In this document: piece after piece, positions 1-64,000 of the stretch | Position numbering within the stretch: the first letter of the stretch is position 1 | Layout of the letters: each line of letters starts with the position of its first letter | From: an uncultured Pelagibacteraceae bacterium | GTDB taxonomy: Bacteria > Pseudomonadota > Alphaproteobacteria > Pelagibacterales > Pelagibacteraceae | Assembly: GCA_902578115.1 (NCBI GenBank) | Contig: CACHBR010000001.1 | Span: 124,001-188,000, forward strand | Direction of reading: 5' to 3' | DNA length: 64,000 nucleotides | The notes under the pieces: generated by a model | Told to the model about the DNA's origin: nothing | Database searches by the model: none | Seen by the model: the letters and a program-made list of their open reading frames with translations, nothing else | Position numbers and translations under genes: made by a program

Positions 1-2
1 AC

Positions 3-1058
3 ACCGTCAATCGTCAAATCCCTCAGCATCATAAATTGGCTGGTCTAACAGTAAAAACATCAAACCTTTGTAGTGAAATTACACTTCCAACCGGCAAAGA
101 CAGAGACGGAAAAGAGAGAACAGCTGTTTGTTGTTTATCGTCTTTGAATGTAGAAAAATATGATGAATGGAAGGACGATAAAAATTTTGTTGAGGACGTT
201 ATGAGATTTTTAGACAATGTTCTTGAAGATTTTATTAATAAAGCTCCAGACAGTTTTGCGAATGCGAAATACGCAGCCGCAAGGGAGAGAAGTGTGGGTT
301 TAGGTGTTATGGGTTTACACTCATTTTTTCAGAAGAAAGCAATTCCTTTTGGATCTGTTATGAGCAAGGTTTGGAATAAAAAAATATTTAAAAATATAGA
401 TGAGAAGGTTAATAAAGCATCAAAAGATTTAGCGGAGGAAAGAGGGGCATGTCCTGATGCTGAAGAGTTTGGAATTAAAGAAAGATTTTCAAACAAAACT
501 GCAATTGCACCAACGGCATCTATATCTATAATTTGTGGTGGAGCTTCACCAGGCATAGAACCTATTGCTGCAAATAGCTACACCCACAAAACATTGTCAG
601 GTTCATATAATGTTAGAAACAAATATTTAACTGAGGTTTTAGAAAAATATAATAAAAATACTGATGAAATTTGGTCAAGTATTACCACTAACCAAGGTTC
701 TGTATCCCATTTAGACTTTTTAACCAAAGAGGAAAAGGAAACTTTTAAGACAGCTTTTGAAATTGATCAAAGATGGATTGTAGAACTAGGTGCAGATAGA
801 ACACCACATGTTTCGCAAGCACAATCCGTTAATGTTTTTGTACCAGCAGATGTACACAAAAAAGACCTACACCAACTTCATTTTCAAGCATGGAAAAAAG
901 GACTTAAAAGCCTTTATTATTGTAGATCTAAGTCAATACAAAGAGCAGAAAATATTAACTCAGGTTCATCAACAGATGTGACAAAGAATGTTTATTCAAA
1001 CAAAAAAGAATCAGATAATGGAGAAAACAAATATGAGGAGTGTTTATCATGTCAGTAA
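3..1058 (+). CDS. nrdA: Ribonucleoside-diphosphate reductase alpha subunit, C-terminal part (5' truncated by window edge)
   Basis: Frame open to the window start; motifs NLCSEI, ARERSVGLGVMGLHSF, PTASISIICGGASPGIEP and C-terminal ECLSCQ typical of class I NrdA. Confidence 0.95.
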   Translation, partial: TVNRQIPQHHKLAGLTVKTSNLCSEITLPTGKDRDGKERTAVCCLSSLNVEKYDEWKDDKNFVEDVMRFLDNVLEDFINKAPDSFANAKYAAARERSVGLGVMGLHSFFQKKAIPFGSVMSKVWNKKIFKNIDEKVNKASKDLAEERGACPDAEEFGIKERFSNKTAIAPTASISIICGGASPGIEPIAANSYTHKTLSGSYNVRNKYLTEVLEKYNKNTDEIWSSITTNQGSVSHLDFLTKEEKETFKTAFEIDQRWIVELGADRTPHVSQAQSVNVFVPADVHKKDLHQLHFQAWKKGLKSLYYCRSKSIQRAENINSGSSTDVTKNVYSNKKESDNGENKYEECLSCQ

Positions 1059-2050
1059 TTAAATTAAAAAAAGATCAAGAAGTTTTCAAAGGCGGTTTAT
1101 TAGTCGAAAATCCAGTTTATAAACCATTTAGATATCCATGGTGTTATGATGCGTGGCTTACACAACAAAGAATACACTGGTTACCGGAAGAGGTACCACT
1201 AGGTGATGATGTTAGAGATTGGCAAAAAAATTTATCACAAGAAGAAAAAAATCTATTAACCCAAATTTTTAGATTTTTTACTCAAGCTGACGTTGAGGTT
1301 AATAATTGTTATTTAAGGCATTACACGACTGTTTTTAAACCAACAGAAGTTCTCATGATGATGACAGCTTTTGCAGCAATGGAGACAGTTCATATTGCAG
1401 CCTACTCTCATTTATTGGATACAATAGGAATGCCAGAGTCAGAGTACTCAGCTTTCATGAAATATAAAGAGATGAAAGATAAATATGATTACATGCAAGG
1501 TTTTAATGTTAAATCAAAAGCTGACATAGCTAAAACAGTTGCTGTATTTAGTGCGTTCACTGAAGGACTACAACTTTTTGCTAGTTTTGCAATACTCTTA
1601 AATTTTCCAAGGCATAATAAAATGAAAGGGATGGGTCAAATAGTTACCTGGTCAGTAAGAGACGAAACGCTTCACTGCAACTCTATGATTAGATTATTCA
1701 GAGCTTTCATTAAGGAAAATCCTGAGATATGGAACGAAAAATTACAAAATGAGCTTTATGATGCTTGTAAAACTATTATTGCTCACGAGGATGCTTTTAT
1801 AGATCTAGCTTTCAAGATGGGGCCAATACAAGGTTTAACACCCGATCAAGTAAAAAAATATATTAGATGGATAGGGGATAGAAGACTTATACAGCTTGGT
1901 TTACAACCAATCTATAAAGTTAAAGAGAACCCACTTACTTGGTTGGATACAATGCTTAATGCTGTTGAACACATGAACTTCTTTGAAGGTAGAGCAACAG
2001 AATATTCTAAGGCATCTACAAAAGGTTCTTGGGCAGAAGCATTTTCTTAA
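1049..2050 (+). CDS. nrdB: Ribonucleoside-diphosphate reductase beta subunit
   Basis: Follows nrdA with 10-nt overlap; DVEVNNCYLRHY, AAMETVHIAAYSHLLD, VRDETLHC di-iron motifs. Start probably at 1049 (MSVIKL) rather than 1040. Confidence 0.95.
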   Translation: MSVIKLKKDQEVFKGGLLVENPVYKPFRYPWCYDAWLTQQRIHWLPEEVPLGDDVRDWQKNLSQEEKNLLTQIFRFFTQADVEVNNCYLRHYTTVFKPTEVLMMMTAFAAMETVHIAAYSHLLDTIGMPESEYSAFMKYKEMKDKYDYMQGFNVKSKADIAKTVAVFSAFTEGLQLFASFAILLNFPRHNKMKGMGQIVTWSVRDETLHCNSMIRLFRAFIKENPEIWNEKLQNELYDACKTIIAHEDAFIDLAFKMGPIQGLTPDQVKKYIRWIGDRRLIQLGLQPIYKVKENPLTWLDTMLNAVEHMNFFEGRATEYSKASTKGSWAEAFS

Positions 2051-2053
2051 TCA

Positions 2054-2698
2054 TTGAGCGTTGATTATAAAACTTACTGGAGAAAATCAGGATTAAAAAA
2101 AGACTGGGGAAATATTTTTTTAAATATTGTTAACCAACACAAACCTAAGGTTTTCCTAGAAGTAGGCGTTTTTTGTGGTGTTACAGCAAGAAATGTTTGT
2201 GAACTTTTAAATATTATTCATTCAGGAAAATTCAAATATATTGGCATAGATTTGTTTGGGGATAAAGCAAATGAAGATGAAAAAGTACCCAACTATTTAA
2301 AAAAACAAAGTTTTTCTAATCCAATAAAAAACTTATTTTATAATATAATTTTAAGAGAAAATTTAAACTCTTATGAAAGTGTTCAAAAATTTTTAAAAAG
2401 CTTTTCAAAAAATATCACCTTAATTAAAGGTAATTCAAATAAGATTTTGAAACATTTGGATATGGAAAATATTGATTTCGCATTTTTAGATGGCGGACAT
2501 AGTTTTGAGACTGTTTTTAACGATTTAAATTTAGTTTTTAATAAAATATCGTCAAATAAAGACGCAATAATTTTGTGTGATGATTATGAAGACGCAGACT
2601 ATATTACAGGCGTTAAGAAGGCTGTTGACCAATTTGTTAAAGAAAAGAAATTAAAATTTGAAGTTATTGAAAAAAGATTTGCAAAAATAACAATATAA
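2054..2698 (+). CDS. Class I SAM-dependent methyltransferase-like protein (Methyltransf_24-like)
   Basis: FLEVGVFCGVTARNVCELL glycine-rich motif and IDFAFLDGGH / ILCDDYED; TTG start just after the nrdB stop. Confidence 0.65.
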   Translation: MSVDYKTYWRKSGLKKDWGNIFLNIVNQHKPKVFLEVGVFCGVTARNVCELLNIIHSGKFKYIGIDLFGDKANEDEKVPNYLKKQSFSNPIKNLFYNIILRENLNSYESVQKFLKSFSKNITLIKGNSNKILKHLDMENIDFAFLDGGHSFETVFNDLNLVFNKISSNKDAIILCDDYEDADYITGVKKAVDQFVKEKKLKFEVIEKRFAKITI

Positions 2699-3823
2699 TT
2701 ATCTTATATTCAAAGCTAGCACCTCTCTGTGCTCACTTCCTTTATATTTAGATAAAGGCCTAATTAATTTATTGGCAGTATGCTGCTCCATGATATGAGC
2801 AGACCATCCAGTAATTCTAGCCATAACAAAAACGGGTGTAAAAAAATCTGTGTCTATTCCCATCAAATGGTAAGTTGGCCCACAAGGATAATCAACGTTA
2901 GGATGAATATTTTTTCTTTCAAGCATTACTTCTTCTAAAGTATTATACATCTCCGGATATTTAGTATTTTTCATTAATTCTGCTACTTTCAAAAAATATT
3001 TCTTCATGGTTGGAACTCTAGAGTCACCGCTTCTATAGACTCTATGACCAAAACCCATAACAACTTTTTTCTGATCTAATGCGTTATTAATCCAAGATTT
3101 AGCTTTCTTAGGCGATTTAATTTCTTTAAACATATGCATCACAGCCTCATTAGCACCTCCATGTAAGGGTCCTTTAAGACTAGCTATCGCACCGGTTATC
3201 GCACCGTGCATATCAGATAAACTACTTGTTATTGTTCTTGCTGTGAAAGTAGAAACATTAAAACTATGTTCTGCATAAAGTATCATTGAAACATCAAAAG
3301 CTTCTACTATTTCTTTCTTTGGAACTTTACCAAACATCATATGGAAGAAGTTTTCTGAATATGATAATTTTTTATTAGGAGGTATAAATTTTTTACCTTT
3401 TCTTGCTCTAAAATAAGCAGCAACAGCTGTAGGTGTTTGCGCAAAAATTCTCATCGCTTTTCTCATATTTGCTTTTGGAGAATTGTCACTTGCGTCTTTG
3501 TCTTCAAGACCCATCAAACTGACTGCCGATCTTATCGCATCCATTGGATGTGCTTTTTTTGGCATATTTTTTATATCATTTAAAATTTGTTTAGATAATT
3601 TACGATTATTTCTTTCTTCATTAATAAATTTTTTTAATTCTTTCGATCTTGGAAGTTCACCATTTAAAACAAGATAAGCAACTTCCTCGAAAATACATTT
3701 TTCACAAAGATCCTGAACTTTGTAACCTCTGTATGTAAGAGAATTAATTTCTGGCATAACTTGTGAAATAGTAGTTTCATCGACAACTATACCCATCAAA
3801 CCTTTTTTAACTTCATCACTCAT
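2699..3823 (-). CDS. prpC: Citrate synthase family protein, probable 2-methylcitrate synthase
   Basis: GLMGIVVDETTISQV, LKGPLHGGANEAVMHM, VMGFGHRVYRSGDSRVPTM, THLMGI-type C-terminus; adjacent to prpB-like gene. Confidence 0.85.
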   Translation of the reverse strand: MSDEVKKGLMGIVVDETTISQVMPEINSLTYRGYKVQDLCEKCIFEEVAYLVLNGELPRSKELKKFINEERNNRKLSKQILNDIKNMPKKAHPMDAIRSAVSLMGLEDKDASDNSPKANMRKAMRIFAQTPTAVAAYFRARKGKKFIPPNKKLSYSENFFHMMFGKVPKKEIVEAFDVSMILYAEHSFNVSTFTARTITSSLSDMHGAITGAIASLKGPLHGGANEAVMHMFKEIKSPKKAKSWINNALDQKKVVMGFGHRVYRSGDSRVPTMKKYFLKVAELMKNTKYPEMYNTLEEVMLERKNIHPNVDYPCGPTYHLMGIDTDFFTPVFVMARITGWSAHIMEQHTANKLIRPLSKYKGSEHREVLALNIR

Positions 3824-3826
3824 AAT

Positions 3827-4723
3827 TTATTCATGTCCCTCAGTTTTAAAATCTGTAATTTTCTTGTCAGGAGTATTATATTTTTCATACTCTACAAGTT
3901 CATATAATCTTTTACGAGTTTGCATTTTATCTATAATATTATTTTGATGTCCATCCTTAAAAATTGACCTTAATCCATCCTCAACACTCCTCATTGCTAA
4001 TCTTTGCGTGGTTACAGGGTAAATCACAATATTATATCCTAAATTTTCCAATTCTTTTGTTGTTAATAACTTAGATTTTCCAAATTCAGTCATATTTGCA
4101 AGTAAATAAACTTTTGAATTTCTTCTAACTTTTTCAAACTCCTTTTCATTTTTCATTGACTCTGGAAATATAATATCTGCACCAGCTTCCTCATAAGCTT
4201 TTATTCTCTCTATTGTTTTTTCTAGACCTTCTACAAGATTTGCATCTGTTCGGATAATTATTGAAAAATTTTCATCTTTTCTTGCTTTTACAGAATCTTT
4301 TATTTTCTTCACCATATGGTTTGTAGAAATAAGTTCTTTATTTTCTAAATGCCCACATCTTTTTTCAGCTATTTGATCCTCAATATGGCATCCAGCGAGA
4401 CCAGAATTTTCAAAAGTCTCTATAGTATTTTTGCAATCTAAAAAACCAGTGTCCGCATCAACGATTGAAGGTAAATCACTTACCTTGGCTATTTGGTTTG
4501 CTCTATAGTTAACATGATTAAGTGTTGTAAGTCCTATATCTGGAATTCCAAGATCATTAGACATAACACCACCTGAAATATAAACACCGTCAAAACCAAT
4601 CTCAGCAATTAATTTTGCACATAAAGGATTGTATGCGCCAGGAAATCTAAGTAATTTTTTTTCTTTAAGATTGTTTACAAAATCTTTTCTTTTCTCCCCA
4701 GCATTTTTTTTTGTAAAATGCAT
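3827..4723 (-). CDS. prpB: Isocitrate lyase/PEP mutase family, probable methylisocitrate lyase
   Basis: FPGAYNPLCAKLIAEIGFDGVYISGGVMS, PSIVDADTGFLD, CHIEDQIAEKRCGHLENKELIS. Confidence 0.87.
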   Translation of the reverse strand: MHFTKKNAGEKRKDFVNNLKEKKLLRFPGAYNPLCAKLIAEIGFDGVYISGGVMSNDLGIPDIGLTTLNHVNYRANQIAKVSDLPSIVDADTGFLDCKNTIETFENSGLAGCHIEDQIAEKRCGHLENKELISTNHMVKKIKDSVKARKDENFSIIIRTDANLVEGLEKTIERIKAYEEAGADIIFPESMKNEKEFEKVRRNSKVYLLANMTEFGKSKLLTTKELENLGYNIVIYPVTTQRLAMRSVEDGLRSIFKDGHQNNIIDKMQTRKRLYELVEYEKYNTPDKKITDFKTEGHE

Positions 4724-4761
4724 TAAGTTTTTATATTAAAACAAAAATATAAAATCAAAGA

Positions 4762-5364
4762 TTATTTTAAAAGTATTGTAATAGCAGTTAAAACTAACAA
4801 TATAGCCAAGATATATTCAGTAATTTTTTTAGTTTTTTCATTTTTGATAAAAACTCTTAAGCTATTTCCAAATATAGCCCAAATACATATTGATGGGAAA
4901 CAAACTACAGCAGCAGTAATTGTTATGAACATTACAGCTATTAAAAAATTTTCCTCTGTTGGAAAAAAACCTGAGGCAACTGTGATCGCTATAGTCCAGG
5001 CTTTCGGATTAATAAATTGAAACAAAGATGCCTCATAAAATTTTAAAGGTCTTCCTTTTGTATCTTTTTCAGCTAGACTAAATGAACCTATTATTTTCCA
5101 TCCCAGATAAAGCAAATAAATAAAACACAATATTTTCATGTAAAATTGTAAATCAGGAAAAATTAAAAATAAGTTTCCAATACCGAAGCAAACCAGTCCT
5201 ATTTGAAAAATGTGACCCAATGGAATACCAACTAAGTGAGGGAGTGTTCTAAGAAACCCAAATTTTAATCCTGATGCTGTCAACATTGCATTATTTGGAC
5301 CAGGTGTAGCAAACATTATAAAATAATAAGTAACTAGAGCACCAAACAGCTGAAGATCAATCAT
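4762..5364 (-). CDS. LysE/RhtB family amino-acid exporter
   Basis: MFATPGPNNAMLTASGLKFG signature, hydrophobic multi-TM protein of ~200 aa. Confidence 0.85.
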   Translation of the reverse strand: MIDLQLFGALVTYYFIMFATPGPNNAMLTASGLKFGFLRTLPHLVGIPLGHIFQIGLVCFGIGNLFLIFPDLQFYMKILCFIYLLYLGWKIIGSFSLAEKDTKGRPLKFYEASLFQFINPKAWTIAITVASGFFPTEENFLIAVMFITITAAVVCFPSICIWAIFGNSLRVFIKNEKTKKITEYILAILLVLTAITILLK

Positions 5365-6023
5365 AAATATTTTTCAACAATTTTTTCAAAATTAGAAAAA
5401 TCTTTTATAAGAGTTTTGTGTGGAATTTCATTTATATTTTTTTCTGTATATCCTTCCTCAACCAAAATAAATGGAATTTTAGCGTTATATGCTGATTGGG
5501 AATCCACTTCGCTATCGCCAATCATAATACTTTTATTGATATCTCCACCAATTATATCGATAACATTTGTTAAATGTCTTGGGTCGGGTTTATTAAAATC
5601 AAAAGTATCACACCCGGCTATATATTCAAAATATTGTGATAGATTAATTTTTTTGAGTAGATCAACCGCAAGTCTTTCTTGCTTGTTTGTACAAACAGCC
5701 ATTAAAATTTGTTTTGATTTTGCCCAATCAAGAAATTTAACTACACCCTTAATTGGTTTGCTTCCCCTATCAATATTTTTTGCATAATAATTTATGAATT
5801 CTTTAACCATTTCTTTTTTTAATTTTTCATCTTTTATTTCATCTCTAAATGTTCTTTGCATCATTATCCAGGCTCCTCGACCCGCAATATGCTTTATGTC
5901 ATCTAGACTCTTTTGCGGATAACCGAATTTTTTCATGACATGATTATGAGCGCCCATTAGGTCTGGCGCCGTATCAACAAGCGTTCCGTCTAAATCGAAT
6001 AAAATTGTTAATTTTTGAGTCAT
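5361..6023 (-). CDS. gph: HAD-superfamily phosphatase, phosphoglycolate phosphatase-like
   Basis: LFDLDGTLVDTAPDL, AVCTNKQE, MIGDSEVDSQSA HAD motifs. Confidence 0.85.
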   Translation of the reverse strand: MTQKLTILFDLDGTLVDTAPDLMGAHNHVMKKFGYPQKSLDDIKHIAGRGAWIMMQRTFRDEIKDEKLKKEMVKEFINYYAKNIDRGSKPIKGVVKFLDWAKSKQILMAVCTNKQERLAVDLLKKINLSQYFEYIAGCDTFDFNKPDPRHLTNVIDIIGGDINKSIMIGDSEVDSQSAYNAKIPFILVEEGYTEKNINEIPHKTLIKDFSNFEKIVEKYL

Positions 6024-6095
6024 TTTTAATAAGTATTATAAAGAAATATTTTGTGACTTATTACCATATTAAATCTAATGTAAATACAAATTTTT

Positions 6096-6737
6096 ATGAA
6101 AACAAAATCAAATCTAAAAAAAATTGATAACTTTAGATCAAACCAAGAGTTGCTGAGAAAAAAAGCAATTAAATCTGGTGTAAATTTAATTGCACCTGAA
6201 ACTATATTTTTATCAAAAGATACTAAATTTGGAAAAAATGTAACTATAAATCCTTATGTAGTTATTGGAAAAAAAGTGAAAATTGGAAACAATGTTGAAA
6301 TTTTATCATTTACCCATATTGAGGGAGCAAAAATAGAAAATAAAGTTAAGGTTGGACCTTACGCAAGATTAAGAGAAGGAACACATCTAATGTCTGGTGT
6401 TAAAATTGGTAATTTTGTTGAGACAAAAAAATCAAAAATTAAAAAAAACTCTAAAGTAAACCACCTTTCATATATTGGTGATACTCAAATTGGTAAAAAT
6501 TCGAATATTGGTGCTGGTACAATTACATGTAACTATGATGGTGTAAAAAAAAACAAAACAACAATTTCTGACAATGTTTTTATAGGATCAAATAGTTCAC
6601 TTGTAGCTCCAATTAAAATAAATAAAAATGCTGTAGTTGGAGCAGGTTCGGTAATTACTAGAGATGTAAAAGAAAATTCCTTATCTATTGAAAGATCAGA
6701 ACAAGAAGAAATTGAAAACTATAAAAGAAAAAAATAA
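6096..6737 (+). CDS. glmU: GlmU C-terminal (left-handed beta-helix acetyltransferase) domain as a stand-alone protein
   Basis: VGPYARLREGTHL..KIGNFVETKKSKI, HLSYIGDTQIGKNSNIGAGTITCNYDG; no N-terminal uridyltransferase domain in the ORF or immediately upstream. Confidence 0.85.
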   Translation: MKTKSNLKKIDNFRSNQELLRKKAIKSGVNLIAPETIFLSKDTKFGKNVTINPYVVIGKKVKIGNNVEILSFTHIEGAKIENKVKVGPYARLREGTHLMSGVKIGNFVETKKSKIKKNSKVNHLSYIGDTQIGKNSNIGAGTITCNYDGVKKNKTTISDNVFIGSNSSLVAPIKINKNAVVGAGSVITRDVKENSLSIERSEQEEIENYKRKK

Positions 6738-8554
6738 TGTGTGGAATTATAGGTATTGCTAGCAATAAATCTGTTTCAGTAAATATCATAAATGCTCTTA
6801 AAAAATTAGAGTACAGAGGATATGACTCAGCTGGGTTGGCAACAATTAACAAGGGAAGGATAGATGAAAAAAAATGTCCAGGAAGAGTTGAAAAATTAGA
6901 AAAAATTTTGTTTCAAAACCCTAGTGAGGGAAATCTTGGCATAGGCCATGTTAGATGGGCTACACACGGTGTACCCAACGAAGCAAATGCTCATCCACAC
7001 TCAACTGAAATAGTTTCGGTAGTACACAACGGTATTATTGAAAACTCAAGCGAATTAAAAAAGATTTTGGAGAAAGAGGGAAAAACTTTTAAATCGCAGA
7101 CAGATACTGAGGTAATAACAGTGTTGCTGACAGAAAAATTGAAAAACACAGAACCTCTAGAAGCAGTTTTTAAAACCCTAGGTCTTTTAAAAGGCAGTTT
7201 TGCATTAGGAATAATATTTAAAAATTATAAAGATTTTGTTATTGGTGCAAGAAGAGGTAGTCCTTTAGCTGTTGGATACTCAAATGATGAGAATTATCTA
7301 GGATCCGACTCTTATGCTTTAAAATCTATGACAAATAAAATTTCATATTTAGATGACGGAGATGTTTGTATTTTATCTAAAGATGAAGTGAAGTTTTATA
7401 ATTCTAATAAAGAAAAAATAAATAAAGAGATATTTACTCTTTCTGAAAATAAGTCTGAAGTGAGCAAGGGAAATTATAAAAACTTTATGATCAAAGAGAT
7501 TTTTGAGCAGCCAATAACATTAAAAACTTGTTTAAAAGAATATATTGATAAAATTAGAGAGGAAATAAATTTCTATAATCTTCCAATTGAACCAAAAAAA
7601 ATTAAAAAAATTGTGCTTATAGGATGTGGAACCGCTTATCACTCTTGTTTAGTTACAAAATATTGGCTTGAGGAGTTTACCAATTTAGTTATTGAGACAG
7701 ATATAGCTTCTGAATTTAGGTATAGAAATAATAGGTTTGACAAAAACAACCTTTATATTTTTGTTTCACAATCAGGTGAAACAGCAGATACTTTTGCAGC
7801 ATTAGATCTTTGTAAAAAAGAAAATTTAAAGACATGTTCTGTAGTAAATGTTGTAGAGAGCTCGATAGCTAGACAATCAGATTGTGTATTACCAATCCAT
7901 GCAGGACCCGAAATCGGTGTAGCTTCAACAAAAGCTTTTTTAGGTCAAATGCTTGTTTTGTATTTATTTTCATTAAAAATTGGAGAGGTGAGAGGAGATT
8001 TAGATAATAAAAAATATAAAAAATTAATAAGTAATTTAAAAAATTTACCACAATTAATTAAAGAAACATTAAAAGAAGAACAAAAAATTCAACTTATAGC
8101 AAAAGATATTTACAACTCTAAGGGCTCAATGTTTTTGGGTAGAGGTTCATCCTATCCAATAGCTATGGAAGGAGCGTTAAAACTAAAAGAGCTTTCATAC
8201 CTACATGCCGAGGGATATCCTGCAGGTGAAATGAAACATGGACCTTTAGCATTAATTGAGGATGGATTACCAGTTGTTGTGATTGCGCCAAAAGATAAAT
8301 ATTTTGAAAAAACTTTGTCAAATATGCAAGAAGTTATTGCAAGAGGAGGAAAAGTTTTACTACTAACAAACTCTGATGGAAAAGTAATAAGTGAAAATAT
8401 TAGATTTCAGATTGATTTACCTTCTTCAGATTTATCTCTTACACCTTTTATATTTACAATACCTCTTCAACTTCTTTCCTATCATGTAGCTTTATTTAAA
8501 AAATGCGATATAGATAAGCCAAGAAATTTAGCTAAATCAGTTACTGTAGAATAA
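6737..8554 (+). CDS. glmS: Glutamine-fructose-6-phosphate aminotransferase (isomerizing)
   Basis: MCGIIGIASN N-terminal Ntn glutaminase, two SIS domains, C-terminal DKPRNLAKSVTVE. Confidence 0.97.
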   Translation: MCGIIGIASNKSVSVNIINALKKLEYRGYDSAGLATINKGRIDEKKCPGRVEKLEKILFQNPSEGNLGIGHVRWATHGVPNEANAHPHSTEIVSVVHNGIIENSSELKKILEKEGKTFKSQTDTEVITVLLTEKLKNTEPLEAVFKTLGLLKGSFALGIIFKNYKDFVIGARRGSPLAVGYSNDENYLGSDSYALKSMTNKISYLDDGDVCILSKDEVKFYNSNKEKINKEIFTLSENKSEVSKGNYKNFMIKEIFEQPITLKTCLKEYIDKIREEINFYNLPIEPKKIKKIVLIGCGTAYHSCLVTKYWLEEFTNLVIETDIASEFRYRNNRFDKNNLYIFVSQSGETADTFAALDLCKKENLKTCSVVNVVESSIARQSDCVLPIHAGPEIGVASTKAFLGQMLVLYLFSLKIGEVRGDLDNKKYKKLISNLKNLPQLIKETLKEEQKIQLIAKDIYNSKGSMFLGRGSSYPIAMEGALKLKELSYLHAEGYPAGEMKHGPLALIEDGLPVVVIAPKDKYFEKTLSNMQEVIARGGKVLLLTNSDGKVISENIRFQIDLPSSDLSLTPFIFTIPLQLLSYHVALFKKCDIDKPRNLAKSVTVE

Positions 8555-9217
8555 AAAATTATTTTTTGATTTTAAATAAGATGCAGGATATGAAAATTTT
8601 TTATCTTTTATAATATTTTTAATAATCTTTTTTTTATTTCGCCCTGGAGCCCAAAGAAAAATATTTTTTGAATTATTTATACATTTAATTGTTAAAGTTA
8701 CTCTTTTAAAATCTTCTCTAATTACAAAATCTACATTTTTTTTATTAATTTTATTTATATTATTTTTAAAAAGTGACGCAATATGTCCATCATTTCCAAC
8801 CCCTAAAAGAGTTAAATCAAAAGAAATCTTTTTTCCATTAAAATATTTTTTAATTTTTTTTTCGTATTCTCCAGCAATTTTTTTAGGTTTTGTATTTTTA
8901 ATATTTATCTCATAAATTTGACTATTAAGAATAGGTATTTTTTTTAATAAATTTTTTTTACACATATTGATGTTTGAATATTTAGAATTTTTATTCACAC
9001 ATCTTTCGTCACCAAAAAAAAAGTCTATATTTTTCCATGGTATATTTTTTTCTTTTGCCAAATTTTTATAAAGTTTTATTGGACTGTTCCCCCCAGTCAG
9101 AACAAAAGAAAATCGTTCTGTCCCTTTATTTTTAATTTTTCTTTTAAATTGGGTAATAAATTTTTTAATTAAAAAATTTTCACTATTTTCAACGATTTTC
9201 TTTGTAAATTTAGTCAT
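8537..9217 (-). CDS. pgl: 6-phosphogluconolactonase
   Basis: VLTGGNSPIKLYKNLA, DFFFGDERCVN, LTLLGVGNDGHIASLF; convergent, 18-bp overlap with glmS. Confidence 0.9.
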   Translation of the reverse strand: MTKFTKKIVENSENFLIKKFITQFKRKIKNKGTERFSFVLTGGNSPIKLYKNLAKEKNIPWKNIDFFFGDERCVNKNSKYSNINMCKKNLLKKIPILNSQIYEINIKNTKPKKIAGEYEKKIKKYFNGKKISFDLTLLGVGNDGHIASLFKNNINKINKKNVDFVIREDFKRVTLTIKCINNSKNIFLWAPGRNKKKIIKNIIKDKKFSYPASYLKSKNNFLFYSN

Positions 9218-9225
9218 CTTATTAC

Positions 9226-9254
9226 TTAACTTTTTTAACTGTATACCTTATATA
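9226..9254 (+). promoter_or_regulatory. Candidate sigma70-type promoter of DAHP synthase gene
   Basis: TTAACT - 17 nt - TATATA, ~16 nt upstream of ATG at 9270; predicted 5'UTR very short. Confidence 0.5.
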
Positions 9255-9269
9255 GACTGTAGGTTGAAT

Positions 9270-10649
9270 ATGAAAAAATGGAAATTAGATAGTTGGAAAA
9301 ATTACCCTGTCAAGCATATCCCAAAATATGATGACATGGACGAGCTTAATCTCGTGCTAAATAAGATTAAACGTTTTCCACCATTAGTATTTGCTGGAGA
9401 GTCTAGATCTCTTATAAAACAACTGTCAGATGTTTGTGATGGAAAAGCTTTTTTATTACAAGGCGGTGACTGTGCGGAAAGTTTTGCTGAATTTCATCCT
9501 GATAATATAAAGGATACTTTTAAGGTAATTTTACAAATGGCTTTGGTTTTGTCATCCTCTGCATCTCTACCTGTAGTTAAAGTAGGAAGAATAGCTGGAC
9601 AGTTTTCAAAACCAAGAAGTTCTCCCATCGAAAATAAGAATGGTAAGGAATTACCAACTTATTTAGGGGACAATATAAATGGTATTGAATTTACCGAGGA
9701 GGCTCGTAAACCTGACGCAAAGAGATTATTTAGAGCATACTCACAATCTGCCTCAACTTTGAATTTATTAAGGGCATTTTCACAAGGAGGTTTTGCAGAT
9801 TTACGTCAAGTACATTTGTGGAATCTCGGTTTTGTAAAAGGAAGTCCTCAAGGAAAAAAATATAAAGAAGTAGAGGATAAAATAAGTGATGCATTATCAT
9901 TTATGGAAGCGTGTGGTATAAACGCTGACAATAATAGAAGATTAAGAACGGTAAATTTTTATACTTCCCACGAAGCTCTTCTTTTACCTTTCGAGCAAGC
10001 GATGACAAGAGTTGACTCAACAACTGGAGAGTATCATGATACCTCAGCACACTTTGTCTGGATCGGAGACAGAACAAGACAATTAGATGGAGGCCATGTT
10101 GAATTTTGTAGAGGAATAAAAAATCCAATAGGTTTAAAATGTGGGCCTACGCTTAAGCCTGAAGAATTAATAAAATTGTGTAATAAACTTAATCCACAAA
10201 ATGAACCTGGAAGATTAACTTTAATTTCTAGATTCGGAGCTGATAATGTCGATAAATTTTTACCAAAATTGATTAGATCGGTTAAGAAAGAGGGATTAAA
10301 TGTGATTTGGTCCTGTGATCCAATGCATGGAAATACTTTGGTATCTACCACAGGTTTTAAAACAAGACCTTTTAACAACATAGTTAAGGAAATCAAAAAA
10401 GTTTTTGCCGTTCATCAATCAGAAGGCTCTTATGCAGGTGGCTTACATATAGAAATGACAGGACAAGATGTGACAGAATGCACTGGTGGAGCTCAAAAAA
10501 TATCTGAAAAAGATTTATCTCACAGATATCACACACATTGTGACCCTAGATTGAATGCAAATCAAGCTTTGGAGCTTGCATTCTTAATCTCAGATGAGAT
10601 TAAGAAAAATTCTCAATATTCAAAAAATATTATTCAAGCGGCATCTTAG
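9270..10649 (+). CDS. 3-deoxy-7-phosphoheptulonate synthase, class II
   Basis: FLLQGGDCAESF, VGRIAGQFSKPRSSP, FWIGDRTRQLDGGHVE, GGLHIEMTGQDVTECTGG; start MKKWKLDSW at 9270. Confidence 0.95.
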   Translation: MKKWKLDSWKNYPVKHIPKYDDMDELNLVLNKIKRFPPLVFAGESRSLIKQLSDVCDGKAFLLQGGDCAESFAEFHPDNIKDTFKVILQMALVLSSSASLPVVKVGRIAGQFSKPRSSPIENKNGKELPTYLGDNINGIEFTEEARKPDAKRLFRAYSQSASTLNLLRAFSQGGFADLRQVHLWNLGFVKGSPQGKKYKEVEDKISDALSFMEACGINADNNRRLRTVNFYTSHEALLLPFEQAMTRVDSTTGEYHDTSAHFVWIGDRTRQLDGGHVEFCRGIKNPIGLKCGPTLKPEELIKLCNKLNPQNEPGRLTLISRFGADNVDKFLPKLIRSVKKEGLNVIWSCDPMHGNTLVSTTGFKTRPFNNIVKEIKKVFAVHQSEGSYAGGLHIEMTGQDVTECTGGAQKISEKDLSHRYHTHCDPRLNANQALELAFLISDEIKKNSQYSKNIIQAAS

Positions 10650-10698
10650 TAATTGAAAAACAATTACTAAGGTCTATTAATTAGATGATAGTAACATT

Positions 10699-11439
10699 AT
10701 GCAAACTACTGAAAGAATAAATCGTATAAAAAACTGGATTATTGATTACTGTAAAAATATGCCTATGGAGGCAAAAACTTTAGTAATTGGTGTTTCAGGA
10801 GGTATAGATTCCTCAGTGACAAGCACACTTTGTGCTCTTACAGGAAAAAAAACGATTATACTTTCAATGCCTATCAACCAAATAAAAGACCAACACAGTC
10901 TAAGTCTTAAGCATCAGGAATGGTTAAAAAATAAGTTTAAAAATGTAGAAGGACACATAATTAAACTTGATAATGTCTTTGATAATTTTAAAAATAGTTT
11001 ATCAAACTTTAAAAATAATCATGGACTAGCTAATTCTAGAGCTAGATTAAGAATGACAACACTTTATCAAGTTGCTGCATCCAACAATGGTATAGTTGTG
11101 GGAACTGGAAACAAAGTAGAGGATTTTGGAGTTGGTTTTTATACAAAATACGGTGATGGAGGAGTTGATATTTCTCCAATAGCTGACTGCACAAAAACAC
11201 AAGTTTGGGAGATGGGAAAATCACTAGGCATCATAAAAGAAATAATTGAGGCAGAACCAACCGATGGTTTGTGGGACGATGGAAGAACCGATACAAATCA
11301 GTTAGGTATGTCTTATGATGAGCTTGAAAAAGCTATGATGGACAAAACTAGTGAAGGTTATAGTAAGTATCTTGAAATTAGAAAAAAAAATCTACACAAG
11401 ATGAATCCTATACCTGTTTGTATGATGGAAGATGAATAA
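10699..11439 (+). CDS. nadE: NAD(+) synthase (ammonia-dependent)
   Basis: VIGVSGGIDSSVTSTL PP-loop, GTGNKVEDFGVGFYTKYGDGGVDISPIADCTKTQVW; no glutaminase domain. Confidence 0.92.
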   Translation: MQTTERINRIKNWIIDYCKNMPMEAKTLVIGVSGGIDSSVTSTLCALTGKKTIILSMPINQIKDQHSLSLKHQEWLKNKFKNVEGHIIKLDNVFDNFKNSLSNFKNNHGLANSRARLRMTTLYQVAASNNGIVVGTGNKVEDFGVGFYTKYGDGGVDISPIADCTKTQVWEMGKSLGIIKEIIEAEPTDGLWDDGRTDTNQLGMSYDELEKAMMDKTSEGYSKYLEIRKKNLHKMNPIPVCMMEDE

Positions 11440-12790
11440 ACAATTAAATATATTTAATACTCTTTCAGGAAAAAAAGAAAAATTTATACCTATTAACACA
11501 GGTAAGGTTGGGATGTATGTTTGTGGACCAACCGTTTACGATTTTCCACATATTGGAAACGCAAGACCACTTGTTGTTTTTGATGTTCTGTTTAGATTGC
11601 TAAAAAAACTAAATGGAAACGATAAAGTTACTTATGTAAGAAATATTACTGATATTGATGATAAAATCATTGAAGCCTCTAAAAATAAAAAAATTCCAAT
11701 AGATAAGCTTACAAATGATATTACAAAAAACTTTCACGAAGATTGTAAATATTTAAATTGTTTAAAACCAAATTTTGAACCAAGAGCTACCGAACATATT
11801 AAAGGCATGATTAGTATGACAGAAAATTTATTGAATAATAAACATGCTTATGAAAAAGATAAACATGTCTATTTTTCAGTAAACTCTTTTAAAAATTATG
11901 GAAAGTTATCTAATAAGAAACCTGGTGAGCTTGAGGCAGGTTCAAGAGTAGAGATTTCAAAATTAAAAAACAATCCATTAGATTTTGTTCTTTGGAAACC
12001 ATCTTCTACAGATGATCCTGGCTGGGATTCTCCATGGGGCAGGGGTAGACCAGGTTGGCATCTCGAATGTTCAGTTATGAGTGAAAAATATTTAGGAAAA
12101 AATTTTGACATTCATGGAGGCGGGTTAGATCTTGTATTTCCTCATCATGAAAATGAAATAGCTCAGTCTTGTTGTGCAAACAAAACAGATAAATTTGCAA
12201 ACTATTGGTTACACAATGGTTATGTTACTTATAATAAAGAGAAGATGTCCAAATCATTAGGTAATATAGTCACTATGCAAAAAATGAAAAATAAAATTAA
12301 TGGTCAAGTTATTCGTTTGGCATTATTGAGCTCTCATTACAAACAACCATTAGATTGGAACGAAAAGTTAGTTAATGAAAGTCAGAGTACCCTTGATAAA
12401 TGGTATAGCTTATACGAACCAGCTAAAGAAAGTAATTTAGATGATGATTTAGTAAGTCCACTGTTGGAGGATTTAAATACACCGGGGTTTATTTCAAAAC
12501 TACATTTATTATACGAAAAAGCTTCAAAAGGCGACAAGTCTTCCAAAAAACTTTTTCTTGAGGGTTGTAAGTTAATTGGATTAATGGAGGAAAATCAGGA
12601 GTCTTGGAAAAATTTTAAAAAAACAAAAATAAATATTGATGAAAGTACAATTGAACTAAAAATTAAGGAAAGAGAAAATGCTAGAAAAAAAGGTAATTAT
12701 AAATTGGCTGATGATATAAGAAAAGAGTTAGAAGAGAATGGGATTTCAATTGAAGATAAAAACAACAAAACGATATGGAAATATAAATGA
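11432..12790 (+). CDS. cysS: Cysteinyl-tRNA synthetase
   Basis: MYVCGPTVYDFPHIGNAR, GWHLECSVMSEKYLG, FPHHENEIAQS, KMSKSLGN. Confidence 0.97.
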   Translation: MNKQLNIFNTLSGKKEKFIPINTGKVGMYVCGPTVYDFPHIGNARPLVVFDVLFRLLKKLNGNDKVTYVRNITDIDDKIIEASKNKKIPIDKLTNDITKNFHEDCKYLNCLKPNFEPRATEHIKGMISMTENLLNNKHAYEKDKHVYFSVNSFKNYGKLSNKKPGELEAGSRVEISKLKNNPLDFVLWKPSSTDDPGWDSPWGRGRPGWHLECSVMSEKYLGKNFDIHGGGLDLVFPHHENEIAQSCCANKTDKFANYWLHNGYVTYNKEKMSKSLGNIVTMQKMKNKINGQVIRLALLSSHYKQPLDWNEKLVNESQSTLDKWYSLYEPAKESNLDDDLVSPLLEDLNTPGFISKLHLLYEKASKGDKSSKKLFLEGCKLIGLMEENQESWKNFKKTKINIDESTIELKIKERENARKKGNYKLADDIRKELEENGISIEDKNNKTIWKYK

Positions 12791-14388
12791 GTAAGGAAAA
12801 AATATATATTTTTGATACGACTTTAAGAGATGGAGCCCAGACAGAGGGTGTGAATTTTTCTATAGATGAAAAAAATAAAATCGCTAAATCACTCTCAGAA
12901 CTCGGTGTAGATTATTTAGAGGGCGGGTGGCCAGGAGCAAATACATTAGACACTACTTTTTTTAATAAACCTCCAAGTCTCGGCAATACAGTCTTAACTG
13001 CTTTCGGAATGACAAAAAAAAGTGGAAGAAGTGCACAAAATGATCCAGGTTTATCTGCTATTTTAAACTCTAATACACCCGCTGTATGTTTAGTAGGAAA
13101 ATCTTGGGATTTCCATGTGGATGTAGCTTTAGGCATTAGCAATAAAGAAAATTTAGAAAACATAAAAGAGTCAGCAAAATTATTTGTCAAAAATAAAAAA
13201 GAATTCATATTTGATGCTGAGCATTTTTTTGATGGTTATAAAAATAATCCAGAATATGCAATAAATTGTTTAAAAACTGCTTATGACGAAGGGGCAAGAT
13301 GGATTGTTCTTTGTGACACAAATGGAGGTACTCTTCCACATGAAGTAGGAGAAATTGTTTCAAAAGTTTCTAAAGTTATTCCGGGTAAAAATTTAGGAAT
13401 CCATGCACATAACGATACTGAAAATGCAGTAGCAAACTCTTTAATTGCAATTTTATCTGGCGCAAGACAAGTACAAGGAACAATTAATGGTCTTGGCGAA
13501 AGATGTGGTAATGCAAACTTAATGTCAGTTATTCCGACATTAGTCCTAAAAGAATCCTTTTCAAAAAAATTTGAGATAGGTATTAAAAAAGAGAAAATAA
13601 AAAAATTAACTGAATGTTCTAGATTACTTGATGAAATATTAAATAGAAAATCAAATAGACATGCAGCATATGTAGGTGCATCAGCTTTTTCTCATAAGGG
13701 CGGTCTTCATGTATCTGCGGTTACTAAAGATCCTAAAACCTATGAACATATAACTCCCAATTCAGTTGGAAATTTTAGGAATATAGTTGTCTCTGATCAG
13801 TCAGGTAAGTCTAATATAATTTCTAGATTAGAAAAATATGGAATTAAAATAGATAAAAATGATCCAAAGGTTCAAAGTTTACTTGATGAAGTAAAAGAGA
13901 GAGAATTTGCTGGTTATTCATATGATGGTGCAGATGCTTCATTTGAATTATTAGCAAGACGTCTTCTTGGCGAAATACCAAAATACTTAACAATTTCTAA
14001 ATATGATGTCTCTGTGAAAAGAGACTCGAAAGATAAAATAAATTCTTTTGCAAAAGCACATTTAGTAGTTGATGGTAAAGAAATTATTTGTGAGGGATCA
14101 GGTAATGGACCAGTTAATGCATTAGATAATGCGATTAGATCAAATGTAGATAAAGTTGGTAAATATTCCAAATATTTAAAAGATTTAAAACTAGTCGATT
14201 ATAAAGTTAGAATTTTAAACACCGGTACAAACGCAACTACGAGAGTCTCAATTGAAAGTACTGATAAAGAAGGAAAAAACTGGTTCACAATTGGTGTGTC
14301 ACCAAATATTATTGATGCATCTTTTAAAGCATTAATTGATAGTTTAGATTATAAACTTTATAAGGAAAAAGCTCCTGCAAATGATTAA
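12787..14388 (+). CDS. cimA: Citramalate synthase (LeuA family)
   Basis: IFDTTLRDGAQTEGVNFS, YLEGGWPGAN, IHAHNDTENAVANSL, C-terminal regulatory domain. Confidence 0.9.
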   Translation: MSKEKIYIFDTTLRDGAQTEGVNFSIDEKNKIAKSLSELGVDYLEGGWPGANTLDTTFFNKPPSLGNTVLTAFGMTKKSGRSAQNDPGLSAILNSNTPAVCLVGKSWDFHVDVALGISNKENLENIKESAKLFVKNKKEFIFDAEHFFDGYKNNPEYAINCLKTAYDEGARWIVLCDTNGGTLPHEVGEIVSKVSKVIPGKNLGIHAHNDTENAVANSLIAILSGARQVQGTINGLGERCGNANLMSVIPTLVLKESFSKKFEIGIKKEKIKKLTECSRLLDEILNRKSNRHAAYVGASAFSHKGGLHVSAVTKDPKTYEHITPNSVGNFRNIVVSDQSGKSNIISRLEKYGIKIDKNDPKVQSLLDEVKEREFAGYSYDGADASFELLARRLLGEIPKYLTISKYDVSVKRDSKDKINSFAKAHLVVDGKEIICEGSGNGPVNALDNAIRSNVDKVGKYSKYLKDLKLVDYKVRILNTGTNATTRVSIESTDKEGKNWFTIGVSPNIIDASFKALIDSLDYKLYKEKAPAND

Positions 14389-15085
14389 AAGCGTTGGCTT
14401 TTTACTTGTTAATCCTCAGCTTCCAGAAAATATAGGTTTTTGTGCAAGAGCATTAAAGAACTTTGGATTTAAAAAATTGGATATAATTAATCCAAAAGAA
14501 AAATGGCCAAACAAAAAAGCTATTGCCACTTCAGTGGGAGCAAGTGATATTCTTAAAAAAACAAAAATATATTCCTCTTTAAAAGTCGCATCAAACAAAT
14601 ATGATATTGTTTATGCATCAACAGCAAGGAAAAGAGATATAAATAAAAAACATCTTTCATTTAAACAATTTATTGAAAGTATAAAAAAAAATAGAAATAA
14701 AAAGATTGGTATTTTATTTGGTCCTGAAGCATCAGGTTTATCTAATGAAGATATAGGATACTCTAATTATATATTTAAGATTCCAGTAAATAAAAAATTT
14801 GAGTCATTAAATTTATCCCATAGTTTAATAATTGTATGTTTTGAGATTTTTAAACTCCTAAAACCAAGTTTCTTTAAAAAAGAAAAGCATTTGAGTGATA
14901 TCGCAAGCAAAAAAAAACTTAATATATTTTTAGATTTTCTAGAAACAAGATTGGATAGAAGGGGTTTTTTTGTTCCAAAAGAAAAGAAAAAAACTATGCT
15001 TATAAATCTAAGAAATATTTTTGGTAGAATTGAGTTAAGCAACAAAGAATTAAGGATTTTATCGAGTGTTTTTAGCAAATTATAA
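14381..15085 (+). CDS. TrmJ-like tRNA/rRNA 2'-O-methyltransferase (SPOUT)
   Basis: [53 protein letters not shown]. Confidence 0.85.
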
Positions 15086-15129
15086 GAGTAATTGACAAAT
15101 TTACAGGAACGATTATAACAATTTTTTTT

Positions 15130-15747
15130 ATGACAAAACGTATTAATGCAAAACACAAAGTTGACAGGAGGCTTAAAGTTAATCTATGGGGTCGTCCGAA
15201 GAGCCCGTTTAATACAAGAAATTATCCCCCAGGGCAACATGGACAAAATAAAAAAGGTAAACCAACTGATTATGGTATTCAGTTAAATGCAAAACAAAAG
15301 CTAAAATCCTATTATGGAAATATAAATGAAAGACAATTTAGAAATGTTTATAGAAAAGCATTAAAGAAAAAAGGTGATACAACAGAAAATTTAGTTGGTC
15401 TTTTGGAAACCAGACTGGATACTGTTATTTATAGAGCAAAATTTGCGCCAACTGTTTTTTCAGCAAGACAATTAATAAACCATGGTCACTTTAGAGTAAA
15501 TAAAAAGAGGGTAAATATTTCAAGTTATACTGTTAAAGAAAATGATTTGATCGAAGTAAAAGATAAATCAAAAAATCTTACGATTATTGAAGGGTGTCTT
15601 AGCAGCAAGGAGAGGGATGTACCGGAATATATTCAATACGATACAAAAAATAAAACTGCAAAATTAGTAAGAGTACCAAAGTTTGCTGACATCCCTTATC
15701 CTACTGTGATGGAGCCGAAATTAGTAATTGAATATTACTCAAGATAA
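15130..15747 (+). CDS. rpsD: 30S ribosomal protein S4
   Basis: [46 protein letters not shown]4 domain. Confidence 0.97.
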
Positions 15748-16062
15748 TAAAGATTTATCTTCAAAAAGTTTTTTTAACTCACCCTTTTCAAACATCTCTT
15801 TTACAATGTCACAACCGCCAACAAATTCACCTTTTACGTAAAGCTGAGGTATTGTTGGCCAATCAGTAAATTCTTTAATACCTTGTCTGAGTTCATCACT
15901 AGACAAAACATTTACACCTTCAAATTTAACATTGAGGTTTTTTAAAATATTTGAAACAGCCATAGAGAAACCGCATTGAGGAGCATCAGGTGTACCTTTC
16001 ATAAATAGGACAATATCTTTCGACGATATAATATCTTTAATTTTTTGATTTATCTCACTCAT
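15739..16062 (-). CDS. grxD: Monothiol glutaredoxin (Grx4 family)
   Basis: [19 protein letters not shown] (CGFS), [19 protein letters not shown]. Confidence 0.95.
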
Positions 16063-16292
16063 TTATCCTCCTCGGTTGTTAAAGCAAGAGCATGTAACTC
16101 GTTTCCCATTTTACCCTTTAACGCTTTATATACCATTTTATGCTGTTCGACTCTAGATTTTCCATTAAAAATTTTTGAAATAATCTTTGCAGAATAATGG
16201 TTATTGTCACCCATAGTATCTTTTAATTCAAGAGTTGCGTCTGGGAAAGCACTCATTATCATTTTTGATATTTCATCTTTAGTTAACGGCAT
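16059..16292 (-). CDS. BolA family protein
   Basis: [28 protein letters not shown]; overlaps grxD by 4 nt. Confidence 0.93.
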
Positions 16293-18471
16293 TAAATTTA
16301 TTAAACCATTGATTATTACATTTATAAAGTTCTTCAGTTTTTATACTTAAAGTTTTGTCTATTTCAAATATGTCATTTTGTACTTCGGCAACTACTTCGT
16401 AGAAAGTATTGTCTTTTTTTAACATTTTTTCAATTTTTTCAAGATTGTTTTTTTCAATTTCTAATAGATAGCGGCCTTGGTCTTCTGCAAAAAAGTACTC
16501 ATTAAAATCAGAAAATTTTTTTGGTTTAGTTATTTTTAATCCTAACATTGACGCAATAGACATTTCTGCTAAAGCAACCAAGATTCCACCTGATGAAACA
16601 TCATGACAAGATAATACTAAATTATTTTTAATTAAATTTAAAACCGATAAACCATTATTTTTTTCATTTGTTAAGTTTATTTCTGGAGGGGGACCATCAT
16701 TAATCGAATAAATTTCTTTTAAAAAGGAACTTCTTGTCAAATGGCCAAAAGTTTTTCCTACAACAATAATTATATTACCAGTCTTTTTAGTTTTCATGTC
16801 AATAATTCTATTTAAATTATCAAAAATTCCAACTCCACCAATTACTGGGGTTGGAAAAATACTTTTTGAATTGGTTTCGTTATAAAAAGAAACATTTCCA
16901 GAAACAACAGGATAATCTAAAAACTCGCACGCTTCTTTCATACCCTCAATACATTCAACAAATTCTCCCATGACCTCAGGTTTTTCAGGATTTCCAAAAT
17001 TAAGACAATTTGTTACAGCCAATGGCTTCGAACCAACTGAAATTAAATTTCTCCAATTCTCACAAATAATTTGTTTTCCACCAGTTCTGGGGTCTGCTAC
17101 ACAATAATTTGCCGAGGAATCCACGGATATAGATATCGCCTTTTCTTTTTTATGCACTCTTACAACCGCAGCATCTCCACCAGATTTTTGTATTGTGTCA
17201 CACATAACCACTTGATCAAATTGATCTGTAATCCAGCTTTTGTTTGAATGGTCTGGAGAGGATAAAATTTTGAATAAAGCTTTATCTGTCTTTATTTTTT
17301 TTAACTCTTTTATTTTAAAATCATTCTTTTTTACTTTAAATTTCTTCCACTTCCTATCATATTGAGGTGCTTCATCTGCCAATGCAGTGATCGGTATATC
17401 CGCAACCTTTTTGTTATTAAAATTTAAAACTAATTTATTTGTGTCTGTGGTTTTTCCAATAACTACAAAATCTAGATCCCATTTATCAAATATTTTTTTT
17501 GCTTCATTTTCTTTTTTATCGTCTAGTATAATAAGCATTCTCTCTTGACTTTCTGATAACATCATTTCGTAAGGCGTCATATTTTTTTCTCTACAAGGCA
17601 CTTTATCTAAATCTAATTCAATACCAAGTTTTCCTTTTGAGGCCATTTCAATACTCGAAGAAGTTAATCCTGCTGCTCCCATATCTTGTATTGAAATAAT
17701 TGAGTTTTTTTTCATTAATTCTAAACAAGCTTCTAATAATAATTTTTCCGTAAAGGGGTCTCCGACTTGGACTGTTGGTTTCTTTTCTTCAGAGTTTTCA
17801 TCAAATTCTGCTGAAGCCATAGTTGCTCCGTGTATTCCATCCCTACCAGTTTTTGAACCAACATAAACTACAGGTTTATTTATTCCTTTAGCCTTAGAAT
17901 AAAATATTTTATTCTTTTTTGCGTGGCCAATTGCCATTGCATTGACTAAAATATTTTCATTATAAGTGCTATTAAATTTAGTTTCACCCCCAACTGTTGG
18001 AATGCCAACAGAGTTACCGTAACCACCAATACCGGAAACTACTCCATTTAATAAATTTTGTGTCTTTTTATTATCAGGAGAACCAAAGTGAATCGAATTC
18101 ATTAAAGCAATCGGTCTAGCTCCCATAGTGAAAACATCTCTTAAAATGCCTCCAACCCCAGTTGCTGCGCCCTGATAAGGTTCAATAAATGAGGGGTGAT
18201 TATGACTTTCTATTTTAAAAATAATGGCATCATCATCTCCGATATCAATAACACCAGCGTTTTCCCCTGGACCCTGGATTACAATTTTATTTTTTGTTGG
18301 TAATTTTTTAAGATGTATTTTAGAAGATTTGTAGGAGCAATGTTCATTCCACATAGCAGAAAAAATTCCCAGTTCTAATAAATTTGCTTCTCTACCTAAA
18401 AAATTTTTAATTTTTTTATACTCATCGAGTTTTAAACCATGTGACTGAATTTGTTCTTTCGTAATTTTCAT
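16279..18471 (-). CDS. purL: Phosphoribosylformylglycinamidine synthase subunit PurL
   Basis: [59 protein letters not shown]. Confidence 0.97.
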
Positions 18472-18472
18472 A

Positions 18473-19150
18473 TTAGTTCATCAAGCTTAAAAAAAGAGGT
18501 AGTCCACTATCATCAGAACAAATTTTATCCGACATTCTTTCCGGGTGTGGCATCATTCCTAATATATTTTTATTTTTATTAAAAATGCCAGCAATATTGT
18601 TTAATGATCCATTTGGATTAGATGCATTAGTGATATTACCTTTTTCATCACAGTATTTTATTGGTATTAAATTATTATCTTCTAATTCTTTTAAATGTTT
18701 TTTATCAGTAAAAAAATTACCTTCATTATGTGCAATATTTAATTTAACAACCTCATCTTTTTTGTACTTGTTAAAAAACTTATTTTTATTTGACTGAATC
18801 TTTATAAAAATATCTTTTGAAATAAATTTTAATCCAAAATTTCTTAAAAGTGCTCCTTGAAGAAGTCCACATTCAATAAGAATTTGAAAACCATTGCAAA
18901 TTCCTATAATTAAAGATCCATCATTTCCTGCTTTGATAACTTCATTAAGTATATTAGATTTGGCAGCGATTGCACCAGATCTTAGATAATCTCCATATGA
19001 AAAACCTCCAGGAATAACAATCAAGTCTGACTTTGGCAATTTTGTTTCTTTGTGCCAAACCATAGTATTCTTAAACTGTAATTTTTCTAATGTTACGGCA
19101 ATATCTCTATCACAATTTGACCCAGGAAAAACTACAACAGATGATTTCAT
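18473..19150 (-). CDS. purQ: Phosphoribosylformylglycinamidine synthase subunit PurQ
   Basis: [46 protein letters not shown]. Confidence 0.97.
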
Positions 19151-19389
19151 TCTTTTTGTTTTATTTTAAAATCTTCAATAATTTGATTTGATAATAATTT
19201 TTCACACATTTCTTTAACTTGATCTTGTGCTTTTGAGGGATTTTTTTCGTCTAAATCTATCTCAAAAAATTTTCCCTGTCTTATCTGAATTAAGTTAGTC
19301 ATGCCCATATTTTTCAATGTCTGACTTACCACTTTACCTTGAGGGTCTAGTACATCTTTTTTCAAAGTGACTGTTACTGAAAATTTCAA
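19147..19389 (-). CDS. purS: Phosphoribosylformylglycinamidine synthase subunit PurS
   Basis: 80-aa protein, VTLKKDVLDPQGKVVSQTLKNMG, between purQ and purC. Confidence 0.95.
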   Translation of the reverse strand: MKFSVTVTLKKDVLDPQGKVVSQTLKNMGMTNLIQIRQGKFFEIDLDEKNPSKAQDQVKEMCEKLLSNQIIEDFKIKQKE

Positions 19390-19390
19390 T

Positions 19391-20176
19391 TTATTTTTTT
19401 TTTATATTTATCGAAGTAGGTTTTTTAAAATTAACTTTACTGACGTTTGTTGTTTCAGGAACTATACCCAATCTTCTAGCAACCTCTTGATATGCTTGGA
19501 TTATATTTCCTAAATCTTTTCTAAATCTATCCTTGTCTAATTTTTTTTCACTTTTAATATCCCATAGTCTACACGTATCTGGACTAATCTCATCAGCAAG
19601 AATGACCTCCTTATTGTTATTAGTCCATATTCGACCAAACTCTAATTTAAAATCCACTAATTTAATTCCTATTCCTCTGAACATACCAGACATAAAGTCG
19701 TTTACTCTAAAAGTCATTTCCTCAATAGCATCTATCTCCTCTTTTGTTGCCCAATTAAATGCAAATATATGTTCCTTTGCAATTAAAGGGTCATCTAGTT
19801 CATCTTTTTTATAACAAAATTCTAGCAAAGGCTTATCTAAGACTGTACCGTCTGTTATACCTAGTCTTTTTGTTAAAGATCCAGTTGCAATATTTCTCAC
19901 AATTACTTCTATTGGAATAATTTCAACAAGTTTAATTAATTGCTCACGCATATTTAACCTTTTTACTAGATGGGTTTTAATACCAACTTGGTTTAAGTTA
20001 TTTAATATATGTTCTGAAATTCGATTGTTTAGTACACCTTTACCTTCTACAGTAGCTTTTTTTTTATTATTAAAAGCTGTGGCGTCGTCCTTAAAGTGCT
20101 GAATAGCCAAACCTTTTTCTTTAGTTTCGTATATTATTTTAGCTTTTCCCTCGTAAAGTTTTTTTCCTTTATTCAT
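19391..20176 (-). CDS. purC: SAICAR synthetase
   Basis: [52 protein letters not shown]. Confidence 0.97.
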
Positions 20177-21465
20177 TTTAGTAATCTATTGAAAATTACA
20201 TTAATTTTCTTTGTATGATAACCAAAATCAAATAAATTATTTAAATTATTAACAGTTATTATGCCTCTAATTTTTTTATCTTCGAGTAGACTATCGTAAA
20301 AAGATATATCTTTATCTAAAGCTCTTAACGCACATTTTTGAACAATCCTATAAGCAACCTCTCTTTTTAAGCCTTTTTCTGTAAGATGTAGCAATACTCT
20401 TTGAGAAAAAAATAATCCTTTTGTTAAATCCAAATTTTTTTTCATATTATACTTGTTTACTTTCATTGATTTAACTATTTCATTCATTCTGCTTATAGCA
20501 AAATCTAAAGTTACAGTTGCATCTGGTCCAATATTTCTTTCAACACTGGAGTGCGAAATATCTCTTTCATGCCACAAAGCAACATTTTCCATCGCAGGGA
20601 TTACTGTTGCTCTTATCAATCTTGCTAAACCTGTAAGATTTTCACTAAGAACTGGATTTTTTTTGTGTGGCATCGCTGATGATCCCATTTGTTTTTTATT
20701 AAAAAATTCATATACTTCAGCTACTTCTGTTCTTTGTAAATTACGTATCTCAACAGCAAATCTTTCTATTGAACTCGCAATAATTCCTAAAATTGAAAAA
20801 AAATAAGCATGTCTATCTCTTGGTATTATTTGTGTTGAGATAGGTTCTATTCTTAGCTTTAATTTTTTAGCAACATATTTTTCTATTCTTGGATCAATGT
20901 TAGCAAATGTTCCAACCGCTCCCGAAATTGCACAGGTTGATATTTCATCTATAGCTTGCTGTAGTCTTTTTTTATTTCTAGAAAATTCTGCATAAAAAGT
21001 CAGAAGTTTAAGTCCAAAAGTTGTAGGTTCAGCATGTATACCATGACTTCTTCCAATACAGAGAGTAAATTTATGCTTGATAGATTGTTTTTTAATGGAA
21101 CTTAATAAATCCTCCATACCTTTTAAAATTATTTCTCCTGATTGTTTGAGTTGTAAATTAAAACAAGTATCTAATACATCAGAGGATGTCATACCCTTAT
21201 GTAAAAATCTTCCCTCTTTTCCTGATCTTTCCATTATTGAACTTAAAAAAGCAATTACATCATGTCTAACTTTACCCTCAATTTTTAAAATTTTATTCAC
21301 ATCAATTTTAGATTTTGATTTAACTTTTTTATAAACTCCTTTTGGTATTATTTTAAATTTTTCCATAGCTTGAGCGGCAGCAAGTTCAATCTCTAACCAG
21401 ATTTTATATCTGTTTTGATCTTGCCAAATTTTTTTTATCTCTTCCCTTGAATATCTTTCAATCAT
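20173..21465 (-). CDS. purB: Adenylosuccinate lyase
   Basis: [62 protein letters not shown]. Confidence 0.97.
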
Positions 21466-22238
21466 TTTAAGCTTTCAGGAAGATCCAAGCCTTTTTTAGA
21501 TAAAGTAAAAATTTCATAACCGTTATTTGTTATACCAACTGTGTGTTCAAATTGTGCTGATAACAATTTGTCTTTTGTTACTGCTGTCCACCCATCACTT
21601 AATACTTTAGTATTGTAAACACCTTCATTAATCATTGGCTCAATAGTAAATAACATACCAGCAACTAATTTTTCACCAGTTTTCTCCTCTCCGTAATGCA
21701 ATATATTTGGTGATTGATGAAATTTTCTACCAAGTCCATGACCACAAAAGTCTCGCACTACTGAAAAACCCTGTTGTTCAACATGAGTTTGTATTGCATT
21801 ACCTATATCACCAGTAAATGATCCTTCTTTTAATATTTCTATACCCTTGAGCATCGATTCATATGTAACCTTAATTAATTTTTTTGCTTTCACAGAAACG
21901 TCTCCAACTAAATACATTCTACTTGTATCACCATGCCAACCATTCTTAATTGCTGTGACATCTACGTTTAATATATCTCCATCCCTTAAAATTTTATTCT
22001 GTGGTATTCCATGACACACAATATGATTTGCAGAAGTACAACATGATTTTGGAAAACCTCTATAATATAAGGGGGCAGAGTAGGCACCATGATCATTAAT
22101 ATACTCATAACATACTTTATCTATCTTCTCAGTGGTTACACCTGGTTTTATAATGGTATTCAATTCATCAAGTGTACCAGACGCGATAGCACCTGCTTCT
22201 CTTGTTCCATCAAAGGATTTTAAAAATTCTTCATTCAT
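21462..22238 (-). CDS. map: Type I methionine aminopeptidase
   Basis: SCCTSANHIVCHGIP, GDILNVDVTAIKNGWHGDTSRMY, FCGHGLGRKFHQSPNILHYG, FTIEPMIN. Confidence 0.95.
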   Translation of the reverse strand: MNEEFLKSFDGTREAGAIASGTLDELNTIIKPGVTTEKIDKVCYEYINDHGAYSAPLYYRGFPKSCCTSANHIVCHGIPQNKILRDGDILNVDVTAIKNGWHGDTSRMYLVGDVSVKAKKLIKVTYESMLKGIEILKEGSFTGDIGNAIQTHVEQQGFSVVRDFCGHGLGRKFHQSPNILHYGEEKTGEKLVAGMLFTIEPMINEGVYNTKVLSDGWTAVTKDKLLSAQFEHTVGITNNGYEIFTLSKKGLDLPESLK

Positions 22239-22935
22239 TCAATAAATCTATTTTTTTATTTATTTCTATTCCTTTGTTTGAAAATTTACAATCATAACAA
22301 AGAACATTAACGTTTTTTTTTAACGCATTGTTAAAAACTGCATAATATTTTGGATCTATATCTGAAGCTATACTAAATGACTTGCATTTTTCCATTTGAA
22401 TTAGAAACATTAAGTAACTCTCATACCCTTGTTCATAGGCGCTTATCAAATTTTCTAAATGTTTTTTTCCTCGGCTAGTTACAGAGTCTGGGAATTCGGC
22501 ATGTTTTGTTTTTCTTTGTAATGATACACTCTTAACCTCTAAAAATGCTTTTTTTTCAGTTTTATTATTATATAAGAAAAAATCAAATCTAGTATCTTTA
22601 CCAAACTTTTTTTCAGGTCTAATTATTTGAAAACTTTTTAACTCTTTAATAAGCCCTTTATTAATAGACTCTTGAACTATTTTGTTTGTAATATGTGTAT
22701 TCACACAAATTTTAACATTATCAACCTCAATAATTTGGAGAGTGTATTTTAACTTTCTTTCCTTGTTTTTTGATTTTGTTATCCAAACCGGGTTTCCTTT
22801 ATCTAACAATTTTATCATTGAGCCAGGGTTAGGACAGTGAGCTGTTACAGTTTTATTTTTTAATTTAATATCAACAAAAAATCGCTTATATCTTTTTATA
22901 AGAACACCTGGTATTAATTCATTCTCAAAATCCAT
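22231..22935 (-). CDS. sfsA: SfsA family DNA/RNA nuclease-like protein
   Basis: LIPGVLIKRYKRFFVDIKL, VTAHCPNPGSMIKLL, AFLEVKSVSL, FPDSVTSRGKKHLENL. Confidence 0.93.
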   Translation of the reverse strand: MDFENELIPGVLIKRYKRFFVDIKLKNKTVTAHCPNPGSMIKLLDKGNPVWITKSKNKERKLKYTLQIIEVDNVKICVNTHITNKIVQESINKGLIKELKSFQIIRPEKKFGKDTRFDFFLYNNKTEKKAFLEVKSVSLQRKTKHAEFPDSVTSRGKKHLENLISAYEQGYESYLMFLIQMEKCKSFSIASDIDPKYYAVFNNALKKNVNVLCYDCKFSNKGIEINKKIDLLNE

Positions 22936-22954
22936 TTTTTAATATTAACAAAAT

Positions 22955-23716
22955 ATGAAAAAAAGAAATAAAAAAATTACTGCAGGCATATTAGTTATTG
23001 GTAATGAAATTTTATCTGGAAGAACAATTGATCAAAATATTTCATTTTTAGCTTTATGGTTGAATAATAACTTGGGCATAAAAGTAAGTGAAGTAAGAAT
23101 TGTCCCTGATATTGAAAGCAAAATAGTAACGAATGTTTTATCCTTAAGTAAAAAAAATAATTACGTTTTAACAACAGGTGGAATAGGCCCCACCCATGAT
23201 GATATTACAGCAAAATCAATATCTAAGGCATTTAAAAAAAAATATACTTATCACAAAGAAGCTTATAATATTTTATTAAAATATTATGGTCACAAAAACT
23301 TTAATGACCCAAGAAAGAAGATGGCAAAAATGCCAACTGGCTCAAAATTAATATATAATCCATCAAGTGCAGCACCAGGTTTTATGATTAAAAATGTTAT
23401 TTGTCTTCCAGGTGTCCCATCAATATTAAAGTCTATGGTCGACAATTTAAAACAATATTTAGTTCCAGGCTCTAAGATTTACAGTTTAAGTATATCTACA
23501 CAAACAATTGAAAGTAATATTGCAAACGGTTTAGAAATTGCGCAAAAAAAATATAGAAAATTTGTTGATATAGGTAGTTATCCTTTTTTTAGACTAGGCA
23601 AAATTGGTGTTTCAATAGTTATTAGATCATCGAACAAGACTCGATTACAATCTTGCCACAAAACTATTGTTAAATTTTTAAAGAAAAAAAAATTAAAAAT
23701 TTTTAAAGGTATCTAA
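22955..23716 (+). CDS. Molybdopterin-binding (MoaB/Mog, CinA N-terminal-like) protein
   Basis: AGILVIGNEILSGRTIDQN, VLTTGGIGPTHDDITA, GAAPGF-type motif SSAAPGFMI. Confidence 0.9.
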   Translation: MKKRNKKITAGILVIGNEILSGRTIDQNISFLALWLNNNLGIKVSEVRIVPDIESKIVTNVLSLSKKNNYVLTTGGIGPTHDDITAKSISKAFKKKYTYHKEAYNILLKYYGHKNFNDPRKKMAKMPTGSKLIYNPSSAAPGFMIKNVICLPGVPSILKSMVDNLKQYLVPGSKIYSLSISTQTIESNIANGLEIAQKKYRKFVDIGSYPFFRLGKIGVSIVIRSSNKTRLQSCHKTIVKFLKKKKLKIFKGI

Positions 23717-24141
23717 TGTTATATTTTGCTTTTGGAAGTAATCTGAATCAAAAACAAATGAAAAAAAGATGTAAGGACTCTAAATACATTGGTTGTTATA
23801 GTTTAAAAAATTATAAATTAGTTTTCAGGAACTTTTATCTTGGAGGTGGAGTGGCTGATGTTCAAAAACAAAAAAAAAGCACAGTATTAGGAGCAATATA
23901 TCAAATTTCTAAAAGCGATGAAAAAAAATTAGATATATATGAAGATTTTCCAAACACCTATATCAAGAAGTATTTTAAACTGTTAGGAAAAAAAGTAATG
24001 TTTTATTATATGCCAAAGAAAACAATACAAACGCCCCCGAGTAGAAGATATTTAAATTTAATAATACAAGGCTACAAAGATTGTGGTTATAAAAATAATT
24101 ATATTATCATATCAAGAAATAAAAAAATAAAAGTTAGATGA
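23716..24141 (+). CDS. Gamma-glutamylcyclotransferase (AIG2-like) family protein
   Basis: LYFAFGSNLNQKQMKKRC N-terminus, LGAIYQISKSDEKKLDIYEDFPNTY. Confidence 0.82.
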   Translation: MLYFAFGSNLNQKQMKKRCKDSKYIGCYSLKNYKLVFRNFYLGGGVADVQKQKKSTVLGAIYQISKSDEKKLDIYEDFPNTYIKKYFKLLGKKVMFYYMPKKTIQTPPSRRYLNLIIQGYKDCGYKNNYIIISRNKKIKVR

Positions 24142-25034
24142 GAATATTTGACTGTTTTATGTTTTACGACGAAGAGATGTTGTTAGATATTAGATTGAAT
24201 ATTTTAAATAAATTTATTGATCAATTTATTATTATTGAAAGTACATTTTCACATAATGGAAAGAAAAGAGAGTTAATATTTGATATTGAAAAATATAAAA
24301 AATTTAAGAATAAAATAAAATATTTCGTAGTTGATAAAAAGCCAAGTGAAATTGAAACTATTAATTCTTATGATACTGACCATATTAAAGAGAATAAAAC
24401 TATTATGAATGCAGTATGGTTTGAAAATTCTCAACGTAATGCAATAAACACTCTTTTAACCTCTGCTGATGCTAATGATCAAATAATAATATCTGATTTA
24501 GATGAAATACCAAATTTAGAAAATATAAATTTCAAAAATATCAAGAATAAGTTGATTTTATTCAAACAGAAAATGTTTTACTACAAATTTAACTTGTTTT
24601 TAGACAATATGGATTGGTGTGGATCTAAATCTTGTAAGAAAAAAGATCTTTTAACTCCTCAATGGTTGAGAGAAATAAAGGATAAAAAATATCCTTTATG
24701 GAGAATTGATACTTTATTTTCAAAAAAAAAATACAATGATATTTTTTTTGTTGAACAAGGTGGTTGGCATTTTACAAATATAAAATCGCCTGAGGATATA
24801 GATATAAAGCTAAGATCTTACCTGCACCACCCAGATTATGTAAAAAGTAAAATTGGTCCTAGAGAAATAAGTGAAATGATAAGAAAAAAACAACCTGTCT
24901 ATGATTTGACTGTAAACTCATCGGAAACTAAGGACAGAAGTAAATCAAAACTAAAAATATCAAGTTTAAGTGAGTTACCGTTATATATTCAACAAAATAA
25001 AGATAAATTTAGCGAATGGATAATAAATAACTAA
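24138..25034 (+). CDS. Glycosyltransferase family 17-like protein
   Basis: MRIFDCFMFYDEEMLLDIRLNILNKFIDQFIIIESTFSHNGKKR, IISDLDEIPNL. Confidence 0.8.
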   Translation: MRIFDCFMFYDEEMLLDIRLNILNKFIDQFIIIESTFSHNGKKRELIFDIEKYKKFKNKIKYFVVDKKPSEIETINSYDTDHIKENKTIMNAVWFENSQRNAINTLLTSADANDQIIISDLDEIPNLENINFKNIKNKLILFKQKMFYYKFNLFLDNMDWCGSKSCKKKDLLTPQWLREIKDKKYPLWRIDTLFSKKKYNDIFFVEQGGWHFTNIKSPEDIDIKLRSYLHHPDYVKSKIGPREISEMIRKKQPVYDLTVNSSETKDRSKSKLKISSLSELPLYIQQNKDKFSEWIINN

Positions 25035-25035
25035 A

Positions 25036-25950
25036 ATGAATTCTAATGCAATCGTAACACTGGCTGATTCAAATTATTTTGAATTATTAGAGGAATTGAT
25101 TAAATCAATAAAAGTACATGATCAAAGTAATAGTATATCAATATGTGTACTAGATGCAGGTTTAACTGAACAGCAAGTAAAAATTTTAAAAGACAAAGTT
25201 TATTCAGTAAAAAAAGCTGAGTGGGACATCAAAGTACCTGGATATAAAGTTCTTAAAAAAGAATGGTTAAAAAGTCAGGTATCAAGAGCTTTCATTCCAA
25301 AATATTTTCCAGAATTTGAAAAATATCTTTGGATAGATTGTGACGCTTGGGTTAATTCTTGGTCAGCTGTTGAACTTTATTTTAAGGCTTGTGAAGATGG
25401 AAAACTTGGTATTACTCAAAGTATTGGTCCAGGTTATAGAATAATGTCAAAAGTTAAATGGTTATTAGGGAAAGTAGCAATAATTAAGTCTCAAAATTAC
25501 AAACATGCTAAAGCTTCAGGAATTGACGATGAAATCTCTAGAAAATTAGCTTTCGCTCCTCACATAAATATTGGAGTTTTCTCTTTGGAAAAAAATTCTA
25601 AATGTTGGAGTATATGGCAAAAAAATTTAGAAAAAACTTTGTCAAAGGGAAAAGTTTTTGGTTCTGAGGGTCTTGCAATTAATATTGCAGTTTATCACGA
25701 CAATGTTGATGTAGAATTTTTACCATTAAAATGTAATTGGATTACAAGTCATTTATTACCCAAATACGATACCAGTAAGAATACTTTTGTTGAGCCATAT
25801 TTACCTAATGAAACCATTGGTATTATACATTTAGCTGCTGGACTCTGGAAAAATAATAAAGATATGAGATTAAACAAAGATGTAAAAGTAGAGATCAAAA
25901 CGCTTGAAGGTAAAAAAATTGATAAAAGTTTAAGATACGGAATTAAATAA
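25036..25950 (+). CDS. Glycosyltransferase (GT8-like, DxD motif)
   Basis: IVTLADSNYFELLEELIKSIKVH, YLWIDCDAWVNSW (DxD), FAPHINIGVFSLE. Confidence 0.65.
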   Translation: MNSNAIVTLADSNYFELLEELIKSIKVHDQSNSISICVLDAGLTEQQVKILKDKVYSVKKAEWDIKVPGYKVLKKEWLKSQVSRAFIPKYFPEFEKYLWIDCDAWVNSWSAVELYFKACEDGKLGITQSIGPGYRIMSKVKWLLGKVAIIKSQNYKHAKASGIDDEISRKLAFAPHINIGVFSLEKNSKCWSIWQKNLEKTLSKGKVFGSEGLAINIAVYHDNVDVEFLPLKCNWITSHLLPKYDTSKNTFVEPYLPNETIGIIHLAAGLWKNNKDMRLNKDVKVEIKTLEGKKIDKSLRYGIK

Positions 25951-25952
25951 AT

Positions 25953-27536
25953 ATGAATAAAATTAAGAATATTTTATTTATAATGGCAGATCAACTTAGA
26001 TGGGATTATCTATCTTGCTATGGTCACCCTCACATTCAAACAAAAAATATAGATAAACTCGCAAATAAAGGCGTCTTATTTGAATCTGCATATGTTCAAT
26101 CACCAGTTTGTGGTCCATCAAGGGCTTCTTATTATACTGGCCGAACAGTTTTCAGTCACGGCTCGACATGGAACCAAGTTCCATTACCAATAGGAGAATT
26201 AACTATAGGTGACTATTTAAGAAAATCTGGAATAAGAACAGGCATTGTTGGTAAGACACATATGAAACCTGATACAGAGGGTATGGCGCGTTTAGGAATT
26301 AATAAAGATACTGAAATTGGTTTAATAATAAGCGAACCAGGTTTTGAACCTTACGAAAGAGACGATGGTCTTCATCCAAATAATCATGTTAAAAAATATA
26401 AAAAAAAATTATCTTACAATGATTGGCTAAATAAACTTGGATATGAAGGAGATAATCCATGGGACAGTTGGGCTAATTCTGCTGAAGGTAAAAATGGAGA
26501 AATGCTCAGTGGTTGGAAGCTAAGAAATTCAAATAAGCCAGCCAGAATCCCTGAAAAGCATTCCGAAACTGCTTTTATGACAAATAGAGCGATGGAATTT
26601 ATAGATGAAAGCTCTGATAAGCCATGGTTTTTACATTTGTCCTACATCAAACCGCATTGGCCTTATATTGCCCCAGCTCCATATCACAAAATGTTTTCTC
26701 AAAATCAGTTTAATCAAGTTCAAAGGAATGAGAAACAAAAAGAAAATATGAATCCAGTTTATAAAGCTTTTGTAGAAACGAGAGTCTCAAAAACTTTTTC
26801 AAAAGACGAGGTTAGAAATACGGTTATGTCAGGCTATATGGGATTAATTAAACAAATTGATGATAATCTTGGTAGACTTTTTGATTTTCTTGAAAAAAAA
26901 GGAAATATGAAAGATACAATGATAATTTTTACATCTGATCATGGTGACTATCTTGGAGACCATTGGTTAGGAGACAAAGAATTATTTCATGAACAAATAG
27001 TAAAAGTTCCAATGATTATTTATGATCCAAGGGAAATGGCTAACAAAACTAGAGGGCACAAAGAAAAACGTTTTGTTGAAGCGATTGATCTTCTTCCAAC
27101 TTTTTTAGATGCGGTAGAAAGCAAAGAGAGCAAACACAGACTAGAGGGTAATTCTTTGATGCCTTTAATAAATGCTAATAAAATCACCAATTGGAAAGAT
27201 GCGGTATTTAGTGAGATTGATTATTCATTCAACGAAGCTAGAAAGATACTAAATTTAGGTGCTTCAGATGCAAGAGGTTATATGATTAGAAACAATGAAT
27301 GGAAATATATTTATTTTAAAGGCTTTCCTCCTCAACTGTTTAATTTAAAAAATGATCCTGATGAATTTAAAGATTTAGGCCAGTCAAAAGATCATTCTAA
27401 AATTAGAAACGAAATGAAAGAGCTTTTATTAAAAAAATTAGTTAGTAGAAAAAACAGAGTCGCAGCATCAGACGAGTTTGTTCTTGAAGATAGAGATTAT
27501 ACAAAAGAAGATGATATAATGATTGGAGTTTGGTAA
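25953..27536 (+). CDS. Type I sulfatase / phosphonate monoester hydrolase-like enzyme
   Basis: IMADQLRWDYLSCYGH, CGPSRASYYTGR (CxPSR-type formylglycine motif), FTSDHGDYLGDHWLGDKE. Confidence 0.88.
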   Translation: MNKIKNILFIMADQLRWDYLSCYGHPHIQTKNIDKLANKGVLFESAYVQSPVCGPSRASYYTGRTVFSHGSTWNQVPLPIGELTIGDYLRKSGIRTGIVGKTHMKPDTEGMARLGINKDTEIGLIISEPGFEPYERDDGLHPNNHVKKYKKKLSYNDWLNKLGYEGDNPWDSWANSAEGKNGEMLSGWKLRNSNKPARIPEKHSETAFMTNRAMEFIDESSDKPWFLHLSYIKPHWPYIAPAPYHKMFSQNQFNQVQRNEKQKENMNPVYKAFVETRVSKTFSKDEVRNTVMSGYMGLIKQIDDNLGRLFDFLEKKGNMKDTMIIFTSDHGDYLGDHWLGDKELFHEQIVKVPMIIYDPREMANKTRGHKEKRFVEAIDLLPTFLDAVESKESKHRLEGNSLMPLINANKITNWKDAVFSEIDYSFNEARKILNLGASDARGYMIRNNEWKYIYFKGFPPQLFNLKNDPDEFKDLGQSKDHSKIRNEMKELLLKKLVSRKNRVAASDEFVLEDRDYTKEDDIMIGVW

Positions 27537-27542
27537 TTTTTT

Positions 27543-28379
27543 ATGAGCAATATAGAGGTAGATAAAATTATTGTTCCAACACCTGCTTCAGATGGAGCTG
27601 GTGTTAAATTAAAAAGAAGTATTGGCGTTGAACCAAATTATTTTGATCCCTTTTTAATGTTAGATGAATTTGGATCAGAAAATAAAGACGATTACGTTGC
27701 AGGATTTCCTGCTCATCCACATAGAGGTATTGAAACAGTAACATATATGTTAGCCGGTGAGTTTGAACACAAAGATAGCACCGGTGGCAAAGGACGTATG
27801 ACTGCAGGTGATGTTCAATGGATGAAAACGGGTAGCGGAATAATTCACTCAGAAATGCCGGCAATGAAAGAAGGTAGACTACATGGCTTTCAACTTTGGA
27901 TAAATATGCCGGCAAAATATAAAATGAATAAACCTGAATACATTTATATAGACTCAAAAAAAATGAGCGTCCACAAAGATGAAGATAAAAAAATAAAAGT
28001 TATTGCGGGTAAATTTGAAAAAGCAGAAGGACCAGTTAAAAAACACAATGTTGAACCAATTTATTTTGATATTGAAATAAATGAAAATAAATATTTTAAA
28101 TTTAAATTACCTAAAAAACATAATTCATTAATTTATTTGATAGACGGAGAGATTAAAATTGGTGATAAACAACACAAACAAGCTAAGGACTCCACTTTAA
28201 TTTTACTTACCAAAGGTGAGGAATTAAAAATATTAGCAACATCCAAAGCAAAATTTTTATTAATATCAGGAAAACCAATTGGTGAGCAAATTGCTAGAGG
28301 TGGACCATTTGTAATGAATACTAAAGCTGAAATTCAGCAAGCTATCGAAGATTATCATAGCGGAACTTTTGTAAAATAA
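27543..28379 (+). CDS. Pirin family protein
   Basis: FDPFLMLDEFG, FPAHPHRGIETVTYMLAGEFEHKDSTGGKG, QWMKTGSGIIHSEMP, ISGKPIGEQIARGGPFVMNT. Confidence 0.95.
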   Translation: MSNIEVDKIIVPTPASDGAGVKLKRSIGVEPNYFDPFLMLDEFGSENKDDYVAGFPAHPHRGIETVTYMLAGEFEHKDSTGGKGRMTAGDVQWMKTGSGIIHSEMPAMKEGRLHGFQLWINMPAKYKMNKPEYIYIDSKKMSVHKDEDKKIKVIAGKFEKAEGPVKKHNVEPIYFDIEINENKYFKFKLPKKHNSLIYLIDGEIKIGDKQHKQAKDSTLILLTKGEELKILATSKAKFLLISGKPIGEQIARGGPFVMNTKAEIQQAIEDYHSGTFVK

Positions 28380-28382
28380 ATT

Positions 28383-28709
28383 ATGTGCCCAATTTGTTGG
28401 ATTAGTGGTTTTATTGCTGCTTTACTTGGCGGATCCATGATAGCTGTCGTAAATCACCCAATTTCATGGATAATAAGTGTTATTTTAATAGCATACGCAG
28501 TTTATAAATTCTATGAGTCGAGAAAAAGAGGTTTAAAAATGAATGACGAAACTAAAGCTAGAAATAGAAAAACTATTTTTAGATTTGTTCAAGGTGTTGT
28601 GCTTGGATCTTTCGTTACCGCTGCTGTTTTTTATAGTTTAACTTATAAAGAACATGAAAGAATGCACGATTTATTAGAACAACACGGTTTAGAAAAACAC
28701 GAACACTAG
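28383..28709 (+). CDS. Small membrane protein of unknown function
   Basis: 108-aa ORF with two hydrophobic segments, 3 nt after the pirin gene, MCPICWISG N-terminus. Confidence 0.6.
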   Translation: MCPICWISGFIAALLGGSMIAVVNHPISWIISVILIAYAVYKFYESRKRGLKMNDETKARNRKTIFRFVQGVVLGSFVTAAVFYSLTYKEHERMHDLLEQHGLEKHEH

Positions 28710-30016
28710 GACATCATCAAACTTGGAAGAAACAAACATATTGCAGGAAATGCAATAATAAGTGCAAGTCTAATCATATCAGTAAGTAAAAAGGGAAGAG
28801 TTCCAAACCAAATTGTTTGAAGAGGAGTTCTTTGCATTACACCTTTTATAACAAATAAATTCATCCCAACTGGGGGAGAAATTAAACCAAATTCAACCAC
28901 TATAACAGCGAATATACCAAACCAAATTGGATCTATACCCGCATCAGCAATTACAGGGTAAAAAACTGGTATTGTTAAAAATAACATAGCAAGCGAATCC
29001 ATTACTGTTCCAAGTACTAAGTAAATAGCACAGATAACAAGAATTATTCCAACCTGAGTTAATTGTAAGTCGTTAATGAAATCAACAACAGTAAAAGGTA
29101 ACTGCGTAACAGTTATTAAAACATTAAATACTGCAGCACCTATCACTATAAGATAAAGTGCACCAACAGTTTTGATTGTATCCCATACTGAATTTTTCAA
29201 CATTTCCAAAGTTAATTGTCTTCTAAAGAAAATAAAGATTAAAACCAAAATTACCCCAACCGCTGCACTCTCAGTTGCGGTAAAAAAACCTAAATAAAGT
29301 CCACCCATGATAATTGCAAAAATTAAAAATATGGGAAACACTTTCCATAAAGCAGCCATTCTCTCTTTAAATGGCATTTTGTTCCCGTACCCACCTTGGT
29401 CAGGATAAATTAAAAGATAAACTCTGATAGCAACCATATAAAGAACAACTGCTATTAAACCTGGTATCAAAGCAGCGAAGAAAAGTTTCTGAACAGATTG
29501 CTCAGTAAGATAAGCATATATAACTAAAATGACACTTGGTGGAATTATTATTCCTAAAGTTCCACCAGATGCAATCGATCCACTAATTAAAGCGTCACTG
29601 TAACCATGTCTTCTCATTTCTGGAGCTGCCATTTGTGACATCGTTGCTGCAGTTGCAATTGAAGAACCACAAATCATCCCAAAACCAGCACAGGCACCAA
29701 CTGTTGACATCGCAAGACCACCTTTATAATGACCTACAATTGCATAAGCTGCATCGTACAAATTTCTTGAAAGGTTAGCTCTATTTGCAAGATTACCCAT
29801 TAAAACAAAGAAAGGTAAAACTGATAAACTATACTTTGATACAGCTTCATAGGGTGCAGTACCCAAAATAAAAAAAGCTTGTTCAAACCCAACTATAAAT
29901 CCAAATCCAGCGAAACCCACTATTAGCATTGAAATTCCAATAGGAATATTAAGTGCCATTAAAATTAGAACTGCTAAAAAAGCCAATGCTCCATTAACTA
30001 TCGGATCAAAACTCAT
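28706..30016 (-). CDS. TRAP transporter large permease (DctM family)
   Basis: LNIPIGISMLIVGFAGFG, GHYKGGLAMSTVGACAGFGMICGSSIATAATMSQMAAPEMRRHGYSDALISGSIASGGTLGIIIPPS. Confidence 0.96.
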   Translation of the reverse strand: MSFDPIVNGALAFLAVLILMALNIPIGISMLIVGFAGFGFIVGFEQAFFILGTAPYEAVSKYSLSVLPFFVLMGNLANRANLSRNLYDAAYAIVGHYKGGLAMSTVGACAGFGMICGSSIATAATMSQMAAPEMRRHGYSDALISGSIASGGTLGIIIPPSVILVIYAYLTEQSVQKLFFAALIPGLIAVVLYMVAIRVYLLIYPDQGGYGNKMPFKERMAALWKVFPIFLIFAIIMGGLYLGFFTATESAAVGVILVLIFIFFRRQLTLEMLKNSVWDTIKTVGALYLIVIGAAVFNVLITVTQLPFTVVDFINDLQLTQVGIILVICAIYLVLGTVMDSLAMLFLTIPVFYPVIADAGIDPIWFGIFAVIVVEFGLISPPVGMNLFVIKGVMQRTPLQTIWFGTLPFLLTDMIRLALIIAFPAICLFLPSLMMS

Positions 30017-30491
30017 TTCTATTACTTTCTTTTATAGATTGAATAAACCAAAGTATTATTGCTAAAACACTTAACCACATTGCTATAGCTGTCGCGAAAT
30101 AAAATGGATAAAAACTTAACTCTAGATCGATAGTAACTCTCTTGTTTTCAAAAAAAGCAAAAGCCTCCTTTGTAGTACCATAGGCAACAAATGACATTAT
30201 TACTAACATCAAAATAAATCTTAAAACTATAATAAAAGTTTGTAATTTTGAAATAGCTATATTTTTAATAAAATCTGCTGACACATGAGCATTTAAAAAA
30301 AAGGCTCGAGGCATCGCAAGAAAAGCGACTAATGCAATTCCAAATTCTACAATTTCAATAGTACCTGCAACAGGAGAATTTAAAAAGCGTCTTCCAAAAA
30401 CATCACAAAAAGTAAGTATAGCTAAAGAAAATAAAATCAATCCAGATGCCATTGCGGCATAGTCAAAAATTTTATTTATTTTAATTTGCAT
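30006..30491 (-). CDS. TRAP transporter small permease (DctQ family)
   Basis: Four hydrophobic segments, TFCDVFGRRFLNSPVAGTIEIVEFGIALVAFLAMPRAFFLNAHVSADF; overlaps dctM-like gene. Confidence 0.92.
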   Translation of the reverse strand: MQIKINKIFDYAAMASGLILFSLAILTFCDVFGRRFLNSPVAGTIEIVEFGIALVAFLAMPRAFFLNAHVSADFIKNIAISKLQTFIIVLRFILMLVIMSFVAYGTTKEAFAFFENKRVTIDLELSFYPFYFATAIAMWLSVLAIILWFIQSIKESNRNEF

Positions 30492-30544
30492 AAGAATATT
30501 GTAGCCTAGCAGAGATTAATAGATAAAGGCATACATAATAATTT

Positions 30545-31396
30545 ATGAAATTTGTTTCTTTTTTGCTTAAAGGTCAGCCAAAATTCGGTATTTCTGATGG
30601 AAATAATATCACAGATCTTACAGGAAAAATTAAAGGCGCAGAGACTTTAAAAGAGCTTATATCAAATAAATCGATACAAGAGGCTAAAGATTTTTCAAAA
30701 AAAAATCCAGGAAAAATAAATCATGATGAAATCGAGTATCTCCCAGTAATTCCAAATCCTGGAAAAATAGTTTGTGTTGGCCTTAATTATAGTGAACACG
30801 TTAAAGAAACGGGAAGAACTGTAGAACAAAATCCTGTAATCTTTTTAAGAGTTCCTGAAAGTCAAACCGCACACAAACAACCAATTCAAAGACCAAAGGT
30901 ATCAGAAAGCTTAGATTATGAATGTGAGATGGCTGTAATAATGGGTAATGCTGGCAAACATATAAAACCTGAAGATGCTCTTAAACATATAGTGGGTTAT
31001 TCTTGTTATAATGAATGTACTGTTAGAGAGTGGCAACAACATACAAGACAATTTGGAATGGGTAAAAATTTTGAAAGAACAGGAAGCTTCGGACCTCATA
31101 TGATTTTAGCAGAAAACATCCCAGACTACACAAAATTATCAATCCAAACTCGCTTGAATGGAACAGTCATGCAAAGTGCAAAGTTGAGCCAATTAATTTT
31201 TGATATACCTAGCTTAATTACTTACGTTTCGAAGGCTATACCTTGGAGAGCAGGCGATGTTCTAGTAACAGGAACACCTGGCGGAGTAGGATTTAAGAGA
31301 AAACCACCTATTTTCATGAAAGATGGAGACAAAGTTGAGGTAGAGATCTCTGAAATTGGTATACTTTCGAACATAATTAAGGATGAAAAAATCTAA
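30545..31396 (+). CDS. Fumarylacetoacetate hydrolase (FAH) family protein
   Basis: PGKIVCVGLNYSEHVKETGR, DYECEMAVIMG, GYSCYNECTVREWQ, GDVLVTGTPGGVGFKRKPP. Confidence 0.92.
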   Translation: MKFVSFLLKGQPKFGISDGNNITDLTGKIKGAETLKELISNKSIQEAKDFSKKNPGKINHDEIEYLPVIPNPGKIVCVGLNYSEHVKETGRTVEQNPVIFLRVPESQTAHKQPIQRPKVSESLDYECEMAVIMGNAGKHIKPEDALKHIVGYSCYNECTVREWQQHTRQFGMGKNFERTGSFGPHMILAENIPDYTKLSIQTRLNGTVMQSAKLSQLIFDIPSLITYVSKAIPWRAGDVLVTGTPGGVGFKRKPPIFMKDGDKVEVEISEIGILSNIIKDEKI

Positions 31397-31442
31397 AATT
31401 AAAGTTAAGCTTTAAGAATAAATTAATTTATTTGGGGGAAAA

Positions 31443-32459
31443 ATGATTAAGAAAAAAGTAATTGGTTTTTTGTTTGGAGTTTTCTCTTTAAGTTTATTTA
31501 GCTCAGCATCTGCTACTGAACTTAAATTGGCAACTTTCGAACCACCAAAAGCCTTCATCGCTAGTAAAATACTAGGAGCGTGGGCTGAAAAAGTTAATAC
31601 GTGTGCAAATGGTAAACTGAATGTAAAAATGTATGCTGGTGGAGTTTTAGGTAGCCCACCTAAACAATATGACATTGTTACAAAAGGTGTTGCTGATATT
31701 TCATGGACTGTTTTAGGTTACATTGGAGGTCAGTTCCCTTTAAGTTCAGTAATAGAACTTCCATTTTTAACAAGAACATCTGCAGCAGGATCAACCGCTT
31801 TAAATACATTATATGACGAAGGGTATCTTGATAAAGAAATGTCAGGAATTCACTTGATCGGATTACATTCAAATCCTGGTTATCAAATTCATATGAAAAA
31901 TACTAAAGTTATGGATCCATCAGACTTTAAAGGAAAAAAAATGAGAGTTCCTAGTAAAATCGCAGGGACTATTCTTAAGACTTTAGGTGCTACTGGAGTA
32001 AAAGTTCCAGCGCCCGGTACTTATGAAGCTCTTAATAAAGGTGTCTTAGACGGAACACCTTTTCCTTATACAGCTGTAGGTTCATTTAAATTATTTGAAG
32101 TTACGAAATATCACACAGAAGTGAATATCACTAACGCTACTTTTGGATTAATAATGAATAAAGATAAATACAAAAGCTTAGACTCGGTACAAAAAAAATG
32201 TATTGATAAGTTTAGTGGTCATGCCTTCAGTGGTTGGGCTTCAAATTTAATTGATAGACAAAATGAAAAAATGAAAGAAGTTGTTGCAAATACTCCAGGT
32301 CATGAGATTGCAGTTGCTTCTCCAGCTGTTATTGCCAAGTATAAAAAAATACTTAAACCTATCGAAAAAGATTGGTTAGCAGAAATGAAAGGCAAAGGTC
32401 TTGATGGAGCTGGTGTGCTAAAAAGAGCCAGACAAATCATTAAGAAAATAGACGGCTAA
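31443..32459 (+). CDS. TRAP transporter substrate-binding protein (DctP family)
   Basis: Signal peptide MIKKKVIGFLFGVFSLSLFSSASA, LKLATFEPPKAFIASKILGAWAEKVN, DFKGKKMRVPSKIAGTILKTLGATGVKVPAPGTYEALNKGVLDG; GGGGGA-type RBS. Confidence 0.93.
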   Translation: MIKKKVIGFLFGVFSLSLFSSASATELKLATFEPPKAFIASKILGAWAEKVNTCANGKLNVKMYAGGVLGSPPKQYDIVTKGVADISWTVLGYIGGQFPLSSVIELPFLTRTSAAGSTALNTLYDEGYLDKEMSGIHLIGLHSNPGYQIHMKNTKVMDPSDFKGKKMRVPSKIAGTILKTLGATGVKVPAPGTYEALNKGVLDGTPFPYTAVGSFKLFEVTKYHTEVNITNATFGLIMNKDKYKSLDSVQKKCIDKFSGHAFSGWASNLIDRQNEKMKEVVANTPGHEIAVASPAVIAKYKKILKPIEKDWLAEMKGKGLDGAGVLKRARQIIKKIDG

Positions 32460-32473
32460 TAATAAAAAATCTA

Positions 32474-32510
32474 ATGAGCCCGCGTTATCTATAGCGGGCT
32501 CATGTTTTTT
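32474..32510 (+). terminator. Rho-independent terminator after the TRAP substrate-binding protein gene
   Basis: Perfect 10-bp stem ATGAGCCCGC / GCGGGCTCAT, 10-nt loop, followed by GTTTTTT. Confidence 0.92.
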
Positions 32511-32526
32511 CTAGTATAATAATAAT

Positions 32527-33501
32527 ATGGCAGTTTCGGCATTAAGTTATATAGGCGTTAACTCAGATAAACTTGAGGATTGGTCAGACTACTCTGAAAA
32601 ATGTTTAGGGATGCAGAAAGTTGACAGAGGTAAGGGCACCTTGTCTTTTCGAATGGATGACCACAAGCAAAGATTAGCCATTACAGGCGACACTGGAGAT
32701 AGTTTAGCTTTTGTTGGCTTTGAAGTTGATAAAAAAGAAGATCTCCAAACTTATGCATCTAAATTAGAATCTAAAAATATAAAAGTTACTTTAGGTAATT
32801 CTTCTTACTCAGATAAAAGATTTGTTCAAGAATTAATTCATTTTAACGATCCACAAGGTAACAGAGTCGAAATGGTTTATAATCCAATGAAAGATACCGA
32901 ACCATTTAAACCCTCAAGACCAATCTCTGGATTTAAAACTGGAGCATTGGGTATGGGCCATGTAGTTTTGCATGTAAAAGATTTCAATAAAGTTGTACCA
33001 TTTTATAGAGACATACTTGGTTTTAAAATTAGCGATTATAGTAATACACCAATCTCATTATGTTTTTTTCATATTAACGGTCGTCACCATAGTTTAGCAT
33101 TATTTGGTTCAGGAAAGGTTGGGTTTCACCATTTTATGGTTGAATATAATAGTCTCGACGATGTGGGTCAGGGTTATGATTTAGTTCAGTACAAAGATAA
33201 TGCTATAGCATACACCATGGGTCGTCACACCAATGATTATATGACATCATTTTATTCTATTACTCCTTCTGGATTTTTTGTCGAGAACGGATGGGGAGGA
33301 AGAATAATAGACCCAAGTTCATGGAAATCGCATGAAACATTTGAGGGACCAAGTTTTTGGGGGCATGAAAGACTTTATTTACCTGATGATGAAAGAATGA
33401 AATTTAGAAATAAACGTTTAGATACTGCTGCCAAAGGAAAACAAGCACCATTATTAGTAGATTGTCCATGGCTTTATTCAAAAATTAATAATAAAAACTA
33501 A
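32527..33501 (+). CDS. VOC-superfamily extradiol ring-cleavage dioxygenase-like protein (BphC type)
   Basis: Two VOC halves: MAVSALSYIGVNSDKLEDWSDY and LGMGHVVLHVKDFNKVVPFYRDILGF; HHFMVEY and SGFFVENGWGG place plausible H-H-E metal ligands. Confidence 0.82.
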   Translation: MAVSALSYIGVNSDKLEDWSDYSEKCLGMQKVDRGKGTLSFRMDDHKQRLAITGDTGDSLAFVGFEVDKKEDLQTYASKLESKNIKVTLGNSSYSDKRFVQELIHFNDPQGNRVEMVYNPMKDTEPFKPSRPISGFKTGALGMGHVVLHVKDFNKVVPFYRDILGFKISDYSNTPISLCFFHINGRHHSLALFGSGKVGFHHFMVEYNSLDDVGQGYDLVQYKDNAIAYTMGRHTNDYMTSFYSITPSGFFVENGWGGRIIDPSSWKSHETFEGPSFWGHERLYLPDDERMKFRNKRLDTAAKGKQAPLLVDCPWLYSKINNKN

Positions 33502-33519
33502 AAATATTTAATTCAAAAA

Positions 33520-34962
33520 ATGAAACATTACGATGTTATAATTGTAGGTTTAGGACCAACCGGTGGTACTTTAGCAAATTTATTAGCATTAAATGGTTTT
33601 TCAATTTTAATCTTAGAAAGAGAAAAAAATTTATATGCTTTACCTAGAGCTGTTCACTTTGATGATGAAATCATGAGAGTTTTTCAAACAATTGGTATTA
33701 CTAAAAAGTTTTTAAAAAACACCATAATTAATAAAGGTACTAAATTTGTGAATTCTAATGGTAAAGTATTGCTTGATTGGCCACGTCCAAAGTCAATAAC
33801 TGAAAATGGATGGTATCCTAGCTACAGATTTCATCAACCTGACTTAGAGAAAAATCTTCGAAATCGTTTAAAAACTTTTAAAAAAGTTAAACTCATGCAA
33901 AATACTGAGGTAACCAAAATCAAAAATAATAAAAATTCTGTTGATTTATTTTTTAAAAGTAAAAATAAAATACATAAAGCTTCCTCAAAATACGTAATTG
34001 GCTGTGATGGTGCACGTTCTACCACAAGAGAACAGATGGGTTCAGTTTTAGATAACTTAGGTTTTACACAAAAGTGGGCTGTTGTTGATTTGATATTAAA
34101 GAAAAATAAAAATAAATTACCAGATAGAACAATTCAATACTCAAACTCTGAAAGACCAGCCACATATTGTAGAAATGTTGGTAAAAGAAGACGATGGGAG
34201 TTTGCTATCCAGAACAATGAAAATGAAAAAGAAATATTATCTGATAAATATATTTGGAATTTCCTTAAACCCTGGCTTAGCCCAAAAGAAGCTTACTTAG
34301 AAAGAAAAGCAATTTATATTTTTCAATCTGCAATAGCAAGAAAGTGGAGAAAGGGTAGAATTTTTATTGCTGGAGATGCCGCACACCTTATGCCACCGTT
34401 TATGGGCCAAGGAATGTGTGCGGGTATAAGAGACGCATCAAATTTAGCTTGGAAAATTAGTTTATGTATTAAAAACAAACATGATGGAAAATTTTTAGAC
34501 ACTTATCAAACCGAAAGATTTTCAAATGCAAAAGAATATATCGAGACAACAATGCGAATGGGAGAATTCGTAAACGCAGTAGGTTCAGAGAATATCACTG
34601 ACAATATTTCTTCTGGACCAGATGGTACTAAAAGTATGCAATCAATAAAGCCTAAATTAGGAATTGGTCTTGGAAGTAATAAAGATAAAAATAGAGGTAA
34701 AATTTTTCCACAACTTAAAATGAAAAATGGCAAAAGGTTAGATGAAAAATTTTCAAAATCGCCATTATTACTCACATCATCTAAATTAGCTAAAAAAGTT
34801 TCTTTAAAAATTCAGTCAATTACAGATAAAGATATAAAAGGTCTGAGCAACTTATTAAAAACCTATAAAGCAAAAGCAATTATTGTTCGACCAGACAGAT
34901 TCATTCTTAAAACATACAAGTCAATAAATGATTTTAATCGAATAAATTATTTGCCGCTTTAA
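33520..34962 (+). CDS. FAD-dependent aromatic hydroxylase, MhpA-like
   Basis: YDVIIVGLGPTGGTLANLLALNGF dinucleotide-binding motif, VIGCDGARSTTREQMG, IFIAGDAAHLMPPFMGQGMCAGIRDASNLAWKI. Confidence 0.87.
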   Translation: MKHYDVIIVGLGPTGGTLANLLALNGFSILILEREKNLYALPRAVHFDDEIMRVFQTIGITKKFLKNTIINKGTKFVNSNGKVLLDWPRPKSITENGWYPSYRFHQPDLEKNLRNRLKTFKKVKLMQNTEVTKIKNNKNSVDLFFKSKNKIHKASSKYVIGCDGARSTTREQMGSVLDNLGFTQKWAVVDLILKKNKNKLPDRTIQYSNSERPATYCRNVGKRRRWEFAIQNNENEKEILSDKYIWNFLKPWLSPKEAYLERKAIYIFQSAIARKWRKGRIFIAGDAAHLMPPFMGQGMCAGIRDASNLAWKISLCIKNKHDGKFLDTYQTERFSNAKEYIETTMRMGEFVNAVGSENITDNISSGPDGTKSMQSIKPKLGIGLGSNKDKNRGKIFPQLKMKNGKRLDEKFSKSPLLLTSSKLAKKVSLKIQSITDKDIKGLSNLLKTYKAKAIIVRPDRFILKTYKSINDFNRINYLPL

Positions 34963-35716
34963 CCTTTGTTTCGTTATTAGGAGCCACACTTCCATCTGGC
35001 ATTAAAAAGGAATTTTCAAAACCAACTCTTATTTTACCACCAAGTTTAATTGCAGTTTTAAGACATGAAATTTCTTCTTTTGCAAACGCACATACTGCCC
35101 AATCAGCGTTGAATTCATTTTCTTTAAGTTTTTCAATAAAGAATGAAATTTTTTTTGGATCACTTATTTTTCCAGAGTAATGACCAATTACAAACATACA
35201 CCATACACCATTTTTTGAAATCTGAGATTTAGCTAAAAGATTTGAAAGTAGATCTATATCTTCTGGTTCATAACAAATATGTTGAACCTTAGTTCCGGCT
35301 TCAATTAATTTTTGATAAATTTTTATATCTTCATTTTCAGGTTTTCTTGATGGAATCATTTCTCTTATACCAATTGAAATACCTGGAGGCATAACCTCAT
35401 AAGCAAGTTTACGCATTTCTTCAGGTGAGTATTTTCCAATTGCCTCAGTTGTTATTTGTAAATGCATCTTTGGAACTTTTTTTTGAAGCTCAGTTAATGT
35501 CTCTTTACATAAACCACTATCTAAAACATGTTCACCATTATTATTTCTTGTATGAAAATGAATTGCTTCTGCACCATTTTCAAAACAAGCTTTTCCAGTT
35601 TCGACAATTTCAGGAATGGTCACAGGAACTTTTGGGTGATCTTTTTTCATAGGTCTAGCGCCATTTGGAGCAACCATTAAACTTGGTAATTTTTCTGGTT
35701 TATAAAAGTTCAGCAT
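34934..35716 (-). CDS. BKACE / DUF849 beta-keto acid cleavage enzyme family
   Basis: MVAPNGARPMKKDHPKVPVTIPEIVETGKACFENGAEAIHFHTRN, QITTEAIGKYSPEEM, GGKIRVGFENSFLMPDGSVAPNN; overlaps the MhpA-like gene by 29 bp. Confidence 0.88.
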   Translation of the reverse strand: MLNFYKPEKLPSLMVAPNGARPMKKDHPKVPVTIPEIVETGKACFENGAEAIHFHTRNNNGEHVLDSGLCKETLTELQKKVPKMHLQITTEAIGKYSPEEMRKLAYEVMPPGISIGIREMIPSRKPENEDIKIYQKLIEAGTKVQHICYEPEDIDLLSNLLAKSQISKNGVWCMFVIGHYSGKISDPKKISFFIEKLKENEFNADWAVCAFAKEEISCLKTAIKLGGKIRVGFENSFLMPDGSVAPNNETKVKAANNLFD

Positions 35717-35746
35717 TTATACATTTATAAATGATTGATCATTAGA

Positions 35747-35775
35747 TTGCACTTGACAATTCCCTTATATATAAA
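35747..35775 (+). promoter_or_regulatory. Candidate sigma70-type promoter for the surface-protein gene
   Basis: TTGCAC - 17 nt - TATAAA, 28 nt before ATG at 35804. Confidence 0.5.
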
Positions 35776-35803
35776 TCATAGAAAACATCAGAATTTAGAG
35801 ATT

Positions 35804-38104
35804 ATGAGATTAATTCAATTATTATTTTTACTAGCTAGTATAACAATTTGTCTTGAAACAAAAGCTATAGCCCAAGCTACTTTGGCATGGGAAACCACAG
35901 TAAGACCTGAGGGTTCTAATTTGACCAGCTCAGAGGGAGCTACAATTACTAGAGATGCATTTCAAGACCCAACCGGTATAGCTTTTAGTAATAATGGTAA
36001 AAAAGTTTTTGCATCCAACAGAGATGTAGGTGGTACTCATGAATGTATAAAACAGATGAATCTTAAAACTCCTTACGATTTTAGAACAGCCTCTACAGTT
36101 GTTGATGAGGCATCACCATTAGAGACAAAAGTAGGTCTTTCGGGTAATGCCAATATAAGATGTACAGATCTTAGATTTAACAGAGATGGAACTCAATTGT
36201 TTGTATCAAACATAACGGGAAAAATTCATGGATTTGATTTAGCCAAACCATTTGATCTTAAAAATTTAACTTATAACAGTAATGTGTCAGCTGATTTTGG
36301 TACCTATATAAGTTTTAATTTTAACAATGAAGGAACAAAACTTTTTGTATTAGATGGTGCACAAGACGGACAACACATCGATGAGTACAATTTATCAACT
36401 GCTTACGATCTAACATCTGCAACCTTAAGCAATACACTGAACTTAGAAGCAGATCCAACAAACACCCATTTGGGTGACAAGGACCATGGAAGATCTTTAC
36501 GATTTACTCAAGATGGAAGATCAATGTTTATTTTAATTCAAGACGGAGATAATAATAACAACACCACCTTAGACTCTATTTTTCAATTTAGATTAACTCG
36601 ATCTTTTGACACAAGTAGCGCATCTTTGATTGGTTCAGTTACTTTACCAGAAACACTTAATTTAGCTGGCTTAGGATTAGCCTTTAGTCCTGGAGGGGAC
36701 AAACTATACATAGCTAGTGATTTAGGTCCCCAAGTTTTACAAGAGAGAATGATTGATGGTAATAGTACAGATGTTGTTGTCCAAGTAAACTTATCTTGTA
36801 ATTTCGGTATAGCTGCTTGCGTATCTGACCCAACATCAGGCCTTGCTACTCAAATTCAATTAGCAAAAAATAATGTAAGCGAAAATAGTTCAGTAATATT
36901 TAAGAGATTTGAATGGATAAAAAGAAATAGAAACAGAAATAATTTTAATAATTTCAATGCTTCTATTAAGTCAGACAATTTACTTCTAAACTATTTATTT
37001 GATAAAGCCCAAGACAAAGCAGTTATACAAACTGCATCACTTAAAAAAAATTCAAGTAAAGATAAAAAAAATAATTGGTCCTATTGGAGTAATGGTGACT
37101 TAACTTACGGCAATTATCATGGAAAAACAGATGTTTTTGGGACAGCTTTAGAAAAACCTAAAGATATTATTACTAGTGGTATTACTTTTGGAGTAGATAA
37201 AAAAAATAGTAAAAACAATTTTTATGGCTATGCAATTAGATATGCAGATGGCAAAGCTCGCCTTGGTAGCTCAGGTGATACTTTGATGGACTCAACGACC
37301 TTGAATTATTACTTTATTACGCCTTTTAATGATAATGGATACAGTAATATGGTTTTAGGTTTAAGTTCATTAAAATATAAACTCCAAACTCAAGGTACCG
37401 TAACTGGAAATAGAAATGGTCAACAAATTTTTACAACGATCGACGTTAGAAATGATAGTGAATTTGGCAGTTTTAACTTTACGCCATCATTTAAATTAAA
37501 ATATGCAATAACCGAATTGTCAGATTTCACAGAGTTTATGACCAATGTATCCTCTGGGGCAACAAACGTAATTTACGGGAGTGATAGTTTTGCAGTTGGT
37601 GATTTAGCAACAGGAATTTTATTTAATACTGATCCATTTAAATATAACAATAAAACAATATCTCATAACGGTGGGCTAGAATTTGTTTACGACTATTCTC
37701 CTGATAATAATGCTGATTATTCTTTTTCTGACACTTCTAATACTGAACTTTATGAAATTGAAAAATATTCCCAATCAAATATTAGATTGAGCTATGGAAT
37801 TGAGGAAGTTTATGAGAATAATCTTACTTTATCATTTAACTACGAGAGATTACAGCATTTAGACTCACTTAATTATGGTAGCAATGATAATTCGTATTTA
37901 GAGAGTTTTTTTCTCAAGGTAGGACATATAAAAGAGGAAGATTATCAATTAGCCCTAAGTTTAGATGCTTTACAAGATTATAAACTCAATAGCCACTATT
38001 CAAAAAAATTAGGTGTATTTGATTTAGATGTTGATGCTAATTATAATTTTACGAGTGTAGTTCCTGAATACGGCGCGTTGGTACAGATCTCAAATAAATT
38101 TTAA
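35804..38104 (+). CDS. Secreted beta-propeller-like protein with C-terminal outer-membrane beta-barrel (autotransporter-like)
   Basis: Signal peptide MRLIQLLFLLASITICLETKAIAQA; repeated motifs FDLAKPFDLKNLTY, YNLSTAYDLTSATL, FRLTRSFDTSSASL; C-terminal alternating-strand region ending in Phe. Start at 35804 preferred over 35735. Confidence 0.7.
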   Translation: MRLIQLLFLLASITICLETKAIAQATLAWETTVRPEGSNLTSSEGATITRDAFQDPTGIAFSNNGKKVFASNRDVGGTHECIKQMNLKTPYDFRTASTVVDEASPLETKVGLSGNANIRCTDLRFNRDGTQLFVSNITGKIHGFDLAKPFDLKNLTYNSNVSADFGTYISFNFNNEGTKLFVLDGAQDGQHIDEYNLSTAYDLTSATLSNTLNLEADPTNTHLGDKDHGRSLRFTQDGRSMFILIQDGDNNNNTTLDSIFQFRLTRSFDTSSASLIGSVTLPETLNLAGLGLAFSPGGDKLYIASDLGPQVLQERMIDGNSTDVVVQVNLSCNFGIAACVSDPTSGLATQIQLAKNNVSENSSVIFKRFEWIKRNRNRNNFNNFNASIKSDNLLLNYLFDKAQDKAVIQTASLKKNSSKDKKNNWSYWSNGDLTYGNYHGKTDVFGTALEKPKDIITSGITFGVDKKNSKNNFYGYAIRYADGKARLGSSGDTLMDSTTLNYYFITPFNDNGYSNMVLGLSSLKYKLQTQGTVTGNRNGQQIFTTIDVRNDSEFGSFNFTPSFKLKYAITELSDFTEFMTNVSSGATNVIYGSDSFAVGDLATGILFNTDPFKYNNKTISHNGGLEFVYDYSPDNNADYSFSDTSNTELYEIEKYSQSNIRLSYGIEEVYENNLTLSFNYERLQHLDSLNYGSNDNSYLESFFLKVGHIKEEDYQLALSLDALQDYKLNSHYSKKLGVFDLDVDANYNFTSVVPEYGALVQISNKF

Positions 38105-38154
38105 TAACTTTATTTTTGCCAAAATTACATATTAATGTATATATATGCAGGAAA

Positions 38155-38239
38155 GCCCTCGTGGTGAAATGGTAGACACAAAGGACTTAAAATCCTTGCC
38201 CGCAAGGGAGTGACAGTTCGAGTCTGTCCGAGGGCACCA
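38155..38239 (+). tRNA. tRNA-Leu (anticodon UAA)
   Basis: GCCCTCG acceptor pairs with CGAGGGC, ACTTAAAAT anticodon loop, long variable arm, encoded CCA. Confidence 0.95.
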
Positions 38240-38250
38240 AATATTTAAAC

Positions 38251-39432
38251 ATGATAGAAAATAAAAAATCTATTTTACTTTTATTTAAGGAAAGAAAAAA
38301 AGAAACACCAAACTCTTTCTTCTATGAAAGAAAATTCTCAAGAGAATATAATACAAGTATTCTTTATATTTCAGACTATTTATACAAAAATAATCACGCT
38401 ATTGCTAAAATTATAAATACAATTATAGAAGAAAAGAAAATATCCATAGTATTATTTGAAGGAGATCACATATCTATTTTTGACTCAAAATTTATTAAAT
38501 TAATAAGCAGTAAAGTAAAAAAAGGTTTATTTCTTCAAGACGATTACATGTACCATTATATAAATAGAATAACTGCATCTGCTTGTGATTTCGTTTTTTC
38601 CGGATGCCCATTGTCAGTTTTGAAATTTCAAGAATTGGGATACAAATCCTTTTTTTTACCAGTAGAGACAGACGGGGAAATCTTTAAAGATTATGGTGAA
38701 AACAAGGTTCATGACGTATTATTTTTTGGAAGAGTTAAAAATAATAGAAGCAAAATCACAAAATACTTAAAAGAAAATGGTGTTAACATTATTGAGTGTG
38801 GACCATATGATAATATAAGTGATACACCAGAAAAACTAGCAAGACTTATAAATAAATCAAAAATTGTTTTAAATTTTACCGAGTCAGATAATACTATCAA
38901 AAAAAATAATCCAATTTCTCATTTTAAATATTCTTATGAAATGAAAGGAAGAGTTTATTTTACTGGACTTTGTGATACCTTGTGTATTTCTGAGTATTCC
39001 CCTCCAAATGAGTTACTTTTTAGCAACAATGAAGTTCCATTTTTTTATAATGAGATTGATTGTTTAAGCTTAATTAAAGATTTTTTAAAAAATGAAACAA
39101 AATTAGTATCAGCTACAAAAAAATACAGACAAAGGTGTTCAAAATTTGAAGATAGCAACTATATTAATAAAATAAAAACATTTATAGACAATAATAAAAA
39201 TGAAAATTTTAATGTAAATATTCCTTATTGGTATGAGTTTATTTTTTTTAAGAAAAATCTAATGTTACGTTTTAGATCAAATAACCTAAAATCTTTTTTC
39301 TCACAAATATTTGACTCTATATTCTTAACTAAATATAGATCAAAATTTTTAATTCCTTTTTTCCTTATATATTCATTATTTTCAACAATTATATTTTTAT
39401 TCAAATTACCAGTTGCCAAACTTAAAATATGA
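38251..39432 (+). CDS. Glycosyltransferase-like protein (CgeB-like) of uncertain function
   Basis: LFFGRVKNNRSKITKYLKENGVNIIECGPY, KIVLNFTESDN, FKYSYEMKGRVYFTGLC; starts 11 nt after the tRNA-Leu 3' end. Confidence 0.55.
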   Translation: MIENKKSILLLFKERKKETPNSFFYERKFSREYNTSILYISDYLYKNNHAIAKIINTIIEEKKISIVLFEGDHISIFDSKFIKLISSKVKKGLFLQDDYMYHYINRITASACDFVFSGCPLSVLKFQELGYKSFFLPVETDGEIFKDYGENKVHDVLFFGRVKNNRSKITKYLKENGVNIIECGPYDNISDTPEKLARLINKSKIVLNFTESDNTIKKNNPISHFKYSYEMKGRVYFTGLCDTLCISEYSPPNELLFSNNEVPFFYNEIDCLSLIKDFLKNETKLVSATKKYRQRCSKFEDSNYINKIKTFIDNNKNENFNVNIPYWYEFIFFKKNLMLRFRSNNLKSFFSQIFDSIFLTKYRSKFLIPFFLIYSLFSTIIFLFKLPVAKLKI

Positions 39433-40196
39433 AAAAACTAAACTTTATTATTGACAAAACAAATAAAGCCAAAGTTTTTAAAAAAATTATATTTAAAAAA
39501 TATAAAAATTATTCTATTTCTAAATGTGATGTCATCGTTGTAGCTGGAGGTGATGGTTTTATGCTAAAAACAGTTAAAAAACTTTATAAATATAATAAGC
39601 CATTTTATGGAATTAATTGTGGCTCAATCGGTTTTTTATTAAATAAATATATAAATAAAAATTTAATAAAGAAGATTGATAAAGCCAAAACAACTATTAT
39701 TTACCCTCTTAAAGTAAATACACTTAGCAAGGGTAATATTAAAAAGTCATTTTTAGCACTTAATGAACTATCCCTATTTAGACAAAGCAAACAAACTGCA
39801 TCTTTAAAATTAAAAATAAATAATAAAACCCTAATCAAAAAACTCATTGGTGATGGAGTTTTATTATGTACTCCAGCAGGAAGCACAGCATATAATTTAT
39901 CAGTTGATGGCCCAATTTTATCTTTGAATTCTAAAAAATTAGCAATAACTCCAATAAGTCCATTTAGACCAAGAAGATGGAAGGGAAAAATTTTATCAGA
40001 TAAATCCACAATACATATTTTAAATTTAGATCAAAGGAAAAGACCGGTCGCAGCTGTTGTAGATAACAATGAAATAAGAAATATTTTACATGTTAAAGCA
40101 ATGGCAAATAAAAAAATTAAGTTTAAACTTCTATTTAATTTAAGAGAAAGCTTGTTTAAAAAGATTAATTCTGAACAAAAAAGAAAAATTAGCTAA
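39429..40196 (+). CDS. nadK: NAD kinase
   Basis: VVAGGDGFMLKTVKKLYKYNKPFYGINCGSIGFLLN, LIGDGVLLCTPAGSTAYNLSVDGPIL. Confidence 0.95.
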   Translation: MKKLNFIIDKTNKAKVFKKIIFKKYKNYSISKCDVIVVAGGDGFMLKTVKKLYKYNKPFYGINCGSIGFLLNKYINKNLIKKIDKAKTTIIYPLKVNTLSKGNIKKSFLALNELSLFRQSKQTASLKLKINNKTLIKKLIGDGVLLCTPAGSTAYNLSVDGPILSLNSKKLAITPISPFRPRRWKGKILSDKSTIHILNLDQRKRPVAAVVDNNEIRNILHVKAMANKKIKFKLLFNLRESLFKKINSEQKRKIS

Positions 40197-40218
40197 TAAT
40201 TGTATATGACCATTATGG

Positions 40219-40236
40219 TTTTAAAAGCTTTTAAAA
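40219..40236. repeat. 18-bp perfect palindrome upstream of the formate dehydrogenase gene
   Basis: TTTTAAAAGCTTTTAAAA equals its own reverse complement. Confidence 0.8.
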
Positions 40237-40263
40237 TCTAAAAATATTTGTTTTAATAATTTA

Positions 40264-41463
40264 ATGAAAATTTTATGTGTATTATATGATGATCCACGAA
40301 CAGGGATGCCTAAAAGCTATCCCGTATCTAATTTGCCAAAATTAGATAAATACCCTGATGGGATGAAATTACCCAGCCCCAGTAAAATAGATTTTAAACC
40401 AGGAGAATTACTAGGTTGCGTTTCAGGTGAATTGGGTTTGAGAAAATTTTTAGAGAGTAAAGGTCATAAACTTGTAGTTACCTCAGATAAAGATGCAAAA
40501 GGGTGTAAGGCTGACAAAGAACTGGTGGATGCAGATGTAGTTATATCGCAACCATTTTGGCCTTATTATTTAACGAGAGAAAGAATTGAGTCAGCAAAAA
40601 ATTTAAAAATGGCTATTACAGCTGGTATCGGATCCGACCATGTTGATTTGCAAGCAGCTATGGATAAAAAAATTGACGTTGTTGAAGTCACATATTGTAA
40701 TTCAAGATCTGTAGCAGAACATATAGTGATGATGATTTTATCTTTAGTCAGAGACTATCATAACCAGCATAAGATAGTAAATGAAGGAGGGTGGAACATA
40801 GCTGATGCAGTTAAAAGGTCTTACGATGTTGAAGGTATGCATGTTGGGACAGTAGCAGCAGGAAGAATTGGTTTAGACGCACTAAGAAAAATGAAACCTT
40901 TCGATGTACATCTTCATTACTTTGATAGGCACAAATTACCTGATAGTGTAGAGAAAGAATTAAAGTTAACCTTCCATCAATCTGTTGAGTCTTTAGTTAA
41001 AGTTTGTGATGTTGTAACAATTAATTGTCCACTTCATCCTGAAACAGAAAATTTATTTGATGAAAAACTTATAAGCAAAATGAAAAAGGGCGCTTACATT
41101 GTTAACACAGCAAGAGGTAAAATTTGTAATAGAGAAGCAATTGCTAAAGCTTTAAAGTCTGGACAATTAAGTGGTTATGCCGGAGATGTTTGGTTTCCTC
41201 AACCCGCACCTAACGATCACGTTTGGAGAACAATGCCAAATCATGGAATGACACCACATACTTCAGGTACATCATTGTCAGCTCAGGCGAGGTATGCAGC
41301 TGGTGTCAGAGAAATATTAGAATGTTTTTTTGACAAAAAACCTATTCGTGATCCATATTTAATTATAAAAGATGGTCAACTTGCAGGAATGGGAGCACAT
41401 TCATATAGCAAGGGAAGTGCAACAGGTGGGTCCGAAGAAGCCGCAAAATATAAAAAAAAATAA
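40264..41463 (+). CDS. NAD-dependent formate dehydrogenase
   Basis: MKILCVLYDDPRTGMPKSY, QPFWPYYLTRERI, TAGIGSDHVDLQAA, VVEVTYCNSRSVAEHIVMMIL, PNHGMTPHTSGTSLSAQARYAAG. Confidence 0.95.
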   Translation: MKILCVLYDDPRTGMPKSYPVSNLPKLDKYPDGMKLPSPSKIDFKPGELLGCVSGELGLRKFLESKGHKLVVTSDKDAKGCKADKELVDADVVISQPFWPYYLTRERIESAKNLKMAITAGIGSDHVDLQAAMDKKIDVVEVTYCNSRSVAEHIVMMILSLVRDYHNQHKIVNEGGWNIADAVKRSYDVEGMHVGTVAAGRIGLDALRKMKPFDVHLHYFDRHKLPDSVEKELKLTFHQSVESLVKVCDVVTINCPLHPETENLFDEKLISKMKKGAYIVNTARGKICNREAIAKALKSGQLSGYAGDVWFPQPAPNDHVWRTMPNHGMTPHTSGTSLSAQARYAAGVREILECFFDKKPIRDPYLIIKDGQLAGMGAHSYSKGSATGGSEEAAKYKKK

Positions 41464-41473
41464 TTAAAAATTA

Positions 41474-42325
41474 TTAATTTATTTTTTTCCAAAAACCAGA
41501 GTCAAACCTTTGAATATTGTCTTTAATTTCAGAAAAAAAAAGAGTAAGGCCAGGGTGAAATCCAATTTTATTCTTCTTATTTACTCCACTTTTAGTCTTT
41601 AAAAAAATGTAATCTGTTGACTTATTATCATTTAATATTTTAATGAATTCATTTTCAGTAATATCTAAATAGTCATTAAATTTATTAAATTCTAACTCGT
41701 AGTCATCACCACAAATCATACCAGTATATTGACTTTCGGTTTTTAGTATAGATGAATAGTTTAAATAATCTTTTTTAATATTTTGATAATAATGTAATCC
41801 ATCTATGTAACAAAAATCGATTTTAATATTCATTTTTTTTAAAAATTCAAAGGCATTATCAGATGTCATTTTAAGATGAAAGTGCTTATCGTTAAAAGAA
41901 TAATTTGAAACATTATTTAAAAAATAATTATATATTTTAGAAATATTTTTATCCATTTTATATGTAGTTTTTGTTTGATCTTGGCTACTCATTTTATTTT
42001 CTTTATCATCTTTCTTATTAATAAATGAAGAATAAGGATCGATAGAAATAATAATAAAATTTTTCAATTGTTTATTTATTTCATTTCCAAAAAGCTTTAA
42101 ACTTTCTCCAAGATAACTACCAACCTCTACGAAAATAAACTTTTCATTTACATTAAAATTTTTAAATTTACTAATTTGTATATTCAAAGTCTCTAACATA
42201 TCTCTTTCTCTCTTTTTTTGAAGTTGTCCATAAAATAAATATTTAGGTTGCACTTCCCTATGCAAAAGATAATTGTAATTTGTTTTAATAAAATTAAAAA
42301 AGTGGCTAATTTTTTTTATTGTCAT
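41474..42325 (-). CDS. Class I SAM-dependent methyltransferase-like protein (Methyltransf_24-like)
   Basis: KFIFVEVGSYLGESLKLF, IDFCYIDGLHYYQNIKKDYLNY, MICGDDYE; likely start at 42325 (MTIKK), 4 nt after the tRNA-Thr 3' end; annotated ORF start 42343 lies inside the tRNA. Confidence 0.62.
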   Translation of the reverse strand: MTIKKISHFFNFIKTNYNYLLHREVQPKYLFYGQLQKKRERDMLETLNIQISKFKNFNVNEKFIFVEVGSYLGESLKLFGNEINKQLKNFIIISIDPYSSFINKKDDKENKMSSQDQTKTTYKMDKNISKIYNYFLNNVSNYSFNDKHFHLKMTSDNAFEFLKKMNIKIDFCYIDGLHYYQNIKKDYLNYSSILKTESQYTGMICGDDYELEFNKFNDYLDITENEFIKILNDNKSTDYIFLKTKSGVNKKNKIGFHPGLTLFFSEIKDNIQRFDSGFWKKIN

Positions 42326-42329
42326 ATGT

Positions 42330-42405
42330 TGGTGCCCCCACACGGACTCGAACCGCGAACCTACTGATTACAAATCAGTTGCTCTACCAATTGAGCTATG
42401 AGGGC
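42330..42405 (-). tRNA. tRNA-Thr (anticodon UGU)
   Basis: Reverse complement GCCCTCATAGCTCAATTGGTAGAGCAACTGATTTGTAATCAGTAGGTTCGCGGTTCGAGTCCGTGTGGGGGCACCA. Confidence 0.95.
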
Positions 42406-42439
42406 CTGCTCGGAGTATTAAATAAAAGTTTAATATATA

Positions 42440-43237
42440 TCAAGATTTTTCTTTAATAGTACTTAAATAATGAAACACAACAGACGCGCTATTAGAGATA
42501 TTTAGACTATCAACCTTCACATTTATATTAATTCTAAATAGAAAATCTGAATTTTTTTTAATTTGATAATTTAGTCCGTATCCCTCGGATCCAAATAAAA
42601 GTATATTGTTTCCTTTCCAATTATGATTTGTAAAGTCTTTTTTAGCTTCAGAGTCAAACCCGCTTACCCAAAAATTTTTTGATTTAAGATATTTTAAAGT
42701 AGTATTTACATTAGAAACTTGAAATATATTTATAAGTTCAGTGCATCCACTTGCACTTTTGTATAATAGTTTACTATCGCTAGGATAGGATCTTTCTTTA
42801 ACAATAATTCCATCAATATTAAATGATGCTGCACTTCTTATAATTGAACCTATATTACGAGGATCAGTAACATCATCTAAAGCTACTAAGTTGATATTAT
42901 CTCTATTTTTATTTTCATTTATAAAATCTTTAATATTTACGTTATCTAAATGTTCAATTTCAGCAACCATACCTTGGTGTGTGATACCCTCTCTTGAGCA
43001 GTACTTATCTAGCTCTTTTTTAGTTTTATAAAAAACACTTAAATTTTTTAAAAGATTTATGTGTTGATTTTCTTTATGGATTTTCTTTTTGGAATCTTCA
43101 GTCAAAAATACTCTCACAACCCTTCTTTTGGGATTTTTAAGTGCTTCCACTACTGCATGCTTTCCAACTATGTAAAAAGTACTTTTTTTCACTAATTTTC
43201 TAAGTTTTTTTTGAATAAATAGCATATTTATGAGCAA
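42440..43237 (-). CDS. rlmB: 23S rRNA 2'-O-methyltransferase, TrmH/RlmB family
   Basis: YIVGKHAVVEALKNPKRRV, VALDDVTDPRNIGSIIRSAASFNIDGIIV, LLFGSEGYGLN, DSLNISNSASVVFHYL. Confidence 0.92.
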   Translation of the reverse strand: MLINMLFIQKKLRKLVKKSTFYIVGKHAVVEALKNPKRRVVRVFLTEDSKKKIHKENQHINLLKNLSVFYKTKKELDKYCSREGITHQGMVAEIEHLDNVNIKDFINENKNRDNINLVALDDVTDPRNIGSIIRSAASFNIDGIIVKERSYPSDSKLLYKSASGCTELINIFQVSNVNTTLKYLKSKNFWVSGFDSEAKKDFTNHNWKGNNILLFGSEGYGLNYQIKKNSDFLFRININVKVDSLNISNSASVVFHYLSTIKEKS

Positions 43238-43246
43238 AATGATTTA

Positions 43247-43275
43247 TTGCATTTATCAATCAAGATGCTTATAAA
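43247..43275 (+). promoter_or_regulatory. Candidate sigma70-type promoter of the tRNA-tuf-secE operon
   Basis: TTGCAT - 17 nt - TATAAA, ~52 nt upstream of tRNA-Tyr. Confidence 0.6.
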
Positions 43276-43327
43276 ACCCTTGTTGTTAAATACTTTTTAA
43301 GTTATTGGGTATCCCTTAACGACGTTT

Positions 43328-43413
43328 GGAGGGGTACCAAAGCGGTCAAATGGGGCGGGCTGTAAACCCGTTGACTTCGGTCTTCGAAAGTTCGAATCTT
43401 TCCCCCTCCACCA
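43328..43413 (+). tRNA. tRNA-Tyr (anticodon GUA)
   Basis: GGAGGGG...CCCCTCC acceptor, CTGTAAA anticodon loop, long variable arm, ACCA. Confidence 0.95.
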
Positions 43414-43460
43414 AACTTAATAAGCGTTTTACAATATGAGTGTAAAATAGTTTGGATCGT

Positions 43461-43534
43461 GCGGGTGTCGTATAATGGTAATACCTCAGATTTCCAATCT
43501 GATGCTAGGAGTTCGATTCTCCTCATCCGCTCCA
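43461..43534 (+). tRNA. tRNA-Gly (anticodon UCC)
   Basis: GCGGGTG...CATCCGC acceptor, TTTCCAA anticodon loop, TCCA 3' end. Confidence 0.95.
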
Positions 43535-43569
43535 AATAAAGTTTAAAATTATATAAAGAAGAGGAAAAA

Positions 43570-44763
43570 ATGGCGGACAAGAAAAAATTTGAAAGAAACA
43601 AACCTCATTGTAACATTGGTACAATAGGACACGTGGATCATGGAAAAACAACTTTAACAGCTGCTATAACGAAAGTGTTAGCTGAAAAAGGTGGTGCAGA
43701 ATTTATCGCATACGATCAAATTGATAAAGCACCAGAAGAAAAAGAAAGAGGAATTACAATTTCAACAGCTCACGTTGAGTATGAAACTGACAAAAGACAC
43801 TACGCCCACGTAGATTGTCCAGGTCACGCTGACTATGTAAAAAATATGATTACCGGTGCAGCTCAAATGGACGGTGCAATTTTAGTTGTTAACGCAGCTG
43901 ATGGTCCTATGCCTCAAACACGAGAACATATTCTTTTAGCAAGACAAGTAGGTGTTCCTGCCATTGTTGTCTTCTTAAATAAAATTGATCAAGTTAAAGA
44001 CAAAGAACTTGTTGAACTAGTAGAAACAGAAATTCGTGAACTTTTAACTTCATACAAATTCCCCGGAGATAAAATTCCAATAATCAAGGGATCTGCACTA
44101 AATGCTGTTGAAGGAAAAGACGAAGCAACTGGTAAAAATGCAATTATGGAATTAATGAAAGCAGTTGACGATACAATACCTCAACCAGCAAGGCCAAAAG
44201 ACAAACCTTTTTTAATGCCAGTAGAGGATGTTTTCTCTATTTCTGGACGTGGAACTGTTGCCACTGGAAGAGTTGAACAAGGTGTTGTCAAAACTGGTGA
44301 AGAGCTTGAGATAGTAGGTATTAAAGATACTAAAAAAACTGTGATAACCGGTGTTGAGATGTTTAGAAAAATTTTAGATACAGGTGAAGCAGGAGATAAC
44401 ATTGGAGCTCTACTTAGAGGTGTTGAAAGAACAGATATTGAGAGAGGACAAGTGCTTGCAAAACCAGGTTCTGTTAAGCCACATACAGAATTTGAAGCAC
44501 AAGCTTATGTTTTAAAAAAAGAAGAGGGAGGACGACATACTCCATTTTTTACAAAATATAGACCTCAATTCTACTTTAGAACTACTGACGTTACAGGTGA
44601 AGTTACGTTACCATCTGGAACGGAAATGATTATGCCGGGAGATGATGCTAAGTTTAATGTTAAGCTTATTACACCGATAGCCATGAGTGAAAAACTAAAT
44701 TTTGCTATCCGAGAAGGCGGAAAAACAGTTGGAGCTGGGGTGGTAACCAAAATTATTAAGTAA
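43570..44763 (+). CDS. tuf: Elongation factor Tu
   Basis: [50 protein letters not shown]. Confidence 0.99.
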
Positions 44764-44769
44764 GCTACT

Positions 44770-44845
44770 AGGAGTGTAGCTCAATTGGTAGAGCGCCGGT
44801 CTCCAAAACCGGAGGTTGGGGGTTCGATTCCCTCCGCTCCTGCCA
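44770..44845 (+). tRNA. tRNA-Trp (anticodon CCA)
   Basis: AGGAGTG...CGCTCCT acceptor, CTCCAAA anticodon loop, GCCA 3' end. Confidence 0.95.
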
Positions 44846-44864
44846 AAAGAGATTAAAGAATTTT

Positions 44865-45056
44865 ATGAGAAATCCACTAAGATTTTTACAAGAAGTTAAA
44901 CAAGAAGCTTTTAAGATAACTTGGCCTACTAAAAAAGATACAGTGACTGGAGCGCTAATGGTGTTTGGTCTTGCAACTTTGGCAGCAGTTTTCTTTTTAT
45001 TATTAGATCAAGTTTTGAGATTTTTTTTAAATCTAATTTTAACTATAAATTTTTAA
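44865..45056 (+). CDS. secE: Preprotein translocase subunit SecE
   Basis: FLQEVKQEAFKITWPTKKDT, single TM, between tuf/tRNA-Trp and nusG. Confidence 0.95.
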   Translation: MRNPLRFLQEVKQEAFKITWPTKKDTVTGALMVFGLATLAAVFFLLLDQVLRFFLNLILTINF

Positions 45057-45581
45057 ATGAATTGGTATATCGTGCAAGCATATTCTGGTTTTGAAAATAA
45101 AGTGGCTGATAGTATAAAAGATATTATGTCTAAAAACTCATTAGAAAATAATTTAGGTGAAATACTTGTTCCAACACAAAAGGTTATAGAGGTAAAAAAA
45201 GGGAAAAGGACCCAAAAAGAAAAGAAATATTTTCCTGGCTATGTCCTTGTTAAATTAGATTTAGATAAAAATATTTACCATAAAATTAAAAACATACAAA
45301 AAGTAAGTGGCTTTCTTGGACCAGAGGGTAGTCCAGTGCCTGTTTCTGAAAGTGAAATAAAAAAAATAATGGGTCAAATTGATGAAACAGAAACTAATCC
45401 AACAGCTGGTATTACATTTGAAATTGGAGAAAAAGTTAAAGTGTCAGACGGACCTTTCGCTTCATTTACAGGTTTAATAGAAGAGATAGATGAAGAAAAA
45501 TTAAGGTTAAAAGTATCAGTTTCTATTTTTGGTAGACCTACACCTGTGGAACTTGAATTTACTCAAGTGGAGAAAATATAA
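45057..45581 (+). CDS. nusG: Transcription antitermination factor NusG
   Basis: NWYIVQAYSGFENKV, FPGYVLVKLDLD, VKVSDGPFASFTGLIEEID. Confidence 0.97.
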   Translation: MNWYIVQAYSGFENKVADSIKDIMSKNSLENNLGEILVPTQKVIEVKKGKRTQKEKKYFPGYVLVKLDLDKNIYHKIKNIQKVSGFLGPEGSPVPVSESEIKKIMGQIDETETNPTAGITFEIGEKVKVSDGPFASFTGLIEEIDEEKLRLKVSVSIFGRPTPVELEFTQVEKI

Positions 45582-46007
45582 ATGCCAAAAGAAATTGCAG
45601 GATACGTAAAACTTCAAATTAAAGGTGGTCAGGCTAATCCAGCTCCACCTGTTGGACCGGCATTAGGTCAAAGAGGAATTAATATTATGGAATTTTGTAA
45701 AGCTTTTAATGCTAAAACAAAAGCTTTGATGGGAAAACCTGTTCCAGTAGTAATAACAGTATATAAAGATAAAAAATTTGATTTTATTATAAAGTCTCCA
45801 CCAGCATCACACTTTATAAGAGAGGCAGCTAAACTTCAAAGTGGATCAAAAGAACCTGGAAGAGTTATTGCAGGTTCAATCACTCTGAAACAAGCAGAGA
45901 AGATTGCTCAAGAAAAAATGAAAGATCTTAATGCGCATGACTTAGAGGAGGCGACAAAAATTATTTGTGGATCTGCTAGATCTATGGGTATAGAGGTTAA
46001 AAAATGA
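45582..46007 (+). CDS. rplK: 50S ribosomal protein L11
   Basis: [35 protein letters not shown]. Confidence 0.98.
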
Positions 46008-46696
46008 AAAATAGATCAAAAAGATATAAAAATTTATTAGAGTCCTTAAAGAAAAAAGAATTTAAAAATCTTGATCAAATCATTAAAGAGTTAAAAAATG
46101 GATCTGAAGTTAAATTTATTGAATCTATTGATTTATCACTTAAAATAAATCTCAAGAAAATCAAGGGACCCGAAAATAGTTTAAGAACGTTGGTTGAACT
46201 ACCACATGGGAATGGAAAAAAAATTAAAGTTGCAGTCTTATGTGACGAAAACAAACTTGAAGATGCAAAAAAGAGTGGTGCTGATGTGGTAGGTTCAGAT
46301 GATTTACTTAAAAAAATATCTGATAAAGATATAAATTTTGATAAATTAATTTGTACACCTTCAATGATGTCAAAAATAGGGAAACTTGGAAAAATTCTTG
46401 GTCCAAAAGGATTAATGCCAAATCCTAAAATGGGCACTGTATCAGATGACATTATTTCTTCTGTTAAAAAAATTAAAAATAAATCTATTGAAATTAAAAA
46501 CGATAAAGATGGCAATTTATCTTTTTCTATCGGTAGAAAAAATTTTCAAGATAGTAAATTATTAGAAAATTTAAAAAATGCTTTTGAGTTTTTAAAAAAA
46601 GAAAAGCCTGCAATATTTAATTCAGAAAATATAAAAAAAGTTTATTTAACTTCAACTATGGGAGCATCTTTCAAACTTAATTTTAAAGATATTTAA
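46004..46696 (+). CDS. rplA: 50S ribosomal protein L1
   Basis: [34 protein letters not shown]. Confidence 0.97.
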
Positions 46697-46702
46697 TTTA
46701 TG

Positions 46703-47212
46703 ATGAGCAAGGAACAAAAAAAGAGTTATGTGGAGGAGATGAAAAAAGTTTTTTCATCGAACGAAGCAATTATGATCGCTCATTACAAAGGCTTAAATGT
46801 TAAAGAGCTGGACAAAATTAGAAATGAAATGAGGGAAAACGGAATATTTTTTAAAGTTACAAAAAATAGAATTACAAAATTAGCACTTAAAGAAACAAAA
46901 TGTAAAGATTTAGAAAAATTTTTTACAGGACCAACCGCAGCAGCTATCTCGTCTGACCCGATCACATCTGCAAAAATCCTTGCCAAATATGCCAAGGGTG
47001 ATTCACATCTTAAAATTGTTGCAGGTTTCATGGATGGAAAAGTTTTAGAAGCAAAAGATGTGGCCCAAATCGCCACACTCCCAACACTAGATGAGGCAAG
47101 GGCCAATATTGTTGGTATTTTGTCTGCTCCAGCCCAAAAAATTCTAAGTATTTTACTTGCACCTGGCTCAAAAATTGCTATTTTGGCGCACGAGAAAAGT
47201 AAAAAAGGCTAA
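46703..47212 (+). CDS. rplJ: 50S ribosomal protein L10
   Basis: AIMIAHYKGLNVKELDKIRNEMRENGIFFKVTKNRITKLA; start at 46703 or 46700. Confidence 0.96.
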   Translation: MSKEQKKSYVEEMKKVFSSNEAIMIAHYKGLNVKELDKIRNEMRENGIFFKVTKNRITKLALKETKCKDLEKFFTGPTAAAISSDPITSAKILAKYAKGDSHLKIVAGFMDGKVLEAKDVAQIATLPTLDEARANIVGILSAPAQKILSILLAPGSKIAILAHEKSKKG

Positions 47213-47228
47213 TTAAAATCTTATTCAA

Positions 47229-47597
47229 ATGGCAGACTTAAACAAAATTATCGAAGAACTTTCAAAGCTTACAGTAGTAGAAGCTGCAGATTTATCAAAA
47301 CAACTTGAAGAAAAATGGGGCGTAACTGCAGCTGCACCCGCAGCAGCAGCACCAGCAGCTGGAGCAGCAGCACCAGCCGAAGAAAAGAGTGACTTTACAA
47401 TTTTCTTAAGTTCAGCAGGAGACAAAAAAATTAACGTAATCAAAGAAGTCAGAGCTATCACTGGATTAGGTCTGAAAGAAGCAAAAGATTTAGTAGAGGC
47501 AGCACCTAAAGAAATAAAAAAAGCAGTTCCTAAAAAAGATGCAGAAGAAGCAAAGAAAAAATTAGAAGCTGCAGGCGCTAAAGTAGAATTAAAATAA
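47229..47597 (+). CDS. rplL: 50S ribosomal protein L7/L12
   Basis: Ala/Pro hinge; [31 protein letters not shown]. Confidence 0.98.
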
Positions 47598-47601
47598 TAT
47601 C

Positions 47602-47621
47602 GGTACCTTTTCGAAAGTACC
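47602..47621 (+). promoter_or_regulatory. Small hairpin in the rplL-rpoB intergenic region
   Basis: GGTAC-CTTTTCGAAA-GTACC: 5-bp stem extended by TTT/AAA with one bulge; no T-tract after it. Confidence 0.45.
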
Positions 47622-47637
47622 TACAACTAGTTATTGA

Positions 47638-50600
47638 ATGGAATTAACTTTTACTCAAAAAAAAAGTATCAGAAAAAATTTTGGAAAACTAAAAGAAACT
47701 CTTTCAATACCCAACTTAATTGAAGTACAAAAAAATTCATACAGACAATTCATTGAATCTAAGGGTGAAAAAGATAAAAATTTAACAATAGACAAGGGAT
47801 TGACAAAAGTTTTTAAAAGTGTTTTTCCAATTAACGATTCATCAGAAAAGTCTTCACTTGAATTTATTTCTTGTAGTTTAGACAAACCTAAATTTGATGT
47901 TAATGAATGTAGACAGAGAAGCTTAACGTATTCATCTGCCTTAAAAGCAAACTTACGTTTAGTTGTTTATGAGATTGACCAAGAAAACAACACAAAACAA
48001 ATCTTATCTGCAAAAGAACAGGAGGTTTTCATGGGTGATCTTCCATTGATGACTTCAAGCGGTACATTTGTAGTTAATGGCGTTGAAAGAGTCGTGGTTA
48101 ATCAAATGCACAGAAGCCCAGGTGTTTTCTTTGATCATGATAAAGGAAAAACACATAGTAGTGGAAAACTTTTATTTAACTGTAGAATTATCCCTGGTAG
48201 AGGATCTTGGCTAGACTTTGAATTTGATCCAAAAGATATTTTACATTTTAGAATAGATAGAAAGAAAAAGTTGCCCATAACAACTTTACTATATGCTATG
48301 GGTATGACACGTCAAAATATCTTAGAACAATTTTATACTTATGAAAATTATAATTTTGACTCAGAAAACAAATCGTGGTCTACAAATTTTAATCCAGAAA
48401 AATACAAGAGGCCCATTAAACTGCAATTTGATTTAATAGATAAGAAAAATGGTAAAAAAATCTTAAAAAAAGGTGAAAAATTAAATTTTGTATTAGCTCA
48501 AAAAATAAAAGAAAAAGGTTTAAATCGTATAATTGTTACTGAGGAAGAATTAATTGGAAAATACACCAATGAAGATCTTAAAGACACTGATAATACATTG
48601 ATTTTAAAATCTGGTTTTAATATTAGCAAAGAAGTTTTAGATAAAATAGTTTCTGCAAAAATTGACAAATTAAAATTAGCCAACGTAGATGCAATTTTGA
48701 AAGGGCCATATATTTTTGAAACTATAAAAATTGATAAAAATATTGATAAACAATCTGCTTTAGCTGATATTTATAAGGTTTTAAGACCGGGAGAGCCACC
48801 GACTCCTGAAGTTGCAGAGGCAGTATTTAAAAATTTATATTTTAGTAATGAGCGTTACGATCTATCCGATGTTGGTAGAGTAAAATTGAACGCAAAGCTT
48901 GATTTGAAGCAAGATGATAGTTTAAGAGTTCTTACAAAAAAAGACATAGTATCTATCATTCAATTCATGTTGGATTTAAGAGATGGCAAAGGAGATGTTG
49001 ATGATATTGATCATTTAGGAAATCGAAGAGTTAGATCTGTTGGTGAGCTAGTTGAAAATCAATTCAGAATTGGATTATTGAGGATGGAACGAACAATTAG
49101 AGAAAAAATGTCAACTTATTTAGAAATCGAGTCCGCTTTACCCCAGGGGTTGATTAATGCCAAGCCAATAAGTACATCTTTTAAAGATTTCTTTTCAACT
49201 TCTCAGCTATCGCAATTTATGGATCAAACAAACCCTCTTTCTGAGATTACTCATAAAAGAAGAGTCTCTGCTCTTGGCCCAGGCGGTTTAACAAGAGAGA
49301 GAGCTGGTTTTGAAGTAAGAGACGTGCATCCAACCCACTACGGACGAATATGTCCAATAGAAACTCCTGAAGGACCAAACATTGGATTAATTAACAGTTT
49401 GGCAACTTATTCAAAAGTAAACAAATATGGTTTTATAGAGAGTCCATATAAGAAGGTTCAAAATGGAAAAATAATAGACAAAATCGAGTACCTGTCAGCT
49501 ATTGAAGAAGAAAAATTTACTATAGCTCAGGCAAATTCTCCTGTTAGTTCAGACGGTAGTTTCATTGAAGAACTAGTTTCATGTAGAAAAGGTTTAAATT
49601 TTGTTTTGTCTCGTAGGGATAATATAGATTATATAGACGTATCACCAAAACAACTTGTTTCAGTCGCAGCTTCTTTAATACCATTCTTAGAAAATGATGA
49701 TGCAAACAGAGCTTTAATGGGTTCAAACATGATGAGACAAGCAGTTCCATTACTGAAGCCCGAGTCACCTTTAGTTGGAACTGGAATAGAAGGAGATGTG
49801 GCTTTAGACTCAGGAGTTACCATAGTTGCAAAAAGAAATGGAGTAGTTGATAAAATTGATGGAAAGAGAATTGTGGTTAAAGCTACTGAAGAAAAAGATT
49901 TATCAAAGTCTGGTGTAGATATATATAATTTATTGAAGTTTCAAAGATCAAATCAAAACACCTGTATCAATCAAAAGCCTCTAGTAAAATGGGGTGACGT
50001 AATAAAAAAAGGCGATATTATTGCAGATGGTCCTGCTACTAAACTTGGAGAGTTAGCTTTAGGTAAAAATGTGACCGTGGCATTCATGCCTTGGCAAGGA
50101 TATAATTTTGAAGACTCAATTCTTATTTCTGAAAGATGTGTTACAGACGATGTTTTTACATCAATACATATAGAAGAATATGAATTAATGGCTCGAGATA
50201 CAAAATTGGGGACTGAAGAAATTACTAGAGATATCCCAAATGTAAGTGAGGAAAGCCTTAAAAATTTGGACGAATCTGGAATAGTTTATGTTGGGGCTGA
50301 AGTTAAGCAAAGTGATATATTAGTTGGTAAAGTTACACCAAAAGGTGAAACAGCATCAAGTCCTGAGGAAAAATTGTTAAGATCAATCTTTGGGGAAAAA
50401 GCAACAGATGTAAGAGACACATCATTAAAATTACCACCTGGCAGTTCTGGAGTAGTCGTTGATGTAAGAGTTTTTAATAGACACGGGATAGAAAAAGACG
50501 AGAGAGCAATAGCTATTGAAAGATACGAGATTGAGGCTGTGCAAGAAGACAAACAAGTGGAAGAGGAAATTTTAGCAAGAAATATAAAATTAAGATTAGA

Positions 50601-51735
50601 TGAAATTATAAAAAAAGAACCGCTTGAAAAAAGTTTTAAATCTTTAAAACCAGGCGATGTAATTAGTAATGAAATTTTATTAAATTTGGAAATAAAGGAT
50701 TATTGGAAGCTTAAATTTAAAAATAAAGTAGTAAATGACAAAATATCACAATTAAAAGAACAATTCGATAAAGCAAACGAGGATATTAAATTAAGATTTG
50801 AAGATAAAGTTTTAAAAATAAAACAAGGTGATGACCTTTTACCTACTGTTATGAAAGTTGTAAAAGTATTCGTGGCAGTTAAAAGAAGGTTGATGCCTGG
50901 TGATAAGATGGCCGGCAGACACGGAAATAAAGGAGTTATAAGTAAAATAGTTCCTGTTGAGGATATGCCTTATATGGAAAGTGGCAAACCCGTTGATATT
51001 GTTTTGAATCCTTTAGGTGTTCCAAGCCGTATGAATGTTGGTCAAATTTTAGAAACACATTTAGGCTGGTCTTGTTCTGAGTTGGGAGAAAGAGTGAAAA
51101 ATTTGTACAATAGTTATATGAAAACGAACAATAACAAAGATTTAAAAACAGAACTTGGAAAAATTTATGGAGAAAAAAGATTAAATGATATTTTAAATAA
51201 TCTGGATGATAAACAGTTTAAAGAACTATGTAGCAACTTATCTAGTGGAGTACCAATATCTACGCCGGTTTTTGATGGGGCAACAACTGAAGATATTTCC
51301 ACAATGCTTGACCTGGCAAGTTTACCTAATGCTGGTCAAACAAATTTATGGGATGGAAGAACCGGTGAAAAATTTGATAGACCAATTACTGTAGGAATAA
51401 TTTATATGTTAAAATTACATCACTTGGTTGAAGATAAAATTCATGCTCGTTCAACAGGTCCATATAGCTTAGTTACACAACAACCTTTAGGTGGAAGAGC
51501 TCAATTAGGAGGACAAAGATTTGGAGAAATGGAAGTATGGGCACTAGAGGCTTATGGAGCCTCTTACACACTGCAAGAAATTCTTACAGTTAAATCAGAT
51601 GATGTTGCGGGAAGAACAAAAGTTTATGAAACTATAGTTAAAGGTGATGATAACTTCGAGTCAGGGGTTCCGGAGTCTTTTAACGTTTTGATTAAAGAAA
51701 TACGAGCATTAGGATTGAATATAGAGTTGAATTAA
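47638..51735 (+). CDS. rpoB: RNA polymerase beta subunit
   Basis: [76 protein letters not shown]. Confidence 0.99.
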
Positions 51736-51747
51736 CAGGAATTACTT

Positions 51748-54700
51748 ATGAGAAAAGAGTTATCAAAAGAAAGAAGAGCAAATATATCTGAAAAGAATTT
51801 TAATCACATTAAAATTACTTTAGCTAGCCCAGAAAAAATAAAATCTTGGTCTTTCGGTGAAATAAAAAAACCTGAAACAATAAATTATAGAACGTTCAAA
51901 CCTGAAAAGGATGGATTATTTTGTGCAAGAATTTTTGGTCCAATTAAAGATTATGAATGTCTATGTGGAAAATATAAAAGAATGAAGTTTAGAGGAATTA
52001 TTTGTGAGAAATGTGGAGTAGAAGTAACTAAATCAAATGTAAGAAGAGAAAGAATGGGCCACATTGATCTTGCATGTCCAGTTGCACATATTTGGTTTTT
52101 AAAATCACTTCCAAGTAGAATTTCACTAGCCATAGATATGAAGCTTAAGGAAGTTGAAAAAATTTTATACTTTGAGAGTTTTATTGTGATTGAACCTGGA
52201 TTAACCGAACTTAAAAAAGGTCAATTACTCACAGAAGATGAATTTATAAAAGCACAAGAAAAATATGGTGAAGACGGCTTCACAGCAGGTATTGGAGCAG
52301 AAGCAGTAAGAGAAATATTATTAAGTATAGATTTAGAAGCTGAAAGAAAAAAATTACGTGAATCATTAAAAAGTATTAAATCTAAAGTAACTGAGGAAAG
52401 GACTCTAAAAAGATTAAAGTTAATAGAATCATTTATTGATTCTGGAAATAAACCTGAGTGGATGATTTTAACGACAGTTCCTGTCATACCTCCAGAACTT
52501 AGACCGTTGGTGCCTTTAGATGGAGGTAGATTTGCGACATCAGATTTGAACGACCTTTATAGAAGAGTAATAAATCGTAATAACAGACTAAAGAGATTGT
52601 TAGATTTAAAAGCACCAGACATTATAGTAAGAAATGAAAAAAGAATGCTCCAAGAATCTGTGGACGCGCTTTTTGACAATGGTAGAAGAGGAAGAGTAAT
52701 TACTGGAACAGGGAAAAGACCTCTAAAATCTTTAGCAGAAATGTTGAAGGGTAAACAAGGAAGATTTAGACAAAATCTTTTAGGTAAAAGAGTAGACTAT
52801 TCTGGTAGATCAGTGATTGTTGTAGGACCAGAGCTAAAACTTCATCAGTGTGGATTACCAAAAAAAATGGCTTTGGAATTGTTTAAACCTTTTTTATACG
52901 CCCGTTTGGACAAACTGGGATTTGCTACAACCATTAAACAAGCAAAGAGAATGGTTGAAAAACAAAAAAGTGAGGTATGGGATGCATTAGAACATATTAT
53001 TAGAGAGCACCCTGTAATTTTAAATAGAGCTCCAACTTTACATAGATTAGGCGTTCAAGCTTTTGAAGCAAAACTGATTGAGGGTAATGCTATAGAACTT
53101 CATCCTTTAGTTTGCGCTGCATTTAATGCTGATTTTGATGGTGATCAAATGGCAGTACATGTTCCACTAAGTTTAGAAGCACAAATAGAAGCCCGTGTGC
53201 TAATGATGTCAACAAATAATATTTTAAGTCCATCAAACGGTAAACCAATAATTGTACCCAGCCAAGATATTGTTTTAGGTATATATTATTTATCTCAACA
53301 TAAAGAGGATACAAAAACTAAACCTGTAGGAATTTTTTCTGATGTAAATGAAATTGAGAATGCTATTGAAAGAAAAGATATAAGTGTTCACTCTAAGATA
53401 GTATCAGTATTCGATACTGTAGATAAAGATGGAAATAAAATTTCAGAGAAATACACAAGTACAGCTGGAAGATTTTTATTATCTAAAACTTTACCAAAAA
53501 ACCATAAAATTAAATTTGAACTAGTTAACAAAATTCTTACGAAAAAAGCAGTTTCAGAAGTTATCGATACCGTTTACAGATATTGTGGACAAAAAGAGAC
53601 TGTAATTTTTTGTGATAGAATAAAAGATCTTGGTTTTAAACACGCTTTTAAAGCAGGTATTTCATTTGGTAAGAACGATTTAATTATACCAAAAACAAAA
53701 GAAAAATTAGTAAATCAAACAAAAAAACAAATAGAAGACTATGAAAAACAATATCAAGACGGTCTTATAACTAGGGGAGAAAAATACAACAAAGTAGTAG
53801 ATATTTGGTCTAAATGTACAGATTCTATTGCTAACGAAATGATGAAAGAGATTTCATCTGCTGAAAAAGTATATCCTGATGGAAGAATTGAAACTAACTC
53901 TGTATTTATGATGGCTGACTCTGGTGCTAGAGGATCACCTGCTCAAATGAAACAATTAGCTGGAATGAGAGGACTGATTGCAAAACCTTCAGGTGAAATT
54001 ATAGAAACTCCAATAATTTCAAATTTTAAAGAGGGTCTTACAGTTTTAGAGTATTTCAATTCAACTCACGGTGCTAGAAAAGGTTTAGCTGATACAGCGT
54101 TAAAAACAGCAAACTCAGGTTATTTAACAAGAAGACTTTGTGATGTTGCTCAGGATATTCAAATAACTAAAACAGAATGTGACTGTAACTCTAAATCTTC
54201 AATAAAACTATCTGAAATTATTGAAGGCGGTAATGTTTTGGTAAGTTTATCAGAAAGAGTTTTAGGTAGAGTTGCCGCCGAGGATGTAAAAAATCCATTG
54301 TCTGGAGAACTAATTATTAAGAAAAAACAAATGATTGATGAAAATATTTGCGAAAAAATTGATTCAGCAGGTGTTAAATCTATACAGGTTTATTCTGTAA
54401 TCACTTGCGGATCAAAAAAAGGAGTTTGTGCAATGTCTTATGGTAGAGATTTATCTAGAGGAAAACTTGTAAGCATTGGTGAAGCAATTGGTATGATAGC
54501 TGCCCAATCTATTGGTGAACCTGGTACTCAATTAACAATGAGAACTTTCCACGTTGGTGGTACAGCCCAAATTAAAGAAGATTCATCAGTGGTATCAGTA
54601 AATTCAGGTATTTTAAAAGTGAGTAATAAAAATTTACTTGTAGACTCAAAAAATAATACAATTGTTATGGGAAGAAACACCCAACTTTCATTAGAGGACG

Positions 54701-55947
54701 ATAATGGAAGACAATTAGCTTTATATAAAGTTCCATATGGTTCAAAACTATTTTTCAAGAACGGAGATAAGGTACAAAAAGGAAAAAAAATATGTGAATG
54801 GGACCCTTATACCCTACCGGTAATAGCAGAAACAAACGGTATCGTTAATTATATGGATTTAGTAGATGGTGTTTCACTCGCAGAAACCCTTGATGATGCA
54901 ACAGGTATATCCTCTAAATCAGTTGTAGATTGGAGATCTCAATCAAAAAATAGTGATTTAAAACCAAGAATAACATTAAGAAATTCAGATGGAGAAGTTA
55001 TAAAAAAAGCTGACGGCAATGAAGCAAGATATTATCTAGTACCTGACTCTATTCTTTCTGTTCAAGATGGACAAAAAATATCAGCTGGCGATGTTTTAGC
55101 AAGATTACCGAAGGAAACTTCAAAAACAAAAGATATTACTGGTGGACTCCCAAGAGTTGCAGAACTATTTGAAGCTAGAAGACCTAAGGATAGCGCGATA
55201 ATAGCAGAAAGTGATGGAACAATTCAATTTGGCAAAGAAGTTAGAGGAAAACAAAAAATTTCGATTGTTACAGATAAAGGTGAGTCATCAAATTATTTAA
55301 TACCAAAAGGTAAACACACAAATTTTAACCAGGGTGAGAAAATAAAGAAAGGTGAATATTTGTTAGATGGAGCACCCGCACCACATGATATTCTGAGAAT
55401 TTTAGGAGTTGAAGCTTTAACAGAATATTTTGTTACTGAGGTTCAAGAAGTTTACAGAATGCAAGGAGTTGTAATAAACGATAAACACATAGAAACAATA
55501 GTTAGACAGATGCTTAAAAAAGTTGAAATTAAAGAGTCAGGGGACTCTGATTATTTAAACGGCGAACTTGTCGACAGAATTGATTTAAACAATGCAAATG
55601 AAGAATTAATTAAAAAAAATAAAAAACCTGCATCAGGTGAAAGAGTATTGCTGGGTATAACTAAAGCATCACTGCAAACAAATTCATTTATTTCTGCAGC
55701 CTCTTTCCAAGAAACCACAAGAGTTCTAACAGACTCAGCAATTAAAGGAAAAATTGACACTTTGGAAGGATTAAAAGAAAATGTTATTGTAGGTAGACTT
55801 ATTCCAGCGGGTACAGGCTTAACTAAAAATATATTAGATAAACAAGCAAAAGAAGAAGATAAAATTAGAATAGCAGAACTAAAAAAACAAGAGCTCGCCA
55901 AACAAGACTTAGAAAAATCTGAAAACCAAGGTACAAAGACCGAATAA
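51748..55947 (+). CDS. rpoC: RNA polymerase beta' subunit
   Basis: [24 protein letters not shown] zinc site, [32 protein letters not shown]. Confidence 0.99.
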
Positions 55948-56116
55948 CGCAAGTAAAATTGGGCTTTTTAACTTTATTAATTATTGACATTTTGATGTTC
56001 AATGTTAGTTTAGCGCAAATTTGATAGTTAGAAGTAAGGTCATATTAACCTTAAACAGTAACTTAAAATTAACAACTACTCGCTTACTTTTATCAATCAA
56101 AAAATATTAAAAAATT

Positions 56117-56488
56117 ATGCCAACTATTAATCAGTTGATGAGAAAACCTAGAGTAAAACCCTTATCAAGAAATAAGGTTCCTGCTTTAGAAAAACAGCCC
56201 TTAAAAAGAGCTGTTTGTATAAAAGTGTACACAACAACTCCCAAAAAACCTAACTCAGCTTTAAGAAAAGTTGCAAGAGTAAGATTATCAAATGGATATG
56301 AGGTAACAGCTTACATACCAGGAGAAGGTCATAATTTACAAGAACACTCTGTTGTTTTGATTAGAGGGGGAAGAGTAAAAGATTTACCTGGTGTACGATA
56401 CCATATCTTAAGAGGTAACCTTGATGCCCAGGGTGTTACAACCAGAAAAAAAAGACGTTCCCTTTATGGAGCAAAAAAACCAAAATAA
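56117..56488 (+). CDS. rpsL: 30S ribosomal protein S12
   Basis: [35 protein letters not shown]. Confidence 0.99.
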
Positions 56489-56497
56489 TAAATTCCT

Positions 56498-56968
56498 ATG
56501 TCTAGAAAACGAAAAGCTCCAGTCAGAAAAATTTATTCAGATCCAAAATATGGTTCAAGAGTAATTTCGAAGTTTATAAATTCAATTATGTATGATGGAA
56601 AAAGATCAACTGCTGAAAGAATCTTGTATACAGCTTTAGATAAAATTAAAGAAACTAAAAAAGAAGATCCTTTAAAAGTTTTTAACACTGCGATTAGCAA
56701 TGTTAGACCAAATATTGAAGTAAGGTCCAGAAGAGTAGGAGGAGCAACCTATCAAGTTCCAGTTGAAGTAAAATCAAATAGATCTCAAGCATTGGCACTC
56801 AGATGGATTTTAGATGCATCTAGAAAAAGAAAAAATAAAACCATGGCAGAAAAATTATCGTTTGAATTACTAGACGCATATCAAAAAAAAGGATCTGCAA
56901 TAAAAAAAAAGGAAGACACACACAAAATGGCTGAGTCAAACAAGGCTTTTGCACATTTTAGATGGTAA
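56498..56968 (+). CDS. rpsG: 30S ribosomal protein S7
   Basis: [50 protein letters not shown]-type C-terminus. Confidence 0.99.
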
Positions 56969-56972
56969 TATT

Positions 56973-59048
56973 ATGGCTCGATCACATACATTAGAAAAAT
57001 ATCGTAACATTGGAATTATGGCTCACATAGATGCGGGTAAAACTACTACGACAGAAAGAATTTTATATTACACTGGAAAGAGTCATAAAATTGGCGAGGT
57101 TCATGATGGTGCCGCTACAATGGATTGGATGGAACAAGAGCAAGAAAGAGGTATAACAATTACTTCTGCTGCAACTACTTGTTTTTGGAGGGAACACAGA
57201 ATTAATATTATCGACACACCTGGCCATGTTGATTTCACTATTGAAGTTGAAAGATCATTAAAAGTTTTAGACGGAGCAGTTGCTGTATTTGATGGTGTTG
57301 CAGGTGTTGAACCTCAATCCGAAACAGTTTGGCGTCAAGCTGATAAATACAAGGTTCCAAGAATTTGTTTTGTAAACAAATTAGACAGGACAGGAGCTGA
57401 TTTTTTCAATTGTGTACAAATGATTAAAGATAGACTTGGAGCTAAACCTCTTGTTATGCAAATTCCTGTTGGAATTGAGTCTTCACTAAAAGGTGTAGTT
57501 GATTTAATTAAGATGAAAGCAGTGATTTGGAAAGATGAAAAACTTGGAGCTGAGTTTGAATATGTAGATATACCTGCAGATTTAAAAGAACAAGCAGATA
57601 AATATAGAAAAGATTTAATAGAGACGGCTGTAGAACAAGATGAAAAATTAATGGATGATTATCTTAACGGTAAAGAAATTTCTGAAAAAGATATAATAGC
57701 ATGTGTTAGAAAAGGATGTCTAAAATTTGACTTTGTACCAGTAATTACTGGTTCAGCCTTTAAAAATAAAGGTGTGCAACCTTTACTTGATGCTGTAATT
57801 GATTTTCTACCAAGTCCTAAGGATATTAACTCAATCAAAGGTACTAAACCAAACTCTAAAGATGAAATTGAGAGAAAATTTGATGACAAAGAGCCTTTTT
57901 CAGCTTTAGCCTTCAAAGTAGCAAATGACCCTTTTGTTGGTTCATTAACATTTATAAGAATTTATTCAGGGACTTTAAAATCTGGGACAGGAATTTATAA
58001 CACATCCAGAGATAAAGAAGAAAGAGTTGGTAGAATGCTACTGATGCATGCTAATAGCAGAGAAGATGTGAAAGAGGCCAATGCGGGTGATATTGTAGCT
58101 TTAGCAGGTCTTAAATATACCATAACAGGTCATACCTTATCAGATGAAGATAACCCTGTAGTTTTAGAGCCAATGGAATTTCCAGATCCAGTAATTGAGA
58201 TTGCTGTTGAACCAAAAACTAAGGGTGACCAAGAAAAAATGGGTGAAGCACTAGGAAGATTAGCAAAAGAAGATCCTTCATTTAGAGTAACTTCCGACGA
58301 AGAGTCAGGACAAACAATTATTAAGGGCATGGGGGAGCTTCATTTAGATATTATAGTTGATAGGATGAAAAGAGAATTTAAAGTAGAAGCAAACATTGGT
58401 GCCCCACAAGTTGCGTATAGAGAAACTATCCTAAAGCCGGTATCTAGCGTTTACATACATAAAAAACAGAGTGGAGGTGCTGGTCAATTTGCAAAAGTTG
58501 AATTAACGGTAGAACCTTTAGAACCAGGAAAGGGTAGAGAAGTTGAAAATAAAATTAAGGGCGGTTCAATACCAAAAGAATTTATCCCAGGTGTTGAGAA
58601 AGGTATTGAAAGTGTTGCCGATAATGGAATTCTAGCTGGGTTTCCATTAATAGATTACAAAGTTACTATAGTAGACGGATTACACCATGATGTTGACTCT
58701 AGCGTCTTAGCTTTTGAAATTGCGTCTAGATACTGTTTTAAGGACGCATGTACAAAAGCAACTTTAAAACTATTAGAACCTATGATGAGAGTTGAGGTAA
58801 TTACTCCTGAAGATTATATGGGAGACGTAATTGGTGATTTAAATAGTAGAAGAGGTCAAGTATCAACAACAGAAACAAGAGGAAATGCTACAGTAATTAG
58901 TGCAATGGTTCCTTTAGCGAATATGTTTGGTTATATAAATAATTTAAGATCAATGTCTCAGGGTAGAGCTCAGTACTCAATGTTTTTTGATCATTATGCA
59001 AAAGTTCCTCAAAATGTACAAGATGAAGTAACAAAGAAGATGGCTTAA
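56973..59048 (+). CDS. fusA: Elongation factor G
   Basis: [42 protein letters not shown]; start at 56973 ([10 protein letters not shown]). Confidence 0.99.
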
Positions 59049-59049
59049 A

Positions 59050-59358
59050 ATGGAAAACCAAAATATTAGAATACATCTAAGAGCTTATGATAACAAAATA
59101 CTCGATTTGTCGACAGAGGAAATAGTAAATACAGCTAAAAGAACAGGAGCTCAAGTTAAGGGACCAATACCTTTACCTACAAAGATAGAAAGATTTACTG
59201 TTTTAAGATCACCTCATATCGATAAAAAAAGTAGGGAGCAGTTTGAAACAAGAACACACAAGAGATTAATTGATATTGTTGAGCCTACACCTCAAACAGT
59301 TGAGGCATTAATGAAATTAGATCTAGCTTCAGGTGTAGATATAGAAATAAAAATATAA
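59050..59358 (+). CDS. rpsJ: 30S ribosomal protein S10
   Basis: [53 protein letters not shown]. Confidence 0.99.
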
Positions 59359-59360
59359 TT

Positions 59361-60134
59361 ATGACTTTAGGATTGGTAGGAAAAAAAATGGGTATGACTA
59401 GGGAGTTTTTTAACTCTGGAATATCTATACCGGTAACAGTTATTAAAATTGAAAAAGGAAGAATAATCGATGTTTATACAAAGGAAAAAAATGGTTATTC
59501 TGCTGTTAAGTTAGGCTTTATAAAACAAAAGAATTCTAAGTTAACAAAACAAATGAAAGGCTTTTTTGCTAAAAAAAATACTGAACCAAAAAAAATTATT
59601 AAGGAATATAGAGTAGAAAAAGTTGAAGATTTCAAAACAGGTAGTGAAATAGGTTTAGAAATTTTAAAAGATGTTAAATTCATTGATGTAAGATCGAAAA
59701 CTATTGGTAAAGGTTTTGCAGGAGTTATGAAAAAGTATAATTTTGGGGGTTTAAGAGCCAGTCATGGTGTTTCAGTTTCCCACAGATCTCATGGATCAAC
59801 AGGACAAAACCAAGATCCTGGTAAAGTATTTAAAGGAAAAAAAATGGCTGGACACATGGGGTCAAAATTTAGAACATTATTAAATTTAGAAATCATAAAG
59901 TCAGATATAGAAAATGGTTTAATTTACATAAAAGGATCAATACCTGGATCAAAAAATACTACAGTTTTTTTAAGAAAATCAAAAAAAATAGTTAACAGAA
60001 AAACAAGCAAAGATAAATTTGCTCAAGCTACAGAAGCCTCAAAAACAGCTGGTAAAAAAGATTCACAAAAGAAAGAAACTCCAAAGAAAGAAGAAAATAA
60101 ACAAGTTAAAAAGGAAGAACCCAAAAAGAAATAA
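59361..60134 (+). CDS. rplC: 50S ribosomal protein L3 with lysine-rich C-terminal extension
   Basis: LGLVGKKMGMTREF, ASHGVSVSHRSHGSTGQNQDPGKVFKGKKMAGHMG; tail rich in K/E/Q. Confidence 0.98.
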   Translation: MTLGLVGKKMGMTREFFNSGISIPVTVIKIEKGRIIDVYTKEKNGYSAVKLGFIKQKNSKLTKQMKGFFAKKNTEPKKIIKEYRVEKVEDFKTGSEIGLEILKDVKFIDVRSKTIGKGFAGVMKKYNFGGLRASHGVSVSHRSHGSTGQNQDPGKVFKGKKMAGHMGSKFRTLLNLEIIKSDIENGLIYIKGSIPGSKNTTVFLRKSKKIVNRKTSKDKFAQATEASKTAGKKDSQKKETPKKEENKQVKKEEPKKK

Positions 60135-60137
60135 ATT

Positions 60138-60761
60138 ATGAATATAAAAGTATTAAATATTGATGGTAGTAAAAGCAAAGACATAATCGTCTCTGATAAA
60201 ATTACTGGTTTAAAGGTCAACAATAAACTTTTGAAATACGTAATTGATTGGCAACTTAACCTCTCAAAAAAACGTTTAGCTAAAACTAAGCAGAGAAACG
60301 AGGTTATTGGTTCAACTAGAAAAATTTATGCGCAAAAAGGAACTGGTGGAGCAAGACATGCAAGTAGAAAAGCACCTTTATTTGTTGGTGGAGGAGTAGC
60401 TCATGGACCAAAAGGTGATAACTATAAAAATAAAAAAATTAATAAAAAAACTAGAAAAATTGCTCTAGCACAAACAATATCAAAAAAAAGAAATAACAAC
60501 GAGTTATTTATTTTTGATGACGTAAAAAAGGAAATTAAAAAAACAAAAATTTTTAATTCTTTCTTAGTTAAAAATAATTTAACGAATGTATTAATTGTAT
60601 CTGACAAAGAAACTGAGAAAAATATTGTTAAATCAGTAAGGAATTTACGTAATGTTAAACTTATAAATGAAGCGGGAACAAATGTTTATGATTTAGTTAA
60701 ATATAAAAATGTATTATTTACTACGACTTCGATTAAAAATATTCAAGATAGGTTAAAATGA
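60138..60761 (+). CDS. rplD: 50S ribosomal protein L4
   Basis: STRKIYAQKGTGGARHASRKAPLFVGGGVAHGPK. Confidence 0.97.
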   Translation: MNIKVLNIDGSKSKDIIVSDKITGLKVNNKLLKYVIDWQLNLSKKRLAKTKQRNEVIGSTRKIYAQKGTGGARHASRKAPLFVGGGVAHGPKGDNYKNKKINKKTRKIALAQTISKKRNNNELFIFDDVKKEIKKTKIFNSFLVKNNLTNVLIVSDKETEKNIVKSVRNLRNVKLINEAGTNVYDLVKYKNVLFTTTSIKNIQDRLK

Positions 60762-61051
60762 AAAAGATTAATTTTTTAGATACTGTTATACATCCTATAA
60801 TTACTGAAAAGGCTACCAGCCTTTCAGAGAATAACAAAGTAGTGTTTAAAGTGAGAGATGATGCTTCTAAAAAAACTATCAAAAAAAATATTGAAAAAAT
60901 ATTTAAAGTTAATGTCATAAAGGTAAATACAATTACAAAAAAATCTAAAAGTAAAATTATAAGAGGAAAAATTGGATATAAAAAAGGTTATAAAAAAGCA
61001 TTAGTTACTTTAAAAAAAGGCCAAAGTATTGACCTGGCTACTGGAGTTTAA
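60758..61051 (+). CDS. rplW: 50S ribosomal protein L23
   Basis: IHPIITEKATSLSENNKVVFKV, position between rplD and rplB. Confidence 0.97.
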   Translation: MKKINFLDTVIHPIITEKATSLSENNKVVFKVRDDASKKTIKKNIEKIFKVNVIKVNTITKKSKSKIIRGKIGYKKGYKKALVTLKKGQSIDLATGV

Positions 61052-61056
61052 AAATT

Positions 61057-61893
61057 ATGGCGTTAAAAACATTTAAACCTTATACAAAATCAACAAGAAC
61101 AACAGTTTTAGTTGATAGAAAAAATATTTGGAAAGGTTCTCCTTATAAAAAACTCACACGGGGAAAGATCTCTTCTGGAGGAAGAAATAACTTAGGCAGA
61201 ATAACCTCTAGAGCAAAAGGAGCTGGTCATAAGAAAAGATATAGAATTATAGATTTTCATAGAAATAAAATTGACATGACAGGTATAGTTGAAAGAATTG
61301 AATATGATCCAAATAGATCATCTCATATAGCATTAATAAGTTACGAAGATAAAACTAAGACTTATATTATCTGTCCACAAAATATAAATATTGGAGATAA
61401 AATTGTATCTGGATTAAAAAAAGAAGTGAAAATTGGAAATTGCATGCCTTTGAGTGATATACCCCCAGGTACGCAGGTTCATAATGTTGAGTTAAATACA
61501 GGAGCAGGAGGCAAGTTAGCAAGATCTGCTGGGGCTTCCGTAACTTTATCTGGTATTGATGATGAATACGCAATAATTAAATTGTCATCCGGGGAGACAA
61601 GAAAAGTCAGAAAAGATTGTAAAGCTACAATTGGTGTTGTTTCTAATCCAGATCAAAAAAATATAAAAATAGGTAAAGCAGGAAGAAATCGATGGAAAGG
61701 TAAACGTCCACTTACTCGTGGTGTTGCAATGAACCCAGTTGATCACCCACATGGTGGAGGAGAAGGGAAGACAGCCGGAGGAAGAAACCCTGTTTCACCT
61801 TGGGGGCAATCTGCTAAAGGTCTTAAAACAAGGAGACCACAAAGAAGTGATAAATTTATAATTTCAAGAAGAAAAAAAAGGAGAGACAATTAA
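61057..61893 (+). CDS. rplB: 50S ribosomal protein L2
   Basis: GGRNNLGRITSRAKGAGHKKRYRIIDF, RGVAMNPVDHPHGGGEGKTAGGRNPVSPWG. Confidence 0.99.
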   Translation: MALKTFKPYTKSTRTTVLVDRKNIWKGSPYKKLTRGKISSGGRNNLGRITSRAKGAGHKKRYRIIDFHRNKIDMTGIVERIEYDPNRSSHIALISYEDKTKTYIICPQNINIGDKIVSGLKKEVKIGNCMPLSDIPPGTQVHNVELNTGAGGKLARSAGASVTLSGIDDEYAIIKLSSGETRKVRKDCKATIGVVSNPDQKNIKIGKAGRNRWKGKRPLTRGVAMNPVDHPHGGGEGKTAGGRNPVSPWGQSAKGLKTRRPQRSDKFIISRRKKRRDN

Positions 61894-61896
61894 ATA

Positions 61897-62295
61897 ATGA
61901 CACGCGGTGTATGGAAAGGACCATTTGTTCATCCAAGTTTGCTTAAAAAAATAGATAAGCTTAAGGATCAAACAAAGAAAATGCCAATAAAAACTTGGTC
62001 AAGAAACTCTACAATAATACCTGAGTTTGTTGGTCATAGCTTCTTGATACATAATGGAAAAAGTTTTATCCCAATAACTGTTTCAGAGGAGATGGTAGGA
62101 CATAAATTGGGTGAGTTTTCACCTACAAGAAAATTTTCTGGTCACACTCCTGCTGATAAAAAAGCTGCAGCTGAAGGAACGTCTTCACCTTCTTCAGGTT
62201 CAGCACCAAAAGCTGCACCGGGAAGTTCACCAAAAGCTGCTCCTGCTGCTGCACCAGCATCAAAACCCGCTTCTCCAAAAAAGGACACTAAATGA
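61897..62295 (+). CDS. rpsS: 30S ribosomal protein S19 with Ala/Pro/Ser-rich C-terminal extension
   Basis: [64 protein letters not shown]. Confidence 0.98.
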
Positions 62296-62657
62296 CAGAA
62301 AAAAACAATATAATTAAATCTATAAACAAAAATGTGAGAAGTGGTGCAAGAAAAGCAAATTTGGTATTAAAGTTTATAAAAGGGAAAAAAGCAGACGTAG
62401 CCTTAAGGGATTTAGAATTTACACGAAAAAAGGTTGCAGAGGATATTAAAAAAACAGTTAAGTCTGCTATCGCGAATGCTGAAAATAATTATCAGTATGA
62501 CATTGACAACCTTTATGTAAAAGAGGCTTTTGTAGGTAAATCGATTGTTATGAAGAGATTTAGACCTAGAGCAAAAGGAAGAGCAGCTCCAATTAAAAAA
62601 CCTTATAGTAGAGTAACTATTATATTAGAAGAAAAAAAAGGAGATAATAAAAAATAA
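62292..62657 (+). CDS. rplV: 50S ribosomal protein L22
   Basis: [53 protein letters not shown]. Confidence 0.97.
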
Positions 62658-63343
62658 TGGGACAAAAAGTAAATCCGATAGGTTTTAGATTAGGTGTAAA
62701 CAGAGGTTGGGATTCTATTTGGTTTGCACGAAAAAATGACTATGGAAAATTTTTAATTGAGGACTATAAAATTAGAGAATTTATTAAGAAAAATATACAG
62801 AACTCAGGAGTATCAGAAATCATAATTGAGAGATCTGGAAAAAAATGTTCTATATTTATTCACACTTCAAGACCTGGTTTTGTTATTGGGAAAAAAGGAT
62901 CAGATATTGAAAAAATTAAGGGGAAAATTTCAAAAATTACTGACAGTGAAGTTTCTGTAAACATTAAAGAAATAAAAAAACCAGAACTCAACGCTTATTT
63001 AGTTGCCGAAAATATATCTCAACAGTTAGTCAAAAGAATTGCTTATAGACGTGCAATGAAAAGAGCAATGCAATCAGCAATGAGACTAGGTGCAAAAGGA
63101 ATTAAAGTTACACTGAGTGGTAGATTAGCAGGTAATGAAATAGCTAGAAGTGAATGGTTAAGAGAGGGAAGCATACCTCTACACACGTTAAGAGCAAATT
63201 TAGACTACGCAGAGTCCGAAGCACTAACAACTTACGGAATAATAGGTGTAAAAGTTTGGATTTATAAAGGTGAAATCTTTTTAAAAGATGTAAACAAGCA
63301 AAAAATTGAAAGGACTAAGAATGCTTCAACCGGTAAGAAGTAA
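62657..63343 (+). CDS. rpsC: 30S ribosomal protein S3
   Basis: [42 protein letters not shown] motif. Confidence 0.99.
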
Positions 63344-63725
63344 ATTTAGAAAAGCACATAAAGGTAGAATTCATGGAAATGCTACTCGAGCAAGTTCACT
63401 TAACTATGGAGAATTTGGATTGAAGGCGATTCAACCCGAAAGAATAATAGGAAAACAAATTGAAGCAGCAAGAGTTGCACTTACGAGACATATGAAAAGG
63501 ACTGGAAAAGTTTGGTCTAGAATATTTCCTAATATTCCAGTATCCAAAAAACCGACAGAGGTTAGAATGGGCAAGGGTAAAGGATCACCTGAATATTGGG
63601 CTTGTAGAGTTAAACCAGGTCGAATTTTATTTGAAGTAGACGGTGTCACAGAGGAAGTTGCAAGAGAAGCTCTTTATAAAGCTTCAGCTAAACTTCCTAT
63701 TAAAACAAAATTTGTGAGAAGATAA
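63321..63725 (+). CDS. rplP: 50S ribosomal protein L16
   Basis: [19 protein letters not shown] start at 63321; [24 protein letters not shown]. Confidence 0.98.
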
Positions 63726-63727
63726 TT

Positions 63728-63913
63728 ATGAAAAAAAAAGAACAGAAGAAGCTGACAAAAGACCAGTCATTAAGAGAAATACAGAAGCTCAAAAAAGACT
63801 TATTTAATATGAGATTTAAAAAAGTAAATGGTCAAATTCAAAATGTGGCTGAATTTTCAAAGTTAAAAAAAAGTATTGCAAGATTATATAATAATTTAGA
63901 AATTAAAAAATGA
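63728..63913 (+). CDS. rpmC: 50S ribosomal protein L29
   Basis: [39 protein letters not shown]. Confidence 0.92.
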
Positions 63914-64000
63914 CAAAAAGAATTTTAAAGGGTGAAGTAGTGAGTAATAAAAACGACAAAACTGTAGTTGTTAAAGTACAAAGAAGGTTTAGACATCCTT
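63910..64000 (+). CDS. rpsQ: 30S ribosomal protein S17, 5' part (truncated by window end)
   Basis: ATG at 63910 translates [30 protein letters not shown], following rpmC. Confidence 0.93.

What the first reader, a model, noticed from the sequence alone, without database searches (positions are those of the whole stretch)
35804..38104. Propeller-plus-beta-barrel surface protein with degenerate repeats
A ~766-aa secreted protein has a signal peptide, repeated blade-like motifs (e.g. YNLSTAYDLTSATL, FRLTRSFDTSSASL) and a C-terminal barrel-like half ending in Phe. Such an autotransporter-like architecture is large for a streamlined cell and may mediate attachment, phage interaction or substrate capture. 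It lies next to a catabolic module and has its own plausible promoter.
Basis: partly seen in the sequence, partly recalled or inferred. Interest (0 to 1): 0.6.

Follow-up and report, generated by a model that had tools for sequence, protein, structure and literature searches.

The report
SAR11 autotransporter with a propeller head
A SAR11 ocean bacterium carries a gene for a surface protein that anchors itself in the outer membrane with a beta-barrel and holds out a five-bladed propeller; relatives swap propellers between barrels and the outward face varies most, which suggests a diversifying binding protein of unknown target.

Summary
Window 35804-38104 (+) encodes a 766-aa secreted protein of a Pelagibacterales (SAR11) genome. 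Its C-terminal half matches the autotransporter beta-domain PF03797 (55.6 bits, cutoff 26), and its model's best structural matches are autotransporter barrels (EstA, EspP, NalP). The N-terminal half is modelled as a five-bladed propeller closed by its first strand, followed by an invariant Cys pair and a 33-residue helix. It belongs to a multi-copy SAR11 family that includes the HVR1 "autotransporter" genes of HTCC1062 (SAR11_0042/0044/0046), so the kind is known.

Not found described in the papers searched: (1) all 120 members compared have 57-59 residues, four predicted strands, beyond the point where ordinary autotransporters end, so the barrel may have 16 strands rather than 12 (low model confidence). 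(2) Passengers and barrels recombine at the linker; pairs range from 26% passenger/90% barrel to 90%/55% identity, and AU tests reject shared histories. (3) Variation concentrates on one propeller face, inferred to point outward.

The gene is an accessory insertion beside tRNA-Leu; its adjacency to the catabolic module is not conserved, and no promoter stands out above chance. Most likely a surface-displayed, diversifying binding head; the ligand is unknown.

The parts
35804..38104 (+). CDS of the propeller autotransporter, 766 aa plus stop (P0001)
   Evidence: full-length relatives
35804..35872 (+). Signal peptide, residues 1-23
   Evidence: hydrophobic N-terminus read from the sequence; helix 2-19 in the model
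35873..36796 (+). Passenger, residues 24-331: five-bladed beta-propeller; strand 27-33 supplies the last strand of blade 5
   Evidence: AlphaFold2 strands, repeat statistics, profile match to a YVTN-type surface-layer propeller (1l0q, E 2.8e-9)
35969..36112 (+). Blade 1, residues 56-103
36161..36295 (+). Blade 2, residues 120-164
36308..36442 (+). Blade 3, residues 169-213 (holds YNLSTAYDLTSATL)
36485..36643 (+). Blade 4, residues 228-280 (holds FRLTRSFDTSSASL)
36668..36793 (+). Blade 5, residues 289-330, completed by strand 27-33
36797..36820 (+). Cysteines 332 and 339, invariant in 61 aligned members; possible disulfide at the exit of the propeller
36830..36928 (+). Linker helix, residues 343-375, with the most conserved stretch of the family (STIFKRFEWIKRNR type); also where passenger/barrel recombination switches
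37076..37927 (+). Canonical autotransporter barrel, 12 predicted strands, residues 425-708
37163..37846 (+). Part matched by PF03797, residues 454-681 (55.6 bits, cutoff 26, E 8.9e-15)
37928..38101 (+). C-terminal extension, residues 709-766: four predicted amphipathic strands beyond the end of ordinary autotransporters, ending in an invariant Phe
   Evidence: low AlphaFold confidence
38155..38239 (+). tRNA-Leu(UAA); its 5' flank is a variable site in this genus

Best explanation
The gene encodes a classical-type (type Va-like) autotransporter. The protein is exported by Sec, the C-terminal barrel is inserted in the outer membrane through its C-terminal strand, and a helix-containing linker holds a five-bladed propeller outside the cell. 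The propeller most likely acts as a binding head. Its loops on the face away from the cell diversify fast, and intact propellers are moved between barrels by recombination at the conserved linker, while the display module is kept. The gene is an accessory insertion next to tRNA-Leu. Shown by computation: family membership, domain architecture, recombination between domains, one-face variability, accessory distribution. Inferred: surface exposure, orientation of the variable face, binding rather than catalysis, and selection by phages, grazers or changing ligands.
For: PF03797 above its cutoff in the window protein's C-terminal half and matched in 23 of 27 members on their own. Model with signal helix, propeller, linker helix and barrel; top PDB matches are autotransporters EspP, EstA, NalP, AaaA, Hbp and BrkA. 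Passenger and barrel histories conflict: pairs at passenger 0.26/barrel 0.90 and passenger 0.90/barrel 0.55, with the switch at the linker; AU tests reject barrel clades on passenger data (p 1.3e-6, 7.6e-10) and passenger clades on barrel data (p 8.9e-76, 4.0e-9). Loops BC+DA have mean entropy 2.99 bits against 1.64 for AB+CD (p 7e-18); against the closest relative 19 differences lie in BC+DA and 0 in AB+CD (Fisher p 2e-4); dN/dS is about 1.15 in the passenger and 0.19 in the barrel. In 61 aligned members the invariant passenger residues are Gly, Phe and Leu plus the Cys pair just after the propeller, with no invariant catalytic-type polar residue. Accessory: 4 of 31 genomes of the genus, empty and alternative sites at tRNA-Leu.
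Against: No experiment shows surface exposure, expression or a ligand. Propellers can be enzymes, and some relatives match Lactonase or Phytase-like models, so a relaxed or lineage-specific catalytic role is not excluded. The dN/dS near 1 rests on few changes (30.5 nonsynonymous, 7.5 synonymous) and was not tested against 1; it fits relaxed constraint as well as diversifying selection. Orientation of the variable face is deduced from strand order, not from coordinates. AlphaFold confidence is moderate (mean pLDDT 76.5) and low in the linker and the last strands. Most genomes are short-read single-cell assemblies.
Confidence: 0.72

Rival explanations
1. It is an autotransporter, but the propeller is an enzyme (lactonase, phosphoesterase or glycosidase-like) displayed to process dissolved organic matter.
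For: Some relatives match Phytase-like (E 7e-9), Lactonase (5.5e-5) or SGL models. Five-bladed propellers include many glycosidases (own knowledge).
Against: Invariant passenger residues across 61 members are structural (Gly, Phe, Leu) and no polar catalytic set is conserved. The window protein itself matches no enzyme family.
Confidence: 0.15
2. It is a phage or predator target or decoy: variation and shuffling are driven mainly by escape from phages that bind the propeller.
For: Variable face, passenger swapping, accessory distribution, hypervariable-region location in HTCC1062 (PMC2217521).
Against: No relative was found in viral contigs, and no receptor data exist. The same pattern would follow from changing ligands or grazers.
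Confidence: 0.3
3. It is an ordinary outer-membrane channel or porin with a periplasmic propeller that gates or feeds it, not an exporter of its own propeller.
For: A 16-strand barrel would be porin-sized. FadL and OmpG also appear among the structural matches, at weaker E-values.
Against: PF03797 match above cutoff, linker helix directly before the barrel as in autotransporters, autotransporters as the best structural matches, and one-face hypervariability that a periplasmic domain would not explain.
Confidence: 0.08
4. Passenger/barrel shuffling is partly an assembly artefact of short-read single-cell genomes with tandem copies.
For: Most loci are short-read single-cell assemblies, and one same-locus pair shares 56 identical bases in the linker (L036).
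Against: Median longest shared linker stretch between copies of one locus is 10 bases. Most shuffled genes have no other copy in the locus or share only 7-12 bases with it. Conflicts recur across many genomes with distinct, non-identical barrels.
Confidence: 0.07

Closest known systems
SAR11 HVR1 'autotransporter' genes of Candidatus Pelagibacter ubique HTCC1062 (SAR11_0042, SAR11_0044, SAR11_0046; PMC2217521)
   Same: Same family: homologous over most of the length, PF03797 at 89, 152 and 103 bits, propeller-like N-terminal half, C-terminal extension ending in Phe.
   Different: The window copy is a single gene next to tRNA-Leu(UAA), not in the HVR1 array, and shares about 30% identity with its best HTCC1062 match.
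Classical type Va autotransporters (PF03797; EstA, NalP, EspP, BrkA)
   Same: Signal peptide, N-terminal passenger, linker helix, PF03797 barrel, terminal aromatic residue; best structural matches.
   Different: 58 more residues and four more predicted strands at the C-terminus; passenger is a propeller rather than the usual beta-helix.
XatA of Xylella fastidiosa (PMC3426408)
   Different: Six LGxL repeats, another repeat type; no homology was tested here.
Giant coastal SAR11 autotransporter adhesin (PMC12636525)
   Same: Large SAR11 surface protein annotated as an autotransporter, proposed for adhesion; giant SAR11 proteins seen here contain the same propeller repeats.
   Different: The giant proteins read here gave no match to this barrel, and the one scanned has DUF4347 and cadherin/VCBS repeats; whether they are the published gene was not tested.
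Modular antigen-variation surface families such as Anaplasma Msp2 and Neisseria Opa
   Same: Multi-copy outer-membrane family with variable exposed parts and recombination (own knowledge).
   Different: Here whole passengers move between barrels across species; within-clone switching was not tested.

Membership tests
Type Va (classical) autotransporter | C-terminal PF03797 beta-domain | tested here: met
   55.6 bits over a cutoff of 26 for residues 331-766; 23 of 27 relatives match. The full-length query was not reported, so the match was found with the C-terminal half.
Type Va (classical) autotransporter | N-terminal signal peptide and passenger before the barrel in one polypeptide | tested here: met
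   Sequence and model
Type Va (classical) autotransporter | Alpha-helical linker leading into the barrel | tested here: met
   Helix 343-375 in the model; its place inside the pore was not seen
Type Va (classical) autotransporter | 12-stranded barrel | tested here: inconclusive
   12 canonical strands to residue 708 plus four predicted strands to 766 at low confidence; ordinary autotransporters end where strand 12 ends
Type Va (classical) autotransporter | Passenger exposed on the cell surface | not testable with these tools
   Needs protease shaving or labelling
Type Vd / Vb (16-strand, POTRA-bearing) | POTRA domain | tested here: not met
   No POTRA match in the Pfam scans
SAR11 HVR1 autotransporter family | Homology over passenger and barrel with SAR11_0042/0046 | tested here: met
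   G026 matches E 9.4e-40 and 1.0e-39, ORFs
SAR11 HVR1 autotransporter family | Location in HVR1 beside carB | tested here: not met
   The window gene lies between a BKACE gene and tRNA-Leu
Beta-propeller (YVTN/PD40-like) | Four-stranded blades around an axis with ring closure | tested here: met

The most novel reading that the evidence does not exclude
SAR11 and a few other alphaproteobacteria carry a distinct autotransporter subtype whose barrel has 16 strands, made by adding two hairpins after the canonical twelfth strand, and it serves as an exchange platform on which propeller heads with one hypervariable outward face are swapped between lineages by recombination at a conserved linker.
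Probability: 0.45. Interest if true: 0.7.

Novelty: new variant of a known kind. Interest (0 to 1): 0.55.

Why it matters
SAR11 cells are among the most abundant on Earth and are thought to be stripped down, yet many keep several copies of a large, fast-varying surface protein whose function is unknown. A modular display system with a variable face gives a concrete candidate for what phages, grazers or ligands meet at the SAR11 surface. A PF03797 barrel with four more strands would also test how fixed the 12-strand design is and how a wider pore affects passenger export.

Tried and rejected
Full-length Pfam, NCBIfam and PDB sequence searches gave nothing; the C-terminal half alone gave PF03797, so the first negative was a sensitivity effect. 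Viral contigs held no relative, so a phage origin is not supported. PHROGs gave nothing. A functional link to the neighbouring catabolic module was rejected: relatives have the module without the gene (G125, G107, G145) and the gene without the module (G091, beside genes that look like a zinc transporter). A dedicated promoter was not supported. Misassembly as the cause of shuffling was tested by shared linker DNA and judged minor. No report of a 16-strand PF03797 barrel was found in the searches made; the library holds open-licence papers only.

Full report
OBSERVATION. The window lies in a 958,940-base, 82% complete genome (G000). Its relatives in the named collection are Pelagibacteraceae single-cell genomes. 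The ORF at 35804-38104 (+) is 766 aa with a signal-peptide-like N-terminus and a terminal Phe. The blade motifs are far above chance: five 17-residue segments score 252 against 77.6 +/- 17.1 in shuffles. It is the only match in its own genome.

ARCHITECTURE. Full-length searches of Pfam, NCBIfam and PDB sequences found nothing useful. In a set of 27 relatives, 23 matched PF03797, the autotransporter beta-domain (best 7e-23), and the window protein's C-terminal half alone matched it at 55.6 bits, cutoff 26. AlphaFold2 with 61 sequences (mean pLDDT 76.5, pTM 0.71) gives a signal helix, five blades with strand 27-33 completing the fifth, a helix at 343-375, a low-confidence stretch at 377-423, and barrel strands from 425. 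Cys332 and Cys339 are invariant in 61 members. Foldseek ranks the autotransporters EspP, EstA, NalP, AaaA and Hbp first. WD-repeat propellers follow at E-values near 1e-6, and the family profile matches the YVTN-type surface-layer propeller 1l0q at 2.8e-9.

C-TERMINAL EXTENSION. Twelve strands are predicted from 425 to 708. Ordinary autotransporters end there: the whole barrel of L125 aligns to family profile positions 11-367 of 427 and leaves four residues, and the ordinary members measured have about 21-26 residues after the PF03797 match against 74-91 in this family. All 120 members compared have 57-59 residues beyond residue 708 and end in Phe. Four strands are predicted there, two of them with strong hydrophobic alternation (differences 4.0 and 3.6 on the Kyte-Doolittle scale). 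The models are weak in this part (block means of about 43-66), so a 16-strand barrel is a prediction, not a result. Two genomes outside the order (G984, G1073) carry propeller repeats plus an extended barrel, and Pelagibacterales of another family carry barrels with a different C-terminal tail. The reviews consulted describe type Va barrels as 12-stranded.

FAMILY AND PRIOR KNOWLEDGE. Relatives occur in 54 of 297 genomes of the family by single-sequence search, 108 of 297 of the order by profile (some of these matches are giant propeller proteins without the barrel) and 4 of 31 of the genus. Copies are often in tandem, up to four in one locus. The single-contig genome G026 (1,308,759 bases) has three members at the place, strands and gene order of SAR11_0042, 0044 and 0046, listed as autotransporters in hypervariable region 1 of HTCC1062 (PMC2217521, PMC2704228). 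That G026 is HTCC1062 rests on this match and on the genome length known to me. The family is therefore known by annotation; no functional study was found. A propeller passenger was predicted earlier for XatA of Xylella (PMC3426408). A giant SAR11 autotransporter adhesin was reported in coastal genomes (PMC12636525).

DOMAIN SHUFFLING. Mean pairwise identity is 0.30 in the passenger, 0.58 in the linker and 0.43 in the barrel. Pairs with barrel at or above 0.8 and passenger under 0.4 number 66; the reverse (passenger at or above 0.8, barrel under 0.6) number 5; sliding identity switches at the linker. Trees from the two halves conflict with strong support, and AU tests reject four named clades on the other half's data, p from 1.3e-6 to 8.9e-76; those clades were chosen after seeing the trees. 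Shared linker DNA between copies of a locus is short (median 10 bases), which argues against misassembly as the main cause. The window gene shows no mosaic signal: its four nearest relatives are the same for passenger and barrel.

ONE VARIABLE FACE. Loops were classed by strand order. BC and DA loops, which share one face in a propeller, have mean entropy 2.99 bits; AB and CD loops have 1.64 (p 7e-18), and indels sit almost only in the former and beside strand D. Against the closest relative the differences are 19 of 111 versus 0 of 59 (p 2e-4); against the next, 66 of 111 versus 19 of 59 (p 1e-3). dN/dS against the closest relative is 1.15 in the passenger and 0.19 in the barrel. Since the chain leaves the propeller after a strand C, on the AB/CD side, the variable face should point away from the membrane; this is inference from topology.

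GENOMIC SETTING. In the genus, the 5' flank of tRNA-Leu(UAA) is variable: BKACE directly before the tRNA in G125, genes that look like phosphofructokinase and pyruvate kinase in G107, G056, G145 and G111 (one or both), the autotransporter in G000 and G067, and the autotransporter with a likely zinc-transporter gene on its far side in G091. The adjacent catabolic module is thus not a functional partner.

MECHANISM. Sec export, BAM-assisted insertion through the C-terminal strand, passage of the propeller and its folding outside follow established autotransporter biology and were not tested here. Binding is favoured over catalysis because no polar active-site set is conserved. Target and selective agent are open.

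LIMITS. Predictions have moderate confidence; most genomes are short-read single cells; literature was searched only in an open-licence library.

Noticed in passing
L121:4064-10831, L120:6088-12777, L122:3737-13540, L123:123-9914: Propeller repeats of the same kind sit inside giant SAR11 proteins (2230-3268 aa) without this barrel; the one scanned (L121) has DUF4347 and cadherin/VCBS repeats, so the propeller module seems to travel between secretion routes.
   Followed up: partly
L036:7500-9569: A CHASE2 plus SpoIIE-phosphatase gene borders the family about 50 times in 80 named loci, a possible regulatory partner.
   Followed up: no
L039:12329-13198: An inverse-autotransporter beta-domain (IAT_beta, E 1.4e-30) of 290 aa borders the family at 8 places.
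   Followed up: no
window 38155-38239 and its 5' flank: The 5' flank of tRNA-Leu(UAA) is a variable insertion site in this genus: nothing, genes resembling pfk/pyk, or the autotransporter.
   Followed up: yes
window 28706-34962: A module of TRAP transporter, FAH-like hydrolase, glyoxalase/dioxygenase-like and FAD monooxygenase genes (names read from sequence, not profiled) is conserved in relatives that lack the autotransporter.
   Followed up: partly
L036:10001-19239: Four family members in direct tandem in one locus, two of them with 27% passenger and 88% barrel identity.
   Followed up: yes
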